Of a stretch of 64,000 nucleotides of DNA, positions 1-64,000 are shown piece after piece; position 1 is the stretch's first letter, and every line of letters starts with the position of its first letter. The notes under the pieces were generated by a model. The model made no database searches. It had not been told where the DNA came from and saw only the letters and a program-made list of their open reading frames with translations. Made by a program: the position numbers and the translations under genes. Origin of the DNA: Phycisphaerales bacterium (GTDB taxonomy: Bacteria; Planctomycetota; Phycisphaerae; Phycisphaerales; UBA1924); the NCBI GenBank assembly GCA_040221175.1, contig JAVJVK010000004.1, positions 542,268 to 606,267 on the forward strand, read 5' to 3'.

Positions 1-2
1 GT

Positions 3-83
3 TGGTACCGCATCGTGCTCGCGGGCGTGCTGCTGGCGGCCACCATGGCAGGCCTGGTCTCGTTCATGCCCGAGGCCGCCTAG
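3..83 (+). CDS. C-terminal fragment of an unidentified membrane-associated protein
   Basis: A plus-strand reading frame is open from the left edge and stops at TAG 81-83. The 26 visible residues (WYRIVLAGVLLAATMAGLV, then SFMPEAA) form a hydrophobic stretch with a short polar tail, as in a C-terminal membrane helix. The start and most of the gene lie outside the window, so no family can be named. The next gene lies 8 nt away on the opposite strand, so the two are convergent. Confidence 0.4.
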   Translation, partial: WYRIVLAGVLLAATMAGLVSFMPEAA

Positions 84-91
84 CCGTTGGT

Positions 92-367
92 CTATCCGAA
101 CACGCTCATCAGCAGCAGCAACAGCACGCCGCCGAAGAAGATCACGTCGACCAGCACGGCCACCGCCAGGCCACTCAGCACGAACGCGAAGAAGCCAAAC
201 CAGTCGGGCTTCTTCGCAAGCGCGATGATCGACACCAGCAAGGCAACCGGGCTCAACAAGCCAAACGTCATCAGCCCCGCACACGCGAACAACAACGCGA
301 TGCGCCCGGGCGTCGTCGGCACGGCGTCGTACTGCTTCAGCGGTTCACGGGTCGCGGTAGCACGCAT
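92..367 (-). CDS. Small predicted membrane protein (91 aa)
   Basis: The protein has a short polar N-terminus (MRATATREPLKQYDAVP) followed by two to three hydrophobic segments at about residues 22-50 and 55-88, so it is probably a small inner-membrane protein. No enzyme motif is visible and I do not recognise the family. It begins 9 nt downstream of the stop of the MDR dehydrogenase, so it is probably the last gene of a minus-strand operon (HEAT lipoprotein, dehydrogenase, this gene). Its best Shine-Dalgarno candidate, GGAG, is about 15 nt upstream, and translation may depend on the upstream gene. Confidence 0.6.
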   Translation of the reverse strand: MRATATREPLKQYDAVPTTPGRIALLFACAGLMTFGLLSPVALLVSIIALAKKPDWFGFFAFVLSGLAVAVLVDVIFFGGVLLLLLMSVFG

Positions 368-376
368 GCCCGAATG

Positions 377-1342
377 TTAGAACTCCACCGCCACGTACAG
401 AAGCTCGGGCCGGGAAAGCAGCCGCGGAGCCTCGCTGGGCCGTGTCCGTACCTCGACCAGGCCCGTCGTCTGGACCTCGCCCGAGGCTAGCAGCGGCAGC
501 GCATCGGCCACCGAGCCAAAGCTCGCCCCGATGACCTCCAACTCACCGGCTACCACCGGCGTCAGGTCAACCCGGGCCCCTGCCTGCGGCTGGGCCGCCA
601 GGATGAACGTGCCCCGGGGCCGCAGCATCCCCAGCGCCAGGTCCATGGACGCCTCGCTGCCGACGCAATCCACCACCACCGTCTGATCGCGACGCCGCCC
701 AACCTCGTCGGCGTGGCGATGCCGAACGCCCCACTTCTCGGCGCGTCCAAACGCCTCGGGACGCCAGCCCAGCAGCCGAACCGTGGCGTTCAGCTTGGCG
801 ATGGTCTGCACGGCCAGCAACGCCGCAAGGTTGTCCCCCAGCACCGTGACGTACACCTTGCCCTCCATGCGGATCATGCGAGCAGCATGCAAGGCCCTCG
901 AAAGCGGCCCGGCGAGCAACGCCTGATCGTCCGCCAGCCCCTCGGGCACCAGCGTGAGATTCCGCCAAGGGACGGCCACCACCGCCGCCATGCTGCCCGG
1001 CACGCCGTCGCTGCCCAGCGTGCCGCCCTCGCGGCAGTGCTGGCTCACGCCCGCTCGGCACATGTCGCACGTGCCGCAGGCAACCGTGGGCGAGCAAACC
1101 ACCCGAGACTTGAGCAATCGCTCACGCACGCCCGCGGGCGCATCCTCGCCCACCTCGCTCACCACGCCGACGAGATCTCGCCCCAGCACCGAGCCGTCCG
1201 GTGCGCCAGCGGCGGCCGATGAAACCGAGGCAGGGACGTCGCCCGCCAGACGCACACGCACGAGCGCCTCGCCCGCGTTGCACGAGGGCGGCGACCAGGA
1301 ACCGACGACGGGTTGATGCTGGCGGGCGACGATCGCGTCCAA
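377..1342 (-). CDS. Zinc-type MDR dehydrogenase homologue with degenerate catalytic zinc site
   Basis: This is a medium-chain dehydrogenase/reductase (alcohol/threonine dehydrogenase type). It keeps the structural-zinc cysteine cluster (CGTCDMC, then a fourth Cys in SQHC, about residues 88-103) and a Rossmann-like middle with VTVLGDNLAALLAVQ instead of a clean GxGxxG. The catalytic zinc ligands expected in the family are not visible: the N-terminal Cys is absent and the usual GHE is GRD (LGRDLVGVV). At 321 aa it is slightly short. It starts at TTG, preceded by GGGAG at a good distance. It lies 34 nt downstream of the HEAT lipoprotein and 9 nt upstream of a small membrane protein. Homology is clear, but activity as a zinc alcohol dehydrogenase is doubtful. 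Confidence 0.8.
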   Translation of the reverse strand: MDAIVARQHQPVVGSWSPPSCNAGEALVRVRLAGDVPASVSSAAAGAPDGSVLGRDLVGVVSEVGEDAPAGVRERLLKSRVVCSPTVACGTCDMCRAGVSQHCREGGTLGSDGVPGSMAAVVAVPWRNLTLVPEGLADDQALLAGPLSRALHAARMIRMEGKVYVTVLGDNLAALLAVQTIAKLNATVRLLGWRPEAFGRAEKWGVRHRHADEVGRRRDQTVVVDCVGSEASMDLALGMLRPRGTFILAAQPQAGARVDLTPVVAGELEVIGASFGSVADALPLLASGEVQTTGLVEVRTRPSEAPRLLSRPELLYVAVEF

Positions 1343-1376
1343 GAAAGGCTCCCGGGGCTACGCAGGGGTCATCGGC

Positions 1377-2180
1377 CTACCGGGGCGTGCGGGTCAAACC
1401 AACCGGCGTCGAACTGGTCTCCGTCGGCGGCAAGGGCATCCAGGGCAGATATTCCCACCAGGCCCGAGACCTTGTGAAGACCGGATAGACGTACGTCTGC
1501 TGGTCCGCGAACCACGAGCCATTCTGATCGATCCAACGCTGCCACGCGATGAAATCCAGCCCGAAGTCCTGCCCGGTCAGCAATTCGAGCGATCGCACCA
1601 CCGCCGCGTGCACCGCCAGGCTCTGCTCGGTATCGGACCGCAGCGAGGTCAGCAGCCCCGTCACCACGTCGCTCTGGGGGTACTGCCCGAGTGCGATCGC
1701 CGCCTCCACGCGCACGTTCTGATCGGGCTCGTTCTCCGGATCGATGAGTTCGAGCAGCCGCCCCGTCGCCGAGGGCTCGTGGATCCGCTGCAAGCCGATG
1801 GCCGCCGCGCGACGCACCATCGGCTCGGGATCATCCAGAGCACGGGCAAGCAACGCCCCGTCCGCGGCCACGCCATGGATTCCCAACCCACGGGCCGCGG
1901 CCGCCCGCACCGCGGCGTATTCGTCCTGCAGGTTGTCCCGGAAGATCGCCAGGATCCGCTCGTCGGGCTCGAGCAACTCCATCGTCAGCCTGACCGTGCC
2001 GCGATACCGAGCGTCGGGGTCGTATGGATCCCTGGCCAACTCGGCCGGGTTAACCTGTGTCGTGGCAAAGATCTTGTTGACGATGCTGTCCTCACCAAAC
2101 TGCACGCCAGTCCCCTGGCAGCCACCCATCAGCAGCAGCAGACCACACATCGCCCCAAGACTCGCCAGACTCCGCGTCAT
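1377..2180 (-). CDS. HEAT-repeat lipoprotein
   Basis: The start chosen gives a lipoprotein signal (MTRSLASLGAMCGLLLLMGGC, lipobox LMGGC with Cys at residue 21); the frame stays open further upstream, but those residues do not look like an export signal. The mature part has HEAT-like helical repeats at about residues 70-185, with recurring VRAAAARGLG, VRRAAAIGLQ and VRVEAAIALG units. This is a scaffold fold used for protein binding, here probably in the periplasm or at the outer membrane. The C-terminus is rich in Trp and Pro (SRAWWEYLPWMPLPP). Its ATG shares the tetranucleotide CATG with the divergent lipoprotein gene, an unusual arrangement. No enzymatic activity is evident. Confidence 0.75.
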   Translation of the reverse strand: MTRSLASLGAMCGLLLLMGGCQGTGVQFGEDSIVNKIFATTQVNPAELARDPYDPDARYRGTVRLTMELLEPDERILAIFRDNLQDEYAAVRAAAARGLGIHGVAADGALLARALDDPEPMVRRAAAIGLQRIHEPSATGRLLELIDPENEPDQNVRVEAAIALGQYPQSDVVTGLLTSLRSDTEQSLAVHAAVVRSLELLTGQDFGLDFIAWQRWIDQNGSWFADQQTYVYPVFTRSRAWWEYLPWMPLPPTETSSTPVGLTRTPR

Positions 2181-2856
2181 GGCCCATGCTATCGGCCTCG
2201 CCGCCGCCGTGTGCGCCACCGCATGCGCCCCCACCCCGATCGCCACGGGCTCGCTGGGCGACCTCCAGTCCCAGTGGTTCTACGTGCCCGGCCCCTACAC
2301 CACCGTGCGCAGCACCCGCGATGGCGACCAACCGACACGCGTCACTGCCGAGCGTAACGGCCGGTGGACCGTCACTATCGGCGAGCCGCCCACAACGATC
2401 GCCGTCGTCAGGCTGCCCGATGGCCGCCCGGCGACCACCAGCATCTCCAACCCGGATCGCAACGAAACCGCCGTTTTTGAGCCCCCCCTGCCCCTCATGC
2501 CCGCTGCGGGCCAGACGCCCCCCGCCGTCGAAGAATCCGACGTCGCGCTCTACGAGGGCCTCTCTCCCGCCGCCGACGCACGCCCCAGCCGCACCGGTAC
2601 CGCCTCACGCACGTTCTTCGCCATCGAGCCAACAACATGGACCATCGATGGCAACACCGTTCCCGCCCAGCGCATGACGCACGTGCTGCTGCTCGACTTC
2701 GGCGCAGCCAAGGTGCGACAGCGCTACGAGAGCACCGCCGTCGAGAACCGCGGCGTCGTCCGCGAAACCATGCGCGAACGCATCACCTTCCTCGGCGTTC
2801 GCGTCGACGGCCGGGAAGAGCAATTCGAAGTCATCGAGTTCATCGACGAGCGTTGA
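2179..2856 (+). CDS. Putative lipoprotein of unknown function
   Basis: The start at 2179 gives a hydrophobic leader (MAHAIGLAAAVCATACAPTP) with a weak lipobox before Cys17. The frame is open for 145 further codons upstream, but that stretch is antisense to the HEAT lipoprotein and has no signal-like start. The mature 210 residues look like beta-rich secreted protein; no known family is recognised. The ATG overlaps the opposite-strand HEAT lipoprotein ATG within CATG, so each promoter would have to lie in the other gene unless translation starts further in. The gene ends 12 nt before the convergent coiled-coil gene. Confidence 0.6.
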   Translation: MAHAIGLAAAVCATACAPTPIATGSLGDLQSQWFYVPGPYTTVRSTRDGDQPTRVTAERNGRWTVTIGEPPTTIAVVRLPDGRPATTSISNPDRNETAVFEPPLPLMPAAGQTPPAVEESDVALYEGLSPAADARPSRTGTASRTFFAIEPTTWTIDGNTVPAQRMTHVLLLDFGAAKVRQRYESTAVENRGVVRETMRERITFLGVRVDGREEQFEVIEFIDER

Positions 2857-2868
2857 TCGGCACGCGAC

Positions 2869-3609
2869 TCAGAATTGCCCGTCACCCGGCGGGCGAAATC
2901 CCACGGGCCGATCGAAGATCTCTCGCATGATCACGGCCTTCTTCAGATCGATGCCCATCGCCATCAGGGGCGTTCCCCGGCGGCGCCCGCCCACCGCAAT
3001 GGGCGCCTCCACCGGCCTGTCTTCCTGCTGACGTTGCGCCTCGATCACGTCGGTAATAACCGTCGCCTGCACCGGCGCACGCGTTGGCTCGACGGGCCGA
3101 CCGGCCGGAATAGGCCGCGGACGATCGCGCTGGTCGCCACGGCTCGAAGATCGCTGCGTGGCGCCGCGTGCCGGCTGCGACTGACCCGACTGCTGCGGCC
3201 GCGCCTGGGGGCGCTGCGGCCCCTGCTGACGCTGCTGGTGCTGCTCCTGCTGCCGGCGGCGCTGGGCCTCGATGGCCTCGCGGCGCCGCCGCAACTGCTC
3301 CTCGAGATCCTGCCGCTTGGTCGACGCACGCTGGCGTTGCTCTTCCTGCCGACGCCGGGCCAATTCCTCCAACCGCTCGCGCTGCGTCTGCTCGGCTTGC
3401 TGGCGAGGCCGACCGCTCCTCTCGGATTGCGGCGGCGCCTCGACGCGTCCGGTCCGCAGCGCCTCGAGCTTGGCCTTCTGCCGCGCCTGCTCAGCCTGCT
3501 TCTTTTCCTGGGCCTGCTTCAACTGCTGCATCAGCCAACCAAGGCCCGAGATCCCGAACGAGATCGCGATGATGATGATGCCAAAGTTGCTCTGGACCCA
3601 TTGCCACAT
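2869..3609 (-). CDS. Membrane-anchored coiled-coil protein with conserved C-terminal basic tail
   Basis: One N-terminal membrane helix (about residues 8-28, FGIIIIAISFGISGLGWLM) is followed by a long Gln/Arg/Glu-rich region (about 30-165) that should form a coiled coil, and then a Pro/Arg-rich linker. The last 35 residues contain LKKAVIMREIFDRPVGFR, a short motif I associate with similar one-helix planctomycete proteins. That association comes from memory and has not been searched. The gene starts 9 nt after the ABC ATPase stop, so the two are probably cotranscribed. Its function is unknown; a structural or scaffolding role is plausible. Confidence 0.7.
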   Translation of the reverse strand: MWQWVQSNFGIIIIAISFGISGLGWLMQQLKQAQEKKQAEQARQKAKLEALRTGRVEAPPQSERSGRPRQQAEQTQRERLEELARRRQEEQRQRASTKRQDLEEQLRRRREAIEAQRRRQQEQHQQRQQGPQRPQARPQQSGQSQPARGATQRSSSRGDQRDRPRPIPAGRPVEPTRAPVQATVITDVIEAQRQQEDRPVEAPIAVGGRRRGTPLMAMGIDLKKAVIMREIFDRPVGFRPPGDGQF

Positions 3610-3618
3610 GAATCAACC

Positions 3619-4449
3619 CTAGTCGACAGCCCGCTCCGAAGACGCCATGCGGGGGAGAGCCACCACGCGACCGCCATCCTCGCTGCGGAACCGCTCGAAC
3701 GCCGCGCCGAACACACCCTCCAGGGCCGAGGGATCTCCCAGCTCCGCCACGCTCATTTCCACGACCGATCCCTCGTCCGAGATCGCAAGCCCCCCATCGG
3801 CGACCGACGCCGCCCACGGCAGGTCATGCGCCGCCACCACCACCGCGAGCCCGCGTCCGGCCAACTCCCGCAGCGTCTCGATCAGCCGCCCGGCGTGCCG
3901 TGTGTCGAGCGAGCTCGCCGGCTCGTCGGCCAGCAACACCTTCCCCGTAAGGTCACCCGCCCCCAACTGCGCTAGCGCCCGTGCGATCGTCGCACGCTGC
4001 TGCTGGCCCACGCTGAGCCTGGGAAGCGCCGCGTCGGCATGCCGCGTGAGGTCCATGGCCTCCATCGCCCACGCCACCGCCTCGCCCGAGCCCCGCCGGC
4101 CGGCCGCAAAGGGCCCAAAGCCCACGTACTCTCGCACCGTAAATGCAAACGCCAGGCTCGTTCGCTGCGGCGCCAACGCCAGCCGCTTGGCCCGCTCCGC
4201 CTCGCTCCAACGGCCGATCGGCCGGCCTGCCAGTTCCACCGAGCCCCGGCGCGGCGTCAGCACGCCCGCCAGCAGCCGCAGAAGCGTCGATTTGCCCGCG
4301 CCGTTCGAGCCCACCAGCGCGACTACGCGCCCGGACCGCAGCGCGAGGTCCACCGGGCCCAGCCCCCGCGTTTGGCCGGCATACTGGTGCGTCAGCCCCG
4401 CAACACGCAGGCACGCACCCCCCGATGGATCGGCACTTTCGGTCGCCAC
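3619..4449 (-). CDS. ABC transporter ATP-binding protein
   Basis: This is a single nucleotide-binding domain of 276 aa with Walker A GSNGAGKST (about residues 47-55), a Q-loop region, the signature LSVGQQQR (about 140-147) and Walker B VLLADEPASSLD (about 167-178). The overall pattern is closest to importers of the iron-siderophore/haem/cobalamin class (FecE/HmuV/BtuD-like). No permease or binding protein is adjacent, so the substrate cannot be inferred from context. It starts at GTG. Downstream by 9 nt is the coiled-coil membrane protein, a possible but unproven partner. Confidence 0.85.
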   Translation of the reverse strand: MATESADPSGGACLRVAGLTHQYAGQTRGLGPVDLALRSGRVVALVGSNGAGKSTLLRLLAGVLTPRRGSVELAGRPIGRWSEAERAKRLALAPQRTSLAFAFTVREYVGFGPFAAGRRGSGEAVAWAMEAMDLTRHADAALPRLSVGQQQRATIARALAQLGAGDLTGKVLLADEPASSLDTRHAGRLIETLRELAGRGLAVVVAAHDLPWAASVADGGLAISDEGSVVEMSVAELGDPSALEGVFGAAFERFRSEDGGRVVALPRMASSERAVD

Positions 4450-4549
4450 GCCCCTACGCTAGTAGCCCTCGGCAGCCCGGGGCGGCATTTTCAAGTTTTG
4501 TTCAGCCCGGCAACCACCCACCAAGACGCAAGCTCGGAGACCGGCACAG

Positions 4550-5554
4550 ATGGATCAGAACACCAACGGCAGCTCCCATGGCGCCAAAGGCACCGTCGCC
4601 GTCACCGGGGCAACCGGGTTCGTGGGCGGCCACGTCGTCCGCGCCCTGCTCGATCGAGGCTACAAGGTCCGGGCCCTGAGCCACTCGCACAAGGACATCG
4701 CCGACCTGCGAGACCGGGATGCCGTCGCCGTCACCGTGGGCGACATCAACGACGCCGACGCCCTGGCCGAACTGCTCCGTGGTTGCACGGCGGCCATCCA
4801 TCTGGTGGGCATCATCCGCGAGACGAAGAACAAGCGCTTCGACGCCCTCCACGTCGAGGGAACCCGCAGCATCGTCAAGGCCTGCCAGCGGGCCGGGGTT
4901 CGCCGATACCTCCACATGTCCGCCCTGGGCGTCGACGACGAGGCGCGCACGCAGTACCAGAAGACCAAGTTCAAGGCCGAGCAGGAAGTCCGAGCCTCCG
5001 ACCTGGACTGGACCATCTTCCGCCCATCGCTCATCCATGGCCCCGGCGGCGAGTTCACCCAGATGATGGTCCAGTGGAGCCGCGGCGAGATCGCCCCTTG
5101 GATCGGCATGCCCTACTTCCGCCGCCCCGAGACCGAGCAACGCGTGCCATTCGGCGGCGTGTCCTACGTCGATCCCGAGGTGCAACCCATCGTTGTCACC
5201 GACGTGGCCAACTACTTCGTCGATGCACTCGAGCGCGACGAGACCATCGGTGAGATCTTCAACCTCGTCGGCGCCGAGCGACTCTCCTGGCCCGCCATGC
5301 TCGAATACGTCCACGAGCACGTGCCCCACGCCAAGAAGGGCGTCCACCCGCTCTGGGCCCCCGCCGACATCGCCGCCCTCCAGGCAAAGGCCGCCAGCTT
5401 CGTCGGCCTGGGCGGGCTCCTGCCCTTCGACGAGGGCATGGCCACCATGGGCGCCCAGGATTCCACCAGCTCCCTGGAGCGCGTGGAGGCCTACTTCGAT
5501 CGCCAGCCCAAGCCCTTCCGAGATTCGTTCTCGGTCTACGCGGGAAAGCTCTAG
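4550..5554 (+). CDS. NAD(P)-binding atypical SDR (NmrA/NDUFA9-like)
   Basis: This is a Rossmann-fold protein of 334 aa. VTGATGFVGGHVVRALLDRG (residues about 17-36) is the GxxGxxG dinucleotide site, followed by a cluster typical of atypical short-chain dehydrogenases (CTAAIHLVGIIRETK, GVRRYLHMSALG, DWTIFRPSLIHGPGG). The family includes the NDUFA9-type accessory proteins of complex I and NmrA-like sensors. The usual Tyr-x-x-x-Lys pair is present in modified form near the Ala-Leu-Gly motif (YQKTKFKAE). No operon partner is close. The exact substrate cannot be assigned. Confidence 0.85.
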   Translation: MDQNTNGSSHGAKGTVAVTGATGFVGGHVVRALLDRGYKVRALSHSHKDIADLRDRDAVAVTVGDINDADALAELLRGCTAAIHLVGIIRETKNKRFDALHVEGTRSIVKACQRAGVRRYLHMSALGVDDEARTQYQKTKFKAEQEVRASDLDWTIFRPSLIHGPGGEFTQMMVQWSRGEIAPWIGMPYFRRPETEQRVPFGGVSYVDPEVQPIVVTDVANYFVDALERDETIGEIFNLVGAERLSWPAMLEYVHEHVPHAKKGVHPLWAPADIAALQAKAASFVGLGGLLPFDEGMATMGAQDSTSSLERVEAYFDRQPKPFRDSFSVYAGKL

Positions 5555-5720
5555 CACCCCACAACCCACGTCCGCCAACCCTGGCAAGCTGCGACGGTCG
5601 ATCCGTGCAGCACGGTTTTGCACGCGCCCCGCGGCGTTGGCCTCACCGCCCGACTGACACCAAGAGCCCGCGTAACGAAAGTTGCTCTCGGCGTCGACCG
5701 ATGCCACAAAGGAGAGCCGA

Positions 5721-6716
5721 ATGCCCCCAGGAGCCAACGTGGTGTGTGACACGCCCATCTCGCATCTTCGTTCGGCGACCCCCGCCGTCGTCATGACCCT
5801 CAACCGAAAGGGCATCACCACCGTCGGCGATCTCCTGGCGGCCTCCTTCGACGAGGTCGCGTATCAGCTCGACAGCTTCGACGACGCCGAAGTCCTGATC
5901 GACGAAGCAAAACAGGCAGCCGCGGGCGACCCCGCCGCCACCGCTCCGCCCGCCAACGACCAGACCGAAGACGACCAGGCCGAAGACGCCAAGCCCGACG
6001 CCACGCAGGAGGATGACCCCATGGATCAACAGGGCGACAACGACAAGGGCCAGCAGCCAAAGCCCCAGAACAACCCCCAGAACAACCCGAAGCCAACGCC
6101 CCCGTCCGCGCCCAAGCCCACCGCCGGCCAGGTCGGCCTGGCCACCGCCATGCAGGCCGTCCTCAGCCTCGACGGCGGCGCCTTCGCATCCATGCAGGCG
6201 TCGTCCGCCGCAGCCCAAAGGCTCGCCGCCGCCGCCCTCATCATCCAGCACGGCGGCGGAGAGGACGAAGCCGTCGCCGCCGGCCTCCTGGACACCATCG
6301 ATCCCAACGCCCCGTGCGTCGATCGCAAGGACGCGTCGGTCCGCTTCGGCGAACCCGCCGTCGACCTGCTCGAACGCGCCGAGCTACTCCTCACCGTCCC
6401 CATGAGCCCAAGCGGCAAGCCCTCGAACGTCCACGCCAAGCTCGTGGAAGTCGCCGACGCCTCGGCCCTGCTCGTCGCCACCTGCGGCGCCGTCGCCTCG
6501 GCAAGGGCCGTGCTCGCACGCTACCAGAGTTCGGGCGAGGACGCATGGACGCTCTTCAAGGGCGGCCGCGACTTCGCCGTCTGGTACTTCGGCTCGATCT
6601 GCAAGGCCCTGGGCCCGGCTCTCAAGAAGTCGGGCAAGGAAAGCCTCAGCCACGAACTCTGGTCGGTGGTCCGGGCCCTCGAGGCCAGCGGCGGCGAAGA
6701 CCGCAAGGCCGCCTGA
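5721..6716 (+). CDS. Degenerate RelA/SpoT-type HD-domain protein with helix-hairpin-helix-like N-terminus
   Basis: The start at 5721 is preceded by AAAGGAGAG. Residues 15-65 resemble a helix-hairpin-helix or RNAP-alpha-CTD-like fold (TLNRKGITTVGDLLAASFDE). Residues 65-125 are a low-complexity acidic/Gln/Pro linker. Residues 130-325 align by eye with short HD-type ppGpp hydrolase-like proteins: IQHGGGEDEAVAAGLL, then FGEPAVDLLE, then WTLFKGGRDFAVWYFGSI and LSHELWSVVRALE. The catalytic positions appear lost: the expected LLHD is LLDT, and the later ADKLHNAR-type segment reads CGAVASAR. It is probably a non-catalytic binding or regulatory protein. Its frame is read through to TGA with no break. 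Confidence 0.7.
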   Translation: MPPGANVVCDTPISHLRSATPAVVMTLNRKGITTVGDLLAASFDEVAYQLDSFDDAEVLIDEAKQAAAGDPAATAPPANDQTEDDQAEDAKPDATQEDDPMDQQGDNDKGQQPKPQNNPQNNPKPTPPSAPKPTAGQVGLATAMQAVLSLDGGAFASMQASSAAAQRLAAAALIIQHGGGEDEAVAAGLLDTIDPNAPCVDRKDASVRFGEPAVDLLERAELLLTVPMSPSGKPSNVHAKLVEVADASALLVATCGAVASARAVLARYQSSGEDAWTLFKGGRDFAVWYFGSICKALGPALKKSGKESLSHELWSVVRALEASGGEDRKAA

Positions 6717-6834
6717 AGCTCGATTCATCCGCCGTCCATTCCCAGAGAAACACGCCGCGGGTCGATATGGTTGGGGCCTGACGGGAAGCGACCACGCCTC
6801 CCCGGAACCATGCTCCAGGCCAGGAGGGCCCGCC

Positions 6835-9318
6835 ATGTCGACATCTACCGAGGCCGTCCTCAAGTATCGAGAGGCCATCCTCCGCCACGTGGGGCACGAC
6901 CAGTACGCCCCCTCCACCGTCGAGGTGCTCGCCCAGGACCTGAGGGCCGAAGACCCCCAGCAGTTCCAGTCCGCCGTCGACGCCCTGGTCGACCAGGGAC
7001 TGCTCTCGATGAGCAACGCCGGCCAGGTCATGCTCCCCAGCTTCGGCGACGCCGACGGCGAGGTCGAGGGAACCTTCAACCGAAACCCCAAGGGCTTCGG
7101 CTTCTTCAAGCCCCTCACCCGCGTCCGCGAGGGTGACGTCTTCGTCCCCCCAGACGACACCATGGGCGCCCTCTCGGGAGACCGAGTCAAAGCCAGGATC
7201 CGCCGAGACCGCAAGCGCGAATCCTCCGGCCGCGGCGGCTTCGGCCCCCAGTACGTCGCCAGCATCGTCGAGATCCTCGAACGCAAGCGCTCAAGCTACG
7301 CCGCCACCATGCAGAAGCGCGGCGCCACCTGGCTGGCCATGCCCGACGGCGACACCTCCATCGGCCCGGTCGTCATCACCGACGCCGATAGCAAATACGT
7401 TAACGAGGGCGACAAGGTCATCATCGACCTCACCGAATACCCCGAGGGCCAGGCCCTCGCCGAGGGCGTCATCACACGCGTGCTGGGCGAAGCCGGCCAG
7501 CCCGACGTCGAGACCCAGGCCGTCATCGCCGCCTACGGCCTGCCCGCCGACGAATTCCCCGACGCCTGCCTCGACCAGGCGCGCGAATCAACGCGCTACT
7601 TCGACGACGCCGTCGCACGCTTCCTGAGCGAAGGCCCCGGCGCCCTGCCCGACCGCCTGGACCTCACCGAAGACTACATCACCACCATCGACCCGCCAGA
7701 CGCCAAGGACTACGACGACGCCATCAGCGTCAAGCGCACCGAGAACGGCTGGGAACTGGGCATCCACATCGCCGACGTCGCACACTTCATCGCCCCCGGC
7801 TCGCCGCTCGACGTCGAGGCCCGCGAGCGCGGCAACAGCGTCTACCTGCCCCGCCACGTCATCCCGATGCTGCCCGAGATCCTGAGCAACGGCATCTGCT
7901 CTCTGCAACCGCAAGTCCCGCGCTTCGCCAAGAGCATCTTCATCCACTACGACCTCTCGGGCCGCGTCACCCGCACCGGCGCCGCCCAGACCATCATCAA
8001 CAGCGCCAAACGCATGACCTACCTCGAAGCCCAGGCCCTCATCGACGGCGACGAAGAAGAAGCCAAGAAGCACGCCCGCACCGAGCCCGAGTACACCCCC
8101 AAGCTCAAGAACACCGTCAAGCTCATGGACGAGCTCGCGCGCACCATCCGTGAACGCCGCCGCGCCGCCGGCATGATCCACCTCGACCTGCCCGACGTCG
8201 AACTCATCTACGACGACAACGGCCACGTCGTCGACGCCGAGCCCGAAGACGACGCCTTCACCCACACCATCATCGAGATGTTCATGGTCGAGGCCAACGA
8301 GGCCGTCGCCCGCCTCTTCGAGCGCATGAACGTCCCGGTCATGCGCCGCGTCCACCCCGCCCCAACCCCCGCGGGCACCGAAGAGGCCCAGAAGGTCGCC
8401 AAGGTCGCCGGCTACAGCCTTCCCAAGAACCCAACCCGCGAGCAACTCCAGAGCATCCTCGACGCAACCCGCGGCAAGGCCTCGGGCCGAGCGGTCCACA
8501 TGGCCGTCCTCCGCACGCTCTCCAAGGCCGAGTACTCACCCGCCCCCATCGGCCACTTCGCGCTCGCCAGCGACGCCTACTCCCACTTCACCAGCCCCAT
8601 CCGCCGATACGCCGACCTGCTCACCCACCGACTCCTCCAGGACTACCTCGCCCTCACCGCCAACGGCCAGAAGCCCCCCAAGGGCGAGAAGGAAATGAAG
8701 CTCCTGGGCCGCAAGCTCAGCGACGCCGAGTCCTTCATCCCCCAGGAAGAACTCGTCACCATCGGGCGACACATCAGTGACACCGAGGCCAACGCCGCCG
8801 ACGCCGAACGCGAGCTCCGCAGCTTCCTCGTCCTCCAACTCCTGTCGAACAAGGTCGGCGAGGTCTTCGACGGCGTCGTCACCGGCCTCAACACCCGCGG
8901 CATCTTCATCCAGATCGACAAGTACCTCGCCGACGGCTTCATCAAGGTCGAGGACCTGCCCGGCGACGTCACCCGCGGCGGCAAGGCGCCCAAGTGGATC
9001 ACCGTGCGCGACACCGGCGCCCTCGTCGACAAGAACTCCGGACGCAGCTTCAACTTCGGCGACCGCATCCGCGTGCAGATCGGCGCCGTCGACCTGCCCA
9101 AGCGTCGCCTCGAGCTCCTCGTCGCCGACGCCGAGAGCCGAGCCGCCGGCAAGGCCGTCACCAAGGGCGTCGAAGGCCTCACCCTCGGCGAAGGCGGCGG
9201 CGGACTCGAACACGCCGACGGCGCCGGCTTCAAGAAGATGCCTGGCGGCACCCGACGCAGCCGCAAGAGCAAGGCCCGCGACCGAGGCAAGAAGGACTAC
9301 CGCCGAGACAAGAAGTGA
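6835..9318 (+). CDS. rnr: Ribonuclease R (3'-5' exoribonuclease, RNB family)
   Basis: RNase R degrades structured RNA 3' to 5' in the cytoplasm. Domains in order are an N-terminal winged-helix-like region (1-65), cold-shock/OB domain (about 75-230, with GTFNRNPKGFGFFKP), RNB catalytic domain (about 280-620, with IDPPDAKDYDDAI carrying the metal-binding aspartates at about 287-297), S1 domain (about 665-760) and a basic tail (RRSRKSKARDRGKKD). Its length of 827 aa is normal for the family. AGGAGGG lies just before the ATG. The 118-nt gap from the preceding HD-like gene leaves cotranscription open. Its end abuts the convergent PhoX gene with no gap. Confidence 0.97.
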   Translation: MSTSTEAVLKYREAILRHVGHDQYAPSTVEVLAQDLRAEDPQQFQSAVDALVDQGLLSMSNAGQVMLPSFGDADGEVEGTFNRNPKGFGFFKPLTRVREGDVFVPPDDTMGALSGDRVKARIRRDRKRESSGRGGFGPQYVASIVEILERKRSSYAATMQKRGATWLAMPDGDTSIGPVVITDADSKYVNEGDKVIIDLTEYPEGQALAEGVITRVLGEAGQPDVETQAVIAAYGLPADEFPDACLDQARESTRYFDDAVARFLSEGPGALPDRLDLTEDYITTIDPPDAKDYDDAISVKRTENGWELGIHIADVAHFIAPGSPLDVEARERGNSVYLPRHVIPMLPEILSNGICSLQPQVPRFAKSIFIHYDLSGRVTRTGAAQTIINSAKRMTYLEAQALIDGDEEEAKKHARTEPEYTPKLKNTVKLMDELARTIRERRRAAGMIHLDLPDVELIYDDNGHVVDAEPEDDAFTHTIIEMFMVEANEAVARLFERMNVPVMRRVHPAPTPAGTEEAQKVAKVAGYSLPKNPTREQLQSILDATRGKASGRAVHMAVLRTLSKAEYSPAPIGHFALASDAYSHFTSPIRRYADLLTHRLLQDYLALTANGQKPPKGEKEMKLLGRKLSDAESFIPQEELVTIGRHISDTEANAADAERELRSFLVLQLLSNKVGEVFDGVVTGLNTRGIFIQIDKYLADGFIKVEDLPGDVTRGGKAPKWITVRDTGALVDKNSGRSFNFGDRIRVQIGAVDLPKRRLELLVADAESRAAGKAVTKGVEGLTLGEGGGGLEHADGAGFKKMPGGTRRSRKSKARDRGKKDYRRDKK

Positions 9319-10770
9319 TCAACTCGCCCGCCGGCTCTCCCACGGCCCGGTGATCGCCAGCGTCAGCCCCGCCGTCTGGATGTTCACGAACATCGTCGTG
9401 CCATCCGGGCTGAAGCACGCGCCCGCGAACTCGCTGTTGCTCCGCGCATTCCGCCCGATCTTGTAGATCCGCCCCTCCGGCGTCACGCCTACCAGGTACT
9501 GCTCGTCCGCCCCATCCTCGCAGATTACAAGATCGCCAAACGGCGCGACCGTAATATTGTCGGCATTGTCGACCAGGCCCGCATCATTGGGCTCGATGAA
9601 CAATTCCAGCACACCCGGCTGCTTGTCCTCACCGCTCGAGCCCTCGACGGGCGACGGCGTGTACCGCCAGATCTGCCCCTTGTTGATCCGCCCCCCACTC
9701 GTGCACGCGAAGTACGCCGACGCCGGCGAGTCGTCGGCAAGCGCCCCCCACCACATGCCCTCGCCGCGAGCGAACCGGGCCGCCCCCTTCGCGAACCCAC
9801 GCTTCCGCAGGTCGTCCTCGGGGCTCTCGACGTCGTCCATGTCGATCCACCGGACTTCCAGCCGCTCGCCGATCGCGACCTTCTGCCGCTCCCAGTTCCG
9901 CGTGTCGAGGCTCAACTGGCCCTTCACGCACAACGCCTGCAAACGCCCGCCGTCGCGCAGCTTACCCGGCGTGTTCGGAACGAACCGATAGATCAAACCG
10001 TCGTGCCGATCCTCGGTCTGGTACACGATCCCCGTATCCGGGTGCACGCACACCGCCTCGTGCATGAACCGTCCCATCGCCTTCAACGGCACCGCATCGG
10101 CAAGCATGGGCGACGCGCTCACCGGCACCTCAAAGTTGTACCCGTGATCCTTCTCGAAGATCTTCTTCTCGCCGTAACGATCGCTCGCACGCTCTGCCGT
10201 CTCCTCGCACGTAATCCACGTCCCCCACGGCGTCGGCCCGCCCGCACAATTCCGGATCGTCCCCGCCAGCGACAGGTACTCCTTCTCCACCGTGCCCGTC
10301 CTGGTGTCGTACACGATCGTCGTCGTGCCGCCGTAGCTGTGGTACTCGCCGAACCCCGCGTCATAAAACTTTGCCCGCGGCAGCCGTCCCGCCAGTCGCT
10401 GCCCTTCCCCAAACGGGCTGCCGTTCTTCTTGCTCGGGTCCAGCTCATGATTCCGCACGATGATCGTCGTGCCGCCCGGCCCCTCGAACGTCCCCATCGC
10501 GTCGGGCAGCCCCGGCACCAGCAGCCCATCGCTCATGGTCTGCCCGATGCAGCTGATGATTTGGTACGCAAACCCTACGGGCAGGTCCAGAATCCCATGC
10601 GGATCGGACCGCAATGGCCCGAACCCAAGCCCAATATCCCCGCTCGCCGGCGTCGCCATCGCCCCCCGCGCAAACAGCGACTGCAACCCCCCGAACCCCA
10701 GCGTCACCGCGGCGGCGGACTGCAGGAACTGGCGGCGGGAGACTTCAGGCAAGTGCATCGACGCATTCAT
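9319..10770 (-). CDS. PhoX-type (DUF839) phosphatase, Tat-exported
   Basis: The protein belongs to the PhoX/DUF839 alkaline phosphatase family, which are calcium/iron-dependent periplasmic phosphomonoesterases. Diagnostic segments are NHELDPSKK, then CAGGPTPWGTWITCEE and LPDGVAFD-like spacing to CEDGADEQYLVGVTPEGRIY. The start at 10770 gives a twin-arginine leader (EVSRRQFLQSAAAVTLGFGG, residues 9-28); another ATG 12 nt downstream would also retain it. The frame remains open for 55 codons upstream, but that portion lacks a signal. The family also contains proteins of unproved function, so phosphatase activity is inferred. No pho-box-like element was recognised in the 96 nt before the divergent gene. 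Confidence 0.85.
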   Translation of the reverse strand: MNASMHLPEVSRRQFLQSAAAVTLGFGGLQSLFARGAMATPASGDIGLGFGPLRSDPHGILDLPVGFAYQIISCIGQTMSDGLLVPGLPDAMGTFEGPGGTTIIVRNHELDPSKKNGSPFGEGQRLAGRLPRAKFYDAGFGEYHSYGGTTTIVYDTRTGTVEKEYLSLAGTIRNCAGGPTPWGTWITCEETAERASDRYGEKKIFEKDHGYNFEVPVSASPMLADAVPLKAMGRFMHEAVCVHPDTGIVYQTEDRHDGLIYRFVPNTPGKLRDGGRLQALCVKGQLSLDTRNWERQKVAIGERLEVRWIDMDDVESPEDDLRKRGFAKGAARFARGEGMWWGALADDSPASAYFACTSGGRINKGQIWRYTPSPVEGSSGEDKQPGVLELFIEPNDAGLVDNADNITVAPFGDLVICEDGADEQYLVGVTPEGRIYKIGRNARSNSEFAGACFSPDGTTMFVNIQTAGLTLAITGPWESRRAS

Positions 10771-10866
10771 CCCAAAAAGATACGAGCCCTGCACCGCTTC
10801 TGGCCGTATACAGGTGGAAGCACCGACCACATTTAGCGCCCCCTTTGCGCTCCTACGCCCGCAGCC

Positions 10867-11661
10867 ATGCTCACAAAGACCACCGCCCGAACCCGATTCC
10901 GCCTGCGAGGCCCACGCCCCCGCTGGTTCGGGCATCCCGGGACCATCGCCCTGATCTCCGCAATGCTCATCGCCGACTACGCCTCGATTCCCGGCGGTTA
11001 CTGGCGCGGCGGGTCAACCATCAAGACGACTATCGAGCACCTCAGCGGCAAGTGGTTCGGCGTTATGGTGTCACCTCGCTTCTTCCCAGGCATGTACATG
11101 CAAAGCGGTAACGAGATCGAGCTCATCTGGGAGACCGTTACGCCCATCCCCGGACAATTGACGTATGGCGACTTAAATCAGCCAGGTGGTCGTATCGACC
11201 AATCATGGAACTATCTCGGGCGCCCGGCCTGGCGAAGAAATGAACTCCGCGGCCTCTATCACATCACGCACAAACAAACGTCTCACTCATTCGATCCAAG
11301 ATTGACGCCCGACCAGACCTCCCGCATGATGGCGATCTTCATCGAGCGATCCCAGTCGATCCCCCACACCCACGACCTTGCGGCGTTTTCTTCTGAGTTC
11401 GCAGAGATCCGGAGCTTGTACGCCCAAGGCAAAACCTCCGAACGCATCCCCATCCCCATCGGCTACTACCGCAACGCCATCACCCTCTCCCTGCTGGCCA
11501 CGCTCATCCTCGCCTTCGCCCACGGCCGCACCGACCTCTGGCTCAAAGCCTGGAAAGACCGCCTCCTCAAACGCTACCCGCCCGGCCACTGCTCCCACTG
11601 CGGCTACGACGCCCGAGGCCTCGAGACCTGCCCCGAATGTGGCGCAGACCTCGCCACCTAA
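10867..11661 (+). CDS. Membrane protein with C-terminal zinc ribbon
   Basis: There are two predicted membrane helices, at about residues 25-45 and 195-215, around a soluble, probably periplasmic loop of 150 residues. The C-terminus carries a compact four-cysteine ribbon (CSHCGYDARG, then CPECGADL, about 239-262), a type I know from planctomycete membrane proteins of unknown function. G+C is lower in the middle of the gene than in its neighbours. The stop overlaps the convergent 2-hydroxyacid dehydrogenase stop by a few bases. The function is not known. Confidence 0.8.
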   Translation: MLTKTTARTRFRLRGPRPRWFGHPGTIALISAMLIADYASIPGGYWRGGSTIKTTIEHLSGKWFGVMVSPRFFPGMYMQSGNEIELIWETVTPIPGQLTYGDLNQPGGRIDQSWNYLGRPAWRRNELRGLYHITHKQTSHSFDPRLTPDQTSRMMAIFIERSQSIPHTHDLAAFSSEFAEIRSLYAQGKTSERIPIPIGYYRNAITLSLLATLILAFAHGRTDLWLKAWKDRLLKRYPPGHCSHCGYDARGLETCPECGADLAT

Positions 11662-12662
11662 GCAACCATCGCCGTCGTCGCCACGTTCTCCCGCGGCACG
11701 CTCCCATCCTCGAAACCCGTCAAATTCGCGATCGTCGTCTCGGCGATGTTCGCCAGCGCCTCGCGCGTGAAGAAGCCCTGGTGGCCGGTGACCAACACGT
11801 TCGGAAACGTCAGCAGCCGGGCGAACACCTCATCGTCCAGGATCTCGCTCGACAGATCCTTGAAGAACAGGTCCCCCTCCTCCTCGTACACGTCGATGCC
11901 CAGCGACCCGAGCCGGCGTGACTTCATCGCACCGATCACCGCGCGCGTATCCACCACCGCCCCACGGCTCGTGTTGATCAGCATCGCTCCGTCCTTCATC
12001 TTTCCGAGTGCTTCCGCGTCGATCAGGTGCCGCGTCTTCGGCGTCAGCGGACAATGCAGCGTCACGATGTCGCTCTCGCGCAGCAGCCGGTCCATATCAA
12101 CGAACTCCACGCCCAGCGACCGCCCCTCCTCGCTCGGCTGTACGTCGTACGCCAGCACGCGGCAGCCAAAACCAAGCAATATGCGACACGCCGCCAGCCC
12201 GATCCGCCCGGCCCCGACGACCCCGACCGTCTTGCCCTTCATGTCAAAGCCCATCAGCCCCTCGAGCGCAAAGTTCCGCTCGCGCACGCGGTTGTACGCA
12301 CGATGGATCTTGCGATTCAGGCACAGCATCAGCCCCACCGCGTGCTCGGCCACCGCCTCGGGCGAATACGCCGGCACCCGGGCCACCGCGATCCCAAGCC
12401 GCTCGGCCGCCTCCAGATCCACTTGGTTAAAACCCGCCGCCCGCAACGCGACGAGCCCAACGCCGCAGGCCTTCAACTTCTCCAGCACGGCCGCCGACGC
12501 ATCGTCCTGGCTGAAGATGACCACGGCGTCGAATCCGCCCGCAAGGTCGGCCGTCACTTCCCCCAGCGACGCCTCCACGTACTCCATCTCGTGTCGCCCC
12601 CCGTTTGCTTCCTCCAGCGCCTGCCGATCGAACGCCCGCGTGCTGTACACCAGTGCCCTCAT
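11658..12662 (-). CDS. D-isomer-specific 2-hydroxyacid dehydrogenase (D-lactate dehydrogenase-like)
   Basis: This is an NAD-dependent D-2-hydroxyacid dehydrogenase of 334 aa, most like the LdhA (D-lactate, pyruvate-reducing) branch. The NAD site GVVGAGRIGLAACRIL lies at about residues 150-165. The catalytic Arg is in NTSRGAVVDT (about 235), followed by a Glu in DVYEEEGDLFF and the His in TGHQGFFTREAL. The LdhA-like clues are SFFT-type HQGFFTREAL and YNRVRERNFALEGL. The start at 12662 was chosen because it gives the canonical MRALVYSTRAFD opening; the open frame extends 14 codons upstream. The gene ends on a short overlap with the convergent zinc-ribbon gene. Confidence 0.92.
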   Translation of the reverse strand: MRALVYSTRAFDRQALEEANGGRHEMEYVEASLGEVTADLAGGFDAVVIFSQDDASAAVLEKLKACGVGLVALRAAGFNQVDLEAAERLGIAVARVPAYSPEAVAEHAVGLMLCLNRKIHRAYNRVRERNFALEGLMGFDMKGKTVGVVGAGRIGLAACRILLGFGCRVLAYDVQPSEEGRSLGVEFVDMDRLLRESDIVTLHCPLTPKTRHLIDAEALGKMKDGAMLINTSRGAVVDTRAVIGAMKSRRLGSLGIDVYEEEGDLFFKDLSSEILDDEVFARLLTFPNVLVTGHQGFFTREALANIAETTIANLTGFEDGSVPRENVATTAMVA

Positions 12663-12717
12663 GCCAAATCCAACGCCGTCCACACCCATCCGGCAAGCAT
12701 CCACCCAACTCCAACAA

Positions 12718-12747
12718 GAAACCCGCGACCAACCGGCCGCGGGTTTC
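12718..12747 (-). terminator. Perfect inverted repeat downstream of the subtilase gene
   Basis: Arms GAAACCCGCG (12718-12727) and CGCGGGTTTC (12738-12747) are perfect complements around a 10-nt loop. The hairpin sits 26 nt after the minus-strand subtilase stop, and on that strand the stem is followed by TTGTTGG rather than a strong T run. It is probably a transcription terminator. It also lies upstream of the 2-hydroxyacid dehydrogenase start, separating the two units. Confidence 0.6.
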
Positions 12748-12772
12748 AGGATCTGATCCGAAGTGCAGAGCC

Positions 12773-15700
12773 TTAGGAGATGCCGCTCTCGATGCCAAGC
12801 GGCACGCCCAGGGTGCCGAACGAGCCGTCGAAGAAGCTGTCCGTCCGGCCCTGGTAGGCCACGATGCCCGTCGAGCTCTTCACCGTGAAGCCGTAGAACA
12901 CGCCCGTGCCCCCGGCATCACTGGCCGCATCGAAGCGCGACTGGCTGATGAAGTTCCGCAGGTTGAACTCGCTCACCCGCGACGCCCCCGCCACCCGGCG
13001 GAACGTCTCCGTGCTGCCATCGGTGAATCGGAACGTGATCTCCAGCAGCGTGTCGCTCAGGCCCGGGTTGTACACCCGCAGGTACTCACGCACCTGACCG
13101 CCCTGCAGCGGCGCGAAGCCCTCGCTGAAGCCCCACAGGCTGTGCGCGTTGTTGGCCGTCGAGCTCGACAACGCCTCGCCAAGCCCACGCGTGCTGCTCG
13201 AGACCACCACGGCCTGGCTGCTCTCGTAGAACACGCCATAGGGCGTGCCGGTCGGGAACAGCGCGATGTCCGCAACGTTCACCAAACTCACCCGGCCCGC
13301 CGCCACGTTCACCGTCTGCCGGATGGCGCCGCCATCCTGGAAGATGAACTGCAGCGTCACCGTCGCAGCCGACGACGACGGGTTGAACACGCTGATCGTC
13401 TCGCTCTCGCTCGACTGGCCGATCTGGCCCTCGGCAATGGCGCCCTGCGTCGCACCCAGGTTCGCCTCGCCCAGCTTCGCCGAACCCGCCCCGTTGCCGA
13501 AGCTGCTCGACGCCGCCACGATCGGCTCGGTCGCCACGATCGACACGCCGTAGTCGCCCGGCGTGATCCGACCGGCCAGCTGGCCGTTGGCAAGCTCGTT
13601 ATTGAAGTTCCAACCGCCGCGGCGGTAGCCATCCAGCGTGTACACCAGTTCCGTGGCCTGTCCGCCCTGCCCGCTCAGCGGGAACAGGAACAGGCTCACC
13701 TTCGTCGTGTTGCCCGTGGTGTTCAGGAACGTCACGAAGTCGCTGCTGCCCTGTCCGATCGAGACGCTGCCGAAGCTCCACGTCTCGCTGGCGACACCGC
13801 TGAACGCCTCACCCGTCGACGAACCAAAATCGAAGTGGCTCATGGTCGCCGCAACCGGCACCGACGAGCGAACCTCCAGCGCGTAGGGCGTGTCCTTGTA
13901 CACGCCGTCGGCCATGCCCGTCACCGGATTGAACACGTTCGTGTCGCTGCCCATCGCGTACAGCTCGGGCGTCGTCACGGTCAGGGCGTCGGGACTGCGC
14001 GTGTTGGCGCCCACCATGCCGTCGAAGATCACCTGGTCCCGCAGCGGAATGCTCGGGTCCTCGTACCGCACGATCACCACCACGCGGGCGTCGGTATTCG
14101 TGAAGTTCGTCAGCGGTACGAACGTGCTCGCGCGATCGTTGGCGAATCCCTCGGGGTAGTACTGGCGATACGCCAGGCCCGCCAGACCCTCGCTGTCGTC
14201 CGCCGGCGAGGTCGGGTCGTACGTCAGCAGCCCGGTGTCCATCCGCATGCCGTCCGCACGCGTGTTGGTCGCCGTCGCCTGCAGGCCGTTGTCGCCCGCG
14301 ATGCCTTCCTGGCCCTGCTCGCTCAGGAAGATGAAGTATCGCATCGTCGTGGTCTGGCCCGGGTCCACGTCGCCGATGTCATAGTTCAACGCCATCGTCA
14401 GATCGGCCGACAGCCCGTCGGGGTCGGCCACCATCCGATCCAGCACGCTCTGCGGATTGCGCACGTCCGCCGACAGCGAAGCAAAGAATGCGTTCGCCCT
14501 CGCATCGGCCGGGTCGGCCGCCAGGGCGATCGCCAGACCGTTGCTGCCCGTAGCCACCGCCATCGGCTGCCCATCGATCACATCGTTGATCGTGAACAGG
14601 CTGCCCGTCGTGCTCAAGTTCTGATCGGGGTTGAAGCCCTCGGTCCACAGCACGTCGCTGATGCGGCGCTCGGTCGTGTTCGTGAGCGACACGTCGATGG
14701 CGATGAAGTTGTCGCCCGCGCCGTAGCTGATCGCACGGTTCACCAGGAAGCCGTTGGTCACGCCGCTCACCGCAACGCGGTTCACCGTCGGCGTCGACTG
14801 GCTGGTCACGTTGAACGGCACGTCCTGGCTGCTGCCCGCGCCATCGTTCACGAACGCGCCGGTATCGGTGCCAAGGCCGAAGAACGCCGGCCGTCCTTCG
14901 TTCAATCCGGCCAGGAACTCGGCTCCTCCAAACATGATGCCCAGCCCGTCCAGGCCCCACGCGCCGCTGGCCGACACGCCCGCCGACAGGCGATCACCCG
15001 ACAGCGAAACGCCCGGGTCGCTCACGCCCGAGTTCAGCTGAACCTCCAGCGAGTATGCGCCCACTGACTGGCCGTCCGCGCCCGAGCCGACCACCGTCGG
15101 GTCGTACACGCCCGGCGCCACCGCACGCGACGAGTCGCTGATGCCCACGTAGTACGTGCCGCCGTCGACGAACACGAAGCCCTCGATCGCCGCGTCCAGC
15201 TCGCCGGCCGGGTTCGACGACTGCAGCTCATTGCCCGAGGCGTCGAACAGGCGAATCGCCAGGTCCGCCACGCCCGAAGAGGTCGCCTCGACCGAGAACG
15301 TGCTGCCCGCGGCCGCCTCGAACTGATACAGGTCAACGTCACGAACCCCAAAGCCGCCGTCACCCAGGAACGCGTTGATGTTCACCGTGCCCTGCGAAGG
15401 CTCGATCAAGCGCGCCGTCGTCAGCGTGTCGTTCAACTCAAACGGACCGAAGATGTCGTTCTCAAGCACGAAGTCCAGCGTCCAGCCCAGCAGGCTGCCC
15501 ACGTCGTTGCCCTTCGTGTCGCGAACCACGAGTTGCCACACGCCCTGCGCCGACGCGCCGTCGAACACGTCCAGCGAGCCCTGAGGACGCCACGAGCCGG
15601 TGAACGGCGCATCCGCCGCCGTCGCGCTCAAGATGCTCCGCGTCGCATCACTGTCGAACACCGCGCCAAGCACGTTGTCCGCATCGGCGCCAATGCCGCC

Positions 15701-18208
15701 AAACAGCCGCACCTGCTGACCCTGCGGGCCAACCAGATCCACCGTCAGGTCGCTCACGAAGCTGTGGTTGATGTCCAGCGTCACGTTAACATCGCGCACC
15801 TCGCGAGAATCGCTCACGAGAATCGAATCCACCAGCACGCTCTGATCCGGCACCGTCAGGCCCGGTGCGTCGTAGCTGTTCCCCCGGCTCACGTCTGCGT
15901 CGCCGATGAGCGCCACGTCAAGCCGCAGGTCATAGTTGCCGCGAGACTGCGTCTGACCGCTCGCCGGCACCAGCGGCAGATACGACTCATTGCCGAAGCC
16001 GCTCACGCCCACGTAGTACACGCCCGCGCTGGGCACGAAGTAATCGATGAACGGGTCGTTGCCGAAGAACTGGTCGTTGATCGCCAGTTCCTGGCCCGCC
16101 GCGTCGAACAATCGCAACACGCCGTCCAGCGTGCTGGGCGTGGGAAGCTGCTGCGCCAGCACGCGGGCCGAGATCAGGCCGCCACGCGGAAGATCCAGGC
16201 GATACAGGTCCACGTCCAGCCCACCGAAGACGCCATCGCCAATCGTCCGGCCGGCAAACGTGACCGTGCCGTCACCACCGCCGGGAATGATCGCCGGCGT
16301 CGCCGTCGCCAGGCGGTCGTTCGGCTCGCCGATGCCCGGGGCCAGGATCAACTCGAACTCGTAGATCTCGTCCTCACCGCTCGTCGAATCGCCGTTGAGG
16401 AAATTGCCCTCGTCGTCACGAATCGCCGTGTTGTCGATCGTCAGCCGGTAGTCGTCGATCGCGCTGAGCGAGCCAACGGGCGTCAGCGTCAGCACCGTCC
16501 GCGAGGCGTCCAGCGTCGCGGTCGACAGGTTCACCGTCACCTCGTTGCCGTCGAAGAAGCTCCCATCCCCTCCAGCCCGGATCAGCGAGATCCGGCTCAG
16601 GATGTCGGCCGGCAACGATTGCACCGGCTCGCTGAACGACACCTGCACCTGGTTCACCGGCGAACCGGCGATCTGCCCAGGGCTCACCTGCAGCACCAGC
16701 GGGCCATCAGTCGTGATGATCTGCAACGCCCGGGCCGCGTTCACGCGACCATCGGCCACCACGCGGTCCTGCAACGCCGGAATCGGATCCGACGAGTCAA
16801 TCAGGGCCTGGGCCACCTGCTCGGGCGTCAGATCAGGCCGCACCGTCTTCATCAGGCCGACGATGCCCGCCACGATCGGACCCGAGAAGCTCGTGCCGTC
16901 GATGTACGTGTACTGGCCGTTCACCGCCGTGGTCAGGATCGCCTCGCCCGGCGCCGCCACGTCCACCGTGGTCTCGCCGAAGTTCGAGAAGCCCGCCAAC
17001 TCGTCGCGGTTGTTCGTCGCCGCCACCGACACGATGCCCGGCAGGTTGTACGCCGCCGGATACGCCGTGAACGAGTCGTCGTTGTCGTTGCTGTCGTTGC
17101 CGGCCGAAGCCACGAACGTCGCGCCCGCCGCGATGAAGTCCTCGATCGCCTGACGCTCGAAGTCAAACTCCTCGAACTCCTCGAAGAAGGTCGGCGCGAA
17201 CGCGCCGTAGCTGTTGTTGCTCGCCACGATGTTCGTGCCGCTGTTGATCAGCCCGGTCAGGTACTGGTGGGCCGCGATGATCGCGCCACCCACCAGGGCG
17301 CCCTGCTCGTTGGCGATCTTGATCGGCAGGATCGAGACGTCCCAGTTCACGCCCGCGATGCCGATGCCGTTGTTGCCGACCGCACCGATCGTGCCGGCCA
17401 CCGCCGTGCCGTGACCGCCACCAACCGCCGTGTCGTCCGGGTCGTTGTCGCCGCCGAACTGGCCCGTGCCGCCCGGGCCAAAGGTCGCCGTGCCGAAGTC
17501 CCAGCCACGAACGTCGTCGATGTACCCGTTTCCGTCGTCGTCGATGCCGTTACCCGGAATCTCGCCCGCGTTCGACCAGATGTTGTCCGCAAGGTCCTCG
17601 TGGTACCACTCCACACCCGTATCAACCACCGCGATCACCACGCCGCTCGAACCGGTCGTGACCTCCCACGCTTCCTCGAGCTTGATGTCCGCGCCCGGCG
17701 TGCCCTGCGGCTGGCCCGGGATGGGTTGCCCCTCGTTGTCGATCCACCACGCGCCGTCGTTCAGCGGGTCGTTGGCCACGCGCTGGGGCGCATACGCAAC
17801 GTTTGGCTCAACGTTGATCAGGTTGCCCATCCGCCCCCGGATCCACTCGATCGCCACCTCGTTCAGCGGATCAGGCGTCAGGAACTCGACGAACCGCGTA
17901 CCGCGGTGCATGTACCCGTCGATCGCGATCCCAAGCTCGTTCACCAGCTTGCTGAACTCGGCAGTCAGCGTTTCCTTATTGACAGAGCGATCGAACGTCG
18001 CGATCCACGAATCCTCGATCGCCGCAACCTCGCCGCCCTTCCACGGACGAATCTCCACCCCATCGGGAAGCTCCACCGTCGAAGACAGCAGCACGCGAGG
18101 CTCCAACGCCTCCACGATGGTCGGAACGTCCCCACGACGAGGCGTGGCGGCGCCAGCCAGGCGAAACAGGTCGGTCAGGCGACGGCGAACGGATGGGCTC
18201 GTGGGCAT
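12773..18208 (-). CDS. Giant exported subtilisin-like protease (S8) with proprotein-convertase P-domain
   Basis: This 1,811-aa surface or secreted protease begins with a leader of the LEPR type (EALEPRVLLSS, about residues 35-45), used in this phylum for export of large proteins. The S8 catalytic triad is visible: Asp in AVVDTGVEWYHEDL (about 195), His in GGGHGTAVAG (about 264) and Ser in DGTSFSGPIVAGI (about 439), with oxyanion Asn in ASNNSYG. It is followed by an Ig-like/SbsA-type segment, pre-peptidase C-terminal-like domains, a convertase P-domain (about 783-912, HSFVSDLTVDLVGP and GTWQL-like GVWQLVVRDTKGND), and about 750 residues of beta-rich repeats. The start at 18208 follows TTGGAG. 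It is by far the largest gene here and is flanked by a 327-nt leader region. Confidence 0.93.
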   Translation of the reverse strand: MPTSPSVRRRLTDLFRLAGAATPRRGDVPTIVEALEPRVLLSSTVELPDGVEIRPWKGGEVAAIEDSWIATFDRSVNKETLTAEFSKLVNELGIAIDGYMHRGTRFVEFLTPDPLNEVAIEWIRGRMGNLINVEPNVAYAPQRVANDPLNDGAWWIDNEGQPIPGQPQGTPGADIKLEEAWEVTTGSSGVVIAVVDTGVEWYHEDLADNIWSNAGEIPGNGIDDDGNGYIDDVRGWDFGTATFGPGGTGQFGGDNDPDDTAVGGGHGTAVAGTIGAVGNNGIGIAGVNWDVSILPIKIANEQGALVGGAIIAAHQYLTGLINSGTNIVASNNSYGAFAPTFFEEFEEFDFERQAIEDFIAAGATFVASAGNDSNDNDDSFTAYPAAYNLPGIVSVAATNNRDELAGFSNFGETTVDVAAPGEAILTTAVNGQYTYIDGTSFSGPIVAGIVGLMKTVRPDLTPEQVAQALIDSSDPIPALQDRVVADGRVNAARALQIITTDGPLVLQVSPGQIAGSPVNQVQVSFSEPVQSLPADILSRISLIRAGGDGSFFDGNEVTVNLSTATLDASRTVLTLTPVGSLSAIDDYRLTIDNTAIRDDEGNFLNGDSTSGEDEIYEFELILAPGIGEPNDRLATATPAIIPGGGDGTVTFAGRTIGDGVFGGLDVDLYRLDLPRGGLISARVLAQQLPTPSTLDGVLRLFDAAGQELAINDQFFGNDPFIDYFVPSAGVYYVGVSGFGNESYLPLVPASGQTQSRGNYDLRLDVALIGDADVSRGNSYDAPGLTVPDQSVLVDSILVSDSREVRDVNVTLDINHSFVSDLTVDLVGPQGQQVRLFGGIGADADNVLGAVFDSDATRSILSATAADAPFTGSWRPQGSLDVFDGASAQGVWQLVVRDTKGNDVGSLLGWTLDFVLENDIFGPFELNDTLTTARLIEPSQGTVNINAFLGDGGFGVRDVDLYQFEAAAGSTFSVEATSSGVADLAIRLFDASGNELQSSNPAGELDAAIEGFVFVDGGTYYVGISDSSRAVAPGVYDPTVVGSGADGQSVGAYSLEVQLNSGVSDPGVSLSGDRLSAGVSASGAWGLDGLGIMFGGAEFLAGLNEGRPAFFGLGTDTGAFVNDGAGSSQDVPFNVTSQSTPTVNRVAVSGVTNGFLVNRAISYGAGDNFIAIDVSLTNTTERRISDVLWTEGFNPDQNLSTTGSLFTINDVIDGQPMAVATGSNGLAIALAADPADARANAFFASLSADVRNPQSVLDRMVADPDGLSADLTMALNYDIGDVDPGQTTTMRYFIFLSEQGQEGIAGDNGLQATATNTRADGMRMDTGLLTYDPTSPADDSEGLAGLAYRQYYPEGFANDRASTFVPLTNFTNTDARVVVIVRYEDPSIPLRDQVIFDGMVGANTRSPDALTVTTPELYAMGSDTNVFNPVTGMADGVYKDTPYALEVRSSVPVAATMSHFDFGSSTGEAFSGVASETWSFGSVSIGQGSSDFVTFLNTTGNTTKVSLFLFPLSGQGGQATELVYTLDGYRRGGWNFNNELANGQLAGRITPGDYGVSIVATEPIVAASSSFGNGAGSAKLGEANLGATQGAIAEGQIGQSSESETISVFNPSSSAATVTLQFIFQDGGAIRQTVNVAAGRVSLVNVADIALFPTGTPYGVFYESSQAVVVSSSTRGLGEALSSSTANNAHSLWGFSEGFAPLQGGQVREYLRVYNPGLSDTLLEITFRFTDGSTETFRRVAGASRVSEFNLRNFISQSRFDAASDAGGTGVFYGFTVKSSTGIVAYQGRTDSFFDGSFGTLGVPLGIESGIS

Positions 18209-18535
18209 CGGAATCTCCAACGGCGACGCTCTATAGCGTGACGGCATCTCGATAGGGACGCTTCGGGGCTACTGGCCCCAGCCAAGGCTCGGCCGGGACG
18301 CGCGGGTGGGTCGGTGGGCACGGTCGGCTGCGACACCGAACCATGGTGTGCGGCCCGAGGGACTCATGCCCAAGGGCCGCTCGGAGCGCTCCGCCGGACG
18401 GGGCTGCCCGGCCAGAGTCCGCGATGGCGTCCTCGCCAACCGCCGCTCCCACACAAGCATACGACCGACCGGGTCGCACTGTTGCTCAATCCGCCGCTAG
18501 TGTAGCCGCATCCGCCAACCCAGCAGCCGCCCCCC
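18209..18535. other. Intergenic region upstream of the subtilase gene
   Basis: This is 327 nt without a convincing gene. It should contain the promoter of the minus-strand subtilase. CTATAG at about 18230-18235 could serve as a -10 element, but no matching -35 is seen. Several GC-rich inverted segments occur, such as CCGAG...CTCGG around 18354-18383, without a T run. I do not recognise a riboswitch, SRP, RNase P or tmRNA signature. Confidence 0.4.
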
Positions 18536-19819
18536 TCACCCCAGGGCCACCCCCGCCAACTCCAGCAACATCGAAGCCTGGCGCTCGCTCGCGCCCCGCT
18601 GCTCAGCCACGCATTGCAGCGCCGCCGCCGACATCGAATCCCGCACGCCCCCATCCCCGAACAAATCCTCAATCACCCCGCGCAGCCCCGCCGCGTCCAC
18701 CACCCGCAAGGCGCCAGCCGCGCCCAGGACGCCCACCACCGTCGCAAAATTGGCATGGGCAGGCCCCGTCACCACCGGCCGCCCAAGCGCCGCAGGCTCC
18801 ATCGGGTCGCTCCCCTGCACCGGCCCATCCACAGGCCCGAAGCTCCGCCCCACCACCACCACGTCCGCCAGCTCGTACGCCGCCCCGAGCTCACCCAGCG
18901 TGTCCAGCAGGAATCGATCTCCCCCACTCGCAACACCCGCCGAACGCCGAACGCACCCCGGCAACGCCGCCGCCGCCTCGTCGAAACGCTCGGGCTTCCG
19001 CGGCGCGCACACCAGCTGCACCCCGTCCGGACATGCCGCATCCAGCAGCGCCTCCTCCCCGGGACCCGTACTACCGGCCACCAGCACCGGCCGACTCCGA
19101 TCAATCCCCATCGCCGCCGCCAGCCCCGCCGCCCGATCAGACACGTCGCCGGGGTACGGATCCGGTGCCGAATCCCACTTCAAGCTGCCCGTCACCCGCA
19201 CCCGCTCCGCCGGCACGCCCATCGCAACGAACCGGCGTGCATACGTCTCGTCCTGGGCCCCCACCGCGGCCAGAGATCCGAACGCACCCTTCAGCACCGG
19301 CCGCAGCTTGCGATACCCAGAAAACGAACGCTCGCTGATCCGTCCATTGATCACCGCCACAGGCACGCCCCGCTTCCGACACGCCGCCACGAAGTTCGGC
19401 CACAACTCCAGCTCCGCCAGCCCAACCACGTCCGGCCGCACCGCGTCCAGAAATCGCCGCACCGCAAACGTCGCGTCCAGCGGATACCGCCGCACGTCGC
19501 ACGTGGCCCCATACAACTCCCGCGCCCGCGCCAGCCCCGTATCCGTCGTCGCCGTCACGATCACACGCGCCCGTGGCGTCAGCAGCGGCACCAACGCCCG
19601 CACCGCGTTGGTTTCCCCGACCGACACCGTGTGCAGCATCACCCGAGGCCGGCCATCCTCGTCCTTGCCCGGCAGCGGCTCGATCCGCCCGAAACGCTCA
19701 CCCCAGCCCCCGCGCGCCTTGCGGGCCCACCACGGCGCCGTCGCCGCCGCCACACCCAGGTACACCGCGTTGGTCACCGCCCCGATCACGCCCCAGAGTA
19801 GCCGACAACCCCCAATCAC
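18536..19819 (-). CDS. kdtA: 3-deoxy-D-manno-octulosonate (Kdo) transferase, GT30 family
   Basis: This enzyme transfers Kdo from CMP-Kdo to lipid A at the cytoplasmic face of the inner membrane. Family landmarks are HTVSVGETNAVRALVPLL with the catalytic Glu, TATTDTGLARA, PLDATFAVRRFLDAVRPD, LAELELWPNF and VINGRISERSFSGYR, then the second Rossmann domain with VAGSTGPGEE and VVVGRSFG. An N-terminal membrane anchor is seen (GVIGAVTNAVYLGVAAA). The frame runs far upstream to 20158, overlapping the divergent TraT-like gene. GTG at 19819, or the GTG at 19789, fits the family start better. Together with lpxA at 41 kb, it indicates an LPS outer membrane. Confidence 0.93.
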   Translation of the reverse strand: MIGGCRLLWGVIGAVTNAVYLGVAAATAPWWARKARGGWGERFGRIEPLPGKDEDGRPRVMLHTVSVGETNAVRALVPLLTPRARVIVTATTDTGLARARELYGATCDVRRYPLDATFAVRRFLDAVRPDVVGLAELELWPNFVAACRKRGVPVAVINGRISERSFSGYRKLRPVLKGAFGSLAAVGAQDETYARRFVAMGVPAERVRVTGSLKWDSAPDPYPGDVSDRAAGLAAAMGIDRSRPVLVAGSTGPGEEALLDAACPDGVQLVCAPRKPERFDEAAAALPGCVRRSAGVASGGDRFLLDTLGELGAAYELADVVVVGRSFGPVDGPVQGSDPMEPAALGRPVVTGPAHANFATVVGVLGAAGALRVVDAAGLRGVIEDLFGDGGVRDSMSAAALQCVAEQRGASERQASMLLELAGVALG

Positions 19820-19961
19820 CCCTGCGCGTCTCGCCAGCCGATCACGCTCTCTCCAACATGCCGGCGCCGAGGAGGCACGCCCGCCGGCACACCTAGGGAT
19901 ACCCTGCGAAGGGAAACCGCCAGATCCGACGGGAATCAGGAACATCGTGAAGGAGTCCGAG

Positions 19962-20807
19962 ATGCACAAGAACGCCCGCACAATCCTGCTCGCGGCCACC
20001 CTCGCCGCCGGCATGCTTGCCATGGCCACCACCTCCGGCTGCACCGCCGCCGCCCGGGGCCTGGGCAAGATGACCGCAAACAAGTACGCCAGCGCCCAGT
20101 CGGGCACCGTCTGGGTCGTCCCCCCGCCCCAGCTCGAGCCCCCCGCTCCCGAAGACAAGACCGTCTACATCTCCTACCAGAACATCTCCGACGCCGACGT
20201 CGACCTCACCCAACTCCTCCGGGACGCCGCATCTGCCCAGGGCTGGCAGCTCGTCTCCAACCCCCAGGAAGCAACCTACCGCCTCCGCGCTCGTACCCGC
20301 TTCTTCGGCGAGGTCGAACCCGAGTCCGGCGGCGCCAGCGCCGCACGCGCCATGGGCTGGATCAGCGGCGCCGCCGTCGGCGTGGGCACCTATGCCCTCG
20401 TCGAAAGCGCAACCGACAGCTGGGCCGCGGGCGCCGCAACCGGCGCAGCCGCGGGCGGCCTCGTTGGCCTGGGCATGACCAACGCGTCCAAGGTCCGCGA
20501 GTGGGCCCTCATCACCGACTTCGTCCTCGAGGAGTACAGCCCCGATCCCATCGAGTTCGAGCTCCTCGCCGACAGCGATTCCTCCAGCACCACCACCGCC
20601 GGCGTCGGGTCAGGCCGGGCCGCCGACGGCGGCGCCACCAGCCAGCGCACCGGCACCAGCGCCACCATGACGCGCACCAGCAACTACTTCCCCCACGGCG
20701 TCCGCCTCAGCGCATGGGCCAACCAGATGAACATGAAGGAAGGCGAGGCCATGCCCCTCATCCGCGAGCGCCTCGAGAACGTCGTCAAGCAGATGCTGCC
20801 ACAGTAA
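19962..20807 (+). CDS. TraT-family outer-membrane lipoprotein
   Basis: This 281-aa lipoprotein (signal MHKNARTILLAATLAAGMLA, Cys in ATTSGC at about residue 27) matches TraT by eye along its length: TVWVVPP, KTVYISYQNISD, AASAQGWQLVSNPQEATY, a Gly/Ala-rich hydrophobic central segment (GAAVGVGTYALVES, GAATGAAAGGLVGLG), WALITDFVLEE, and a C-terminal YFPHGVRLSAWANQMNM-type segment. TraT is known from F-like plasmids, where it blocks mating-pair formation and gives serum resistance. Chromosomal homologues are usually uncharacterised. AAGGAG precedes the ATG. No conjugation genes are nearby, so the name indicates family only. Confidence 0.8.
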   Translation: MHKNARTILLAATLAAGMLAMATTSGCTAAARGLGKMTANKYASAQSGTVWVVPPPQLEPPAPEDKTVYISYQNISDADVDLTQLLRDAASAQGWQLVSNPQEATYRLRARTRFFGEVEPESGGASAARAMGWISGAAVGVGTYALVESATDSWAAGAATGAAAGGLVGLGMTNASKVREWALITDFVLEEYSPDPIEFELLADSDSSSTTTAGVGSGRAADGGATSQRTGTSATMTRTSNYFPHGVRLSAWANQMNMKEGEAMPLIRERLENVVKQMLPQ

Positions 20808-20858
20808 TCCCGGCGCGACCACACCAAACACTCGCTGAGAAACACTTCACGATCCACC

Positions 20859-20887
20859 GGGCCCGGCAGGCACACCCTGACGGGCCC
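20859..20887 (+). terminator. Probable terminator after the TraT-like gene
   Basis: GGGCCCGGCAGG (20859-20870) and CCCTGACGGGCCC (20875-20887) form a hairpin with one mismatch, followed by TTGTCTTG. It lies about 50 nt after the TraT-like stop and before the next start, so it should separate the two plus-strand genes. Confidence 0.5.
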
Positions 20888-20921
20888 TTGTCTTGCGCCC
20901 GCGCACCCATAGCCTGCTCCC

Positions 20922-21743
20922 ATGACCGCAAAACCCCCACGCAACATCGGCGTCCTGCATCCCGGCGCCATGGGCGCCGCCGTCGCGCACGCACTGGCAT
21001 CCAACAACCACGGCGTGGGCTGGTGCGCCAAGGGCCGAAGCAAGGCAACCACCCTGCGCGCCTCAGGCCTCCGCGAGTTCGGCTCGCTGCTCGACCTCTG
21101 CCTCTGGGCCGACACCATCATCAGCATCGTCCCGCCCCACGCCGCCATCGCCACCGCACGAGACGTCGCAGCCGTCGGCTTCCAGGGGCTTTACGTCGAT
21201 GCAAACGCCATCAGCCCCGCCACCGCCGCCACCGTGAAGGCCACCGTCGAGCAATCCGGCGCAACCTACGTCGACGGCGGCATCATCGGACCACCACCGG
21301 CCAAGGGCCAGACCAGCCGGCTCTACCTGTCAGGCAAGAAGGCCGCCGACGTCGCCCCACTCTTCGAAGGCTCCTCCTTCGAAGCGCCCGTGCTGCCAGG
21401 TCCGGGAGACTTCACCGCAAGCGCCCTCAAGATGGTCTACGCAGCATGGACAAAAGGCAGCGCCGCCATGCTCATGGCCACCGCCCAGGCAGCCGAAGGC
21501 CTTGGCGTGCTCGAAGCCCTCCAATCCGAATGGGAGCACTCCGCCCCGGAAATCGCCAGGCGATACGAACGCACCAGCGACGCCGTCGGCCCCAAGGCCT
21601 GGCGTTACGTCGGAGAAATGCTCGAAATCGCCTCCACGCTCGAGGCCACCGGCCAGCCCGCCGGCTTCCATCACGCCGCCGCCAGGGTCTACGAGCGCAT
21701 CGCCGAAACGCACCCGCGCGAGACCGACAACGCAAGCGCCTGA
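20922..21743 (+). CDS. NAD(P)-dependent dehydrogenase of the 6PGDH/beta-hydroxyacid type with DUF1932 domain
   Basis: The N-terminal Rossmann domain begins IGVLHPGAMGAAVAHALA (residues 8-25, GxGxMG-like with HPG). The C-terminal half (about 165-260) carries the all-helical DUF1932 region (DFTASALKMVYAAWTKGSAAML, with the Lys typical of this superfamily's active site). Related enzymes act on 3-hydroxyacids or are of unknown substrate. It follows the TraT-like gene after a hairpin and ends 1 nt from the convergent acidic protein gene, leaving no room for a separate terminator. Confidence 0.85.
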   Translation: MTAKPPRNIGVLHPGAMGAAVAHALASNNHGVGWCAKGRSKATTLRASGLREFGSLLDLCLWADTIISIVPPHAAIATARDVAAVGFQGLYVDANAISPATAATVKATVEQSGATYVDGGIIGPPPAKGQTSRLYLSGKKAADVAPLFEGSSFEAPVLPGPGDFTASALKMVYAAWTKGSAAMLMATAQAAEGLGVLEALQSEWEHSAPEIARRYERTSDAVGPKAWRYVGEMLEIASTLEATGQPAGFHHAAARVYERIAETHPRETDNASA

Positions 21744-21744
21744 C

Positions 21745-22527
21745 TCACGCCACCAGCGACGGATTCTCCTCGCACAGCGTCGTCGTGCCATCCTCCGAGA
21801 AGCTCACCGCGACGAATCCCGGCAATCCGAAACGCCCGAACCGGTGCGCGGTCACCCGATACAGCACGCGCTTCGTGTTCGGCGGCAGGCTTGCATCCCG
21901 AATGAACGGCATGCCCATGTCGCACAGATACTCCCACCGACCCTTCCCGATCCGGCGGTGCACCACGTAGTGAATCGGCAGCTTGCCCGAACGCTTCGCC
22001 GCTTCCTGGTCGTGCTCGTCACGCTCGGGAAAGCACACGAACCCGATCTGCAACTGACCGTTCTGCCACATCTGCACGCCAAACCGCCGCGGCGTCGGAA
22101 CCGGCTCGCCGTCATCCTCCACCACAGGCTCGGGCCGCTCCCACTCGCCAAGCGGACACTCCAGCACCGTCTCCAACTCGGCCTCGAGCTTCCGCATGCC
22201 CTGCATCATCACCCGATACTGCGTGTGCGGGTCCAGCGTGGCCGGGTCGGCCTCCATCAAGTCCTCGCTCACCGGCTCGGGCCCCTCCGGCCCGCCATCC
22301 AGTTCCGCGATCATCGACTCGAGTTCGCACAGGATCTCGGCCAGGTCATACAGCTTCTCGGGGTCGTCTTCCATCCCCCCCAGCGCATCCTCCATGTCGT
22401 CCAGCTTCTCGACTAGCCAGTCCATGATCCGCACATACCCCGGCGTCGCCTCGGGCAACGAATCCAACGCCAGCCGAATCTCGCCCCGCTCGCCGTTAAG
22501 TCCAGGATTCTCGGTCGTTCCAGCCAT
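21745..22527 (-). CDS. Uncharacterised acidic protein
   Basis: This 260-aa soluble protein has a very acidic helical N-terminal half (DWLVEKLDDMEDALGGMEDD; ILCELESMIAELDGG) and a more mixed, probably beta-rich second half (FGVQMWQNGQLQIGFVCFPE; GRWEYLCDMGMPFIRD; FGRFGLPGFVAVSF). No membrane segment, signal or known motif is seen, and I do not recognise the family. The start is supported by CGGAG at good spacing. Composition matches its neighbours. Confidence 0.7.
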   Translation of the reverse strand: MAGTTENPGLNGERGEIRLALDSLPEATPGYVRIMDWLVEKLDDMEDALGGMEDDPEKLYDLAEILCELESMIAELDGGPEGPEPVSEDLMEADPATLDPHTQYRVMMQGMRKLEAELETVLECPLGEWERPEPVVEDDGEPVPTPRRFGVQMWQNGQLQIGFVCFPERDEHDQEAAKRSGKLPIHYVVHRRIGKGRWEYLCDMGMPFIRDASLPPNTKRVLYRVTAHRFGRFGLPGFVAVSFSEDGTTTLCEENPSLVA

Positions 22528-22854
22528 GCCAAGCTCCGATAGTGCCGTTAATCCCAGCGGCTTCCACCGCCTGCACCACCTGTATCGGCAAGCCCCCCAC
22601 CCAACTCCAATTCGATCTCAACCCTTTAGCACCCGATTCGGGCACGATTGAACGCCGCCCGAGGCTCCAACGAATTCCTCCTCCGCGACCTCCGCGCTCG
22701 AAAAACTCGCACCCACCACCACCGAAGCGCGCAACCTGCCGGCGCTCCACGAGAAACGGCTTGACGCCGCAAGCCGTTGCCATAACTTCAGATCATGCTC
22801 GACGAGAATCTCAATCCGATCCGCACGCCAATCCACGAACGAAATAAACAGCGC
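22528..22854. other. Intergenic region without a recognised gene
   Basis: This is 327 nt between two minus-strand genes. It is relatively A+T-richer than the surroundings, especially 22780-22855. Short frames on both strands have low-complexity, Pro/Arg-rich translations and no ribosome-binding site, so they are not called. No exact DnaA box (TTATCCACA) was found on reading, although the region lies close to the base-skew switch. It should contain the promoter of the acidic protein gene and the 3' flank of the acyltransferase unit. Confidence 0.4.
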
Positions 22855-23580
22855 TCACGCCTCGACGCCCCAGCCGGTCCAGGCCTCGTACCGGGCCTGA
22901 AGGTCGGCTGCTACCTCCCCGGGACCCTGCTCACGCCCATACTCAATCGGGGGCATCACGCGAATCCGGGGCCGGCTGGTTCGCGCCAGGGCGCCCCACG
23001 CCGTCGGCGCCATCGCCGCGTCCTCGATCACGATCGGCAGCACGCGAGCCCCGCTCCGGCGGATCAACAAACCGACCCCGGCCTGGAACGGCCGCAAGGT
23101 CTGAGGCTTCCGCTCGATCCCACCCTCGGGGAACAACCCCAGCACCCCGCCGATCGAAAGGTGCCGCAGCGCCTCCCGCACCCCCGCCGGGTCGCTGTTG
23201 GCCCGATCCACGAAGATGATCCGGCCAAACCGCCACAGCCACTCCCCCGCCGGGTGCCGCATGTCGGCGGCCATCATCCACCTGGGCTCGAACGGCAGCA
23301 CCGACTGGACCAGCAGCGGATCGACCCCCGACGCGTGGTTGGCCACCACGATCAAGGGGCCCACGCCCTCCAGCCCCCCGCCGGGGATGAACTCGGGGAT
23401 ATTCTCCCGCCCCTCCAGCCGCGGCGGATGCCGCAGCCGCACGTACCCGCGGATCACGTGGTACGCCAGGTTCCCCAGCACGTCATCGCCGCGCGGCCCG
23501 CCCAGCAGCCGGCCGGCCGCCATGGCCACGCCAAGCCACAACACGAGCGCCAGGATGAGCCAGAAAAGCCAGGGGGGCAT
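22855..23580 (-). CDS. plsC: 1-acyl-sn-glycerol-3-phosphate acyltransferase family protein
   Basis: This is a PlsC-type acyltransferase: an N-terminal membrane helix (LFWLILALVLWLGVAMAAG) and the acyltransferase motifs in order, NHASGVD (the H(x)4D catalytic pair, about residue 83), FVDRANSD, LFPEGGIERK (glycerophosphate binding) and LPIVIEDAA. It makes phosphatidic acid from lysophosphatidic acid at the inner membrane, although relatives also acylate other lipids. Length (241 aa) is normal. It lies downstream of, and probably separate from, the feo genes, 45 nt beyond the small membrane ORF. Confidence 0.88.
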   Translation of the reverse strand: MPPWLFWLILALVLWLGVAMAAGRLLGGPRGDDVLGNLAYHVIRGYVRLRHPPRLEGRENIPEFIPGGGLEGVGPLIVVANHASGVDPLLVQSVLPFEPRWMMAADMRHPAGEWLWRFGRIIFVDRANSDPAGVREALRHLSIGGVLGLFPEGGIERKPQTLRPFQAGVGLLIRRSGARVLPIVIEDAAMAPTAWGALARTSRPRIRVMPPIEYGREQGPGEVAADLQARYEAWTGWGVEA

Positions 23581-23625
23581 GAGGGCAACAGGTTAGCACC
23601 CATTAGGTTCAGTTGCGAGCCAGAG

Positions 23626-23763
23626 CTACCGCTTCGGCGCCGAGATCGTCAGCCCGGTGCGCTTCTTCGGGCGCTTGGCCGGCCGCACCGCGCGCACCAT
23701 CACCGCGATGGCCCCTGCCGCCGCCAGCGTCACCACCCAGAACTGCCAGTCACCCCACGGCAC
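23626..23763 (-). CDS. 45-residue membrane peptide downstream of feoB
   Basis: A GTG-initiated frame encodes MPWGDWQFWVVTLAAAGAI, then AVMVRAVRPAKRPKKRTG and SAPKR. It has one membrane helix followed by a strongly basic tail. It begins 15 nt after the feoB stop on the same strand. Short one-helix proteins after feoB are known in many bacteria, often Cys-rich (FeoB-associated); this one has no Cys, so it is only positionally similar. It is too short for routine gene finding, but hydrophobic coding and spacing support it. Confidence 0.55.
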   Translation of the reverse strand: MPWGDWQFWVVTLAAAGAIAVMVRAVRPAKRPKKRTGLTISAPKR

Positions 23764-23778
23764 GGCTCAGCCCACCAA

Positions 23779-25665
23779 TCAGCCTATCGCGCTCGCCACG
23801 CCGTACACGATCGCCGCGGCAACGTAGGCAACCCCCGTCATCCACCCCGCCTGGAGCGCGGCCCACTTCCACCCGCCGGCCTCCTTGGCCGTGACAACCA
23901 AGGTCGGCAGGCACTGGATCGCCAGCACGAAGAACACCAGCATCGCCCAACTGGTCGCCGGCGTAAACACTCGACTGCCATCATCGCGCTGCGCCGTGGC
24001 CAGCTGCTCGCGGATGCCCTCGTCCTCGGCGTCCTCGGTGCCGGCGATCTGAACCGCCATCGTGCTCACGAACACCTCGCGCGCAGCAAAGCTGGCCAGG
24101 ATGCCGACGGTCAACTGCCGATCGGCGCCGATCGGCGCGAACACCGGCTGCACGGCGTCGCCGATGCGCCCCAGGAAGCTCACCTCGGCGGCGCGCTGCG
24201 CATCGTCGGGGTCGGCCGGTTTGGGATAGGCCGAGAGCCACCACAGGATCACCGAGATCGCCAGGATTACCGTGCCGGCCTTTCGCACGAACAGCCAGCC
24301 GCGCGCGGCGGCGGTCTTCGTCGCGCTAACCAAGCTCGGCCACTGGTACCGCGGCAATTCGAGCGCCATGGCCGGACTCTTGCCCCTCAGGATGGTCCGC
24401 CTCGCGAGGATGGCGGTGAACAGGCCGGCCAGCGCGCCCAGCACGTAGCAGCCCGTAAACGCCACGGCCTGCAGCATCGTGCTCTCGGGGAACAAAATCT
24501 GCGTCAGCAGCACGTACACGGGGATGCGAGCCGAGCAGCTCATGAAGGGGATGGCCAGGATGGTCGCCACGCGCTGGCGGAAGTCGGGAATCGCGCGCGC
24601 AGACATGATCGCCGGGATCGCGCACGCGTGCCCGCTCAAGAGCGGCACGAAGGCGTGGCCCGGCAGGCCAAATGGTTTGAGCAACCGGTCGATGACAAAG
24701 GCCGCCCGCGCGAGGTAGCCGGTCTGTTCCAGCAGCGCGATCAGGAAGAACAGCAGCACGATCTGCGGCAGGAACACCAGCGTGCCGCCGACACCCGCGA
24801 TCACGCCGTCGGCCAGCAGGTCGCGGATCGCGCCGGCGGGCAACGTGCTGCTCACCACGCCCGCCAGCCAGCCGAAGCCAGCTTCGATCGCGTCCATTGG
24901 GATCGTCGCCAAACTGAAGATCGCCCAGAACAGGCCGGTCATGATGGCGGCGAAGGTGGCCACGCCCAGGATCGGATGGGTGAAAGCCAGGTCGAGCCGG
25001 TCGGTGACGGCGTCGTGTTTGCGCACATCGGCGGTGCAGGCCTTCGTGTAGACCACGTCGGCCCACGTGTCGATATCGCTGGGGCTGAGCGGGCCGGCGG
25101 CAACCCTTGCGCGCGCCAGTGCGGGCAGCACGTCGGCCACGCCCTTGCCGGTCTTGCCCGAGGCGATGACAACCGGGCAGCCGAGCGCCGCCTCGAACTT
25201 CTCGGCGTCGATCTTGATGCCCTGGCGCGCGGCGGCGTCGGTCATGGTGACGACGACGATGGTTGGTAAGCCGAGCGCGATGACCTCGCCGGCCAGGCGC
25301 AGGTTGCGCGGCACGTTGGTGGCGTCGACGACGATGGCGACGGCGTCGGGCTGGCCGTCTGGGAAGCCCTTGATGGACTGGTCGCCCGTCAGCACGCCCT
25401 TGGCGATGCGTGACTCGTTGGTGTTGAGTGTGAGGCCGTAGGCACCGGGCAGGTCGGCGAGCATGACGGGGCCGCCCGGTGTTTGCACCTGCGCCAGGTG
25501 GGCTTCTTGTGTTGTGCCGGGGAAGTTGGCGGTCTTCTGGCGGAGGCCGGCCAGGGCGTTGAAGAGTGTTGATTTGCCGACGTTGGGGTTGCCGACCAGT
25601 GCGGCGGTTTGCACCCTGGGGATGGTCACGCCGACGGGGTTGGTAGGGAGCGTGACCGGGGGCAT
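23779..25665 (-). CDS. feoB: Ferrous iron transport protein B (FeoB)
   Basis: FeoB imports Fe2+ across the inner membrane. The N-terminal G-domain has G1 GNPNVGKST (residues 26-34) and G3 DLPGAYGL. The G4 position reads TMTD where NxxD is usual, a possible weakening of guanine specificity. G5 is represented by ASGKTGKG. The membrane part (about residues 230-628) contains gate-like motifs LSGHACAIPAIMSAR and FMSCSARIPVYVLL. At 628 aa it is shorter than the E. coli form (773 aa). FeoA lies 18 nt upstream and a 45-residue peptide 15 nt downstream. The gene spans the point at which strand base skew reverses. Confidence 0.95.
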   Translation of the reverse strand: MPPVTLPTNPVGVTIPRVQTAALVGNPNVGKSTLFNALAGLRQKTANFPGTTQEAHLAQVQTPGGPVMLADLPGAYGLTLNTNESRIAKGVLTGDQSIKGFPDGQPDAVAIVVDATNVPRNLRLAGEVIALGLPTIVVVTMTDAAARQGIKIDAEKFEAALGCPVVIASGKTGKGVADVLPALARARVAAGPLSPSDIDTWADVVYTKACTADVRKHDAVTDRLDLAFTHPILGVATFAAIMTGLFWAIFSLATIPMDAIEAGFGWLAGVVSSTLPAGAIRDLLADGVIAGVGGTLVFLPQIVLLFFLIALLEQTGYLARAAFVIDRLLKPFGLPGHAFVPLLSGHACAIPAIMSARAIPDFRQRVATILAIPFMSCSARIPVYVLLTQILFPESTMLQAVAFTGCYVLGALAGLFTAILARRTILRGKSPAMALELPRYQWPSLVSATKTAAARGWLFVRKAGTVILAISVILWWLSAYPKPADPDDAQRAAEVSFLGRIGDAVQPVFAPIGADRQLTVGILASFAAREVFVSTMAVQIAGTEDAEDEGIREQLATAQRDDGSRVFTPATSWAMLVFFVLAIQCLPTLVVTAKEAGGWKWAALQAGWMTGVAYVAAAIVYGVASAIG

Positions 25666-25683
25666 GGCGACCTATCTAGAGAA

Positions 25684-26010
25684 TCAGTGCGGCAGCACGT
25701 AGAGGCTGTCGGCCAGGTCGCGGCTCAGGGCGATGCGGCAGCCGCCGGCGTGGCCGTCGACGTGGACGATGCAGGGCTGGCCGGCCTTGCAGACGCGGAG
25801 CTGGCAGCTCGGGCGGAGGCCCATGGCGGTGAGGTGGGCGGCCGAATCGTCGGCGAATTCGGCGGCGTCCAAGCGGCCGGTCTGGCCTCGCGTGAGTTGG
25901 GTGAGGCGGACGCGGGCGGGGGCCTTGGCGGTGGTCTGGGTGGCTGTGTTCGTATGGCTCACGGGTGAGTCTAGCGGTATTGAGACTGGTTCGCAAGGAG
26001 AGATCGCCAT
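25684..26010 (-). CDS. feoA: FeoA-like SH3-domain protein
   Basis: FeoA is a small cytoplasmic partner of FeoB. The C-terminal 75 residues fit: LTQLTRGQTGRL, then HLTAMGLRPSCQLRV, then VDGHAGGCRIALSRDLADSLYV. ATG at 26010 gives 108 aa. GTG at 25962 would give 92 aa, closer to the usual length, and neither start has a good ribosome-binding site. It is followed by feoB after 18 nt, so the two form one operon. The 99-nt divergent region before the LVIVD gene contains a TATGAT on the plus strand but no convincing Fur box. Confidence 0.85.
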   Translation of the reverse strand: MAISPCEPVSIPLDSPVSHTNTATQTTAKAPARVRLTQLTRGQTGRLDAAEFADDSAAHLTAMGLRPSCQLRVCKAGQPCIVHVDGHAGGCRIALSRDLADSLYVLPH

Positions 26011-26109
26011 GGGCGGGGGCGGATTTTGGGTATGATCTGCCGGCCGGGCCCGCCGAGGCCCCCCGCCGAGGCCCAAGGGTGGCCGGTACGGAAAACTGGA
26101 GAGAGAGCG

Positions 26110-27312
26110 ATGCGAACCGGGACGCGGGGATGGTGTGCGCTGCTGGCATTGGTCGCGGCGCTGGCGGGTGGACGGGCGACCGGGCAGGACTGCGAGCCGG
26201 TGCTGCTGGGCACGCACGACCTTGGGCAGAACTATGCGAAGCTGCTGATCGACGGGGACGTGCTGTACCTGGCGTCGGTCGACCTGCACGTGGTGGCCTT
26301 CGACATCTCCGACCCGCTGGAGCCGGTCGAGATCGGGCGCGTCGCCTCGCGCTTTGGGGCCAATGACCTGGTGCTACACGGCGACCTGCTGCTGGTGGCC
26401 AGCGCGGGCACCGGCGGCGGCGTGACGATCTACGACGTCTCGGACCCGGCGGCCATGCGGCAGGTCTCGGACGTCTCGATGGTCGAGGGCGCGCCCATCA
26501 GCCCGATCGGCGTGGACGTGCACGAGGACCGGATGTACGTGGCGGGCATGCTCGACGGGTTGCTGGTGTTCGACATCGCCGACCCGAGCGACCCGGCGTA
26601 TCTGGGCAGCTTCGAGTTCGTGTTCGAGGCCTACGACGTGCAGGTGGGCTCGTTCATGATCGGCCCGGACGAGCGCATTCTCGCGTTCATGGCGTATGAG
26701 TTCGGTGACTTTGGCGTGGTCGACATCACCGACCCGACGGCGGGCGTGATGGTGTCTCGCCAGGAGACGGGCATCCGCACGTTCCAGGTGTTGCTCGACG
26801 ATGATCGCGTGTTCGTGCACGGCACGGGGTATGGGCTGAGCACGTTTACGCTGGACGATCCGAGGCGCCCCACGCGGCGCTCGCGCGTGGAGCCCCCCAG
26901 GCAGGCGCACCAGATGGCGCTGTCGCAGGACATCATGGTGGTTTCGGCCGACAGCGATGGGTTCACGATCGTGGACGTGGAGGACGCGGGGTGCACGCGG
27001 GCGATCTACGACACCGGCCGCGTGCCGGGCGGGCGTCGCGCTGGCATCGCCTCGCGGCGGACGAACGCCGGCGGGCACTTCATGTACGTGGTGGCGCGCG
27101 ATGGCGCGGTCGAGGTGTGGGACATCGCCTCGTGCCGGCCGGGGCCGTGCGTGGCCGACTTCACCGGCGACTGCCAGACGACCGGCTCGGACTTCGTGGC
27201 CTTCGAGATCGCCTTCTCGCGCGGCGAGGCCCGGGCGGACCTGGACGGGGACGGTCGGCACACGGTGATGGACTATCTCGCGTTTATCAATGCGTACCTG
27301 GAAGGGTGCTGA
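26110..27312 (+). CDS. Secreted LVIVD-repeat protein with C-terminal calcium-loop module
   Basis: The start at 26110 follows GGAGAGAG and gives a signal peptide (WCALLALVAALAGGRA). The mature protein has LVIVD-type repeats, each of about 45 residues, with recurring VVAFDISDP, VTIYDVSDP, LLVFDIADPSDP and FGVVDITDP, likely a beta-propeller. The last 55 residues form a degenerate paired dockerin-like/EF-loop module: CVADFTGD, then DLDGDGRHTVMDYLAF, ending LEGC-stop. The Cys before the first loop and the terminal Gly-Cys are shared with four other proteins in this window. Ligand and location are unknown. Confidence 0.8.
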   Translation: MRTGTRGWCALLALVAALAGGRATGQDCEPVLLGTHDLGQNYAKLLIDGDVLYLASVDLHVVAFDISDPLEPVEIGRVASRFGANDLVLHGDLLLVASAGTGGGVTIYDVSDPAAMRQVSDVSMVEGAPISPIGVDVHEDRMYVAGMLDGLLVFDIADPSDPAYLGSFEFVFEAYDVQVGSFMIGPDERILAFMAYEFGDFGVVDITDPTAGVMVSRQETGIRTFQVLLDDDRVFVHGTGYGLSTFTLDDPRRPTRRSRVEPPRQAHQMALSQDIMVVSADSDGFTIVDVEDAGCTRAIYDTGRVPGGRRAGIASRRTNAGGHFMYVVARDGAVEVWDIASCRPGPCVADFTGDCQTTGSDFVAFEIAFSRGEARADLDGDGRHTVMDYLAFINAYLEGC

Positions 27313-27388
27313 GCGGCGGGCCGACCAGCGGGGCGAGACCGGGGCGGGCGGCTATTGGGAAGCGCCGGGCCCGCTGCGAGCGGCCGGC

Positions 27389-27556
27389 GGTGTGCCATGC
27401 GTTGCCGACGGCGTGCCATGAGCCACCGACGGCGTGCCGGGAGGCGTTGCGGGTGCGTCGGGAGAAACTCCGGACGCGGCGGGAGGAGCTCCGGGCGCGT
27501 CGGGAAGAATTCTCGGCGTGCCGGGAGGAGTTCTCGGCGCGGCGGGAACTCTTCTT
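27389..27556. repeat. 21-bp degenerate tandem repeat array, about 8 units
   Basis: Eight units of 21 bp begin at 27389, 27410, 27431, 27452, 27473, 27494, 27515 and 27536. Conserved parts are GGCGTGCCGGGAGG and the closing TTCTC/CTCCG. The core shows dyad symmetry in several units: GGAGCTCC in unit 5 and GAATTC in unit 6. As 21 is divisible by three, all plus frames remain open and read as heptads (for example LRARREE then FSACREE), but no start with a ribosome-binding site is present. There are no spacers, so it is not CRISPR. The rest of 27313-27790 (GC-rich, with G runs around 27740-27750) holds no gene I can support. Confidence 0.8.
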
Positions 27557-27790
27557 GGGGGCGCCAGGGCGGTTTCTCTATCGGACCCCGCGCCGCGGGG
27601 GGTTATGGGCGGGGGTCACGAGCGGCGGCGCGTCGGTCGCGCGGGCGCGGGGGTTATGGGGGGTTGGGGGCGGGCGTGGTGGGGTGGCAAGACCAGGGCA
27701 TGGCTCGCCAGAAGGACCATCACCCCGGCCCTCTCCCTGGGGGGGGACAGGGGATGACGGAGAAGGCCCTCCATCCCACGCCGCGCTGAT

Positions 27791-28342
27791 CTAAAGAGCT
27801 TTCGACTTCATGTGCCGGGCGCGCTTGTGGGTGATCGCGCCGGCGAGCAGCGCGGCAAGGACGAGGACTCCGACAACTGTGAGTATGACGGCTGTGTCGA
27901 TGGCCGCGTGCCTTGATGGTGCGCGGGCGACAAAGTCGTCTACTGACCGCCAGTTGCTCGTGCCGAGTAGGTGCTGGGCGTTGGCCTGGGAGACGCTCGT
28001 GACGCCGGGGGTTGGGACCACTGACAAGAGACTTGCAGTACTGGTGTCAATCGTTGCCACGTGTTCGACTGCCGCGGAGCCGTGCAGCGTGCGGGTCGTC
28101 AGGGTCGGCGCGTACTCGAGTTCTCCAAGGAAGAGCACACTGACCTGACTTGGGCTGCTCTCGGACACCGCGATCACGTCCGCGTATTGCCACTTTGCGA
28201 ACACATAGCTGTTCGTGTGCGACAACCAGAACAGGTCTAGGTGCATGCCGGTGCTGACGTTCGGGCTGAGTTGGCGATCGTCGTAGTAGGTTTGCATATG
28301 CCGAAGACAACTCGAGTGGGACAAGGGATTGCCGGTATACAT
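27791..28342 (-). CDS. Putative single-pass membrane protein, compositionally atypical
   Basis: The frame runs on upstream to 29104, but only from about 28342 down does it not overlap rarA. The 183 residues look protein-like: a soluble portion (LDLFWLSHTNSYVFAKWQYA, VSVLFLGELEYAPTL), then a C-terminal membrane helix (AVILTVVGVLVLAALLAGAI) and basic tail (THKRARHMKSKAL). Codons are less GC-biased than in neighbours, suggesting recent or horizontal origin. No Shine-Dalgarno is seen before 28342, so the start is uncertain. The family is not recognised. It is divergent from rarA with 58 nt between starts. Confidence 0.5.
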   Translation of the reverse strand: MYTGNPLSHSSCLRHMQTYYDDRQLSPNVSTGMHLDLFWLSHTNSYVFAKWQYADVIAVSESSPSQVSVLFLGELEYAPTLTTRTLHGSAAVEHVATIDTSTASLLSVVPTPGVTSVSQANAQHLLGTSNWRSVDDFVARAPSRHAAIDTAVILTVVGVLVLAALLAGAITHKRARHMKSKAL

Positions 28343-28400
28343 CGCCGAGAGAGTCCGGGTTCGGCGGGCAGACTGGTCGTAGGCGGTCGTACGATCGGAT

Positions 28401-29756
28401 ATGAGCGATCTGTTTGGGGCTGAGCGGGCGAAGCGGCGGCGGCGGGTGGAGCCGTCGGCGGCGAGGATGCGGCCTCGGTCCATTGATGAAGTCGTCGGGC
28501 AGCAGCATATTTTGGGACCGGGGAAGCTGCTGCGGCGGATGCTGGAGGCCGATGCGCTGACGAGCCTGATTTTGCATGGGCCGCCGGGGACCGGGAAGAC
28601 GACGCTGGCTGGGCTGATCGCCGAGCACTCGGGGCGGCACTTCGAGGCGGCCAACGCGGCGTCGATCGGGGTGAAGCGGGTGCGGGAGGTGTCGGACATC
28701 GCGCGGGCGCGGCTGGAGGATGGCGGGCCGCGGACGGTGCTGTTTCTGGATGAGGTGCACCGGTTCAGCCGCAGCCAGCAGGACGTGCTGCTGGAGGACG
28801 TGGAGCGCGGGGTGCTGACGCTGATCGGGGCGACGACAGAGAACCCGCTGTTTGCGTGCAATGCGGCCTTGGTCAGCCGGAGCACGCTGTTCCGGCTGGA
28901 GCCGTTGACTGAGGACGAGATCGTCGAGGTGTTGCGGCGGGCGCTGAGCGATGACGAGCGTGGGTATGGGAAGGTCGACATCGAGGCGCACGAGGATGCG
29001 CTGCGGGTGTGGGCGGTGAAGTGTGATGGGGATGCGCGGCGGGCGTTGACGGCGCTGGAGGTTGCGGTTCTGAGCTCGGGGAAGGATGGCGAGCGCATCG
29101 TCATCGATCGGCAGGTGGCCGAAGATTCGATCCAGCAGAAGGCGGCGGTGTATGGGGACGACGAGCACTACGACTCGGCGTCGGCGATGATCAAGAGCAT
29201 CCGGGGGAGCGATCCGGACGCGGCGTGCTACTGGATTGCGCGGATGCTCGAGGGCGGGGAGGACCCGCGGTTTATTGCTCGAAGGTTGGCGATTCTGGCG
29301 AGTGAAGATGTCGGGAACGCGGACCCGCGGGCGGTGATGGTCGCGGCGGCGGCGTGGGAGCTCGTGGAGCGGATCGGTCTGCCCGAGGCGCGGATCACGC
29401 TGGGGCATTGCGCGTGCTATCTGGCGCTGGCGCCCAAGAGCAACGCGGCGTACAAGGCGATCGATGCGGCGATCGCGGATGTCAAGGAAGGGCGGACGGT
29501 GCCGGTGCCGGTGTATCTGCGGGATCCGAATTCGTCGCCGCTTTCGGTTGGGGATGCTACTGGCGTGCGCACCAAGGAGGTGGGCGGGGAGAAGTATGAG
29601 TACAGCCACAACGCGGCTGGGGGGTTGACGGGGCAGGATTATCTGGGGGTTGCGAAGCGGTATTACGAACCGGGTGAGACTGGGGAAGAGGCGGCGATGG
29701 CGGCGCGGCTGGCGGAGATTCGGGCGATGCGGCGGAGGCGGAAGGCGGAGGGTTGA
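28401..29756 (+). CDS. rarA: Replication-associated recombination protein A (RarA/MgsA), AAA+ ATPase
   Basis: RarA is a cytoplasmic AAA+ clamp-loader-like ATPase that acts at stalled replication forks. It is identified by RPRSIDEVVGQQHILGPGKLL, Walker A GPPGTGKTT (about 59-67), Walker B VLFLDEVHRFSRSQQD (about 113-128), sensor 1 GATTENP and the C-terminal tetramerisation region (YHAASAFHKSIRGSDPDAA-like YDSASAMIKSIRGSDPD). Length (451 aa) is normal. The stop TGA overlaps the next gene's ATG by one base, so a pseudopilin-like gene is translationally coupled to it. Confidence 0.96.
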   Translation: MSDLFGAERAKRRRRVEPSAARMRPRSIDEVVGQQHILGPGKLLRRMLEADALTSLILHGPPGTGKTTLAGLIAEHSGRHFEAANAASIGVKRVREVSDIARARLEDGGPRTVLFLDEVHRFSRSQQDVLLEDVERGVLTLIGATTENPLFACNAALVSRSTLFRLEPLTEDEIVEVLRRALSDDERGYGKVDIEAHEDALRVWAVKCDGDARRALTALEVAVLSSGKDGERIVIDRQVAEDSIQQKAAVYGDDEHYDSASAMIKSIRGSDPDAACYWIARMLEGGEDPRFIARRLAILASEDVGNADPRAVMVAAAAWELVERIGLPEARITLGHCACYLALAPKSNAAYKAIDAAIADVKEGRTVPVPVYLRDPNSSPLSVGDATGVRTKEVGGEKYEYSHNAAGGLTGQDYLGVAKRYYEPGETGEEAAMAARLAEIRAMRRRRKAEG

Positions 29757-30445
29757 TGCGGCGCGGGTTCACGCTCATCGAGGTGCTGGTGGTGATTGCG
29801 ATCGTCGCGGTCTTGCTGGGGGTGTTGTTGCCGGTGCTTGCGGGGGCGCGGGATGCGGGGCGGGCGGCGGTGTGCTTGTCGAATTTGCGGCAGGCGCACC
29901 TGATCTGCCAGCAGTATGCGGACACGTATGGCGGGCGCGGGCCGGCGATCGGGCAGCCGTATGGGAGCGTGCCGAACTGGGCGTTGGTGGTCCAGACCGA
30001 GGCGAAGGGTGGCGCGGGGCGGGCTGGATCGAACCCCGGTGAGATCTATGAGGAAGAGAGCGTGCTGGTGTGCCCGGCGTGCCAGGCGCAGACGGGCGAG
30101 CGGATGACGCGGACGTACGCGATGAACGCGACGGGGCTGGCGGGGCTGCCGGGCGATGATGGGGATTACGACGCGCGGGCGACGTTCATCCGGTTTGATC
30201 TGGTGCGCTTGCCGGCGGAGGTGCCGTTGCTGGTGGATGCGGCGCCATTGCCGGCTGGGCCGGGGCAGCCGCCGGCGACGCGGACGGCGAGCGTGATCGA
30301 CTTCCGGCAGGCGGATCACGTGGCGCAGCGGCTCGGGTATTGGCATGGCGGGAAGGCGGATGGGCGTTGCCATGCGGTGATGTTTGATGGGTCGGCTCGG
30401 GGGTTTGGAGCCGTTCCGGATGCGTGGCTGGAGGCGCTGCGGTAG
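29756..30445 (+). CDS. Type II secretion/type IV pilin-like (prepilin) protein
   Basis: The N-terminus is a prepilin signal (MRRGFTLIEVLVVIAIVAVL, cleavage before Phe5 with Glu at +5) followed by a long hydrophobic helix and then the Pro-rich region (LLPVLAGARDAGRAAVCLSNL) typical of planctomycete prepilin-like proteins. Residues about 95-100 carry CPAC. The C-terminus is globular (WHGGKADGRCHAVMFDGSARG). Such proteins are processed by PilD and exported by type II/IV machinery, none of which is in the window. It overlaps the rarA stop by one base (TGATG). Confidence 0.85.
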   Translation: MRRGFTLIEVLVVIAIVAVLLGVLLPVLAGARDAGRAAVCLSNLRQAHLICQQYADTYGGRGPAIGQPYGSVPNWALVVQTEAKGGAGRAGSNPGEIYEEESVLVCPACQAQTGERMTRTYAMNATGLAGLPGDDGDYDARATFIRFDLVRLPAEVPLLVDAAPLPAGPGQPPATRTASVIDFRQADHVAQRLGYWHGGKADGRCHAVMFDGSARGFGAVPDAWLEALR

Positions 30446-30639
30446 CGGCAGCTGTACGGGACATCGAGTACGGGACGGCGGGCCTGTCCTCGGTCGGCGG
30501 GCGGAGTAGGGGAATCGCCGCGGGCGTGCGCTAGGCTGGACTTGCGAGCCGTGCGCGTGCGTGGCGGCTGTCGGGGGTGGGCTCGCGTTGGCGGTGACTG
30601 CGGACCGGGGCGGCGTGCCCCGATGGGGACGATCCGACG

Positions 30640-31956
30640 ATGCCTGAGCAGCCTGGATCTGGTGGATCGACGCGGTCGGTCGGGGCGCGGCACGCCCGGG
30701 GCGGGGTTCGGCCGCTGGTGGCGGCTGCGATCGTGCTGGTCTGCCTGATTGCGATGGGGAGCATCGGCGGGCTGGTGTGGCTGCGCGCGGGGGCGGAGGG
30801 GCCGGGCGGTTCTCGGGGAGGTTCACGCGCGGCGGCGGTCGAGGTTGCGCCGGTGGAGGTAGGTCGGCTGGAGGGGCGTCGGACGTTCAGCGCCACGCTC
30901 GAGGCGCGGGCCCTGGTGACCATCGCGCCGAAGGTCTCCGGCACGGTGGTGAGCCTGCCGGTGGACCTGGGCGACGTGGTGGAGCGCGGGGGCGTGATCG
31001 CCAAGCTGGACGATGCGGAGTTCGTGCAGGCGGCGGCGCAGGCCGAAGCTGAAATGGAAGTGGCTCGGGCGCAGCTGACCGAAGCGGAGAGCGCCGCGGA
31101 GATTGCCGCCCGCGACCTGAAGCGGACCGAGGACCTACACGCCCGGGGGATTGCCAGCGATTCGCAGCTCGACCAGGCGCGCGCGGCGGAGCTTGCGGCG
31201 CGCAGCGCGGTGGCGGTGGCGGGCGCGCAAGTGGAACGGGCGCGGGCGGCGCGGCAGGCGGCGGAGATTCGCCTGGGGTACGCGACGATTCGCGCCGACT
31301 GGGCGGGCGGCGACGGCACGCGGGTGGTGGCGCGACGGTTTGCCGAGGAAGGCGACACGGTGGGCGCCAACACGCCGCTGCTGAGCGTGGTGGAGCTCGA
31401 CCCGATCACGGCGGTGTTCTTCGCGACCCAGCGTGACTATGGGCGGCTGGCGGTTGGCCAGCGGGTGGGCGTGACGGCCGATGCGTTTTCGGGTGACACG
31501 TGGGAAGGCGAGATCGAGCGGATCGCGCCGGTGTTCGACGAAGCCTCGCGGCAGGCGCGGATCGAGGTGCGCGTGCCCAACGAGGGGCTGCGGCTGAAGC
31601 CGGGGATGTTCGTTCGGGTGGACGTGGTTCTGGAAGTTGCAAACGAGGCGACGATCGTGCCGCGGGTGGCGATCACCCAGCGGGACGGTCGCGACGTGGT
31701 GTTCGTGGTTGACGAGTCGTCGATGACGGTTTCGCAGGTGCCCGTGCGGCTGGGGGTGGTCGAGGGTGAGCGGGTCGAGTTGCTCGGCGAGCCTTCGGAA
31801 GCCCTGCGCGGCCAACGCGTCGTAACGCTTGGACAGCAGCTGGTGGGCGATGGCGCGGCGATCACGATTCCCGGTGATGCGGGCGGGACCGGGGTGGCGG
31901 CCGATGAGGGCGACGAGTCGCCGGTGGCGACGCCGGTGTCCGGGGGCGCGTCGTGA
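30640..31956 (+). CDS. RND efflux system periplasmic adaptor (membrane fusion protein)
   Basis: The N-terminus is cytoplasmic, with an inner-membrane anchor ([20 protein letters not shown], about 25-45). The adaptor core follows: lipoyl-like [22 protein letters not shown] (about 105-125), a long alpha-hairpin rich in Ala/Glu/Arg (about 125-210), then IRADWAGGD, beta-barrel [17 protein letters not shown], and a C-terminal membrane-proximal domain with [20 protein letters not shown]. It is the first gene of the efflux operon and overlaps the permease by 4 nt (GTGA). The substrate is unknown. Confidence 0.93.
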
Positions 31957-34900
31957 ACCTGCCGAAGGCCGCGGTCGCCAGGCCGGTGTTTACGGTGATG
32001 GCGACGCTGATCGTCGTCGTGCTGGGCGCTGTGTCGCTGGTGCGGCTGCGGATCGATCTGCTGCCGGAGGTGGAGCGTCCGACGCTTTCGGTCTCGACCG
32101 ACTACGAGGGGGCGAGCCCGGAGGTAATGGAGCGCCTGGTGACGCAGGTGGTCGAGGAGATCCTGGCCACGGTGCCGGGCGTGGAGGAGATGACCAGCGA
32201 GAGCAGCGAGGGCGAGAGCTCGGTTCGCGTGCGCTTTGGCTGGGGCACGGACATCGACACGATGGCCACGGAGGTTCGGGCGCGGCTGGAAGACGAACTG
32301 AACGAGTTGCCCGACGAGGTAGATCGACCGCAGATCCGCAAGTTCGACGTGAACAGCTTTCCGGTGGTGCTCTTGGGCATCGGCAGCGAGCTGGACCCCA
32401 TCGAGCTGACGACGCTGGTGGAAGAGCAGGTGCGGTATCGGTTTGCGCGGATTCCGGGCGTGGCGCAGATCGACCCCTGGGGTGGCTACAACCGCGAGGT
32501 TCGGGTGGAACTGGACCCGGCGCGGCTGCGCGCGCTCGGTCTTCCCTTGAACGAAATTCTCGATGCGATCCGCGGGGCCAATCTGGACCTGCCGGCCGGG
32601 CGGATCGAGCGTGGGCAGTACGAGGTGACGCTTCGGGCGCCGGCGGAGTTTGCGAATGTCGAGGAGATCGGGGCGGTGGTGGTGGCGGTGCGCGATGGCG
32701 CGCCCGTGCGGCTGGATCAGATTGCCGACGTGAAGGACACGTACGAGCGGCTGACTCGGCACATTCGCGTGAACGGCGAGCTGGGGATGCGGCTTGCGGT
32801 GCGCAAGCAGGCCGACGCGAACACGGTGGAGGTGGCCAACGCCGTGCTGGCCGAGATCGAGCGGGTGAACGAAGACTTCCCGCAGATCACGGTGGTGCCG
32901 GTGATCAACCAGGGCAACTTCATCGAGCGGAGCATCCGCAACGTGGCGTTCAGCGTGCTGTATGGCGGGGCGTTGGCGGTGCTCGTGCTGCTGTTCTTCC
33001 TGCGGAACCTTCGGAGCACGCTGGTGATCTCGCTGGCGATTCCGATCTCGGTCGTCGCGACGTTTGCGTTGATGTACGGGGCGGGATTCACGATCAATCT
33101 GATGACGCTGGGCGGGCTGGCCCTGGGCATCGGCATGATGGTGGACAGCTCGATCGTGGTGCTGGAGAACATCTATCGTCGCAAGCAGGAACAGGGCGAG
33201 GCGCCCCGGAAGGCGGCGGTGCTGGGGTCGGTCGAGGTCGGGCCGGCCATCCTGGCCAGCACGATTACGACGCTGGTGATCTTCCTGCCGCTGATCTTCG
33301 TGGAGGGCGTGAGCGGCGTGCTCTTCAGCGAATTGGCGTACGTGATCGCGTTCTCGCTGGTGTGCTCGCTGGTGATTGCGTTGAGCGTCGTGCCCATGCT
33401 GGCGAGCAGGCTGCTCCAGACCAACGAGCAGGCGGCGCGAGACGATTGGCGTTCGCGGCTGAAGGCGAGGTCTGACCGGGCGTTCGGGGCAATCGACGGC
33501 GGCTACAAGACGGCGCTTGGATGGGTGCTGCACCACCGCGTGCTCGTGCTGCTTGGGGCGGCGGTTGTGTTTGCCGCGAGCGTGGCGTCGCTGCCGGTGC
33601 TGGGGCGAGAGTTCCTGCCGCCGAGCGACGAGGGCGAGGTGCGCGTCTCGGGAGAGATGGACGTCGGTACGCGGCTTGATCTGATCGATCGCCAGACGCG
33701 GCTGATGGAAGACATCGTGCTGGACGCGGTGCCCGAGAAGGTCGCGTGGGTGACGAGCGTGCAGACGGGCGACGATGATGGGAGCGAGGGCGAGATCCGG
33801 ATGTCGCTGGTTCCCTCGACCGAGCGGGAGCGATCGAACACGGAGATCGCCGATGATCTGCGTGAGAGGCTGGAGGGCGCGATTCCGGGAATGACGATCC
33901 GCACGCGGGCGCCGCAGGGCCAGTTTCTGCTGGAGCGCCTGCTGGGCGGTGACGACGGGCTGACGGTCGAGGTTCGGGGGTTTGAGCTGGACGTGCTTGC
34001 CGCGTTGACCGAGCGCGTCGTTGAGGCGATGGGCACGATCGACGGGCTGGAGAACGTTGATACGAGCCTGAACGCGGGGCAGCTTCAAGAAGAGCTTCGG
34101 ATCGATCGAGCGAAGGCGGCCGACGTGGGCGTGAGCGCGCGCGACATTGCCGAGGCGATTGAGACGGCGGTCGCGGGCAGCCAGGCGGGCGAGTTTCGGC
34201 CTCGTGGGCAGAGCTATCGCATCCTGGTGCAACTTCAGGACGCGCGATCGCTGTCGATCGAGGAGATTCTGGACCTGATGGTTCGGAGCCGGACCGGGGA
34301 GGACATTGCGCTGCGGAATCTGGTGACGACCGAGCCGGGGCGCGGCCCATCGGTGATCGAGCGGAAGGATCAGCAGCGATTGTTCACGGTGAGCGCGGAC
34401 GTCGCGGGACGGGACACTGCATCGGTGGCGGCGGATCTGGAGGCGGCCCTGGACGAGATTCCCCGGCCGGCGGGCTACGAGTTCACGCTGGCGGGCAACG
34501 TGGAGGAACAGCGCAGGAGCCAGCGGGAGCTGTTGATCAGCTTCGGCCTGGCGCTGGTGCTGGTGTACATGGTGCTGGCGAGCCAGTACGAGAGCCTGCG
34601 GGATCCGTTGATCGTGATGCTGGCGGTTCCGCTGGCGGCGATCGGCGTGGTGCTGATGCTGCTGGCCACGAACACGACGCTGAACGTGCAGAGCTACATC
34701 GGGTGCATCATGCTCGGAGGCATCGTGGTCAACAACGCCATTCTGCTCGTCGATCAGGCGGGGCACTTGCGGCGGGATGGGATGCCCACGCGAGAAGCGG
34801 CGATGGAAGCCGGGCGACGGCGTTTGCGGCCGATCCTGATGACGTCCATGACCACGATCCTGGGCCTGACGCCGCTGGCGCTGGGCATTGGCGAGGGCGC

Positions 34901-35057
34901 CGACGCGCAGGCGCCGCTTGCCCGCGCGGTGATCGGCGGTCTGGTGAGCTCGATGCTGACGACGCTCGTTGTCGTGCCCGCGGCGTATACGTTGCTGCAT
35001 CGTGACGGGTCGGAGCGTGAAGCGGCGAATCCCTATCAGCCGGAGGTTCAGGCTTGA
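31953..35057 (+). CDS. RND-family efflux permease (AcrB-like, 1,034 aa)
   Basis: This is a proton-driven inner-membrane exporter of the HAE/AcrB type. The first helix ([20 protein letters not shown]) is followed by porter and docking domains with [17 protein letters not shown] and [17 protein letters not shown], and two six-helix halves. Helix 4 reads [20 protein letters not shown]: the first proton-relay Asp is present and the second position is Ser, as in several RND branches. The second half has [11 protein letters not shown] and [14 protein letters not shown]. It starts at GTG within the adaptor stop and ends overlapping the TolC-type gene, a fully coupled three-gene pump. Hydrophobic drugs or lipophiles are likely, but unproved. 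Confidence 0.95.
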
Positions 35058-36676
35058 TCGGGTGTCGCAGCGTGCTGGCGTGTGCGGGCCTGGCGTCGCT
35101 GGTTGCGATTGCCGGATGTGCGCGCACGGCGATCGACGTCTTCGAGCCGGACTGGGGCGCGGAACTGGACGAGGAGCAGCGGCGATTTCGGCCGCAGCCG
35201 ACGCCGGCGTTTGCGGTGGAGGGCGAACCGGTGCAGGTCGAGGCCGCTGCGGCCGAGGCAGGGCCTTTGGAGTTGAGCCTCGAGCGAACGGTGATGCTGG
35301 CGCTCGCGCGGAACCCTGATCTTCGCGTGGCGGAGTTGGGCCCCGCAGTGGCGGGCGCGTTCGAGTTGGTCGAGCGCGGAGCGTTTGATCCGGAAGTGTT
35401 TGCCGAGGCGAGCCTGGGCACGGAGGAACTGGTCGAGAGCGCGCGGGCGACGGGCGAGCAGTTTCCGGTGCGCGGCGATACGCGGGAGGTGATCGCCGGC
35501 GTCCGGCAATCGTTGCCGAGCGGAACGGACGTGGAACTGAGTGTCAGCCAGGATCGCATCGCGTCGAACCGGGCGCCGACGCAGGAGTCGGCGCGCGTGG
35601 GGTTAACGGTGACGCAGTCGCTGTTGCGTGGCTTTGGGCCGGCGGCGAATCTGGCCCGGGTTCGGCAGGCGGAACTGGAGACCGAGGCGAGCCAGTACGA
35701 GCTTCGGGGATTCGTCGAGGCACTGCTGGCCGACGCGGAGCGGGCCTACTGGCAGTATCTGCTGGCAGGACGACGGATTGCGATCTTCGAGCGTTCGCTG
35801 GAGTTTGCGCGTACGCAGGCGGACGAGGCGAGCCAGCGCGTGGAGGTTGGGGTGTTGCCCAGGAGCGAACTGGCGGCCTTCGAGGTGGAGGTTGCCGTTC
35901 GTGAGCAGGCGTTGATCGACGCACGTGCCGAGAAGGCGACGTCGCGGCTGGAGTTGTTGCGGCTGGTTGGCGCGCTCGGGGGACGTGGCGCGGATTCGAT
36001 CGACCGTGAGGTAATTGCAACGACGATGCCCGAGGCGGAGGCGGCGCCAATCGATGACGTGGACGATCGGGTTGCATTGGCTCGCCTGATTCGCCCGGAT
36101 CTGGCCGAGAGCCGGTTGCGCTTGGAGCAGAATCGGCTGGAGGTCATCGCGACGCGTCGAGGGCTCTTGCCGAGATTGGACGTGTTTGTTGCGCTTGGCA
36201 AGACGGGGTTCGCCGACAGCTTCGGACAGTCGGTAGACAACCTGAGCGACGAGACGTTCGATGCGACGGTGGGCGTGCGCTTCTCGCAGTCGCTGGGGCG
36301 GCTGGTGGCGCGCGGGGAACAGCGGGCGGCGATGGCCAGCCGGCAGCAGGCGGCGGCGGCCGTGGCGAATCTGGAGCAACTGGTTTCATATGACGTGCGG
36401 GTGGCCCTCAACGAGGTGGAGCGGGCTCGGCAGCAGATCTCGGCGAGCGCCACGACGCGGCGGCTCCAGGCTCGAACGGCCGAGGCGGAGCGTGATCGCT
36501 TCGAGGCTGGGGCCGGCACGTCGCTGCTGGTGGCGCAGGCACAGCGTGACCTGCTGGAAGCCGAGATCGCGGAAGTGGCGGCGGTGGTCGAGTATCGGCT
36601 GGCGCTGATCGACCTGTACGTGGCCGAGGGCAGCCTGCTTGACCGCCGCGGCATTACGATCGCGATGTCGTACTGA
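35054..36676 (+). CDS. TolC-family outer-membrane efflux lipoprotein
   Basis: This 540-aa outer-membrane factor forms the exit duct of the RND pump. A lipoprotein-like leader ([16 protein letters not shown]) precedes TolC-type repeats: [23 protein letters not shown], then [29 protein letters not shown]-like helical hairpin, and the second repeat ([46 protein letters not shown]). The start used here is TTG within the permease stop. A GTG 15 nt further in is also possible. It ends 1 nt before a convergent gene. Coupling and order (adaptor, permease, duct) support a tripartite pump. Confidence 0.9.
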
Positions 36677-36677
36677 T

Positions 36678-38021
36678 TTACTCGCAGCCGGCGTCGAAGG
36701 CGTTCTGGAAGGCGAGGAAGTCGAAGATGGTGAGTTCGCCGTCGCCGTCGAAGTCGGCGATGGGGTCCATGTCGTCAAAGGCGTTCTGGAAGGCGAGGAA
36801 GTCGAAGATGGTGAGCGTGCCGTCGCCGTCGAGGTCGGGGCGGCAGGTGGCGTCCGCGGCCAGGCGTTGGGCCAGGGCGCGTTGGGTGTCGTCGCTGGGG
36901 CGGTAGTACTGGCCCATGGCCCAGACGTCGCCGCCCGGGGTGACGTCCATGCTTCGGAACCACTGGTCGATGCCGTCGGTGGGTGCGGCGTCTATGCGTT
37001 GCCAGCTGCTGCCGTCGTACTTGAGCATAAGCTGACGCGGGCGGCCGTCGGCGTCTGCGTCGGTGCCGCTGGCGTAGACCTCTGTTGCCGACCGCGCGGC
37101 GACGGCGCGAAGCTCGGCGCGGCGGCCCTCAATGAACGGCACGTCGGCGCGCGTCCAAGATGAGCCATCCCAATGGAGTATGAGCGGCTGCGTTCCGTCG
37201 TCGGCGCCCATGAAGAGCGAGCCGACGGCCCAGACGTCGTCGCTGGCGATGGCCTCGACGCCGCCGAGCTGGCCGAATTCGCGGATGCCCACGTCGACGA
37301 GTTCCCAGCGATCGCCGCCGGTCCAGCGCACGATGTAGGGGGTCGGGCCGAAGGGGTCGGTGCTGCCGGTCTGCTGGGCGGCGCCCACGCCCCATGCGTC
37401 GTCCTCGGCTACGCCGTCGATGTCGCGGATGCTGTTGAACCCGCGGCCACCGAGCGTGGCGAGCGGCTCGACGTCGTAGGTTTCCCAGCCGGATCCGGTC
37501 CACTTGAGTGCAAGTCCAACGTTTCCGACGGCCGGTGGTGGCTCGAGCGAGCGGCGCAGTCCGCCGGCCCAGATGTCGTCGCCCGCGCGGCCGATGGCGT
37601 CAAGGCCCGATCCGCCCGTGAACTCGGGGCTGGAGATCTGCGACCATGAGCCACCTTCATATCGCATCACGAAGGTCTGACTCACGGAGATGGGCGAGTA
37701 CGACCCCACCGCCAGCGCCTCGCCCGGGCCGATGGCCTCGACGTCTCGCATGAACGGCACGTCGTCCACCGTGGGCGGTTCGATGAATCTCCACCGCTGA
37801 CCATCAAAGCGATAGGTCACCATCACCCGCTCGCGAAAGCCGCCGGCGGTGAAGTACTGGCCGTCGCCCACCGCCCACACCTCATCGTCCGCCCATGCGT
37901 CGACGCCGAAGGCGATGCTGATGGGGTAGGGCGATTCGGTCTGGAAGTGCTGCCAATCGCTGGATTGGGCGATCGCTGCTGATGAGATGGCGAGTATGAG
38001 CGTGTGTGCGATGCGATGCAT
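36678..38021 (-). CDS. Secreted propeller-like protein with paired calcium-loop C-terminus
   Basis: The signal peptide is MHRIAHTLILAISSAAIAQ, preceded by ACGGAG. The body has repeats built on DDVWAVGS and LHWDGSSWT-type units (DDEVWAVGDG, DDIWAGGL, DDAWGVGA, DDVWAVGSLF, TEVYASG, GDVWAMGQYY), a pattern expected of a galactose-oxidase-like or WD-type beta-propeller with six to seven blades. The last 55 residues are two dockerin-like/EF-type loops (CRPDLDGDGTLTIFDFLAFQ; FDGDGELTIFDFLAFQ) ending AGCE. Function and binding partner are unknown. It is the last of three adjacent genes with the same module. Confidence 0.8.
   Translation of the reverse strand: MHRIAHTLILAISSAAIAQSSDWQHFQTESPYPISIAFGVDAWADDEVWAVGDGQYFTAGGFRERVMVTYRFDGQRWRFIEPPTVDDVPFMRDVEAIGPGEALAVGSYSPISVSQTFVMRYEGGSWSQISSPEFTGGSGLDAIGRAGDDIWAGGLRRSLEPPPAVGNVGLALKWTGSGWETYDVEPLATLGGRGFNSIRDIDGVAEDDAWGVGAAQQTGSTDPFGPTPYIVRWTGGDRWELVDVGIREFGQLGGVEAIASDDVWAVGSLFMGADDGTQPLILHWDGSSWTRADVPFIEGRRAELRAVAARSATEVYASGTDADADGRPRQLMLKYDGSSWQRIDAAPTDGIDQWFRSMDVTPGGDVWAMGQYYRPSDDTQRALAQRLAADATCRPDLDGDGTLTIFDFLAFQNAFDDMDPIADFDGDGELTIFDFLAFQNAFDAGCE
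36684..36836 (-). repeat. Calcium-loop DNA repeat, copies 1 and 2
   Basis: Two near-identical copies of about 65 nt encode the tandem loops at the end of the propeller protein. The core words GGCGTTCTGGAAGGCGAGGA and GTCGAAGATGGTGAG recur in both copies and in the other blocks at 38.0, 39.7 and 44.9 kb. Conservation at the DNA level, including synonymous sites, is higher than protein selection alone would require. Confidence 0.7.
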
Positions 38022-38032
38022 GTGGTTCTCCG

Positions 38033-39559
38033 TTAGGCGCAGCCGGCGTCGAAGGCGTTCTGGAAGGCGAGGAAGTCGAAGAGCGTGAGCTCACCGTCGC
38101 CGTCGAAGTCGGCGCTTGGGTCGCCGGCGTCGAAGGCGTTCTGGAAGGCCAGGAAGTCGAAGAGCGTGAGCTCGCCGTCGCCGTCGAAGTCGGCGGGGCA
38201 AGCGGTTTCGCCGATGGCGCCCATCTTCCAGGCGGTCATGGTGGTCTGGCCGGTGGTGCCGTTGAAGGTTCGGGTGGTAACGTAGACGTTCGCCTGATCG
38301 TCGAAGTGCATCTCGCCCGGCGTGACGGCGGTGCTCGTGGCGCGGGCGATTTCGGATCCGGTTGCGGCGTCGAGCCGGAACAGGATGGTCGCGCCGCCGT
38401 AGGGAGGGGAGCCCGCCGAGCCCAGAAGCAGGACTTCGCCGGCGGGCGAGACGCGGATGCTGCTGGGCACGTCGTAGCAGCCGTGGCAGGTCTCGCCGAA
38501 TTGGAAGGTCCATTCGAGGGCGCCCGAATCGGCATTGCGCTTGACGGCGTAGATGAGGTCGTTGAAGTTACTCTCGTTGCCGTCCAGGTCGGCGTCGCCG
38601 GCGATGTAGACGCCGCCGTTGTTGTCGATGGCGATTGTGCGTGCGTGGTCGTCGATGCCGAGTTGGTCGTAGGCGCGCCAGAGTTCGGCGCCGGTGTCGC
38701 CGTCGACCTTGACGGTCATGAAGGCGTCGCCGCCGTCCAGGCCCGTGCCGGTAACGTAGATGTCGCCCTGATCATCGACGACGAACACGTGGTTGTACTC
38801 TCCCGCGCGGGTGCCGTAGTTGTTCTCCCAGATGATCGAGCCGTCGGCGGGGTCGAGCTTGATGAGGTAGTAGTCGGGCTGGAGGTCGGCCATGACGGCG
38901 TTGGGCATCATGAGGACGCTGCCGTCGGCCATGGCGTGCATTTGTTCGGAGGAATCCTGCGAGTAGGGCCCCCAGGCGCCGCCGTCCCAGGTGGTTCCCC
39001 ACTGCCGGGTTCCCTGCTCGTCGAAGCGCAGGATGAGCACGTCCGAGCCGTCGCCGTTGGTGCCCCCGCCGATCATGGCGTCGCCCCCGGGTAGGGCGAC
39101 GATGTCGTAGCCGGCCTCGGAGGCGCCGGGGTTGAAGCGGTCGATGGTGGATTCGAGGATGTCGCCGGTCGACTGATCGAGTGAGAGCAGGAGCGTCTGC
39201 GCCCTGCTGCTCCAGTCCGGCGTGCTGCCGGTGACCAGCAGGCGGCCGGTGTCCGTGAGGGCAAGGGCGCGGGCCTGGTCATGCCAGTTGCCCGGACCGT
39301 TGTAGTCCAGACGCCAGCGGAGGTTGCCATCGGTGTCGAGTGAGGCCACCACGGCGTCGGTGTTTCCGGACGGACCGCTGATGCCGCAGAGGTAGAGATC
39401 GCCCGTCGCGGCATCGAGTTGTGCATCGAGCAGGCCGCCCGAGAGGTGGGTGCCGGTGTCCAAGCGGGTGATCCACAGGTGATCGATGGTCTGAGCGGTG
39501 GCCAGCGATGCCATTCCGGCGGTGCAGAGGATCGCGATCAGGGGGGCTTGGTGGTTCAT
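38033..39559 (-). CDS. Secreted PQQ/SBBP-like beta-propeller protein with paired calcium-loop C-terminus
   Basis: The start at 39559 gives a signal peptide (LIAILCTAGMASLATAQ). The body repeats units such as TDAVVASLDTDGNLRW, ILRFDEQGTRQWGTTW, YYLIKLDPADGSIIWENN and IYVTGTGLDGGDAFMTVKVD, the SBBP/PQQ-like style of extracellular beta-propeller. The C-terminus holds two loops (CPADFDGDGELTLFDFLAFQ; FDGDGELTLFDFLAFQ) and ends AGCA. It lies 11 nt upstream of the sister gene and is probably cotranscribed with it. The ligand is not known. Confidence 0.8.
   Translation of the reverse strand: MNHQAPLIAILCTAGMASLATAQTIDHLWITRLDTGTHLSGGLLDAQLDAATGDLYLCGISGPSGNTDAVVASLDTDGNLRWRLDYNGPGNWHDQARALALTDTGRLLVTGSTPDWSSRAQTLLLSLDQSTGDILESTIDRFNPGASEAGYDIVALPGGDAMIGGGTNGDGSDVLILRFDEQGTRQWGTTWDGGAWGPYSQDSSEQMHAMADGSVLMMPNAVMADLQPDYYLIKLDPADGSIIWENNYGTRAGEYNHVFVVDDQGDIYVTGTGLDGGDAFMTVKVDGDTGAELWRAYDQLGIDDHARTIAIDNNGGVYIAGDADLDGNESNFNDLIYAVKRNADSGALEWTFQFGETCHGCYDVPSSIRVSPAGEVLLLGSAGSPPYGGATILFRLDAATGSEIARATSTAVTPGEMHFDDQANVYVTTRTFNGTTGQTTMTAWKMGAIGETACPADFDGDGELTLFDFLAFQNAFDAGDPSADFDGDGELTLFDFLAFQNAFDAGCA
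38038..38190 (-). repeat. Calcium-loop DNA repeat, copies 3 and 4
   Basis: Two copies of the same module-coding repeat, 84 nt apart in start, differ from each other at only a few positions (GAAGAGCGTGAGCTCGCCG core). They are located at the 3' end of the second propeller gene. Confidence 0.7.
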
Positions 39560-39673
39560 GCGAGATGCCGTGCAAATGACGTGCCGTCGATCACAGCAGT
39601 TCATCGGGCATGGTCGGCGTGGACGTGGCCATGACGGGCCTTCGATGGCTCCATGTGGCCCGTCGCCGCACGG

Positions 39674-40258
39674 CTACTCGCAGCCCGCGTCGAACTCGTT
39701 TTGGAAGGCGAGGAAGTCGAAGATGGTGAGTTCGCCGTCGCCATCGAAGTCGGCGAGGGGATCGCCGGCGTCGAAGAGGTTCTGGAACATGAGGAAGTCG
39801 AAGATGGTGAGTTGGCCATCTTCGTCGAGGTCGACGCGGCATGGGGGCTCGCCGAAGGTGAGGCGGTAGGCTGCGCCGCCGGCGTCGAAGGGGCTGGCGG
39901 TGACGGTAATCTCCATGGAGAGCGGGCCGCGGTGGTCGAGGTAGACCTCGCCGCTGGACCATCGGTCGTCGGCGAAGGCTGCGTCGTAATCGGTGCCGAT
40001 CTCGTCGCCGATCGTGGTGGGCTCGGAGCAATCGAATGCGTCGACAGTGCCAGCGCGGTCGACGAGACGAACGGAGAAGCGGTCGCCGGAGGTGAACGCG
40101 TCGGTGACCTGGAGCTGTGGGAACTCGTCGGTGATGAACAGGTCGATGGTGATGATGTCGCCGACGGGGCCGAAGGTGAAGCGGGTCCAGTCCTGGGCGT
40201 GGGCGGCGGCGGCGATGCAGCAGAATGCGGCCGTAGTGAGGGCGTGGCGAGGCGACAT
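39674..40258 (-). CDS. Small secreted beta-sandwich-like protein with paired calcium-loop C-terminus
   Basis: The start follows AGGGAGGATC and gives a signal peptide (ALTTAAFCCIAAAAHAQ). The 110-residue body (GDRFSVRLVD, DAAFADDRWSSGEVYLD, SPFDAGGAAYRLTF) has the pattern I associate with small beta-sandwich extracellular proteins, some carrying PEP-CTERM tails. The C-terminus is the paired calcium-loop module (CRVDLDEDGQLTIFDFLMFQ; FDGDGELTIFDFLAFQ) ending AGCE. It is the first of three adjacent module genes. No enzymatic motif is seen. Confidence 0.75.
   Translation of the reverse strand: MSPRHALTTAAFCCIAAAAHAQDWTRFTFGPVGDIITIDLFITDEFPQLQVTDAFTSGDRFSVRLVDRAGTVDAFDCSEPTTIGDEIGTDYDAAFADDRWSSGEVYLDHRGPLSMEITVTASPFDAGGAAYRLTFGEPPCRVDLDEDGQLTIFDFLMFQNLFDAGDPLADFDGDGELTIFDFLAFQNEFDAGCE
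39678..39835 (-). repeat. Calcium-loop DNA repeat, copies 5 and 6
   Basis: These are the two module-coding copies of the small secreted protein. The 5'-most loop has drifted most (LFDAGD and MFQ variants), while the copy nearest the stop matches the blocks at 36.7 and 38.1 kb closely. Confidence 0.65.
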
Positions 40259-40328
40259 TGTGAGATCCTCCCTGTGACCTGGTGCGTGAGCCAGAGAATC
40301 TCCCTTATACCCGAAATCGCGCGGGCGA

Positions 40329-41057
40329 TCAACGAGAAATTGGGCTGGCGGCGTGCTCGGTGATCAGGCGGGCAAGTTGGGAGGCCAGGGTCGACTTGGC
40401 GTCTTCAAAACTCGGGCAGGCGTCTCCAAGCAGGGCGAGCATGCTCGTGACGGGGCGGCCGGCCAGGCCGCAGGGGACGATGAGGTTGAAGTGATTGAGG
40501 TCTGGCGCGACGTTGAGGGCCAGGCCGTGCATGGTGACCCACTTGCGCACGCGGACGCCCATGGCGGCGATCTTGGCGGGTGGTGCTTCGGGTTGGGGTG
40601 AGACCCAGACGCCGGTGGCGGATTGGTCGCGCTCGCCTGAGATGTTGCACGTGGCGAGGGTGTCGATGACGGCTTGCTCGAGCAGGCGCATGTAGCCGTG
40701 CAGGCCGAGGGGCTTGCCGCTGGGTGCGGCGAGGCGTTCGAGGTCGAGGATTGGGTAGGCGACGATTTGGCCCGGGCCGTGGTAGGTGACGTCTCCGCCG
40801 CGGTCGGTCTGGTGGAGTTGGACGCCCATGGAGGCGAGGTGGTCGGCCGAGGCCAGCACGTGGTTGGCGGCGCCCGGGCGGCTGGTGACGGTGATGACCG
40901 GTTCGTGCTCGACGAGGTAGATCTCGCCCAGTTGGCCCTCTGGGTTGCCTCTGGCGGCGATGAGCTGGGCCTGGCGTGCCCGCTGGATCTCGAGGGCCGG
41001 GGCGTATTCGATGCGGCCGAGGTCGGTGATGGTGAGCCTGGGGTCGGGATCTGGCAC
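40329..41057 (-). CDS. lipB: Octanoyl-[acyl-carrier-protein]:protein N-octanoyltransferase (LipB)
   Basis: LipB moves octanoate from ACP to lipoyl domains, the first step of lipoate assembly, in the cytoplasm. Landmarks are EHEPVITVTSR, DRGGDVTYHGPGQIVAYPIL (about 76-95), AKIAAMGVRVRKWVTMHGLALNV with catalytic Lys162, and NLIVPCGLAGRPVTSML with catalytic Cys196. Its length is typical. Its start lies 28 nt from the divergent lpxA start, so the promoters must be close together or overlap. No lipA was found in the window. Confidence 0.96.
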   Translation of the reverse strand: MPDPDPRLTITDLGRIEYAPALEIQRARQAQLIAARGNPEGQLGEIYLVEHEPVITVTSRPGAANHVLASADHLASMGVQLHQTDRGGDVTYHGPGQIVAYPILDLERLAAPSGKPLGLHGYMRLLEQAVIDTLATCNISGERDQSATGVWVSPQPEAPPAKIAAMGVRVRKWVTMHGLALNVAPDLNHFNLIVPCGLAGRPVTSMLALLGDACPSFEDAKSTLASQLARLITEHAASPISR

Positions 41058-41085
41058 GCTCGACGGTAGCTCCGGGGGCTCTACG

Positions 41086-41931
41086 ATGGGTGCGATGCCG
41101 GCTACATCCCCAACCCATCACGAGACCGCCGAGATTCACCCGTCCGCCTACGTCGACCCGGAGGCGCACCTCGGCGAAGGCGTGATCGTGGGGCCTCGGT
41201 GCCACGTTGGCGCCGGGGTGAAGCTGGCCGAGGGCGTGCGGCTGATGGCATCGGCGCACGTAGAGGGCCCGGCGACCATCGGGGCGGGCACGCTGGTGTA
41301 CCCGTACGCGGTGATCGGCATGCCGGGGCAGGACTTCAAGTTCTCACCGGGCGATCCGACGCTGGGCGTGAAGGTTGGCTCGGGGTGCGTGATCCGTGAG
41401 CATGTGACGATTCACGCGGCAACGAAAGGCGACCACCCCACCACCGTTGGGGACAAGTGCTACCTGATGGTGGCCAGCCACGTTGGGCATGACAGCGTGG
41501 TGGGCAACGGGGTGATCCTTGTGAACAGCGCGCTGCTGGCCGGACACGTGACGGTGGGCGACAACGCGATCCTGAGCGGGAACACGGCGGTGCACCAGTT
41601 CTGCCGGGTGGGACGGCTGGCGATCATCTCGGGCGGGGTGGCGACGGCGATGGACGTGCCGCCGTTCTGCCTGTGCGACCAGATCAATGCGACCAACGGG
41701 CTAAACCTGGTGGGGCTCCGTCGGGCTGGCGTACCCAAGGATTCGATCGACGCGATCCGATACGCTTTCCGCACGGTAATCTCCAAGAGCCTGCCGCGCG
41801 AGGAAGCCCTTGAGAAGTTGCGCACGCTGGGCGCGAACGATCCTTACGTGCTGGAGATGGCCGATTTTATCGCCACGAGCACGCGCGGCGTGGGGCGCGG
41901 GGCGGATCGGAACACGCGTCGTTCCGGCTGA
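41086..41931 (+). CDS. lpxA: UDP-N-acetylglucosamine acyltransferase (LpxA)
   Basis: LpxA catalyses the first step of lipid A synthesis. It is a left-handed parallel beta-helix built from hexapeptide repeats (VIVGPRCHVGAGV, TIGAGTLVYPYAVIG, LAGHVTVGDNAILSGN). The catalytic His135 lies in VASHVGHDSVVGNGVILVN. The C-terminal helical domain (about 215-281) has LVGLRRAGVPKDSIDAIRYAF. GTG-rich start options exist: ATG 41086 is placed seven bases after GGGGG, and ATG 41095 is the alternative. The MBL-fold gene starts 29 nt downstream. No other lpx gene is in the window. Confidence 0.93.
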   Translation: MGAMPATSPTHHETAEIHPSAYVDPEAHLGEGVIVGPRCHVGAGVKLAEGVRLMASAHVEGPATIGAGTLVYPYAVIGMPGQDFKFSPGDPTLGVKVGSGCVIREHVTIHAATKGDHPTTVGDKCYLMVASHVGHDSVVGNGVILVNSALLAGHVTVGDNAILSGNTAVHQFCRVGRLAIISGGVATAMDVPPFCLCDQINATNGLNLVGLRRAGVPKDSIDAIRYAFRTVISKSLPREEALEKLRTLGANDPYVLEMADFIATSTRGVGRGADRNTRRSG

Positions 41932-41960
41932 CATCGATCGACGTGCCCAAGGAGGGGCCG

Positions 41961-42833
41961 ATGGTGCGTGACGCGAAGAATTCGCCGGCCGATGGGCCCG
42001 CGTTGTGCGTGCTGGCCAGCGGATCGAGCGGCAACTGCTCGGTGCTGCGCAGCGCCGATGGTCGGCTGGCGCTGATCGACGCGGGGCTGAGCCCCAGGCG
42101 GACGGCGGCGGCGCTCGCGCAGCTCGGGCATGGGCTGGAGGACGTGGACGCCATCGTGCTGACGCACCTGGACAGCGATCATTTCTATGCGTCGTGGGCG
42201 ACCGCGGCGCGGAAGCTGGGACGCGGGGCGAGCGTGTGGGTGCATGCCTCGCACGCGCGGGCGCGGCGGCTGGAACCGCTGCACGAGAGCGGGCGGCTCA
42301 GGACCTTCGAGCGCGAGGCGTTCGAGCCGGTGCGGTCGGCGACGTTTGTCAGTCGTCTGGCGAGCCACGACGCCGAGGGCGTGGCGACGTTTCGGATCTC
42401 GACCCCCCAGGGCGAACTTGGCTTCCTGACCGACCTGGGCGAGGTGACCGATCGGCTGGTCGAGTTCCACCAAGGCGTGGGCGTGCTGGCGATCGAGAGC
42501 AACTACTGCCCGCGTTTGCAGGCGCGCTCGGAGCGGCCGGACTTCCTCAAGCGTCGCATCATGGGCGGGGCGGGGCACCTGAGCAACCAGCAGTGCCTGG
42601 GGGCGACCGAGGCGATCGCACCGGCCGAGCACGCGGTGTTCCTGCACCTGTCGCGCGAGTGCAACCGGCCGGAGATCGTGGGCGCGTTGCACGAGGGTGC
42701 GGACTATGCGCGGACGATCGCGTCGGCCGAGGCGCCCACGCGATGGGTGCCGATCGTTGGCGGGATGGCGGCGCGGCCGGTGACCCAGACGGCGCGGCCG
42801 GCGCCCATGACGCTGTTCGGGCCGGCGCCATGA
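41961..42833 (+). CDS. MBL-fold metallo-hydrolase (WalJ/YycJ-like) with altered metal motif
   Basis: The start at 41961 is fixed by AAGGAGG; an in-frame GTG exists 18 nt upstream. The family opening LASGSSGNCSVL (residues 17-28) and LIDAGLSPRRTAAAL match the WalJ/YycJ branch of beta-lactamase-fold proteins. The metal motif reads THLDSDH, where the family normally has THxHxDH, so one expected His is Asp. Later segments include GFLTDLGEVTDRL and ESNYCP. It may be a hydrolase with altered metal chemistry. It overlaps the methyltransferase start by 4 nt (ATGA). Confidence 0.82.
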   Translation: MVRDAKNSPADGPALCVLASGSSGNCSVLRSADGRLALIDAGLSPRRTAAALAQLGHGLEDVDAIVLTHLDSDHFYASWATAARKLGRGASVWVHASHARARRLEPLHESGRLRTFEREAFEPVRSATFVSRLASHDAEGVATFRISTPQGELGFLTDLGEVTDRLVEFHQGVGVLAIESNYCPRLQARSERPDFLKRRIMGGAGHLSNQQCLGATEAIAPAEHAVFLHLSRECNRPEIVGALHEGADYARTIASAEAPTRWVPIVGGMAARPVTQTARPAPMTLFGPAP

Positions 42834-43780
42834 GCGGACAGGGGCTGGGCGGCGGACTCGGCGGCACGGCGGCGGGGTATCGCAACACGAGCGGGCGGCG
42901 CCTGGAAGACGCGCGTGGCGGTGAGCCAAGGTCGGCCGAGCGCGGAGCGCACCGGTTGTGGCGGTGGCTGGCCGGGCTGCTGCGGACGCGGCGGGTTGTG
43001 ACCATCCAGGGCGTTCGCTACGAGGAATTGGACGCCGTGCCGCTGCGGCGGGCGCTCTCGCGCGGGATGGGCAAACGCTACCGCGTGCGCTTTGCCGACC
43101 GGGCCAAGATGGTGCTGGAGGTCAGCGGCAGCCGACCCATCGCCGACCTGCTGGGCGCGGGCGACCTGGGCGAGTTCACGCTGATCGATCCCCTGATGCG
43201 GCCGGGCGACCGCGTGCTGCTGCTGCACGCGGGCACCGGGCACGGACCGGCGTGGCTGAGCGAGCGGCTGGGGCCCACCGGGGCGCTGGTGGCCCTGGAG
43301 CCCGACGCGGCCAGCGTGCGCTACGCGCGGCACCGCTACGACCCGGCCAATACCTCGCTGGAAGTGTGCGACCTGCAAGCCAGCAGCGGGGTGCCGCCCG
43401 CGCTGGCGGGCGAGTTGGACGGGGCCTTCGACGGCGTGGTGCACCGGCGGCTGCCAGCCGAGGGGCCGCTGCGCGAGGCGCAGCTGGCCGAGTGCTGGCG
43501 GCTGCTGGGCCCGGGGGGGGCGATGGTGGTGCTGCTGGCGGCGCCCAGCGGGCACCATGACCCGCGCGAGGACCCCAGGCTGCCGGGGCTCGAGGCCCAG
43601 CTGCGCGAGCTCATGGACGCCCACCCGCCCGGGGCCACCCGGATGGAGCGCGTGCGGGCGCACGCGCGGTGCGGGTTGCTGGTGGAGCGTGGCTACGACG
43701 ACGAGGCGCCGCTCGGCCCGCCGCCGACGCACCAAGACGGTGACGGCGTTGGGGATGGGGACGAGGGCCAGCGCGTCTAG
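42830..43780 (+). CDS. Class I SAM-dependent methyltransferase-like protein
   Basis: The ATG overlaps the MBL stop. The first 110 residues (WLAGLLRTRRVVTIQGVRYEEL) are a family-specific N-terminal extension. A Rossmann-type methyltransferase core follows: DPLMRPGDRVLLLHAGTGHGPAWLSERL (motif I with GTGHG), LVALEPDAASVRYARHRY, DLQASSGVPPAL and LAECWRLLGPGGAMVVLLAA (motif VI). The substrate cannot be inferred; relatives include small-molecule and protein methylases. The last 20 residues are a low-complexity Asp/Gly tail. Composition is particularly GC-rich. Confidence 0.75.
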   Translation: MSGQGLGGGLGGTAAGYRNTSGRRLEDARGGEPRSAERGAHRLWRWLAGLLRTRRVVTIQGVRYEELDAVPLRRALSRGMGKRYRVRFADRAKMVLEVSGSRPIADLLGAGDLGEFTLIDPLMRPGDRVLLLHAGTGHGPAWLSERLGPTGALVALEPDAASVRYARHRYDPANTSLEVCDLQASSGVPPALAGELDGAFDGVVHRRLPAEGPLREAQLAECWRLLGPGGAMVVLLAAPSGHHDPREDPRLPGLEAQLRELMDAHPPGATRMERVRAHARCGLLVERGYDDEAPLGPPPTHQDGDGVGDGDEGQRV

Positions 43781-43807
43781 CCCATCGTGGGCGACCGGCC
43801 GGATTGC

Positions 43808-44611
43808 TCAGCGCTGCGGGCCGGTCAGGGCGCGCAGCACGCCGAGGGTGCCGGCGGTGGCGGCGGCGAGGGCCTGGTCTCCCGGCGTGCCCGGGCGCAG
43901 CTCGACGGTCAGCACGGCGCGGCCGGCCTCCTGGCCGTACCAGGTGCCCAGCGATCCGGGGGGATTGGTGAAGTCGGCGTGCACGCGCCACGCCGGGTCG
44001 ACGGTCGATGCGGCGCGCACGAAGGCCCGAGCCAGATCGTCGGCCGGTTGCGGCCCATCGGGATCGACGAAGGGGCCGCCGTCGGTGGCGTGGAAGACGA
44101 TGATCACGTCGGGGCTGGTGCGCTGCACGTAACGGTGCACGGCGGCGGCCTCGGGCTCGCTGAGGGGAGTGGGACCGTGGGCGGTCGAGGGGCGGAAGTT
44201 GCCGGCCGGCCAGTTGCGGTTGAGGTCCACGCCCCGCGCGTTGCCGCGGCGGGACTGTGCGAAGCCGTCGGGGTTCATGGTGTCGATGGCGTGGAGGGTT
44301 ACGCGATCGCCGTAGCCGGCGGTGGTCAGGCGCAGCCACAGGTCGTCGAAGCGCTGGTAGACCTCGGCCTCGTCGCCGTGGATGAGGCCGATGATGAGCA
44401 CGTTGGTTGGCCCCGCGCCGTGGGTGCGCACGAAGATGGGGCGGGCTTCTCTTGAGACGCCGAGTTGCGTGGCGCCCGATTCGAGCGCGGGCGGGGCGGG
44501 CATGTCGACGCGGTCGCCGGGTCGTGCGATGTAGTCCTGGGGGCGGGTGGCGCATCCCGAGAGCGTGCAGGCGGAGAGGGTGAGGACGAGGACGGTGCGG
44601 GTGCGTGTCAT
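43808..44611 (-). CDS. M14-type zinc carboxypeptidase lipoprotein (murein peptide amidase-like)
   Basis: A lipoprotein leader (TVLVLTLSACTLSGC, Cys about 18) precedes an M14 peptidase core: GLIHGDEAEV with the His/Glu zinc pair, MNPDGFAQSRRGNARGVDLNRNWP with the Arg/Asn substrate-binding residues, VFHATDGGPFV with the third zinc-ligand His, and VTVELRPGTPG carrying the catalytic Glu. Short M14 proteins of this kind include MpaA, which trims murein peptides, so an envelope role is plausible. The start at 44611 was chosen for the signal; the frame is open further upstream. It is probably a single-gene unit. Confidence 0.82.
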   Translation of the reverse strand: MTRTRTVLVLTLSACTLSGCATRPQDYIARPGDRVDMPAPPALESGATQLGVSREARPIFVRTHGAGPTNVLIIGLIHGDEAEVYQRFDDLWLRLTTAGYGDRVTLHAIDTMNPDGFAQSRRGNARGVDLNRNWPAGNFRPSTAHGPTPLSEPEAAAVHRYVQRTSPDVIIVFHATDGGPFVDPDGPQPADDLARAFVRAASTVDPAWRVHADFTNPPGSLGTWYGQEAGRAVLTVELRPGTPGDQALAAATAGTLGVLRALTGPQR

Positions 44612-44725
44612 GGCGGGGCAGGATAGCGTGGGCGGCGGGCAGGTCGATGGGCATCGTGCGACCGCCGTGCGCCGACGTTCGACGCCTGTGCGGAGCCGCC
44701 GCGAAGCGCGCCCCCTCGACAAGAG

Positions 44726-44759
44726 CGCCGGCCGGTCTTCGGGGGTTGACCGGCCGGCG
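44726..44759. terminator. Perfect 12-bp inverted repeat
   Basis: CGCCGGCCGGTC (44726-44737) and GACCGGCCGGCG (44748-44759) are perfect complements around a 10-nt loop. It lies between the M14 gene and the nucleotidase stop. On the minus strand it is followed by CTCTTGTCG, with no true T run. It may act with the second hairpin at 44790-44835 or be a protein-binding palindrome. Confidence 0.45.
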
Positions 44760-44789
44760 TCGCGTAAAGGGAAGGTGATTCGCAAGGCA

Positions 44790-44835
44790 GGCGGGCCCGG
44801 GCTCCAGCGTACGAAGGGTGCGAGCCCGGGCCGCC
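44790..44835 (-). terminator. Strong GC hairpin downstream of the nucleotidase gene
   Basis: GGCGGGCCCGGGCTC (44790-44804) pairs with GAGCCCGGGCCGCC (44822-44835), with one bulged G and a 17-nt loop. It begins 15 nt downstream of the minus-strand nucleotidase stop, a normal place for a transcription terminator. No long T tract follows. Confidence 0.6.
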
Positions 44836-44849
44836 TGGGTGTTGGTGGC

Positions 44850-46799
44850 TTACGAGCAGCCGGCGGCAAAGCCGTTCTGGAAGCACAGGAAGTCGAACAG
44901 GTCCAGGCTGCCGTTGCGGTCGCAGTCGGCGGCGGTCTCGCCCGCGTCGAAGGCGTTCTGGAAAGCGAGGAAGTCGAACAGCGTGAGCTCGCCGTCGAGG
45001 TCGAAGTCGGCGTAGCAGCTCTGGATGATGCGGTCCTCGCCCCCCTCGGGGTAGGCCGTCATGCTGATCGTGCCCATCAGCGTGTCCTCGATCATGCTGG
45101 CCAGGCTCTGCTGGTAGCTCACGCCAAGCGTGGTGAAGGGCAGGCCGCGGAAGGGGTACTGGTCTCCGCCGCGGGCGAGGAAGTCGACGATGGCGACGTC
45201 GACGTCTGGCGCGGCGGGGACGACCATGCCATCCTCGACGATGGCGGTGCCGTCGCTGAGAGTGACGTTGCGGATGCGCTCGCCGGGGGTGGTGACCATG
45301 AGGTCGCCGTCCAACACCTGGGCCTGCTGGCGCCAGTCGAACTCGAGCGTGAAGCCGGCGATCTGCGCAAAGCGGCCGTTGGACTCGCCCTGGCGGCTGA
45401 CGGCGTTCTCGAGGATCTCCTTGAACTGCTCGGCGGGAACATTGGGCACGATGGTGATGAAGTTGCTGAAGGGCAGGATGTCGAAGGTGTCCAGCTCGGT
45501 GATCTCGCCCGACGCGATGATGCTGTCGTTGCGGATGCCGCCACCGTTGGCCAGCGCCACGTCGGGCGCATCGACGCCGAAGGTGGCGGCGAGGTTGATG
45601 CCGGTGGTCAGGAACGAGTCGGCGATGAGGTTGCCCAGGTTGGTCTCGATGTTGCGCACGCTCGAGCGGCGGCCGTCGAGGTCGACCTCGCTGAAGCCGA
45701 TGACGTTGGCGGCGAGCGCCGCAACGCCCGCGGCCACGGGGTCGACGACCTCGGCCTGGATGATGGGGTCAGCGGCGACGGCGTCGGGGCTGACGCCCGA
45801 GACGCGCACGGGGCCGGACGCATCGAGGATCTCGGTGAGGTTGCCTTCGGCGTCGAAGCCGAGGATGAGGCGGCCGACGTAGCGGTAATCGCCGCTGGTG
45901 GTGACGATCGGGATGTCGTTGCCGTCGGCGTCGGTGCCGAAGATGGGGTAGCCGCTCTGGCCGGCGACCTCGTCGGGCGTGTCGCCGGGGACGAGCAGGT
46001 CGCCGGGGTTGGCCAAGAGCTCCCCGCCGCCGCCGCCGACGATGGCGTCGACGCCGCGGAGGGTCTGGATGAGGCCGAGCTCTTCGGTGAGGCCCTGGAG
46101 GTGGCTCGACAGGATGATGATGTCGACGCCGCCCAAGGTGAGTGCGTCGACCTCGGCCTGGATGATGGTGGTTAGCTCGTCGCTCACGGTGACGCCGCGG
46201 GGGCTGGAGATGAACGGCAGCGCGGGCGTGGTGGCGCCGATGACGCCCACGCGGCGGACGCCGGCGTCGGTCATGACGTCGACGACGGTGCTGGGGGCGA
46301 TGCGACCGCCGTCGACCAGGGCCTGCAGGCCGGGCTCAGCGCTGAAGTCGAGGTTGGCCGAAAGGAAGGGGGCGGGGTTGGTGCTGAAGCCGGCGATGAA
46401 GTCTTCGAGGATGTCGGGGCCGAAGTCGAACTCGTGGTTGCCGATGATGAACGCGTCGTAGCCGATCAGGTCGAGCGCGACGGTGTCGAAGAAGGGCACG
46501 CCGCGGTCGAGGCTGACGGAGAACTCCGGGCCGGGCAGGAAGTTGTCGCCGCTGGTGATGAGCAGGCTGCCGCGGGCGAAGCTGCCGGCGGGGAAGGTCG
46601 TGGCCTCGGTGCGCAGGTTGCTGACCACGGTGGCGAAGCGGGCGACGCCGCCGAAGTCTTCGAGGCCACTGCCGGCGTCGATGAGCTGGCTCTCGCCGTC
46701 GTTGTGGTGCAGCAGGTGGAGGTAGAAGTCGGTCTGGGCGCTGGCAGTACCGGCCGCCACGGCCAGGAGCAACGACGCGGAGGTGAATCGGTTGGTCAT
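44850..46799 (-). CDS. Secreted 5'-nucleotidase/metallophosphoesterase (UshA-like) with paired calcium-loop C-terminus
   Basis: A signal peptide (TSASLLLAVAAGTASAQ) precedes a calcineurin-type phosphoesterase: LLHHNDGESQLIDA, LITSGDNFLPG, DAFIIGNHEFDFG, and IIILSSHLQGL for the later ligand His. The 5_nucleotid_C half follows (ETNLGNLIADSFL, LANGGGIRND, FDILPFSNFI, GFTLEFDWR). It probably cleaves nucleotides or related phosphates outside the inner membrane. The last 55 residues are the paired module (CYADFDLDGELTLFDFLAFQ; CDRNGSLDLFDFLCFQ), ending AGCS, the most divergent of the set. GAGGGGACGAG precedes the start. Confidence 0.92.
   Translation of the reverse strand: MTNRFTSASLLLAVAAGTASAQTDFYLHLLHHNDGESQLIDAGSGLEDFGGVARFATVVSNLRTEATTFPAGSFARGSLLITSGDNFLPGPEFSVSLDRGVPFFDTVALDLIGYDAFIIGNHEFDFGPDILEDFIAGFSTNPAPFLSANLDFSAEPGLQALVDGGRIAPSTVVDVMTDAGVRRVGVIGATTPALPFISSPRGVTVSDELTTIIQAEVDALTLGGVDIIILSSHLQGLTEELGLIQTLRGVDAIVGGGGGELLANPGDLLVPGDTPDEVAGQSGYPIFGTDADGNDIPIVTTSGDYRYVGRLILGFDAEGNLTEILDASGPVRVSGVSPDAVAADPIIQAEVVDPVAAGVAALAANVIGFSEVDLDGRRSSVRNIETNLGNLIADSFLTTGINLAATFGVDAPDVALANGGGIRNDSIIASGEITELDTFDILPFSNFITIVPNVPAEQFKEILENAVSRQGESNGRFAQIAGFTLEFDWRQQAQVLDGDLMVTTPGERIRNVTLSDGTAIVEDGMVVPAAPDVDVAIVDFLARGGDQYPFRGLPFTTLGVSYQQSLASMIEDTLMGTISMTAYPEGGEDRIIQSCYADFDLDGELTLFDFLAFQNAFDAGETAADCDRNGSLDLFDFLCFQNGFAAGCS
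44853..45016 (-). repeat. Calcium-loop DNA repeat, copies 7 and 8
   Basis: These two copies belong to the nucleotidase. The upstream copy (about 44940-45010) matches the blocks at 36-40 kb closely, while the terminal copy has drifted (CDRNG and LCFQNGFAAG), showing that the array ages from the end of this gene independently. Confidence 0.6.
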
Positions 46800-46925
46800 C
46801 TCGTCTCGTCCCCTCTTGCAATGGGTGCTTGTGTGTTGAGTCGAAACATAACAACGGACCGGAACGCGGGTGTTTCGGCGTGGTGAACGGTGCGCGAAGA
46901 TGGTGTGTGGCGTGTCGTGCTGGCG

Positions 46926-48050
46926 TCAGGGACCGCCCGAAAGCATGTCGATGATCCAGGCGATGATAACACCGGCGCCGGTGGCGAAGCCCACGAGGAT
47001 GGTGGCGGCCACGAGGAAGCAGCCGATGCCCATGAGCCAGCCGTGCCACCAGGGCTCGGGGGTGTACTGGCGCTCTTCGACGCGGGCGACGATGGCCGAT
47101 GCGAACTTCTCGGCTGCGCCGTCGGCCATGTCGAGGAACAGCTCGGGCTCGATGAGCTCGAGCTCGCCGAGCAGGGGCTGGCCGTCGGGGCCGGGGACGA
47201 GGTCGACGCGGGCGTAGAGGGGCTTGTCGCCGTAGCGGTCCTCCCACGCGGCGAGGGCGCGCTCGGCGACGTGCTGCTGCTGCTCGGTGGGCTCGACGAG
47301 GGTGTAGGCGCCGCCGAAGTCGACCTGGGAGCGGAAGTCGCCCGGGGCGGGGACCTTGGTGACGGCGTGGGAGAATTGGCCGTTGAAGTAGACCAGCGAG
47401 GTCTCGCCCTCGGTCACGACTCGTGGCAGGAACGGCTGGACGAGCGCGCCGCCGGCCTTGGTGAGTTGCGTGAGGTAGTCGAGGGCCGCGGCGTCTGGGT
47501 GATCGAGCTTCTTCAGCCCCACCGCGGCGGCGGCGACGGTGGGCTTGATGATGAGGGGGGCCCAGTTGTTGGCTTTGGCTTGGTCGATGGCGGCGGACTC
47601 GCTGCCCTTAGTAACGAAAATGGTGGGGACGATGGGAACGCCGGCGGATGCGAGCTCCTGCAGGTAGGTCTTGTCGAGGTTGGCGAGAATGGTCTCTGCG
47701 GTGTTGGCGACGCAGGGCACGCCCTTCATGCCGCCGACGAAAGCGCGGAAGGCTTCCAGATCATCCCAGTAGTCCCAAGTCGTGCGGAGCACGGTTAGGC
47801 TGGCGAGTTCGCCGATCTCGCTGGCGGCGTCGCCTATGGGCACGTGGTCCTCATCGAGCTCCAAGGGCACGTCCCTCCACGCGATGAGCGTCACGATCGC
47901 CCCCTGCCGCACCAGTTCCTGCATCAGCCTGCCCTCGGAGGCGTGGTCGATGTGGTCGTGGTGGCGGCAGGTGAGCAGGGCGATGCGCGGGGTGGGGCGC
48001 GGCTGGCGTGGGGGTTGGCGTGCGGCGTCGGTCATTGGGCCGTTGGTCAT
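46926..48050 (-). CDS. ATP-grasp protein with C-terminal membrane helices
   Basis: This is a 374-aa ATP-grasp enzyme of the glutathione-synthetase/RimK-like kind. ATP-binding parts are seen in FVTKGSES...WAPLIIKPTVAAAAVGL, ALVQPFLPRVVTEGETSLVYF, and YARVDLVPGPDGQPLLGELELIEPELF with the Glu/Asn-type metal region. The terminal 40 residues are hydrophobic (WLMGIGCFLVAATILVGFAT, GVIIAWIIDML), making it membrane-tethered, unusual for this fold. The start at 48050 overlaps the META-domain gene stop by ATGA; MTDAARQ at 48035 is an alternative. The ligated substrates are unknown. Confidence 0.8.
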   Translation of the reverse strand: MTNGPMTDAARQPPRQPRPTPRIALLTCRHHDHIDHASEGRLMQELVRQGAIVTLIAWRDVPLELDEDHVPIGDAASEIGELASLTVLRTTWDYWDDLEAFRAFVGGMKGVPCVANTAETILANLDKTYLQELASAGVPIVPTIFVTKGSESAAIDQAKANNWAPLIIKPTVAAAAVGLKKLDHPDAAALDYLTQLTKAGGALVQPFLPRVVTEGETSLVYFNGQFSHAVTKVPAPGDFRSQVDFGGAYTLVEPTEQQQHVAERALAAWEDRYGDKPLYARVDLVPGPDGQPLLGELELIEPELFLDMADGAAEKFASAIVARVEERQYTPEPWWHGWLMGIGCFLVAATILVGFATGAGVIIAWIIDMLSGGP

Positions 48051-48490
48051 TGGCCCGAGCGAGCGAAGCGGAGCAAAGGGCGGCTGCCGATGCGCAGCTC
48101 GAGCCACTGGGGGCCCACGGCGATGGTGTCGGCCCGCTGCATGCGCGAGACGTACTGCTGCTCGAAGGCCAGGGCCTCGGGCTCGCCGCCCATGCGCGTG
48201 GTGACGATGCCGCCGGGGTTCCATTCGCCTTGCTCCAGGGCGTCGGCGTCGGTGCTGCCGCTGAAGCGATTGATGCCGGCCTGGCCCGAAAGTCGGCCGC
48301 TCTCGGTGATCGTCAGCGTGGGCGAGCGGGCGCCGCTGGGCAGGTCGTAGCGCTCGTCCTCGATCTTGGTCAGGCTCCAGGCGCCGATGGCCGAGGCGTC
48401 GGCGGCGGGCTCGGTTGGCTTGGTGCTGGTGGTGCAGCCGAGGAGGGCGAGGGTGGCGATGGCCAGGGCGGTCAGGAGGATGGTTCGCAT
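48047..48490 (-). CDS. META-domain (HslJ-like) lipoprotein
   Basis: This 147-aa lipoprotein (leader ending LALLGC, Cys at about residue 19) carries a single META domain: GAWSLTKIEDERYDL, PTLTITESGRLSGQAGINRF, then a TRMGGEPEALAFEQQYVSRM block with the family's TxMAC-like segment. META domains occur in HslJ and secreted proteins of unclear function. Its stop and the ATP-grasp ATG share ATGA, strong evidence for translational coupling; whether the two act together is inference. Confidence 0.85.
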   Translation of the reverse strand: MRTILLTALAIATLALLGCTTSTKPTEPAADASAIGAWSLTKIEDERYDLPSGARSPTLTITESGRLSGQAGINRFSGSTDADALEQGEWNPGGIVTTRMGGEPEALAFEQQYVSRMQRADTIAVGPQWLELRIGSRPLLRFARSGQ

Positions 48491-48520
48491 GAGTATCTGC
48501 CTTTCGCGGGGTCGTCGTTC

Positions 48521-50263
48521 TCAGGTCTGCAGCACGCCGGTCTTGAACTCGCGCGTGTAATCCCAGCCCTGGTTGGCGCTGGCGAGGGCGTCGATGAGTT
48601 CGGAGCGGGTGTTGTGGGGCTGGATGAGGCGGTCGACCCAGCCTCGCGCCGCGCCGTAGTGGATGTCCTGCTGCTCGTTGTAGCTGGCGCGGACGGCTTC
48701 GAGGATTTCCTTGTGGGTCTGTTCGTCGATGGTCTCGCCCTTGCGCTCGCGGCTGCGTTCTTCGATGGTCGCGAGCACGCCGCTCGATTGGGCCGCGCCC
48801 ATGACCGCGCACTTGCTGCCCGGCCAGGCCAGGGTGAGGAAGGGCTCGAAGGCGCGGCCGCACATGGCGTAGTTGCCGGCGCCATAACTCGACCCGGTAA
48901 TGAGCACGATCTTTGGGACCACGCAGTTGCTCATGGCGTTGACGAGCTTTGCACCAGAACGGATGATGCCGGCCTGCTCGCTGTCGCGGCCGACCATAAA
49001 ACCAGTCGTGTCGTGGATGAAGACCAGGGGGATCTTGCGCTGGTTGCAGTCCATGATGAAGCGGGCGGCCTTGTCGGCGCTGTCGTCGTAGATGACGCGG
49101 GGCATGCCGGCGGCCTTGCTCGGCCCCGCTTTGCCGCCGGGCTGAACGCGCTGGGTGAGCTCGCACTGGTTGGCGACGATGCCGCAGGCGTGGCCGCCGA
49201 TGCGGGCGTAGCCGCAGACCAGCGACTGGCCGTAGTCGGCCTTGTACTCGTCGAAGTCGGGCTCGAGGCTCTCGTGGCCCTCCTTGTTCGGCAGCGCGCG
49301 GGCGTCGAGGACGCAGGCGAGGACGTCACGCACGTCGTACTGCTGGCCGGACTTGTCGGTGAAGACGTCGTAGACGTCGTGGGCGTCGCGCAGGGGCGTG
49401 ACGCCCTCGCGCGCGTCGGGGGCCTCCGGCACGTCGCCGCCGTTCTTGCCGACGACCTCGCGGAGGCGCGTGAGGCAGGTGTCGTCGTCGGGCTCCTTGA
49501 AGTCGATGGTGCCGCTGATGGCCGCGTGCATGGAAGCGCCGCCGAGCTCCTCGTCGGTGACGTCCTGGCCGATGGCGGCCTTGACCAGGGCCGGCCCGGC
49601 GAGGTACAGGCCGCTGCCCTCGGTCATCAATAAGGTATCGCAGAGGACGGGCAGGTAGCCCCCGCCGGCGACGCAGAAGCCCATGATGGCGGCGGTCTGC
49701 TGGAGGCCCTCGGCGCTCATGACGCTGTTGAGGTAGAAGATGCGGCCGAAGTCGTCGGTGTCTGGGAAGACGTCTTCCTGCAATGGCAGGTACACGCCCG
49801 CGCTGTCGACGAGGTAGATCAACGGAAGACGCGCCATGCGGGCGACATGCTGGGCGCGGATGATCTTCTTACACGTCATGGGGAAGAACGCGCCGGCCTT
49901 CACCGTGGCGTCGTTGGCGATGATCACGTGGCGGCGGCCCTGGACCAGGCCGATGCCGGTGACCACGCCCGCGCCCGGGGCGCCGCCGTGCTCCTGATAC
50001 ATGCCGTCGGCGGCCCAGAGGCCCAGCTCCATGAAGCCGGGGATCTCGTGCTCGTGGGGGTTGGCGCCGCCGGCCGCCCAGTCGATGGAGGTGTCCAGCA
50101 GGCGGGCGATGCGTTCGCGGGCGGTGAGGCGGGCCTTCTTGTGCTGGCGCTCGATGGCCTTATCGCCCCCGCCCATGCGGATCCTCGCCTCGCGGGCGAG
50201 GCTCTGGGCGTTGGCGTCCTTGAGGGTCGTCGGCGTCGAAGGGGCGGTCGTGGTCGCGGGCAA
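48521..50263 (-). CDS. Acyl-CoA carboxylase carboxyltransferase beta subunit (MccB-like)
   Basis: This is the carboxyltransferase beta chain (two crotonase-fold halves) of a biotin-dependent acyl-CoA carboxylase, closest by eye to methylcrotonyl-CoA carboxylase: ERQHKKARLTARERI, DATVKAGAFFPMTCKK, LPLQEDVFPDTDDFGRIFY, LAGPALVKAAIGQDV and LGGASMHAAISGTIDF, then HDTTGFMVGRDSEQAG and GAGNYAMCGRAFEP. The frame is open upstream, but TTG at 50263, preceded by CGGAG, fits the family N-terminus. The biotin-containing alpha chain is not in the window. Substrate class (C3 to C5) is inferred only. Confidence 0.9.
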   Translation of the reverse strand: MPATTTAPSTPTTLKDANAQSLAREARIRMGGGDKAIERQHKKARLTARERIARLLDTSIDWAAGGANPHEHEIPGFMELGLWAADGMYQEHGGAPGAGVVTGIGLVQGRRHVIIANDATVKAGAFFPMTCKKIIRAQHVARMARLPLIYLVDSAGVYLPLQEDVFPDTDDFGRIFYLNSVMSAEGLQQTAAIMGFCVAGGGYLPVLCDTLLMTEGSGLYLAGPALVKAAIGQDVTDEELGGASMHAAISGTIDFKEPDDDTCLTRLREVVGKNGGDVPEAPDAREGVTPLRDAHDVYDVFTDKSGQQYDVRDVLACVLDARALPNKEGHESLEPDFDEYKADYGQSLVCGYARIGGHACGIVANQCELTQRVQPGGKAGPSKAAGMPRVIYDDSADKAARFIMDCNQRKIPLVFIHDTTGFMVGRDSEQAGIIRSGAKLVNAMSNCVVPKIVLITGSSYGAGNYAMCGRAFEPFLTLAWPGSKCAVMGAAQSSGVLATIEERSRERKGETIDEQTHKEILEAVRASYNEQQDIHYGAARGWVDRLIQPHNTRSELIDALASANQGWDYTREFKTGVLQT

Positions 50264-50337
50264 GGCTGGGCTCCGGCGGCTGGGGTGGGGTACGCCGGGG
50301 AGCGTATTCAGGCGGGGCCCGAGCCGCGGCGGCCGCG

Positions 50338-50547
50338 GGGGCCGGCGGCATCGGGGTGATGGCCGGCGGCTCGGCGCCCGTGGCGGGCGGATCGGGGGCC
50401 GGGACGCGTGCCTTTGCGGCGGGAATCCGTGCCTTTGCCGTGAAGGCACGAATTTTTGGGGCAAAGACACGCGTCATTGGACTGATGGCACGGGTTTCCA
50501 CGTAGAAGACGGGCGTCTTCGCGGCGAGCGCGGCCCCTGGAAGGGGC
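50338..50547. repeat. Second 21-bp degenerate tandem repeat array, about 8-10 units
   Basis: Units begin at 50401, 50422, 50443, 50464, 50485, 50506 and 50527, with degenerate extensions back to about 50338. Shared elements are CGTGCCTTTG, AAGGCACG and GACACGCGTC. CGTGCCTT (50428-50435) and AAGGCACG (50443-50450) form a stem-loop across two units. As with the array at 27.4 kb, the period of 21 keeps every frame a heptad, here best on the minus strand (TAKARIP then AAKARVP). The array lies between the carboxylase start and the membrane-protein stop; the remainder of 50264-50596 holds no other gene. Confidence 0.75.
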
Positions 50548-50596
50548 CCGGGATGGACGAGAGGGCTCGCCGGTGGCTTTGCGGGGCCGTGCGGGC

Positions 50597-51439
50597 CTAT
50601 CGGCGGGGCGCGGGCAGGAGCATGGTCTTGAGCACGCCGCCCAGCCAGAGGCGGCGCTGGTCGGGCAGGAGGGTGGCGAACTTCAGCGTCTTCGTGGTGG
50701 TCTCGATGGCGATGGCCCGTTTGGCCTTGCCGTCCTCTTTGACGTCCGAGTCGGTGAAGCGGATGGCCTCGACGGCGTCGGCGTCGAAGCGGCGCTTCCA
50801 GCCCAAGGGCCCCACGCCGGTGAAGACCTGGCCGTCGGGCCCGCGCAGGCGGACCTCGACCTTGCCGACCAGGGCCGTAAGCAGGGCGCCGATGACCGTC
50901 AGGCCGATCAGGACGAAGGGGGTGAGGAACAGGGCCATGAAGATGGTCATGCCCAGGGGCATGTTGGAACTGGCGCCCCCGCCCCAGTTGCCTCCCCCGC
51001 TCCCGCCCCCACTTCCACCCATGGGCGTGGGAAACCAGGCCGGCAGCGTGACGCCCGCGTGCAGGAGGAAGCTGGAGACCACGATGATCAGGAAGATGCC
51101 CACGATGCCGTTCCAGAAGGCGGCGAAGAAGGCCAGGCCCGCGACGCCGGGGAGCGAGCGGGCCGAGGCGCGCAGGGTGACGCGGTCGCCGTAGTCTCTC
51201 AGGGCGCAGCCGCGGGGCGGATCGCCGTGCGCCAGGGCGATGGCCTTGCGGGCCTCGGCCTGGTCGTGGGTGGAGGCCGGAGCCCGGGCGTGGGTCGCCC
51301 GGGCGTCGCCCCCGCCCGCGAGGTCGGCCAGGCGGCTGAGCCGGCCGCAGCGTCGGCAGAGGGCCACGCCCTCCTTGACGTTGATGTCGTCGATGTCGAT
51401 GGGCGAGCCGCAGGGGCACGTGGTGGCGTGGGCGGGCAT
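50597..51439 (-). CDS. Membrane protein with N-terminal zinc-ribbon motif
   Basis: The first 35 residues contain a CPCGSPID...CRRCGRL cysteine ribbon. Two hydrophobic spans follow at about 98-125 (GLAFFAAFWNGIVGIFLIIV) and 162-190 (MTIFMALFLTPFVLIGLTVIGA), separated by a Gly/Ser-rich loop. The C-terminus (KVEVRLRGPDGQVFTGVGPLG, KTLKFATLLPDQRRLWLGG) is soluble and beta-rich. I know similar organisation from membrane proteins of unknown function. A sigma70-like promoter pair for the divergent gene sits just upstream. Confidence 0.8.
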   Translation of the reverse strand: MPAHATTCPCGSPIDIDDINVKEGVALCRRCGRLSRLADLAGGGDARATHARAPASTHDQAEARKAIALAHGDPPRGCALRDYGDRVTLRASARSLPGVAGLAFFAAFWNGIVGIFLIIVVSSFLLHAGVTLPAWFPTPMGGSGGGSGGGNWGGGASSNMPLGMTIFMALFLTPFVLIGLTVIGALLTALVGKVEVRLRGPDGQVFTGVGPLGWKRRFDADAVEAIRFTDSDVKEDGKAKRAIAIETTTKTLKFATLLPDQRRLWLGGVLKTMLLPAPRR

Positions 51440-51454
51440 GGGTCAGAAATCGGC

Positions 51455-51482
51455 TTGCGGCGTGCCGGGCTTCCACTATACT
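51455..51482 (+). promoter_or_regulatory. Candidate sigma70-type promoter for the DUF4287 gene
   Basis: TTGCGG (51455-51460) and TATACT (51477-51482) are separated by 16 bp, with a transcript start expected about 60 nt before the ATG at 51551. The region is the divergent gap between that gene and the minus-strand membrane protein. The -10 is a good match to TATAAT; the -35 is partial. Confidence 0.45.
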
Positions 51483-51550
51483 GGCATCCGGGTGGCTGCA
51501 CAGACACCGAACCGGCCGAACGCTCCACCGACCCCGATCAGGAGAACGCC

Positions 51551-52144
51551 ATGGCGACGCCCGAAGAGATGGCCAGGACCATGGCCGAGAACCTGAAGAA
51601 GAACACCGGCAAGAGCCTGGCGCAATGGGCGAAGGTTGCGAAGGGTTCTGGCTTCGAGAAGCACGGCGAGGTCGTCAAGTTCCTGAAGGAAGAGCACGGG
51701 CTCGGGCACGGCTACGCGAACCTGATCGCCCACGAGATGAAGGGCCAGGCGGGGGCGGCCAGCGGGAAGAAGGCGAGCGCGGGCGCGGGCGAGGGCGACG
51801 ATCTCGTCGCCGCCCAGTACGCCGGGGCCAAGGCCGACCTGAAGCCCATCTACGACGCGCTGATCAAGAAGGTGAAGGCGTTCGGCAAGGACGTCGAGGT
51901 GTCGCCCAAGAAGACCTACGTGAGCCTGCGGCGGAGCAAGCAGTTCGCGCTCATCCAGCCCAGCACGAAGACGCGGGTGGACGTGGGCATCCAGCTCAAG
52001 GAGCCGCCGAAGACCGCGACGGACCGGCTGGAGGCCTCGGGCAGCTTCAACTCGATGGTGAGCCATCGCGTGCGGCTGGAGGGCGTCAAGGACATCGACA
52101 CCGAGGTGGTGGCGTACCTGCGCGAAGCATACGACAAGGCCTGA
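51551..52144 (+). CDS. DUF4287/DUF5655 domain protein
   Basis: The start follows AGGAGAACGCC. Residues 1-60 are the DUF4287 helical domain (MARTMAENLKKNTGKSLAQW, LKEEHGLGHGYANLIAHEM), 60-85 an Ala/Gly/Lys linker, and 85-197 the DUF5655 domain (VKAFGKDVEVSPKKTYVSLR, FALIQPSTKTRVDVGIQL). Proteins with this combination are common and uncharacterised. They are often proposed to interact with nucleic acid or nucleotides, but without proof. A sigma70-like promoter lies 69-96 nt upstream. The next gene starts 24 nt downstream. Confidence 0.88.
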   Translation: MATPEEMARTMAENLKKNTGKSLAQWAKVAKGSGFEKHGEVVKFLKEEHGLGHGYANLIAHEMKGQAGAASGKKASAGAGEGDDLVAAQYAGAKADLKPIYDALIKKVKAFGKDVEVSPKKTYVSLRRSKQFALIQPSTKTRVDVGIQLKEPPKTATDRLEASGSFNSMVSHRVRLEGVKDIDTEVVAYLREAYDKA

Positions 52145-52168
52145 GTCGGCACGGAAGGGGAGCACACG

Positions 52169-52690
52169 ATGCGGATGTTTCTTTCGACCCACATCGACGC
52201 GACGCAGGAGGCGGTGTTCTCGGCGGTCAGCGACTTTCCCAACGCGGCGGACATGGTCGGGGGCATCGACTCGGTGGAGATGCTCCAACCCGCCCGCGAC
52301 GGGACGCCCATCGGCGTGGGCACGCGCTTCAGGGAGGCGCGCACGATGATGGGAAAGCAGGCGGTCGAGGAGATGGAGGTCACCGAGTTCGACCCGCCGC
52401 GGGCGTACACGCTCAGCGCGGTGTCGTGCGGGGTGAAGTTCGACAGCCGCGTGACGTGCCTGGATGAAACGCCCGGCGGCGGGCAGGCTGGTGGGCAGAG
52501 TGGCGAGCGGAGTGGCGGTTGCCGGCTGAGCTACGACATCAAGAGCCAGCCGCAGACGCTGGTGGCCAAGGTCGTCTCGCCGATCATGGGCCTGATGATG
52601 AAGGGCACGATGCGGAAGATGATGGAGAAGGACCTGGCCGACATCAAGGCGTACGTGGAAGGGCGGAACGGCGCCGGCCAATCGGCGTGA
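52169..52690 (+). CDS. SRPBCC/START-like family protein
   Basis: This is a helix-grip fold of about 150 residues typical of polyketide cyclase/START-like proteins: HIDATQEAVFSAVSDFPNAA, GTRFREARTMMGKQAVEEME, FDPPRAYTLSAVSCGVKFD, then a C-terminal helix (SPIMGLMMKGTMRKMMEKDL). The fold binds small hydrophobic ligands in its cavity. It begins 24 nt after the DUF4287 gene behind GGAAGGGGAGCAC, so the two are probably cotranscribed. A short Gly/Gln-rich insertion lies at about residues 108-120. Confidence 0.82.
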   Translation: MRMFLSTHIDATQEAVFSAVSDFPNAADMVGGIDSVEMLQPARDGTPIGVGTRFREARTMMGKQAVEEMEVTEFDPPRAYTLSAVSCGVKFDSRVTCLDETPGGGQAGGQSGERSGGCRLSYDIKSQPQTLVAKVVSPIMGLMMKGTMRKMMEKDLADIKAYVEGRNGAGQSA

Positions 52691-52868
52691 GGGGCCATCC
52701 GGGCTTGGTGAGGCCCTATTCGGACGCTGTTCAGCGTGCCAGCGCACCGCGACGCCCGGCCACTACGCTTGGGGCGCGCCCGCGCGTGCCACCGGGCCGC
52801 GGCGACGCCCAGGGCTGCCCAGACTAGACCCAGCCCAGACCAGACCAGAACGAAAGGGAGATTCGAAC

Positions 52869-54281
52869 ATGCCGAGCATTCCCACGAGAACCCTGACCCC
52901 GGCCATCGCGCTGCTGATGGCCGCCGGCACTGCGCTGGCGCAGGCCGACGAGCACCAGGACCAGCCGCAAGCGGTTGCCCAGCAGGGCGAGCAGGCGGCC
53001 GGGCCGGTGGACCTGGATGCGCTCGTGGAGGCCTACTACGAAGAGTGGGACGCGGTGCGCGCCTCGGGCGAGGCCACGTTCGACGCGTGGATCGAACTGC
53101 ACCGCAAGACGCTCTCGCAGGTCGACCTTGGCTCGCTGGATGGAGAGGGGCTGGCCACGCTGTACGCGGCGGGCCTGTTCAACGGCGACGAGGCGCGCGA
53201 GCAGGCGACGGCGCGGGTGGCCGAGTTGCTGCCCAAGGCCGAGCCGGGTAGCGTCCGCGAGGTCTCGCTGCGCACGCTCGACCTGCTGCTGCGCGGGGTG
53301 CCCACGCGCACGCATCGGCCCACGCCGCAGACGCAGGCCGAGGTGCTCCAGGCGGTGCTCAGCCACCCGAAGCTGCACGAGGCCGTGCGGCAGGGCAAGG
53401 TGTCGAACATCGGCCGGGCGATCAACGCGACGGCGCCCGAGAACATGGAGGCGCAGAAGGAGAGCGTCATCGCCCTGGGCGTGATGCTGGCCGATGCGCC
53501 ACCGGAGATGGCCACCGATGCCGCGCTGTTCTGGCAGACCGTACCTCGCATCAAGGAACTGAGCGACGAGCGCAAGGAAGCGATCCGCGTCGGGCTGGTG
53601 GACATGATGCGCCGGGCGGTGGAGGCGACGGACGAGGAGGGCGAGCCTGTGCTGGGCGAGACGCTTGCCTACGTCGAGAACGCGCTGAAGCAAATCGATG
53701 GCGCGGCGGCGCGGGGGATGCTGATCGACCATGCGATGCCCGAGATGACCATCACGTGGTCGAGCGATTCGTCCATCACGTCGTTCGATGACCTGAAGGG
53801 CAACGTGGTGGTGATCGACTTCTGGGCCACGTGGTGCGGCCCGTGCATCGCCAGCTTTCCGAAGGTGCGCGAGCTGCAGGAGTATTACAAGGGCAAGCCG
53901 GTCAAGATCATCGGCGTGACAAGCCTGCAGGGCGCGGTCTACGGGCTGCCGGGCGAAGAGGGCCCGGTCGACTGCGAGGGTGACCCGCAGAAGGAGCACG
54001 AGCTGATGCCCGCCGTGATGGAGGCGCACGACGTGACGTGGCCGGTGGTGTTTACCGAGCAGAACGTCTTCAACCCCGACTTTAACGTCAACGGCATTCC
54101 GCACGTGGCGATCGTGGATGGGCAGGGCAGGGTGCGCTTCAATGGCATGCACCCGGCGGCCCCGATGGACGAGAAGACCGAGAAGATCGATGCGCTGCTG
54201 AAGGAGATGGGCGTGGAGCCGCCGGCGCCGGCCAACGCCAAGCCCAGGAGCGAGCCCCAAGAGAACAAGCCGCAGGGCTGA
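52869..54281 (+). CDS. Exported thioredoxin-fold protein (TlpA/AhpC-like) with helical N-terminal region
   Basis: The signal peptide (LTPAIALLMAAGTALAQ) is followed by about 250 helical residues with no known motif, then a thioredoxin-like domain (about 300-420): NVVVIDFWATWCGPCIASFP with the CxxC redox pair at about 322-326, VKIIGVTSLQGAVYG, and the cis-Pro GIPHVAIVDGQGRV. Such proteins reduce disulfides in the envelope. The last 30 residues are Pro/Lys-rich. GAAAGGGAG precedes the start and a strong terminator follows the stop. Confidence 0.88.
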   Translation: MPSIPTRTLTPAIALLMAAGTALAQADEHQDQPQAVAQQGEQAAGPVDLDALVEAYYEEWDAVRASGEATFDAWIELHRKTLSQVDLGSLDGEGLATLYAAGLFNGDEAREQATARVAELLPKAEPGSVREVSLRTLDLLLRGVPTRTHRPTPQTQAEVLQAVLSHPKLHEAVRQGKVSNIGRAINATAPENMEAQKESVIALGVMLADAPPEMATDAALFWQTVPRIKELSDERKEAIRVGLVDMMRRAVEATDEEGEPVLGETLAYVENALKQIDGAAARGMLIDHAMPEMTITWSSDSSITSFDDLKGNVVVIDFWATWCGPCIASFPKVRELQEYYKGKPVKIIGVTSLQGAVYGLPGEEGPVDCEGDPQKEHELMPAVMEAHDVTWPVVFTEQNVFNPDFNVNGIPHVAIVDGQGRVRFNGMHPAAPMDEKTEKIDALLKEMGVEPPAPANAKPRSEPQENKPQG

Positions 54282-54306
54282 CGCCACTGCAGAACGATCA
54301 CCAGCA

Positions 54307-54338
54307 GGGGCCGCGGGCTTGCTCGCGGGCCCCTTTTT
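54307..54338 (+). terminator. Intrinsic terminator after the thioredoxin-fold gene
   Basis: GGGGCC plus GCG pairs with CGC and GGCCCC across an 8-nt loop, with one bulged G, followed by five T residues. It lies 25 nt after the thioredoxin-fold gene stop, and 9 nt before the stop of the convergent cardiolipin synthase gene. Confidence 0.8.
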
Positions 54339-54346
54339 CGTGCGCA

Positions 54347-55828
54347 CTACAGCAGGGGCGAGACGATCTTGGCGGTGTCGTCGGCGAGCTTCTGGATCCA
54401 TGGCCGGTCGGCCAGCTCGCGTCGATCCAGGGGTCGGCAGTCCGGCAGGTACTGCTCCAGGCGGTGGCGGAGCGCGAGGGTGACGTCCTTGCCGTGGGCG
54501 AGGAGGTTGAGCTCGTAGTTGAGCCTGAAGCTTCGCCGATCGAAGTTGCCCGAGCCGAAGACGCTGAGCGATTCGTCGACGGTCAGCGCCTTGACGTGCA
54601 GCAGGCCCTTCTGGTGAAGGTGGACCCTGGCGCCGGCATCGATGAGTTCTTCGAGCACGCTCTTGGCGGCGGCGTTGACCAGGAACGAGTTGGTCTTCTC
54701 GGGGATGATGATGTCGACCCTGACGCCGGCGACGGCCCGCAACCGGAGCGCGAGCTGGGTTGGCGGATCGGGAATGAGGTACGGCGTCACCATGACGATG
54801 CGGTGGTTGGCCTCGTTGATGGCGCTGAGGATGACGTCGCGAAAGGCCTCTTCGCGTCGGCCGGGCCCGCTTGGAAGGGCCTGCACCACGATCGGGCCGC
54901 AGTGTTCGGGCGTCGGGAAGAGATCGGCCTCGGGCCCGGGCATGACGCCGGTTTCGGCGACCCAGTCCTCGAAGAACAGCAGCTGCATCTGCGTGGCAAG
55001 GGGGCCGGTGATGCGCGCCGTCAGGTCGATCCACGGGCCATAGCGACGGTTGCCGTAGTCCAGATCGCAGATGTTCTGGCTGCCCGTATAGGCGGTGTGT
55101 CCATCGATGACGACGAGCTTGCGATGGTTACGCACGTCGATGCGCGCAAACGTGCGCCGGAAGAACCGGCTCGGGAGCGCATCGCGCACTTCGACGCCGC
55201 CCCTGCGCATCCTCGGCGCGAGCGTCGAAAAGAAGTCCGCCGATCCGGAGCCGTCGGCCAGGACCCGGCACACGACGCCGCGGCCCGATGCGCGCACGAG
55301 TGCCTCGGCGACCTTGCGTCCGTTGGCGTCATCGCGGAAGATGTAGGTGAGCAGGTGGACGTGGTTCTCGGCGGCATCGATGGAAGCGACGAGCTGATCG
55401 ATGAAGTGCTCGCTGTCGACGATGTCGCCGTTGTTGCCCACCAGGGGCCTGGTGCCCCCCACCATCGTCGCCAGTCGGAAGAGGTCTCGGTACCCCGGAT
55501 CGATAGCGTCGCTTGGCGCGGCATGCTGCTCGAGCATGTTCAGGCGGTCGACCGTTTCCACGAGCTGCGCGGCGCGCTGGTTGGCTCGCACGCGGCGGCG
55601 ACCGAGCAACTGGCGACCGAAGGCGGCATAGAGCAACGCGCCCGGGATGGGCTGGAAGAGCGTGAGGGCGAGCCACGCCATGGCCTCCCCGGCGGTGTGC
55701 TTGCGGATGATGATGGGCGCCAGCACGAGCCGGACGATCCACTCCAGGAGCAGGTAGCCCAGGGGAAGCCAGGCGGAAAGGGAAGCGCCGCCATCGGCCT
55801 GGGCGAGGAACATGGGAAAGTCACGCAT
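54347..55828 (-). CDS. Cardiolipin synthase (phospholipase D family)
   Basis: This makes cardiolipin at the inner membrane by phosphatidyl transfer. Two N-terminal helices (LPLGYLLLEWIVRLVLAPII; AMAWLALTLFQPIPGALLYAAF) precede two HxKxxxxD motifs: NHRKLVVIDGHTAYTGSQN (about 230-245) and HVKALTVDESLSVFGSGNFDRR (about 408-428). Its length (493 aa) is typical for ClsA. The start at 55828 is close to the divergent DUF58 gene; ATG 15 nt further in is possible. The frame is open far upstream, but those residues are not membrane-like. Confidence 0.93.
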   Translation of the reverse strand: MRDFPMFLAQADGGASLSAWLPLGYLLLEWIVRLVLAPIIIRKHTAGEAMAWLALTLFQPIPGALLYAAFGRQLLGRRRVRANQRAAQLVETVDRLNMLEQHAAPSDAIDPGYRDLFRLATMVGGTRPLVGNNGDIVDSEHFIDQLVASIDAAENHVHLLTYIFRDDANGRKVAEALVRASGRGVVCRVLADGSGSADFFSTLAPRMRRGGVEVRDALPSRFFRRTFARIDVRNHRKLVVIDGHTAYTGSQNICDLDYGNRRYGPWIDLTARITGPLATQMQLLFFEDWVAETGVMPGPEADLFPTPEHCGPIVVQALPSGPGRREEAFRDVILSAINEANHRIVMVTPYLIPDPPTQLALRLRAVAGVRVDIIIPEKTNSFLVNAAAKSVLEELIDAGARVHLHQKGLLHVKALTVDESLSVFGSGNFDRRSFRLNYELNLLAHGKDVTLALRHRLEQYLPDCRPLDRRELADRPWIQKLADDTAKIVSPLL

Positions 55829-55878
55829 GGGTGATTGTTGACCGGCCCGGGTCGGTACCATCGGACGAGGAGCAAGCC

Positions 55879-56853
55879 GTGCTGCACGCCCCGGGCCGAC
55901 CATCCAACCCGCAATCGCTCGAAGAGGCGCTCGGTCCGGCGCTGCTGGAGGTGCTCGGGCGGATGCGGCTGCGGAGCCGCAAGATCTTCGCGGGCAAGCT
56001 GCCCGGCGAGCGCCGGAGCAAGAAGCGGGGGCAGAGCGTCGAGTTCGATGACTTCCGCGAGTACGTGCGTGGGGACGACCTTCGGCACCTGGACTGGAAC
56101 CTGTACGCCCGGCTCGAGAAGCTCTTCCTGAAGCTGTTTCTGGAAGAAGAGGACCTGGCCCTGCACGTGGCGATCGACTGCTCGCGGTCGATGGAAGCGG
56201 GCCGGCCGCCGAAGCTGGAACTCGCCCGTCGGCTGGCGACGGCGATCGCCTACGTCGGGCTGAGCAACCAGGACCGGGTGAGCGTGTGGGCGCTGGGCGT
56301 GCCTGGGCGGCCCGACGTGGTGCGCATGCCGCCGGTGCGGGGGCGATCGGGCGCTGGACGGCTGCTTGAATTCGTGTATCGCCAGGCGGTGGCCGAGCCG
56401 GGCGGCGTGACGCCCAATCGCCCCGAGCTCGTACCGGCGCTGCTGCGTCTTGCCCGTGCACGCGTGGGCAAGGGCGTGCTGGTGGTGCTGAGTGACTTCC
56501 TGACCGACGAAGACATGACGCCCGCGCTGAACGCCATGGCGTTTGCGCAGGGTGGGGGCTTTGACACGGTGCTGATCCAAGTGCTGGCGCCCGGGGAAAT
56601 CGACCCGGCGAGCGAGGCCGATGCGGGGCTGCTGGGCGACGTGATGCTGACCGACGTGGAAAGCGGGCGGACGGCCGAGGTGACGGTGACGCCTTCGCTG
56701 ATCGCCGGCTATCGCAAGCGGCTGCAGGCGCACAACGACCGGCTGGCGAAGCTGGCGAGCGCCCGGGGCATTGGTTACATGTTGCTGCCCAGCGATACGG
56801 AAGCCCGCGACGTGCTTACGGGTTCGCTGCGGGCTCGGGGCGTGCTGTCTTGA
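55879..56853 (+). CDS. DUF58-domain protein (von Willebrand-like)
   Basis: This is a DUF58 protein: RSRKIFAGKLPGERRSKKRG, VEFDDFREYVRGDDLRHLDWNLY, LALHVAIDCSRSMEAGRPPKL (a MIDAS-like DxSxS), and VLSDFLTDEDMTPALNAMAF. These proteins usually work with a MoxR ATPase and a VWA protein. A MoxR gene is present 2.7 kb downstream on the opposite strand rather than adjacent. GTG 55879 is preceded by GAGGAG at ideal spacing and is preferred to the GTG at 55831. It is divergent from cardiolipin synthase. Confidence 0.85.
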   Translation: MLHAPGRPSNPQSLEEALGPALLEVLGRMRLRSRKIFAGKLPGERRSKKRGQSVEFDDFREYVRGDDLRHLDWNLYARLEKLFLKLFLEEEDLALHVAIDCSRSMEAGRPPKLELARRLATAIAYVGLSNQDRVSVWALGVPGRPDVVRMPPVRGRSGAGRLLEFVYRQAVAEPGGVTPNRPELVPALLRLARARVGKGVLVVLSDFLTDEDMTPALNAMAFAQGGGFDTVLIQVLAPGEIDPASEADAGLLGDVMLTDVESGRTAEVTVTPSLIAGYRKRLQAHNDRLAKLASARGIGYMLLPSDTEARDVLTGSLRARGVLS

Positions 56854-56863
56854 TCGATTGAGC

Positions 56864-57352
56864 TTACTTGAAGGGCAATGCCGTGCGCAGGGCCGCGTGG
56901 GTGCGCAGTTCGGCGTGTGGCATCTGGGCGAATTCGCCGTCCTTCAGCTCGATGTGGCCGGTGTTGTTGGGATCGAGTTGATCGCGCAGCATGCCGAGGA
57001 AGCGACGGGACGCGAAGACCTTGAGACGCTGTCCATCGGTGCGCTCGCTGCGGCCGGCCAGCCATGCGGCGACTTCGCGTGCAAAGCGGCGGTCCTCTTC
57101 GGCCTCGGTGCCCTGCGTGTCGTTGACCATATGCGGACCGCCCACGACGCCGGTGCCGGCCTCGGCCCCTCGCTTGCCCGGGCCCGAGAGCATGTCCGGC
57201 CGGGTGCGCTCGTGTTCGTCGTCATGGCCGTTGGTGATCGAGGCAGTCTCGGTGAGGTCGATCGCCTTGCCCATGGTCGGCCGGGCGATGAGCAGCTTGG
57301 CAACGCGCTGATCGACGACGGCTACGGCTGCGGACTTGTCGGATGACGGCAT
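56864..57352 (-). CDS. Host-attachment (eRF1-superfamily) protein-like
   Basis: This 162-aa protein matches by eye the C-terminal part of the Host_attach/baeRF family: AEEDRRFAREVAAWLAGR, LKVFASRRFLGMLRDQL, then ELKDGEFAQMPHAEL and LRTALP. The family was named for plant-host attachment, but it belongs to an archaeo-eukaryotic release-factor-like superfamily and may contact ribosomes. The N-terminal half is reduced compared with relatives. AGGGAG precedes the start. Its stop is convergent with the DUF58 gene, separated by 10 nt. Confidence 0.65.
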   Translation of the reverse strand: MPSSDKSAAVAVVDQRVAKLLIARPTMGKAIDLTETASITNGHDDEHERTRPDMLSGPGKRGAEAGTGVVGGPHMVNDTQGTEAEEDRRFAREVAAWLAGRSERTDGQRLKVFASRRFLGMLRDQLDPNNTGHIELKDGEFAQMPHAELRTHAALRTALPFK

Positions 57353-57414
57353 CGAGATCTCCCTTCGGCTTGGAACTCACGCAACAACTCAAGCTCCTGC
57401 GGGAGTGTGGAAGA

Positions 57415-57927
57415 TCAACGTGAATCGGGCCCTTGCGACTCGATGAATCGAGTTTCACGTTCGTCGGGGGGCCGGGTGAGGTGGGTCACGATGGCCCGGA
57501 ACTTGGCTTCGGTGGGAAATACGAGGCCGATGCCGATGATGGCCAGCATCGGCGACACGAGGAAGAGCAGCTGACCGGTCACCAGGGCGCACGTGGCGCC
57601 GAGCAGGCCGAAGCCTTCGATGGCGGCAAGTTGGACCAGCGTGCCCCGGGCGTATGCGTCTTCGAACGTATTGATGGCTCGATGTTCGTCGTCGCCGTGA
57701 TCGCGGAGCCAGTGGAGACGGGCCTGCTGGAGTTGGCTCGACTTGACGGCAATGCCCACCAGCACGCAGGCGGGAATCGACAGCGCCGCCGCGCCGGCCA
57801 GCGGGGCGATGAGGGCCGGCGCGGGCGTGGCGACGCGCGCATATGCGAACCCGCCCATGATGGCCGTGAGCGTCAAGAGACCCGCGATGAGGGCGGCACA
57901 GATGATCTGGATGGTTCGCAGCGGCAT
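57415..57927 (-). CDS. Multi-pass membrane protein of unknown function
   Basis: Four hydrophobic spans occur: IQIICAALIAGLLTLTAI, ALIAPLAGAAALSIPACVLV, LAAIEGFGLLGATCALVTGQ and LLFLVSPMLAIIGIGLVF. The connecting segment around HGDDEHRAINTFEDAYARG is polar, and the protein ends with a cytoplasmic-looking Arg/Glu tail. The start at 57927 overlaps the DUF1569 stop by one base (TGATG), so it is coupled to that gene. No family is recognised. Confidence 0.75.
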   Translation of the reverse strand: MPLRTIQIICAALIAGLLTLTAIMGGFAYARVATPAPALIAPLAGAAALSIPACVLVGIAVKSSQLQQARLHWLRDHGDDEHRAINTFEDAYARGTLVQLAAIEGFGLLGATCALVTGQLLFLVSPMLAIIGIGLVFPTEAKFRAIVTHLTRPPDERETRFIESQGPDSR

Positions 57928-58466
57928 CAGCGGGGCGGCGCCCCCTGGGGATGCAGGAACGAGAGGTGCAGCGCCATGTGCTTGCGCTGGAGCGTGAGCC
58001 ACTCTTCGTGGGTGAGTTGGCCGAGCAGCGGGCTGGGCTGGGTCATGGCTTCGCCCGCGTGGATGCGGGCGATCTGCTCGCGCAGGAGTGCCAGTCCCTC
58101 GGCATCGCCGACATCGTCGCTTGGGAGCAGGGCCGATGCCTGCTTTGGCAACTTGAAGCCCGAGGGCAGAGGCTCTTCGCTCTGGGTTGCCTTCTTTTTG
58201 AGCATCATGCGGGCGATCCAGCGAATGGGGGGCGGCGCCTTGGAGGGGAAGCCGTCGTAGGCGAAGCGCAGGAACTTGGCCAGGTGCTCGAAGTTCTGGC
58301 CCGGCGTCCAGTTTCCCGTGGCGGTCAGCGCGCCCGCATTGAGCGAGGCCTCGATGCGATCCAGGTCTTCGGAGACCTCATCAAACGATGCGAACGCGAG
58401 GTCGCGACGGGGGGCGATCTTGGTATCGACTTCGGCAGGTGGTGCGGATTGGGCGGTTTGTGACAT
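57927..58466 (-). CDS. DUF1569/DinB-like protein
   Basis: The pattern DLDRIEASLNAGALTATGNWTPGQNFEHLAKFL, WIARMMLKKK, LPKQASALLPSDDV and LTHEEWLTLQRKHMALHLSFL fits the DUF1569 branch of DinB-like metal-binding four-helix proteins; potential ligands are the His residues in FEHL, THEE and HMALHLSF. Function in the family is not established. It starts behind AAAGGAGAC and is cotranscribed with the downstream membrane protein. Confidence 0.8.
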   Translation of the reverse strand: MSQTAQSAPPAEVDTKIAPRRDLAFASFDEVSEDLDRIEASLNAGALTATGNWTPGQNFEHLAKFLRFAYDGFPSKAPPPIRWIARMMLKKKATQSEEPLPSGFKLPKQASALLPSDDVGDAEGLALLREQIARIHAGEAMTQPSPLLGQLTHEEWLTLQRKHMALHLSFLHPQGAPPR

Positions 58467-58649
58467 GCAGTCTCCTTTCGCTCCCCTGTCGGGCGATGGT
58501 AGTGCCCTCGGGCCCGGGGACTGGCTGCAATGGGAACGAGGCGCCGACGTTTGCATCGATGAAAGCCGGACCGAAATGTGCCGATGGCGCATCCCAGAGA
58601 CTCGGACGGGGGCAGGACCGCCTCCACGCGGAGAGAAGGGAGAACACCG

Positions 58650-59534
58650 ATGCCGCTCAACCCGGCTCGCTTGACGAATCGAACGCCGACGTCGCTGGCC
58701 ATCGCGGCCCTGCTCGTGGCGGCATGCCCGAGCCTGGCGCTGCAGCAGGATTCGGATGATGCGCCGCTGCTTGCCGGCCCCAGCGTGGGCGGTCAGGCTG
58801 AGCCCCTCACGCTGGTGCGTCATGATTTTACGGGCGCGTTCCAGCGTCTGGATCGCCATCCCGCCGAGGCCGCGCTTGCGCTGATTCGCGAGAACTTCAC
58901 GGTCGAGCCCTCGGCCGATGGGGCCATCGCGTCGATCCTGGCGGATCGGCGTCGGCTGCTGGACGATCTGGTGGTCGAGCGGCTGGACGTACTGATCAAG
59001 CTTGCCAATGGCGGCGATGAGCGGGATCGAGTCGAAGCGATCGGCGTCTTGCGCCGTGCGATGGCGCCCGAAGCGCGAAAGGGCGCCCTGGGCGATCGCA
59101 TCCGTGCGCACCTGCCGGGTCCGGCGGCGGCGGAGCATGCGCGATTGGAACGGGAGTACCTGGACGCGGCAATCGCCGACCGCGTGCAGTTGTTGGAAGC
59201 CGAGCGTGCCGGGATGGGCCAGGGCGCTTTGCGCCTTCGGGCTCGCGCCATCGAGACGCTCGTGGGCCTGGGGGCAGAGGTGCGGTCGGCCTACGAGCGG
59301 ACCATCGTGCAGAAGGGCGAGCAATTGGACGAACTGATCGCGGCGTTGAATCTCTCGCCCGAGCAGGAGGGAACGGTCCGCCGGCTGGTGCAGGCATATG
59401 GCGAAGAGACGCTGCTGGACAAGGACGCCCGCGAAGATCAGAAGGGACGACTGGCGCTGTTCCTTCAGATTGCTGCGGAGCTGACGCCCGATCAGCGGCG
59501 TGCGCTGATTGCCCACGCCCGCGGCGAGGGCTGA
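58650..59534 (+). CDS. Secreted helical protein with LTxxQ-like motifs
   Basis: A signal peptide (TSLAIAALLVAACPSLALQ) is followed by 260 largely helical residues with many charged heptads. Near the end, LNLSPEQEGTVRRLVQAYGE and AAELTPDQRRALIAHARGEG resemble the LTxxQ motifs of Spy/CpxP periplasmic chaperones, but in longer form. The start is behind AGAAGGGAG. The function is inferred only from this short similarity. The stop is 1 nt from the convergent MoxR stop. Confidence 0.65.
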   Translation: MPLNPARLTNRTPTSLAIAALLVAACPSLALQQDSDDAPLLAGPSVGGQAEPLTLVRHDFTGAFQRLDRHPAEAALALIRENFTVEPSADGAIASILADRRRLLDDLVVERLDVLIKLANGGDERDRVEAIGVLRRAMAPEARKGALGDRIRAHLPGPAAAEHARLEREYLDAAIADRVQLLEAERAGMGQGALRLRARAIETLVGLGAEVRSAYERTIVQKGEQLDELIAALNLSPEQEGTVRRLVQAYGEETLLDKDAREDQKGRLALFLQIAAELTPDQRRALIAHARGEG

Positions 59535-59535
59535 G

Positions 59536-60591
<1,056 letters not shown>

Positions 60592-60676
60592 GGGGGCCCT
60601 CCGTGGTCGATCCATGCTACGAGCGTCGGCTCGAAGGGGATCGGGCATCAGGGAATCGGGCGTGCATAAAAGGACC

Positions 60677-60711
60677 GCCGGGCCTGGATCCTGCCCGATC
60701 CGAGGCCCGGC
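60677..60711 (-). terminator. Terminator downstream of the PDZ gene
   Basis: GCCGGGCCT (60677-60685) pairs with AGGCCCGGC (60703-60711), extended inside by GGATC/GATCC. On the minus strand it is followed by GGTCCTTTTATG, a usable T run. It is 165 nt beyond the PDZ gene stop and just upstream of moxR, so it could insulate the two. Confidence 0.65.
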
Positions 60712-60875
60712 GTAGGGGAGTTCGTGACTGGGGCTGGTGGCCCGGGTTCGGGTCGTCTACCCGGCCGGCCCCGTCGCGTGAGGTTCACTCCCGGGTTTGT
60801 TCCGCTTGGCGGGGCCCGGGTTGCAGCACCCCGAAAGAAAAAACTTCTCGGTGTGCTCGGCCGTTGCCTGGTTCC

Positions 60876-62297
60876 TTACCGGCGGCGGCCGTCGCGCTCG
60901 TCCAGGGCCCGCTCCAGGCGTTCCATGAGGCGTTCGATCATGGCCTCGGTCCGCTCTTCCATGCGATCCATGGCCCTGTCGAAAGTGTGCTCGAGGCGAT
61001 CGAGGCGCTCTTCGAGTTCCTCCAGGCGCTGGGCCCATGCGTCTTCGCGCTCTTCGCCCGGGAAGGTGAGGGCGAAGCCGCCGCCGCCCTCGCCGCGTTC
61101 GGCCCAGAAGCGGCGGTTGTTGCCGGCGCCCATGTCGCCGCGGAGCCGCTCGATGGCTTCCTGCTGCATGCGGCGCATGTCTTCGACCTCGAGGCCGAAG
61201 GCTTCGCCCTGCTTCATGGCCTGGATGGCCTTCTCGATGGCCTCGGACGCCTTCTTGTGGGCGTCGGCGGCCTTGTGGTCGACGTCGCGCTCCATGCGTG
61301 CGAGCATCTCGGCGGCTTCACGCATGGCCTTCTCGGCGCGCTGCATGTGCGAATGGGCCTGATCGCGCTCGATCTCGAGCGCCCGCCACTGGTTGCCTGC
61401 TTGGGGCGCCAAGCGAAGCTCACCCGCCGCGCCGCCGACCACCGGCGCCGGCGCCCGGCCGAGGGCCTCGGCATCGAAGGCTTCGAACTTCAGGTCGACC
61501 GTGACGGGATGGCCCTTGCGGATGACCTTGACCTTCACCTTCGACCCGGGTTTGGCCTTGGCGAGCACCTTGCGGATGTCGTCGGCCGAGCGGGGCTCGG
61601 CGTTTTCGCCAAATCCGATGATGATGTCCTTGGCCTGGAGCCCGGCCTTGTCGGCGGGCAGCCCGTCGACCACGCGCTCGAGCACGACGGCCTTCTTGGC
61701 GTCCAGGCCCAGGTGCTCGAGGATCACCGGATCCGGCTCGGCCATGACCACGCCCAGCATGACCTTGGGCTGGGCCTGCGGTGCGTCGGCCACCTGGGCC
61801 TGGGCCCAGCCGCCACCGGTGTTGCCGCGAAGCTGGATCTGCGCGGGCAGTTCCGGGGCCACCGGCTCGACCGGCCGAACCGCGATGCGGCCCTGGAACG
61901 GATGACCGGCGCCTTGCTCGGGCATGGCGATCTCGACCTTGCGGTCGTTGCCGGGCATGGAGATGATCACCATGCCGTCCTTCATCTTGTAGTGGTCCTT
62001 GGAGAGTTCCTTGCCGTCGAGCTTGACGACGATGGGCTGCTCGTTGACCCGGCGGACGGTGAGCGTCTTGCCATCGACGACGCGATTGATCTCGATGACC
62101 GTCCGAACCTCCTGGCGCACCTCCTGCTTGTCTGCGAGAGCGTCCTGGTCTGTCTCGACGATCACCTCATAGGCGCGCCCGCTGCCACCGCCGGACTGCG
62201 CAAAGGCCGCGCCGGCGAGGATGGTCAGGGCGAGGGCCGGCGTGGCGACGCCAGCACGCACGATGCGATCGATCATTGTGTTGCTGCTGTGGATCAT
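60876..62297 (-). CDS. Exported PDZ-domain protein with C-terminal coiled coil
   Basis: A signal (VATPALALTILAGAAFAQ) is followed by about 90 polar residues, then a PDZ-like domain (about 165-265: KVMLGVVMAEPDPVILEHLG, LERVVDGLPADKAGLQAKDIIIG, KVLAKAKPGSKVKVKVIRKG), a His/Met-rich helical segment, and a Glu/Arg-rich coiled coil (RLEELEERLDRLEHTF). No catalytic triad of HtrA is present, so it is a binding protein rather than a protease. AGGAGG precedes the start. It lies downstream of the sigma-factor/membrane-regulator genes and may be a target or partner. Confidence 0.85.
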   Translation of the reverse strand: MIHSSNTMIDRIVRAGVATPALALTILAGAAFAQSGGGSGRAYEVIVETDQDALADKQEVRQEVRTVIEINRVVDGKTLTVRRVNEQPIVVKLDGKELSKDHYKMKDGMVIISMPGNDRKVEIAMPEQGAGHPFQGRIAVRPVEPVAPELPAQIQLRGNTGGGWAQAQVADAPQAQPKVMLGVVMAEPDPVILEHLGLDAKKAVVLERVVDGLPADKAGLQAKDIIIGFGENAEPRSADDIRKVLAKAKPGSKVKVKVIRKGHPVTVDLKFEAFDAEALGRAPAPVVGGAAGELRLAPQAGNQWRALEIERDQAHSHMQRAEKAMREAAEMLARMERDVDHKAADAHKKASEAIEKAIQAMKQGEAFGLEVEDMRRMQQEAIERLRGDMGAGNNRRFWAERGEGGGGFALTFPGEEREDAWAQRLEELEERLDRLEHTFDRAMDRMEERTEAMIERLMERLERALDERDGRRR

Positions 62298-62459
62298 GGT
62301 GTGAACCTCCTATCCGCTCCGACGATGTGTCGTGATCGGTCCCCGCCGAGCGACGGTTTCTGGCCGATCCTTCAGATAGAGACGCGGGCCGTTGTCGGGC
62401 CCGTCGATCTTGACGTGAGTAAGCGGGCTTTTGACAGCCATCTGACAGAGAGCCTCGAT

Positions 62460-63212
62460 TCAGATGGGCCCCGACGAGGGGCGCCGCGTGCGATATGGGA
62501 CGGTGCGATCGATGCCAGCGTCGTCGGGCTTGACCTGGTAGAGGTCGCCGTCGTCGACGATGGCGCGTTCGATGAGCTTGCGAACGTAGATGAGCTCCAG
62601 GCGGCCATCGGGGAGCGGGCGCACCTCCAGCAGCGTGCGCTCGGGCATCTCGGCAACCAGTTGTTCGGTGCTCTCGGGCGTGGCCGCGGAGCTGGTCGAC
62701 GCGCGGCGGTAGGGTCCGCCGGCGAGCATGGTGTTGCCCGACGCATGGGACGGATCGACGAGTTCGAAGCGGCTGGGCTGGCTGGACGTGTTGTTGCCCG
62801 CCACCGCCAACGGCAACGCCTGGCCACCCGGCTGAGGCGTCCCAAGCGGCGAAGTGGGGCGGGATGGAGTCAACTGCGGCGCCATCCACGCGATGGCCAC
62901 GCCCGCCGCGAGCGCCCAACCGGTCCAGCCTGCGACCTTGCGGATGCGGAACCGCAGGCTCGGGCCCGTGAGCGCGTCGGTGGGCGCATCGATGCCATCG
63001 GCGATGGCGATGGCCTGCTCGACCGCCCGGGCCAGGTCGGCCTGGGCGTGCTGGGCCTCGAAGAGTTCGCGCCACACGCTGGGGTCGTACTCGGCCAGGG
63101 CCCGCAGCTGGTCCCAGTCCCGGGCCGTCGCGGCATCGTCGACCACGCGGCTGATCAACAGGTCGCGGTCGACCGGCTGGGGTTCGAGGTTATCGTGATC
63201 GGTCGGACTCAT
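62460..63212 (-). CDS. Single-pass membrane protein coupled to the ECF sigma factor (putative anti-sigma)
   Basis: The N-terminal 90 residues are soluble and acidic (DLLISRVVDDAATARDWDQL; EAQHAQADLARAVEQAIAIA), followed by one membrane helix (WTGWALAAGVAIAWMA, about 93-110) and a periplasmic domain. There is no HxxxCxxC zinc anti-sigma motif, so the anti-sigma role is suggested only by position: its ATG shares ATGA with the stop of the ECF sigma gene. It is followed after 162 nt by the PDZ gene. No other family is recognised. Confidence 0.7.
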   Translation of the reverse strand: MSPTDHDNLEPQPVDRDLLISRVVDDAATARDWDQLRALAEYDPSVWRELFEAQHAQADLARAVEQAIAIADGIDAPTDALTGPSLRFRIRKVAGWTGWALAAGVAIAWMAPQLTPSRPTSPLGTPQPGGQALPLAVAGNNTSSQPSRFELVDPSHASGNTMLAGGPYRRASTSSAATPESTEQLVAEMPERTLLEVRPLPDGRLELIYVRKLIERAIVDDGDLYQVKPDDAGIDRTVPYRTRRPSSGPI

Positions 63213-63877
63213 TGGTTTGGCTCTCCGTGTGCCCCCGAATCACTGGATGCGCCGGCGGCGCCGGTCTTGCGGTCGCGTTCGATGGCGACGCGTTCGCGGA
63301 GCATGCGGCGGCCCCTGGCGATGCGCGTTTCGATGGTGGTCTCGGGCAGGCCGGTCAATTCGCTGATGGCCTTGTAGTTCATGCCGCGAACGCAGCGCAA
63401 GACGAGTGGTTCGCGATAGCTCTCGGGCAGCTGGTCGATCAGGTCGAGCAGCCAGCGGACCTCGTCGGCATCGTCGGGCATCGCCGCCGTGCGGTCGGGG
63501 GTTTCGTCGCGCTGGAAGGTGCCCGGATCGGTGGCGGCCTGGCTGTCCAGCGCGTTTCGGCGGCGTGTCTTCTTGCGGCCCTCGGCACGGGCCGCATTGA
63601 TGGCGACCGTTCGCAGCCACGGACGCAGGGCGCCGGGCGTGCGGAGTTCCTGTACGCTGCGGACGAAGGTGGCGGCGATGTCCTGGAGCAGGTCGTCCAG
63701 GTCGGCCTCGCGCGGCATGTGCGCCAGCACGATGGCGGCGACCCAGCGGCGATGGCTCTGCCACAACTGCTGGACGGCTTCCCCGTGGCCGGCGGTCGCC
63801 CGCTCGACCAGGGCAGGATCGACGCGGTAGCGGTCGACCGAGGCCGTCCGTTTCGGATTGGTCGTGTCTGAGCTCAT
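63209..63877 (-). CDS. ECF-type RNA polymerase sigma factor
   Basis: This is an extracytoplasmic-function sigma factor of 222 aa: sigma region 2 (about 38-100, HMPREADLDDLLQDIAATFV, ALRPWLRTVAINAARAEGRK) and region 4 (about 135-195, LLDLIDQLPESYREPLVLRC, GMNYKAISELTGLPETTIET and RIARGRRMLRE). The start at 63877 is supported by GGGGAG; the open frame upstream is not needed. The stop overlaps the next gene by 4 nt. It directs polymerase to a regulon that may include the coupled membrane protein and the PDZ gene, but no promoter motif is seen in this window. The right edge (63878-64000) contains no supported gene. Confidence 0.94.
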   Translation of the reverse strand: MSSDTTNPKRTASVDRYRVDPALVERATAGHGEAVQQLWQSHRRWVAAIVLAHMPREADLDDLLQDIAATFVRSVQELRTPGALRPWLRTVAINAARAEGRKKTRRRNALDSQAATDPGTFQRDETPDRTAAMPDDADEVRWLLDLIDQLPESYREPLVLRCVRGMNYKAISELTGLPETTIETRIARGRRMLRERVAIERDRKTGAAGASSDSGAHGEPNQ

Positions 63878-64000
63878 CGGCTGTGGCACTCCCCGTCGGT
63901 CGCCCCGCCGGCGACCGGTCCTGAGCACGCCCGGATGCGCACGGGCCCCCAGCCCGCCACGGGAGGCGCGGCGAACACGGATTGATGGCTGCCCTGTGGT

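Follow-up and report, generated by a model that had tools for sequence, protein, structure and literature searches.

A conserved origin-type switch in strand skew at an acyltransferase/rarA junction in a Phycisphaerales genus

Genes and elements at the junction

The window is the whole 64,000-nucleotide stretch of Phycisphaerales DNA analysed here, which covers C4:542268–606267 (contig C4) of a source genome, G000, of 3.44 Mb in 20 contigs. FeoB relatives from outside the genus put this genome in Planctomycetota, in or close to Phycisphaerales. Gene borders are approximate, as they come from a simple caller based on codon usage. At the centre of this analysis is a conserved junction formed by an acyltransferase gene on its left side (PF01553; 22855–23580, minus strand) and by rarA, encoding an MgsA-type AAA+ ATPase, on its right (28401–29756, plus strand). 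Between them sit feoB (23779–25665, minus strand), feoA (25684–25962, minus strand) and, in the same insertion as feoAB, a gene for an LVIVD-repeat protein whose C-terminus bears an acidic, dockerin-like repeat (26200–27312, plus strand). The acyltransferase orthologue adjoins the skew switch described below in G000 and in the congeners G003, G004 and G005; in G003 and G005, feoB, part of the junction insertion, is missing from the junction and the rarA orthologue adjoins the acyltransferase gene. The gene names RNase R, KdtA, FeoB and RarA/MgsA given in a preliminary description of this DNA stand, and its carboxylase beta is a carboxyltransferase subunit with a methylmalonyl-CoA decarboxylase alpha-like match.

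Two non-coding elements accompany these genes. Upstream of the acyltransferase start lies a conserved element (23580–23615, no strand) that contains CAGGTTAGCACCCATTAG at 23589–23606. This block of about 30 bp has the 18-mer CAGGTTAGCACCCATTAG as its core, with one close copy (0–1 mismatch) per genome in six of the seven genus members. The idea that the 18-mer is an origin motif recurring at further skew jumps was rejected, as a single close copy per genome makes a promoter more likely; the element is probably the promoter of the acyltransferase gene. Imperfect 21-bp tandem repeats (27384–27548, no strand) lie within the feoAB-containing insertion, away from the change point, and are absent in alignments of feoAB-less junctions; a similar 21-bp array is found upstream of rarA in G004.

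Elsewhere in the window, a duplicated acidic C-terminal motif, dockerin- or EF-hand-like (DFDGDGELTLFDFLAFQNAFDAG; 36684–36850 and 38042–38195), ends several secreted proteins. The DNA of this motif is found again, at 82–91% identity, at a great many sites across the congeners' genomes.

A sharp switch independent of gene strand

Strand skew is a standard tool for placing bacterial origins and for checking assemblies. In the window, a maximum-likelihood change point falls at 24,519, inside feoB (gain, 520 log units; 3-log-unit support interval, 24,184–24,948; no strand). The cumulative minima in the window are at 24,486 for G-C and at about 24,990 for T-A, and TA skew matches GC skew in polarity across the switch. 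The left arm (1–24519, no strand) is C-rich and A-rich and extends beyond the window to about C4:475 kb; the right arm (24520–64000, no strand) is G-rich and T-rich, falls almost to zero over about 50 kb and fades in raw skew by C4:615 kb. A skew reversal at 24400–25000 within feoB, proposed earlier from the letters alone, is therefore real, and the base counts offered for it are exact (14 G and 30 C at 23821–23880; 27 G and 13 C at 25501–25560).

The sign of the skew follows position and is indifferent to gene orientation, as the preliminary description had also held. On both strands, third-position skew is negative without exception among called genes on the left and almost uniformly positive among those on the right. 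At four-fold sites within 30 kb left of the switch, skew is -0.65 in plus-strand genes and -0.40 in minus-strand genes, and within 30 kb to the right it is +0.38 and +0.50, respectively; intergenic skew moves from -0.16 to +0.18. Strand-corrected third positions, four-fold sites and intergenic sites together rule out transcription or gene orientation as the cause. The largest 20-kb jump observed was 0.70, against a maximum of 0.40 in 200 gene-order permutations.

The skew is confined to about 140 kb

Strong raw skew is limited to a stretch of about 140 kb, from about C4:475 to 615 kb, of which some 90 kb lie left of the switch and some 50 kb right of it. Of the 24 5-kb blocks no farther than 60 kb from the switch, 13 exceed an absolute skew of 0.12; in the sequence sampled elsewhere in G000, blocks of the same size have a mean absolute skew of 0.039 and only 3 of 180 exceed that value. 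Positional skew was calculated by subtracting a constant sense-strand bias of about -0.14. On the left, strand-corrected third-position skew in G000 runs from -0.31 to -0.37 over 40 kb and from -0.28 to -0.32 to about 70 kb, reaching zero by about 90–100 kb; on the right it declines from +0.38 to +0.30 over 30 kb and is near zero by 50–60 kb. A replichore-wide skew running down to a terminus was not found: beyond about -90 and +50 kb the sampled genome is near zero, and the far arms have almost no consistent polarity.

Skew was sampled over about a third of G000, a third of G004 and a tenth of G005. The dominant strand-corrected jump of each sampled genome measured 0.75, 0.82 and 0.55, and the switch in the window is the deepest cumulative-skew switch within the sampled third of G000. 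The switch thus has origin polarity without splitting the chromosome in two, and its V stays local, spanning about 140 kb. The earlier origin reading holds for the polarity, which is sharp, strand-independent, present in both GC and TA skew and shared by five species, and fails for the chromosome-wide division that it implied.

The switch is conserved among congeners

The same switch site is present in five species, G000 and its congeners G004, G005, G003 and G001. In the complete genome of G004 it falls at C1:417,762 (417,361–417,822), a position that corresponds to the same region of feoB. G005 has no feoAB, and its switch, at C2:329,000 (328,941–329,340), coincides exactly with the boundary between the acyltransferase gene and rarA; in G003, with no feoAB at the junction, the support interval covers this same boundary. 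On a short contig of G001 the skew flips across feoB. The arm curves drawn for G000, G004 and G005 in 10-kb steps and one orientation almost coincide. Compared across these sequences, the switch is conserved and is not a REARRANGEMENT. The reversal, which might have proved shorter than 20 kb and lost in relatives, instead spans about 140 kb and is kept among congeners.

These comparisons also separate the site from its genes. feoB was rejected as the cause: the switch persists without feoAB in G003 and G005, and no clear V accompanies feoB in G006, where the acyltransferase gene is separated from the feoB–rarA block. The emphasis first placed on feoB was thus misplaced; the gene is incidental, and feoAB-less relatives switch at the acyltransferase/rarA junction. 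In G003, orthologues of window positions 5.7–21.7 kb lie on another contig, where their skew is about +0.05 and not negative, and the junction keeps its V despite their having moved. Because the moved orthologues lose the skew while the junction retains it, the signal belongs to a place and not to particular genes, and the acyltransferase side of the junction is the better candidate. An integrated plasmid is an unlikely source, given core genes in conserved order and gradual fading of the skew.

Two sequences from the Phycisphaeraceae also carry skew switches beside feoB, syntenic neither with the window locus nor with each other. L130 (ZRK32; 1–22013) has skew of 0.2–0.3 with two sign changes within 22 kb, and L135 (1–21953) has skew of 0.2–0.3 that flips just downstream of feoB.

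Searches for origin features

Neither canonical nor one-mismatch DnaA boxes were found within 10 kb of the switch, and dnaA is 237 kb away at C4:329 kb (C4:329079), in keeping with the absence of both from the inflection in the preliminary description. This dnaA encodes the canonical GGRDHTTV signature. A divergent second dnaA at C1:170.6 kb (C1:170599) carries the signature GRPNHSSI, a degenerate box-binding sequence, and, of 121 genomes drawn from across the order, nearly all have at least two DnaA matches. Neither dnaA copy has a skew step comparable to the main switch. A small upward step is present in G000 at C1:173.7 kb, about 2 kb past the second dnaA, and in G005 a stretch of strong negative skew (about -0.20) lies at C1:1412–1418 kb, about 20 kb left of the second dnaA.

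Canonical DnaA boxes number four in the whole of G000, and the genome's only close inverted pair of perfect boxes, about 100 bp apart, is at C7:294762–294873. ParB, with an adjacent parS-like palindrome, is also encoded on C7 and not on the switch contig. In G004, a DnaA box near a skew step at 2,630 kb lies upstream of an mraZ-like gene and has weak companions only. Searches near the switch found no parS, iterons, tRNAs or Rfam structured RNAs and no strongly AT-rich conserved intergenic region; the highest AT content of any 100 bp in the vicinity is 49%, at 22,751, in a stretch missing from G005.

A candidate site of bidirectional initiation

We consider it likely, from the conserved position and polarity of the skew, that the switch marks a conserved bidirectional replication initiation site at the acyltransferase/rarA junction, into which feoAB would have been inserted later in some species. 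Such a site may be the chromosome's main oriC, or one of several origins and the strongest among them. Forks would leave the junction in both directions, as suggested by the excess of G and T on the outward-leading strand on both sides, and each leading strand would gather this excess as cytosine deamination in exposed single strands predicts. Initiation at the junction would probably proceed without canonical DnaA boxes. The fading of the mark within 50–90 kb is unusual because undisturbed forks travelling from one origin to a distant terminus should keep their polarity. Fork direction may be mixed further out, through other initiation sites or recombination-started forks; alternatively, the asymmetric mutation process may act solely near the start, or distant skew may have been scrambled. 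With no DnaA-box cluster, no adjacent dnaA and no replichore-wide skew, we have not filed the site as a canonical oriC.

The last of these explanations for the fading leads to a somewhat doubtful account, in which the junction is a single, ordinary oriC, frequent inversions and gene relocation have scrambled the skew of the rest of the chromosome to zero, and the origin-proximal region alone is still collinear. Gene order around the switch is indeed conserved, the genus has undergone many rearrangements, the genes that moved in G003 lost their skew, and a weak positive residual persists to the right, at 100–400 kb in G000 and 150–400 kb in G004. However, scrambling should leave distant genes as a mixture of strong plus and minus values, and their positional skew is near zero. 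Gene order in G000 and G005 largely agrees across and past both arms (C4:443–654 kb), yet the skew is gone beyond the arm ends, and the lack of nearby DnaA boxes also counts against an ordinary oriC.

A second account, which we regard as rather unlikely, holds that several initiation sites exist, that the one in the window is the strongest, and that skew reports the net direction of forks, as it does in human N-domains or in multi-origin cyanobacteria. Consistent with this, strand-corrected skew in G004 oscillates, with 14 upward against 7 downward steps of at least 0.2. Six further upward steps on C1 of that genome, at about 14, 1066, 1275, 2016, 2606 and 2633 kb, measure 0.32–0.44 strand-corrected, below the main step, and the downward ones are smaller. 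Possession of two DnaA genes by almost every sampled member of the order points in the same direction, and multi-origin, DnaA-independent bacteria with irregular skew are known (PMC7198777). In G000, however, secondary upward steps show no excess over downward ones (4 versus 8), the G000 block orthologous to the right side of the 2016-kb step in G004 lacks positive skew, and the step evidence comes from about a third of each genome. The fullest form of this idea is itself an unlikely one: a non-cyanobacterial chromosome would be copied from several sites, with the strongest in the window, its strand bias following net fork direction as in eukaryotes and not splitting the circle into two replichores, and the order-wide second DnaA might take part where canonical DnaA boxes are lacking.

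It is improbable that the V records local over-replication, in which about 140 kb would be copied over and over from a secondary start by escape or run-off synthesis of the Bartonella kind, with the true oriC located elsewhere. Local arms fading both ways resemble the Bartonella run-off profile (PMC2697382), and dnaA and ParB are located elsewhere, but no phage, GTA or plasmid genes are among the genes annotated near the switch, and extra copies alone would leave base-composition equilibrium unchanged unless inherited. A recent inversion or assembly join, raised at the outset as a rearrangement nearby, is extremely improbable: a sharp sign change can arise at an inversion end, but independently assembled relatives share the site with identical polarity, collinearity is kept across the switch, and the arms fade instead of ending sharply.

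An initiation site at the junction would be a precise and testable initiation locus in a planctomycete order that is rich in uncultured members and in which two DnaA genes are nearly universal. Strong skew within 50–90 kb of one conserved site that is distant from dnaA and free of DnaA boxes breaks the skew-based rule for placing origins, and suggests variation along a bacterial chromosome in fork polarity or in strand-specific mutation.

Comparison with known systems

A dnaA gene beside oriC is common and not universal among bacteria. The switch resembles a bacterial oriC in how sharply GC skew turns from negative to positive, its excess of T over A, its independence of gene strand and its conserved position. 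It differs in having neither dnaA beside it nor a DnaA-box cluster, and its skew is limited to about 140 kb, whereas that of oriC spans both replichores. A survey of about 7,000 complete genomes found a normal skew pattern in most and no skew in a small subset (PMC7111523). Our searches of open-licence papers turned up no account of a comparable local V in planctomycetes.

Synechocystis 6803 and Nostoc 7120 have multi-origin, DnaA-independent chromosomes with irregular skew (PMC7198777). The genome studied here is similar in its irregular, near-flat overall skew and in still encoding dnaA; unlike these cyanobacteria, it has one very strong local V that is conserved between species. Bartonella run-off replication likewise produces a bidirectional local domain with one centre away from oriC (PMC2697382), in a paper that reports no skew; the switch in the window has no phage or GTA genes found near it. 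Human skew N-domains and fork polarity gradients (PMC3320577) extend over megabases, whereas this bacterial feature covers kilobases to tens of kilobases and G000 has one convincing jump; the two share a sharp upward jump and a gradual loss of skew with distance.
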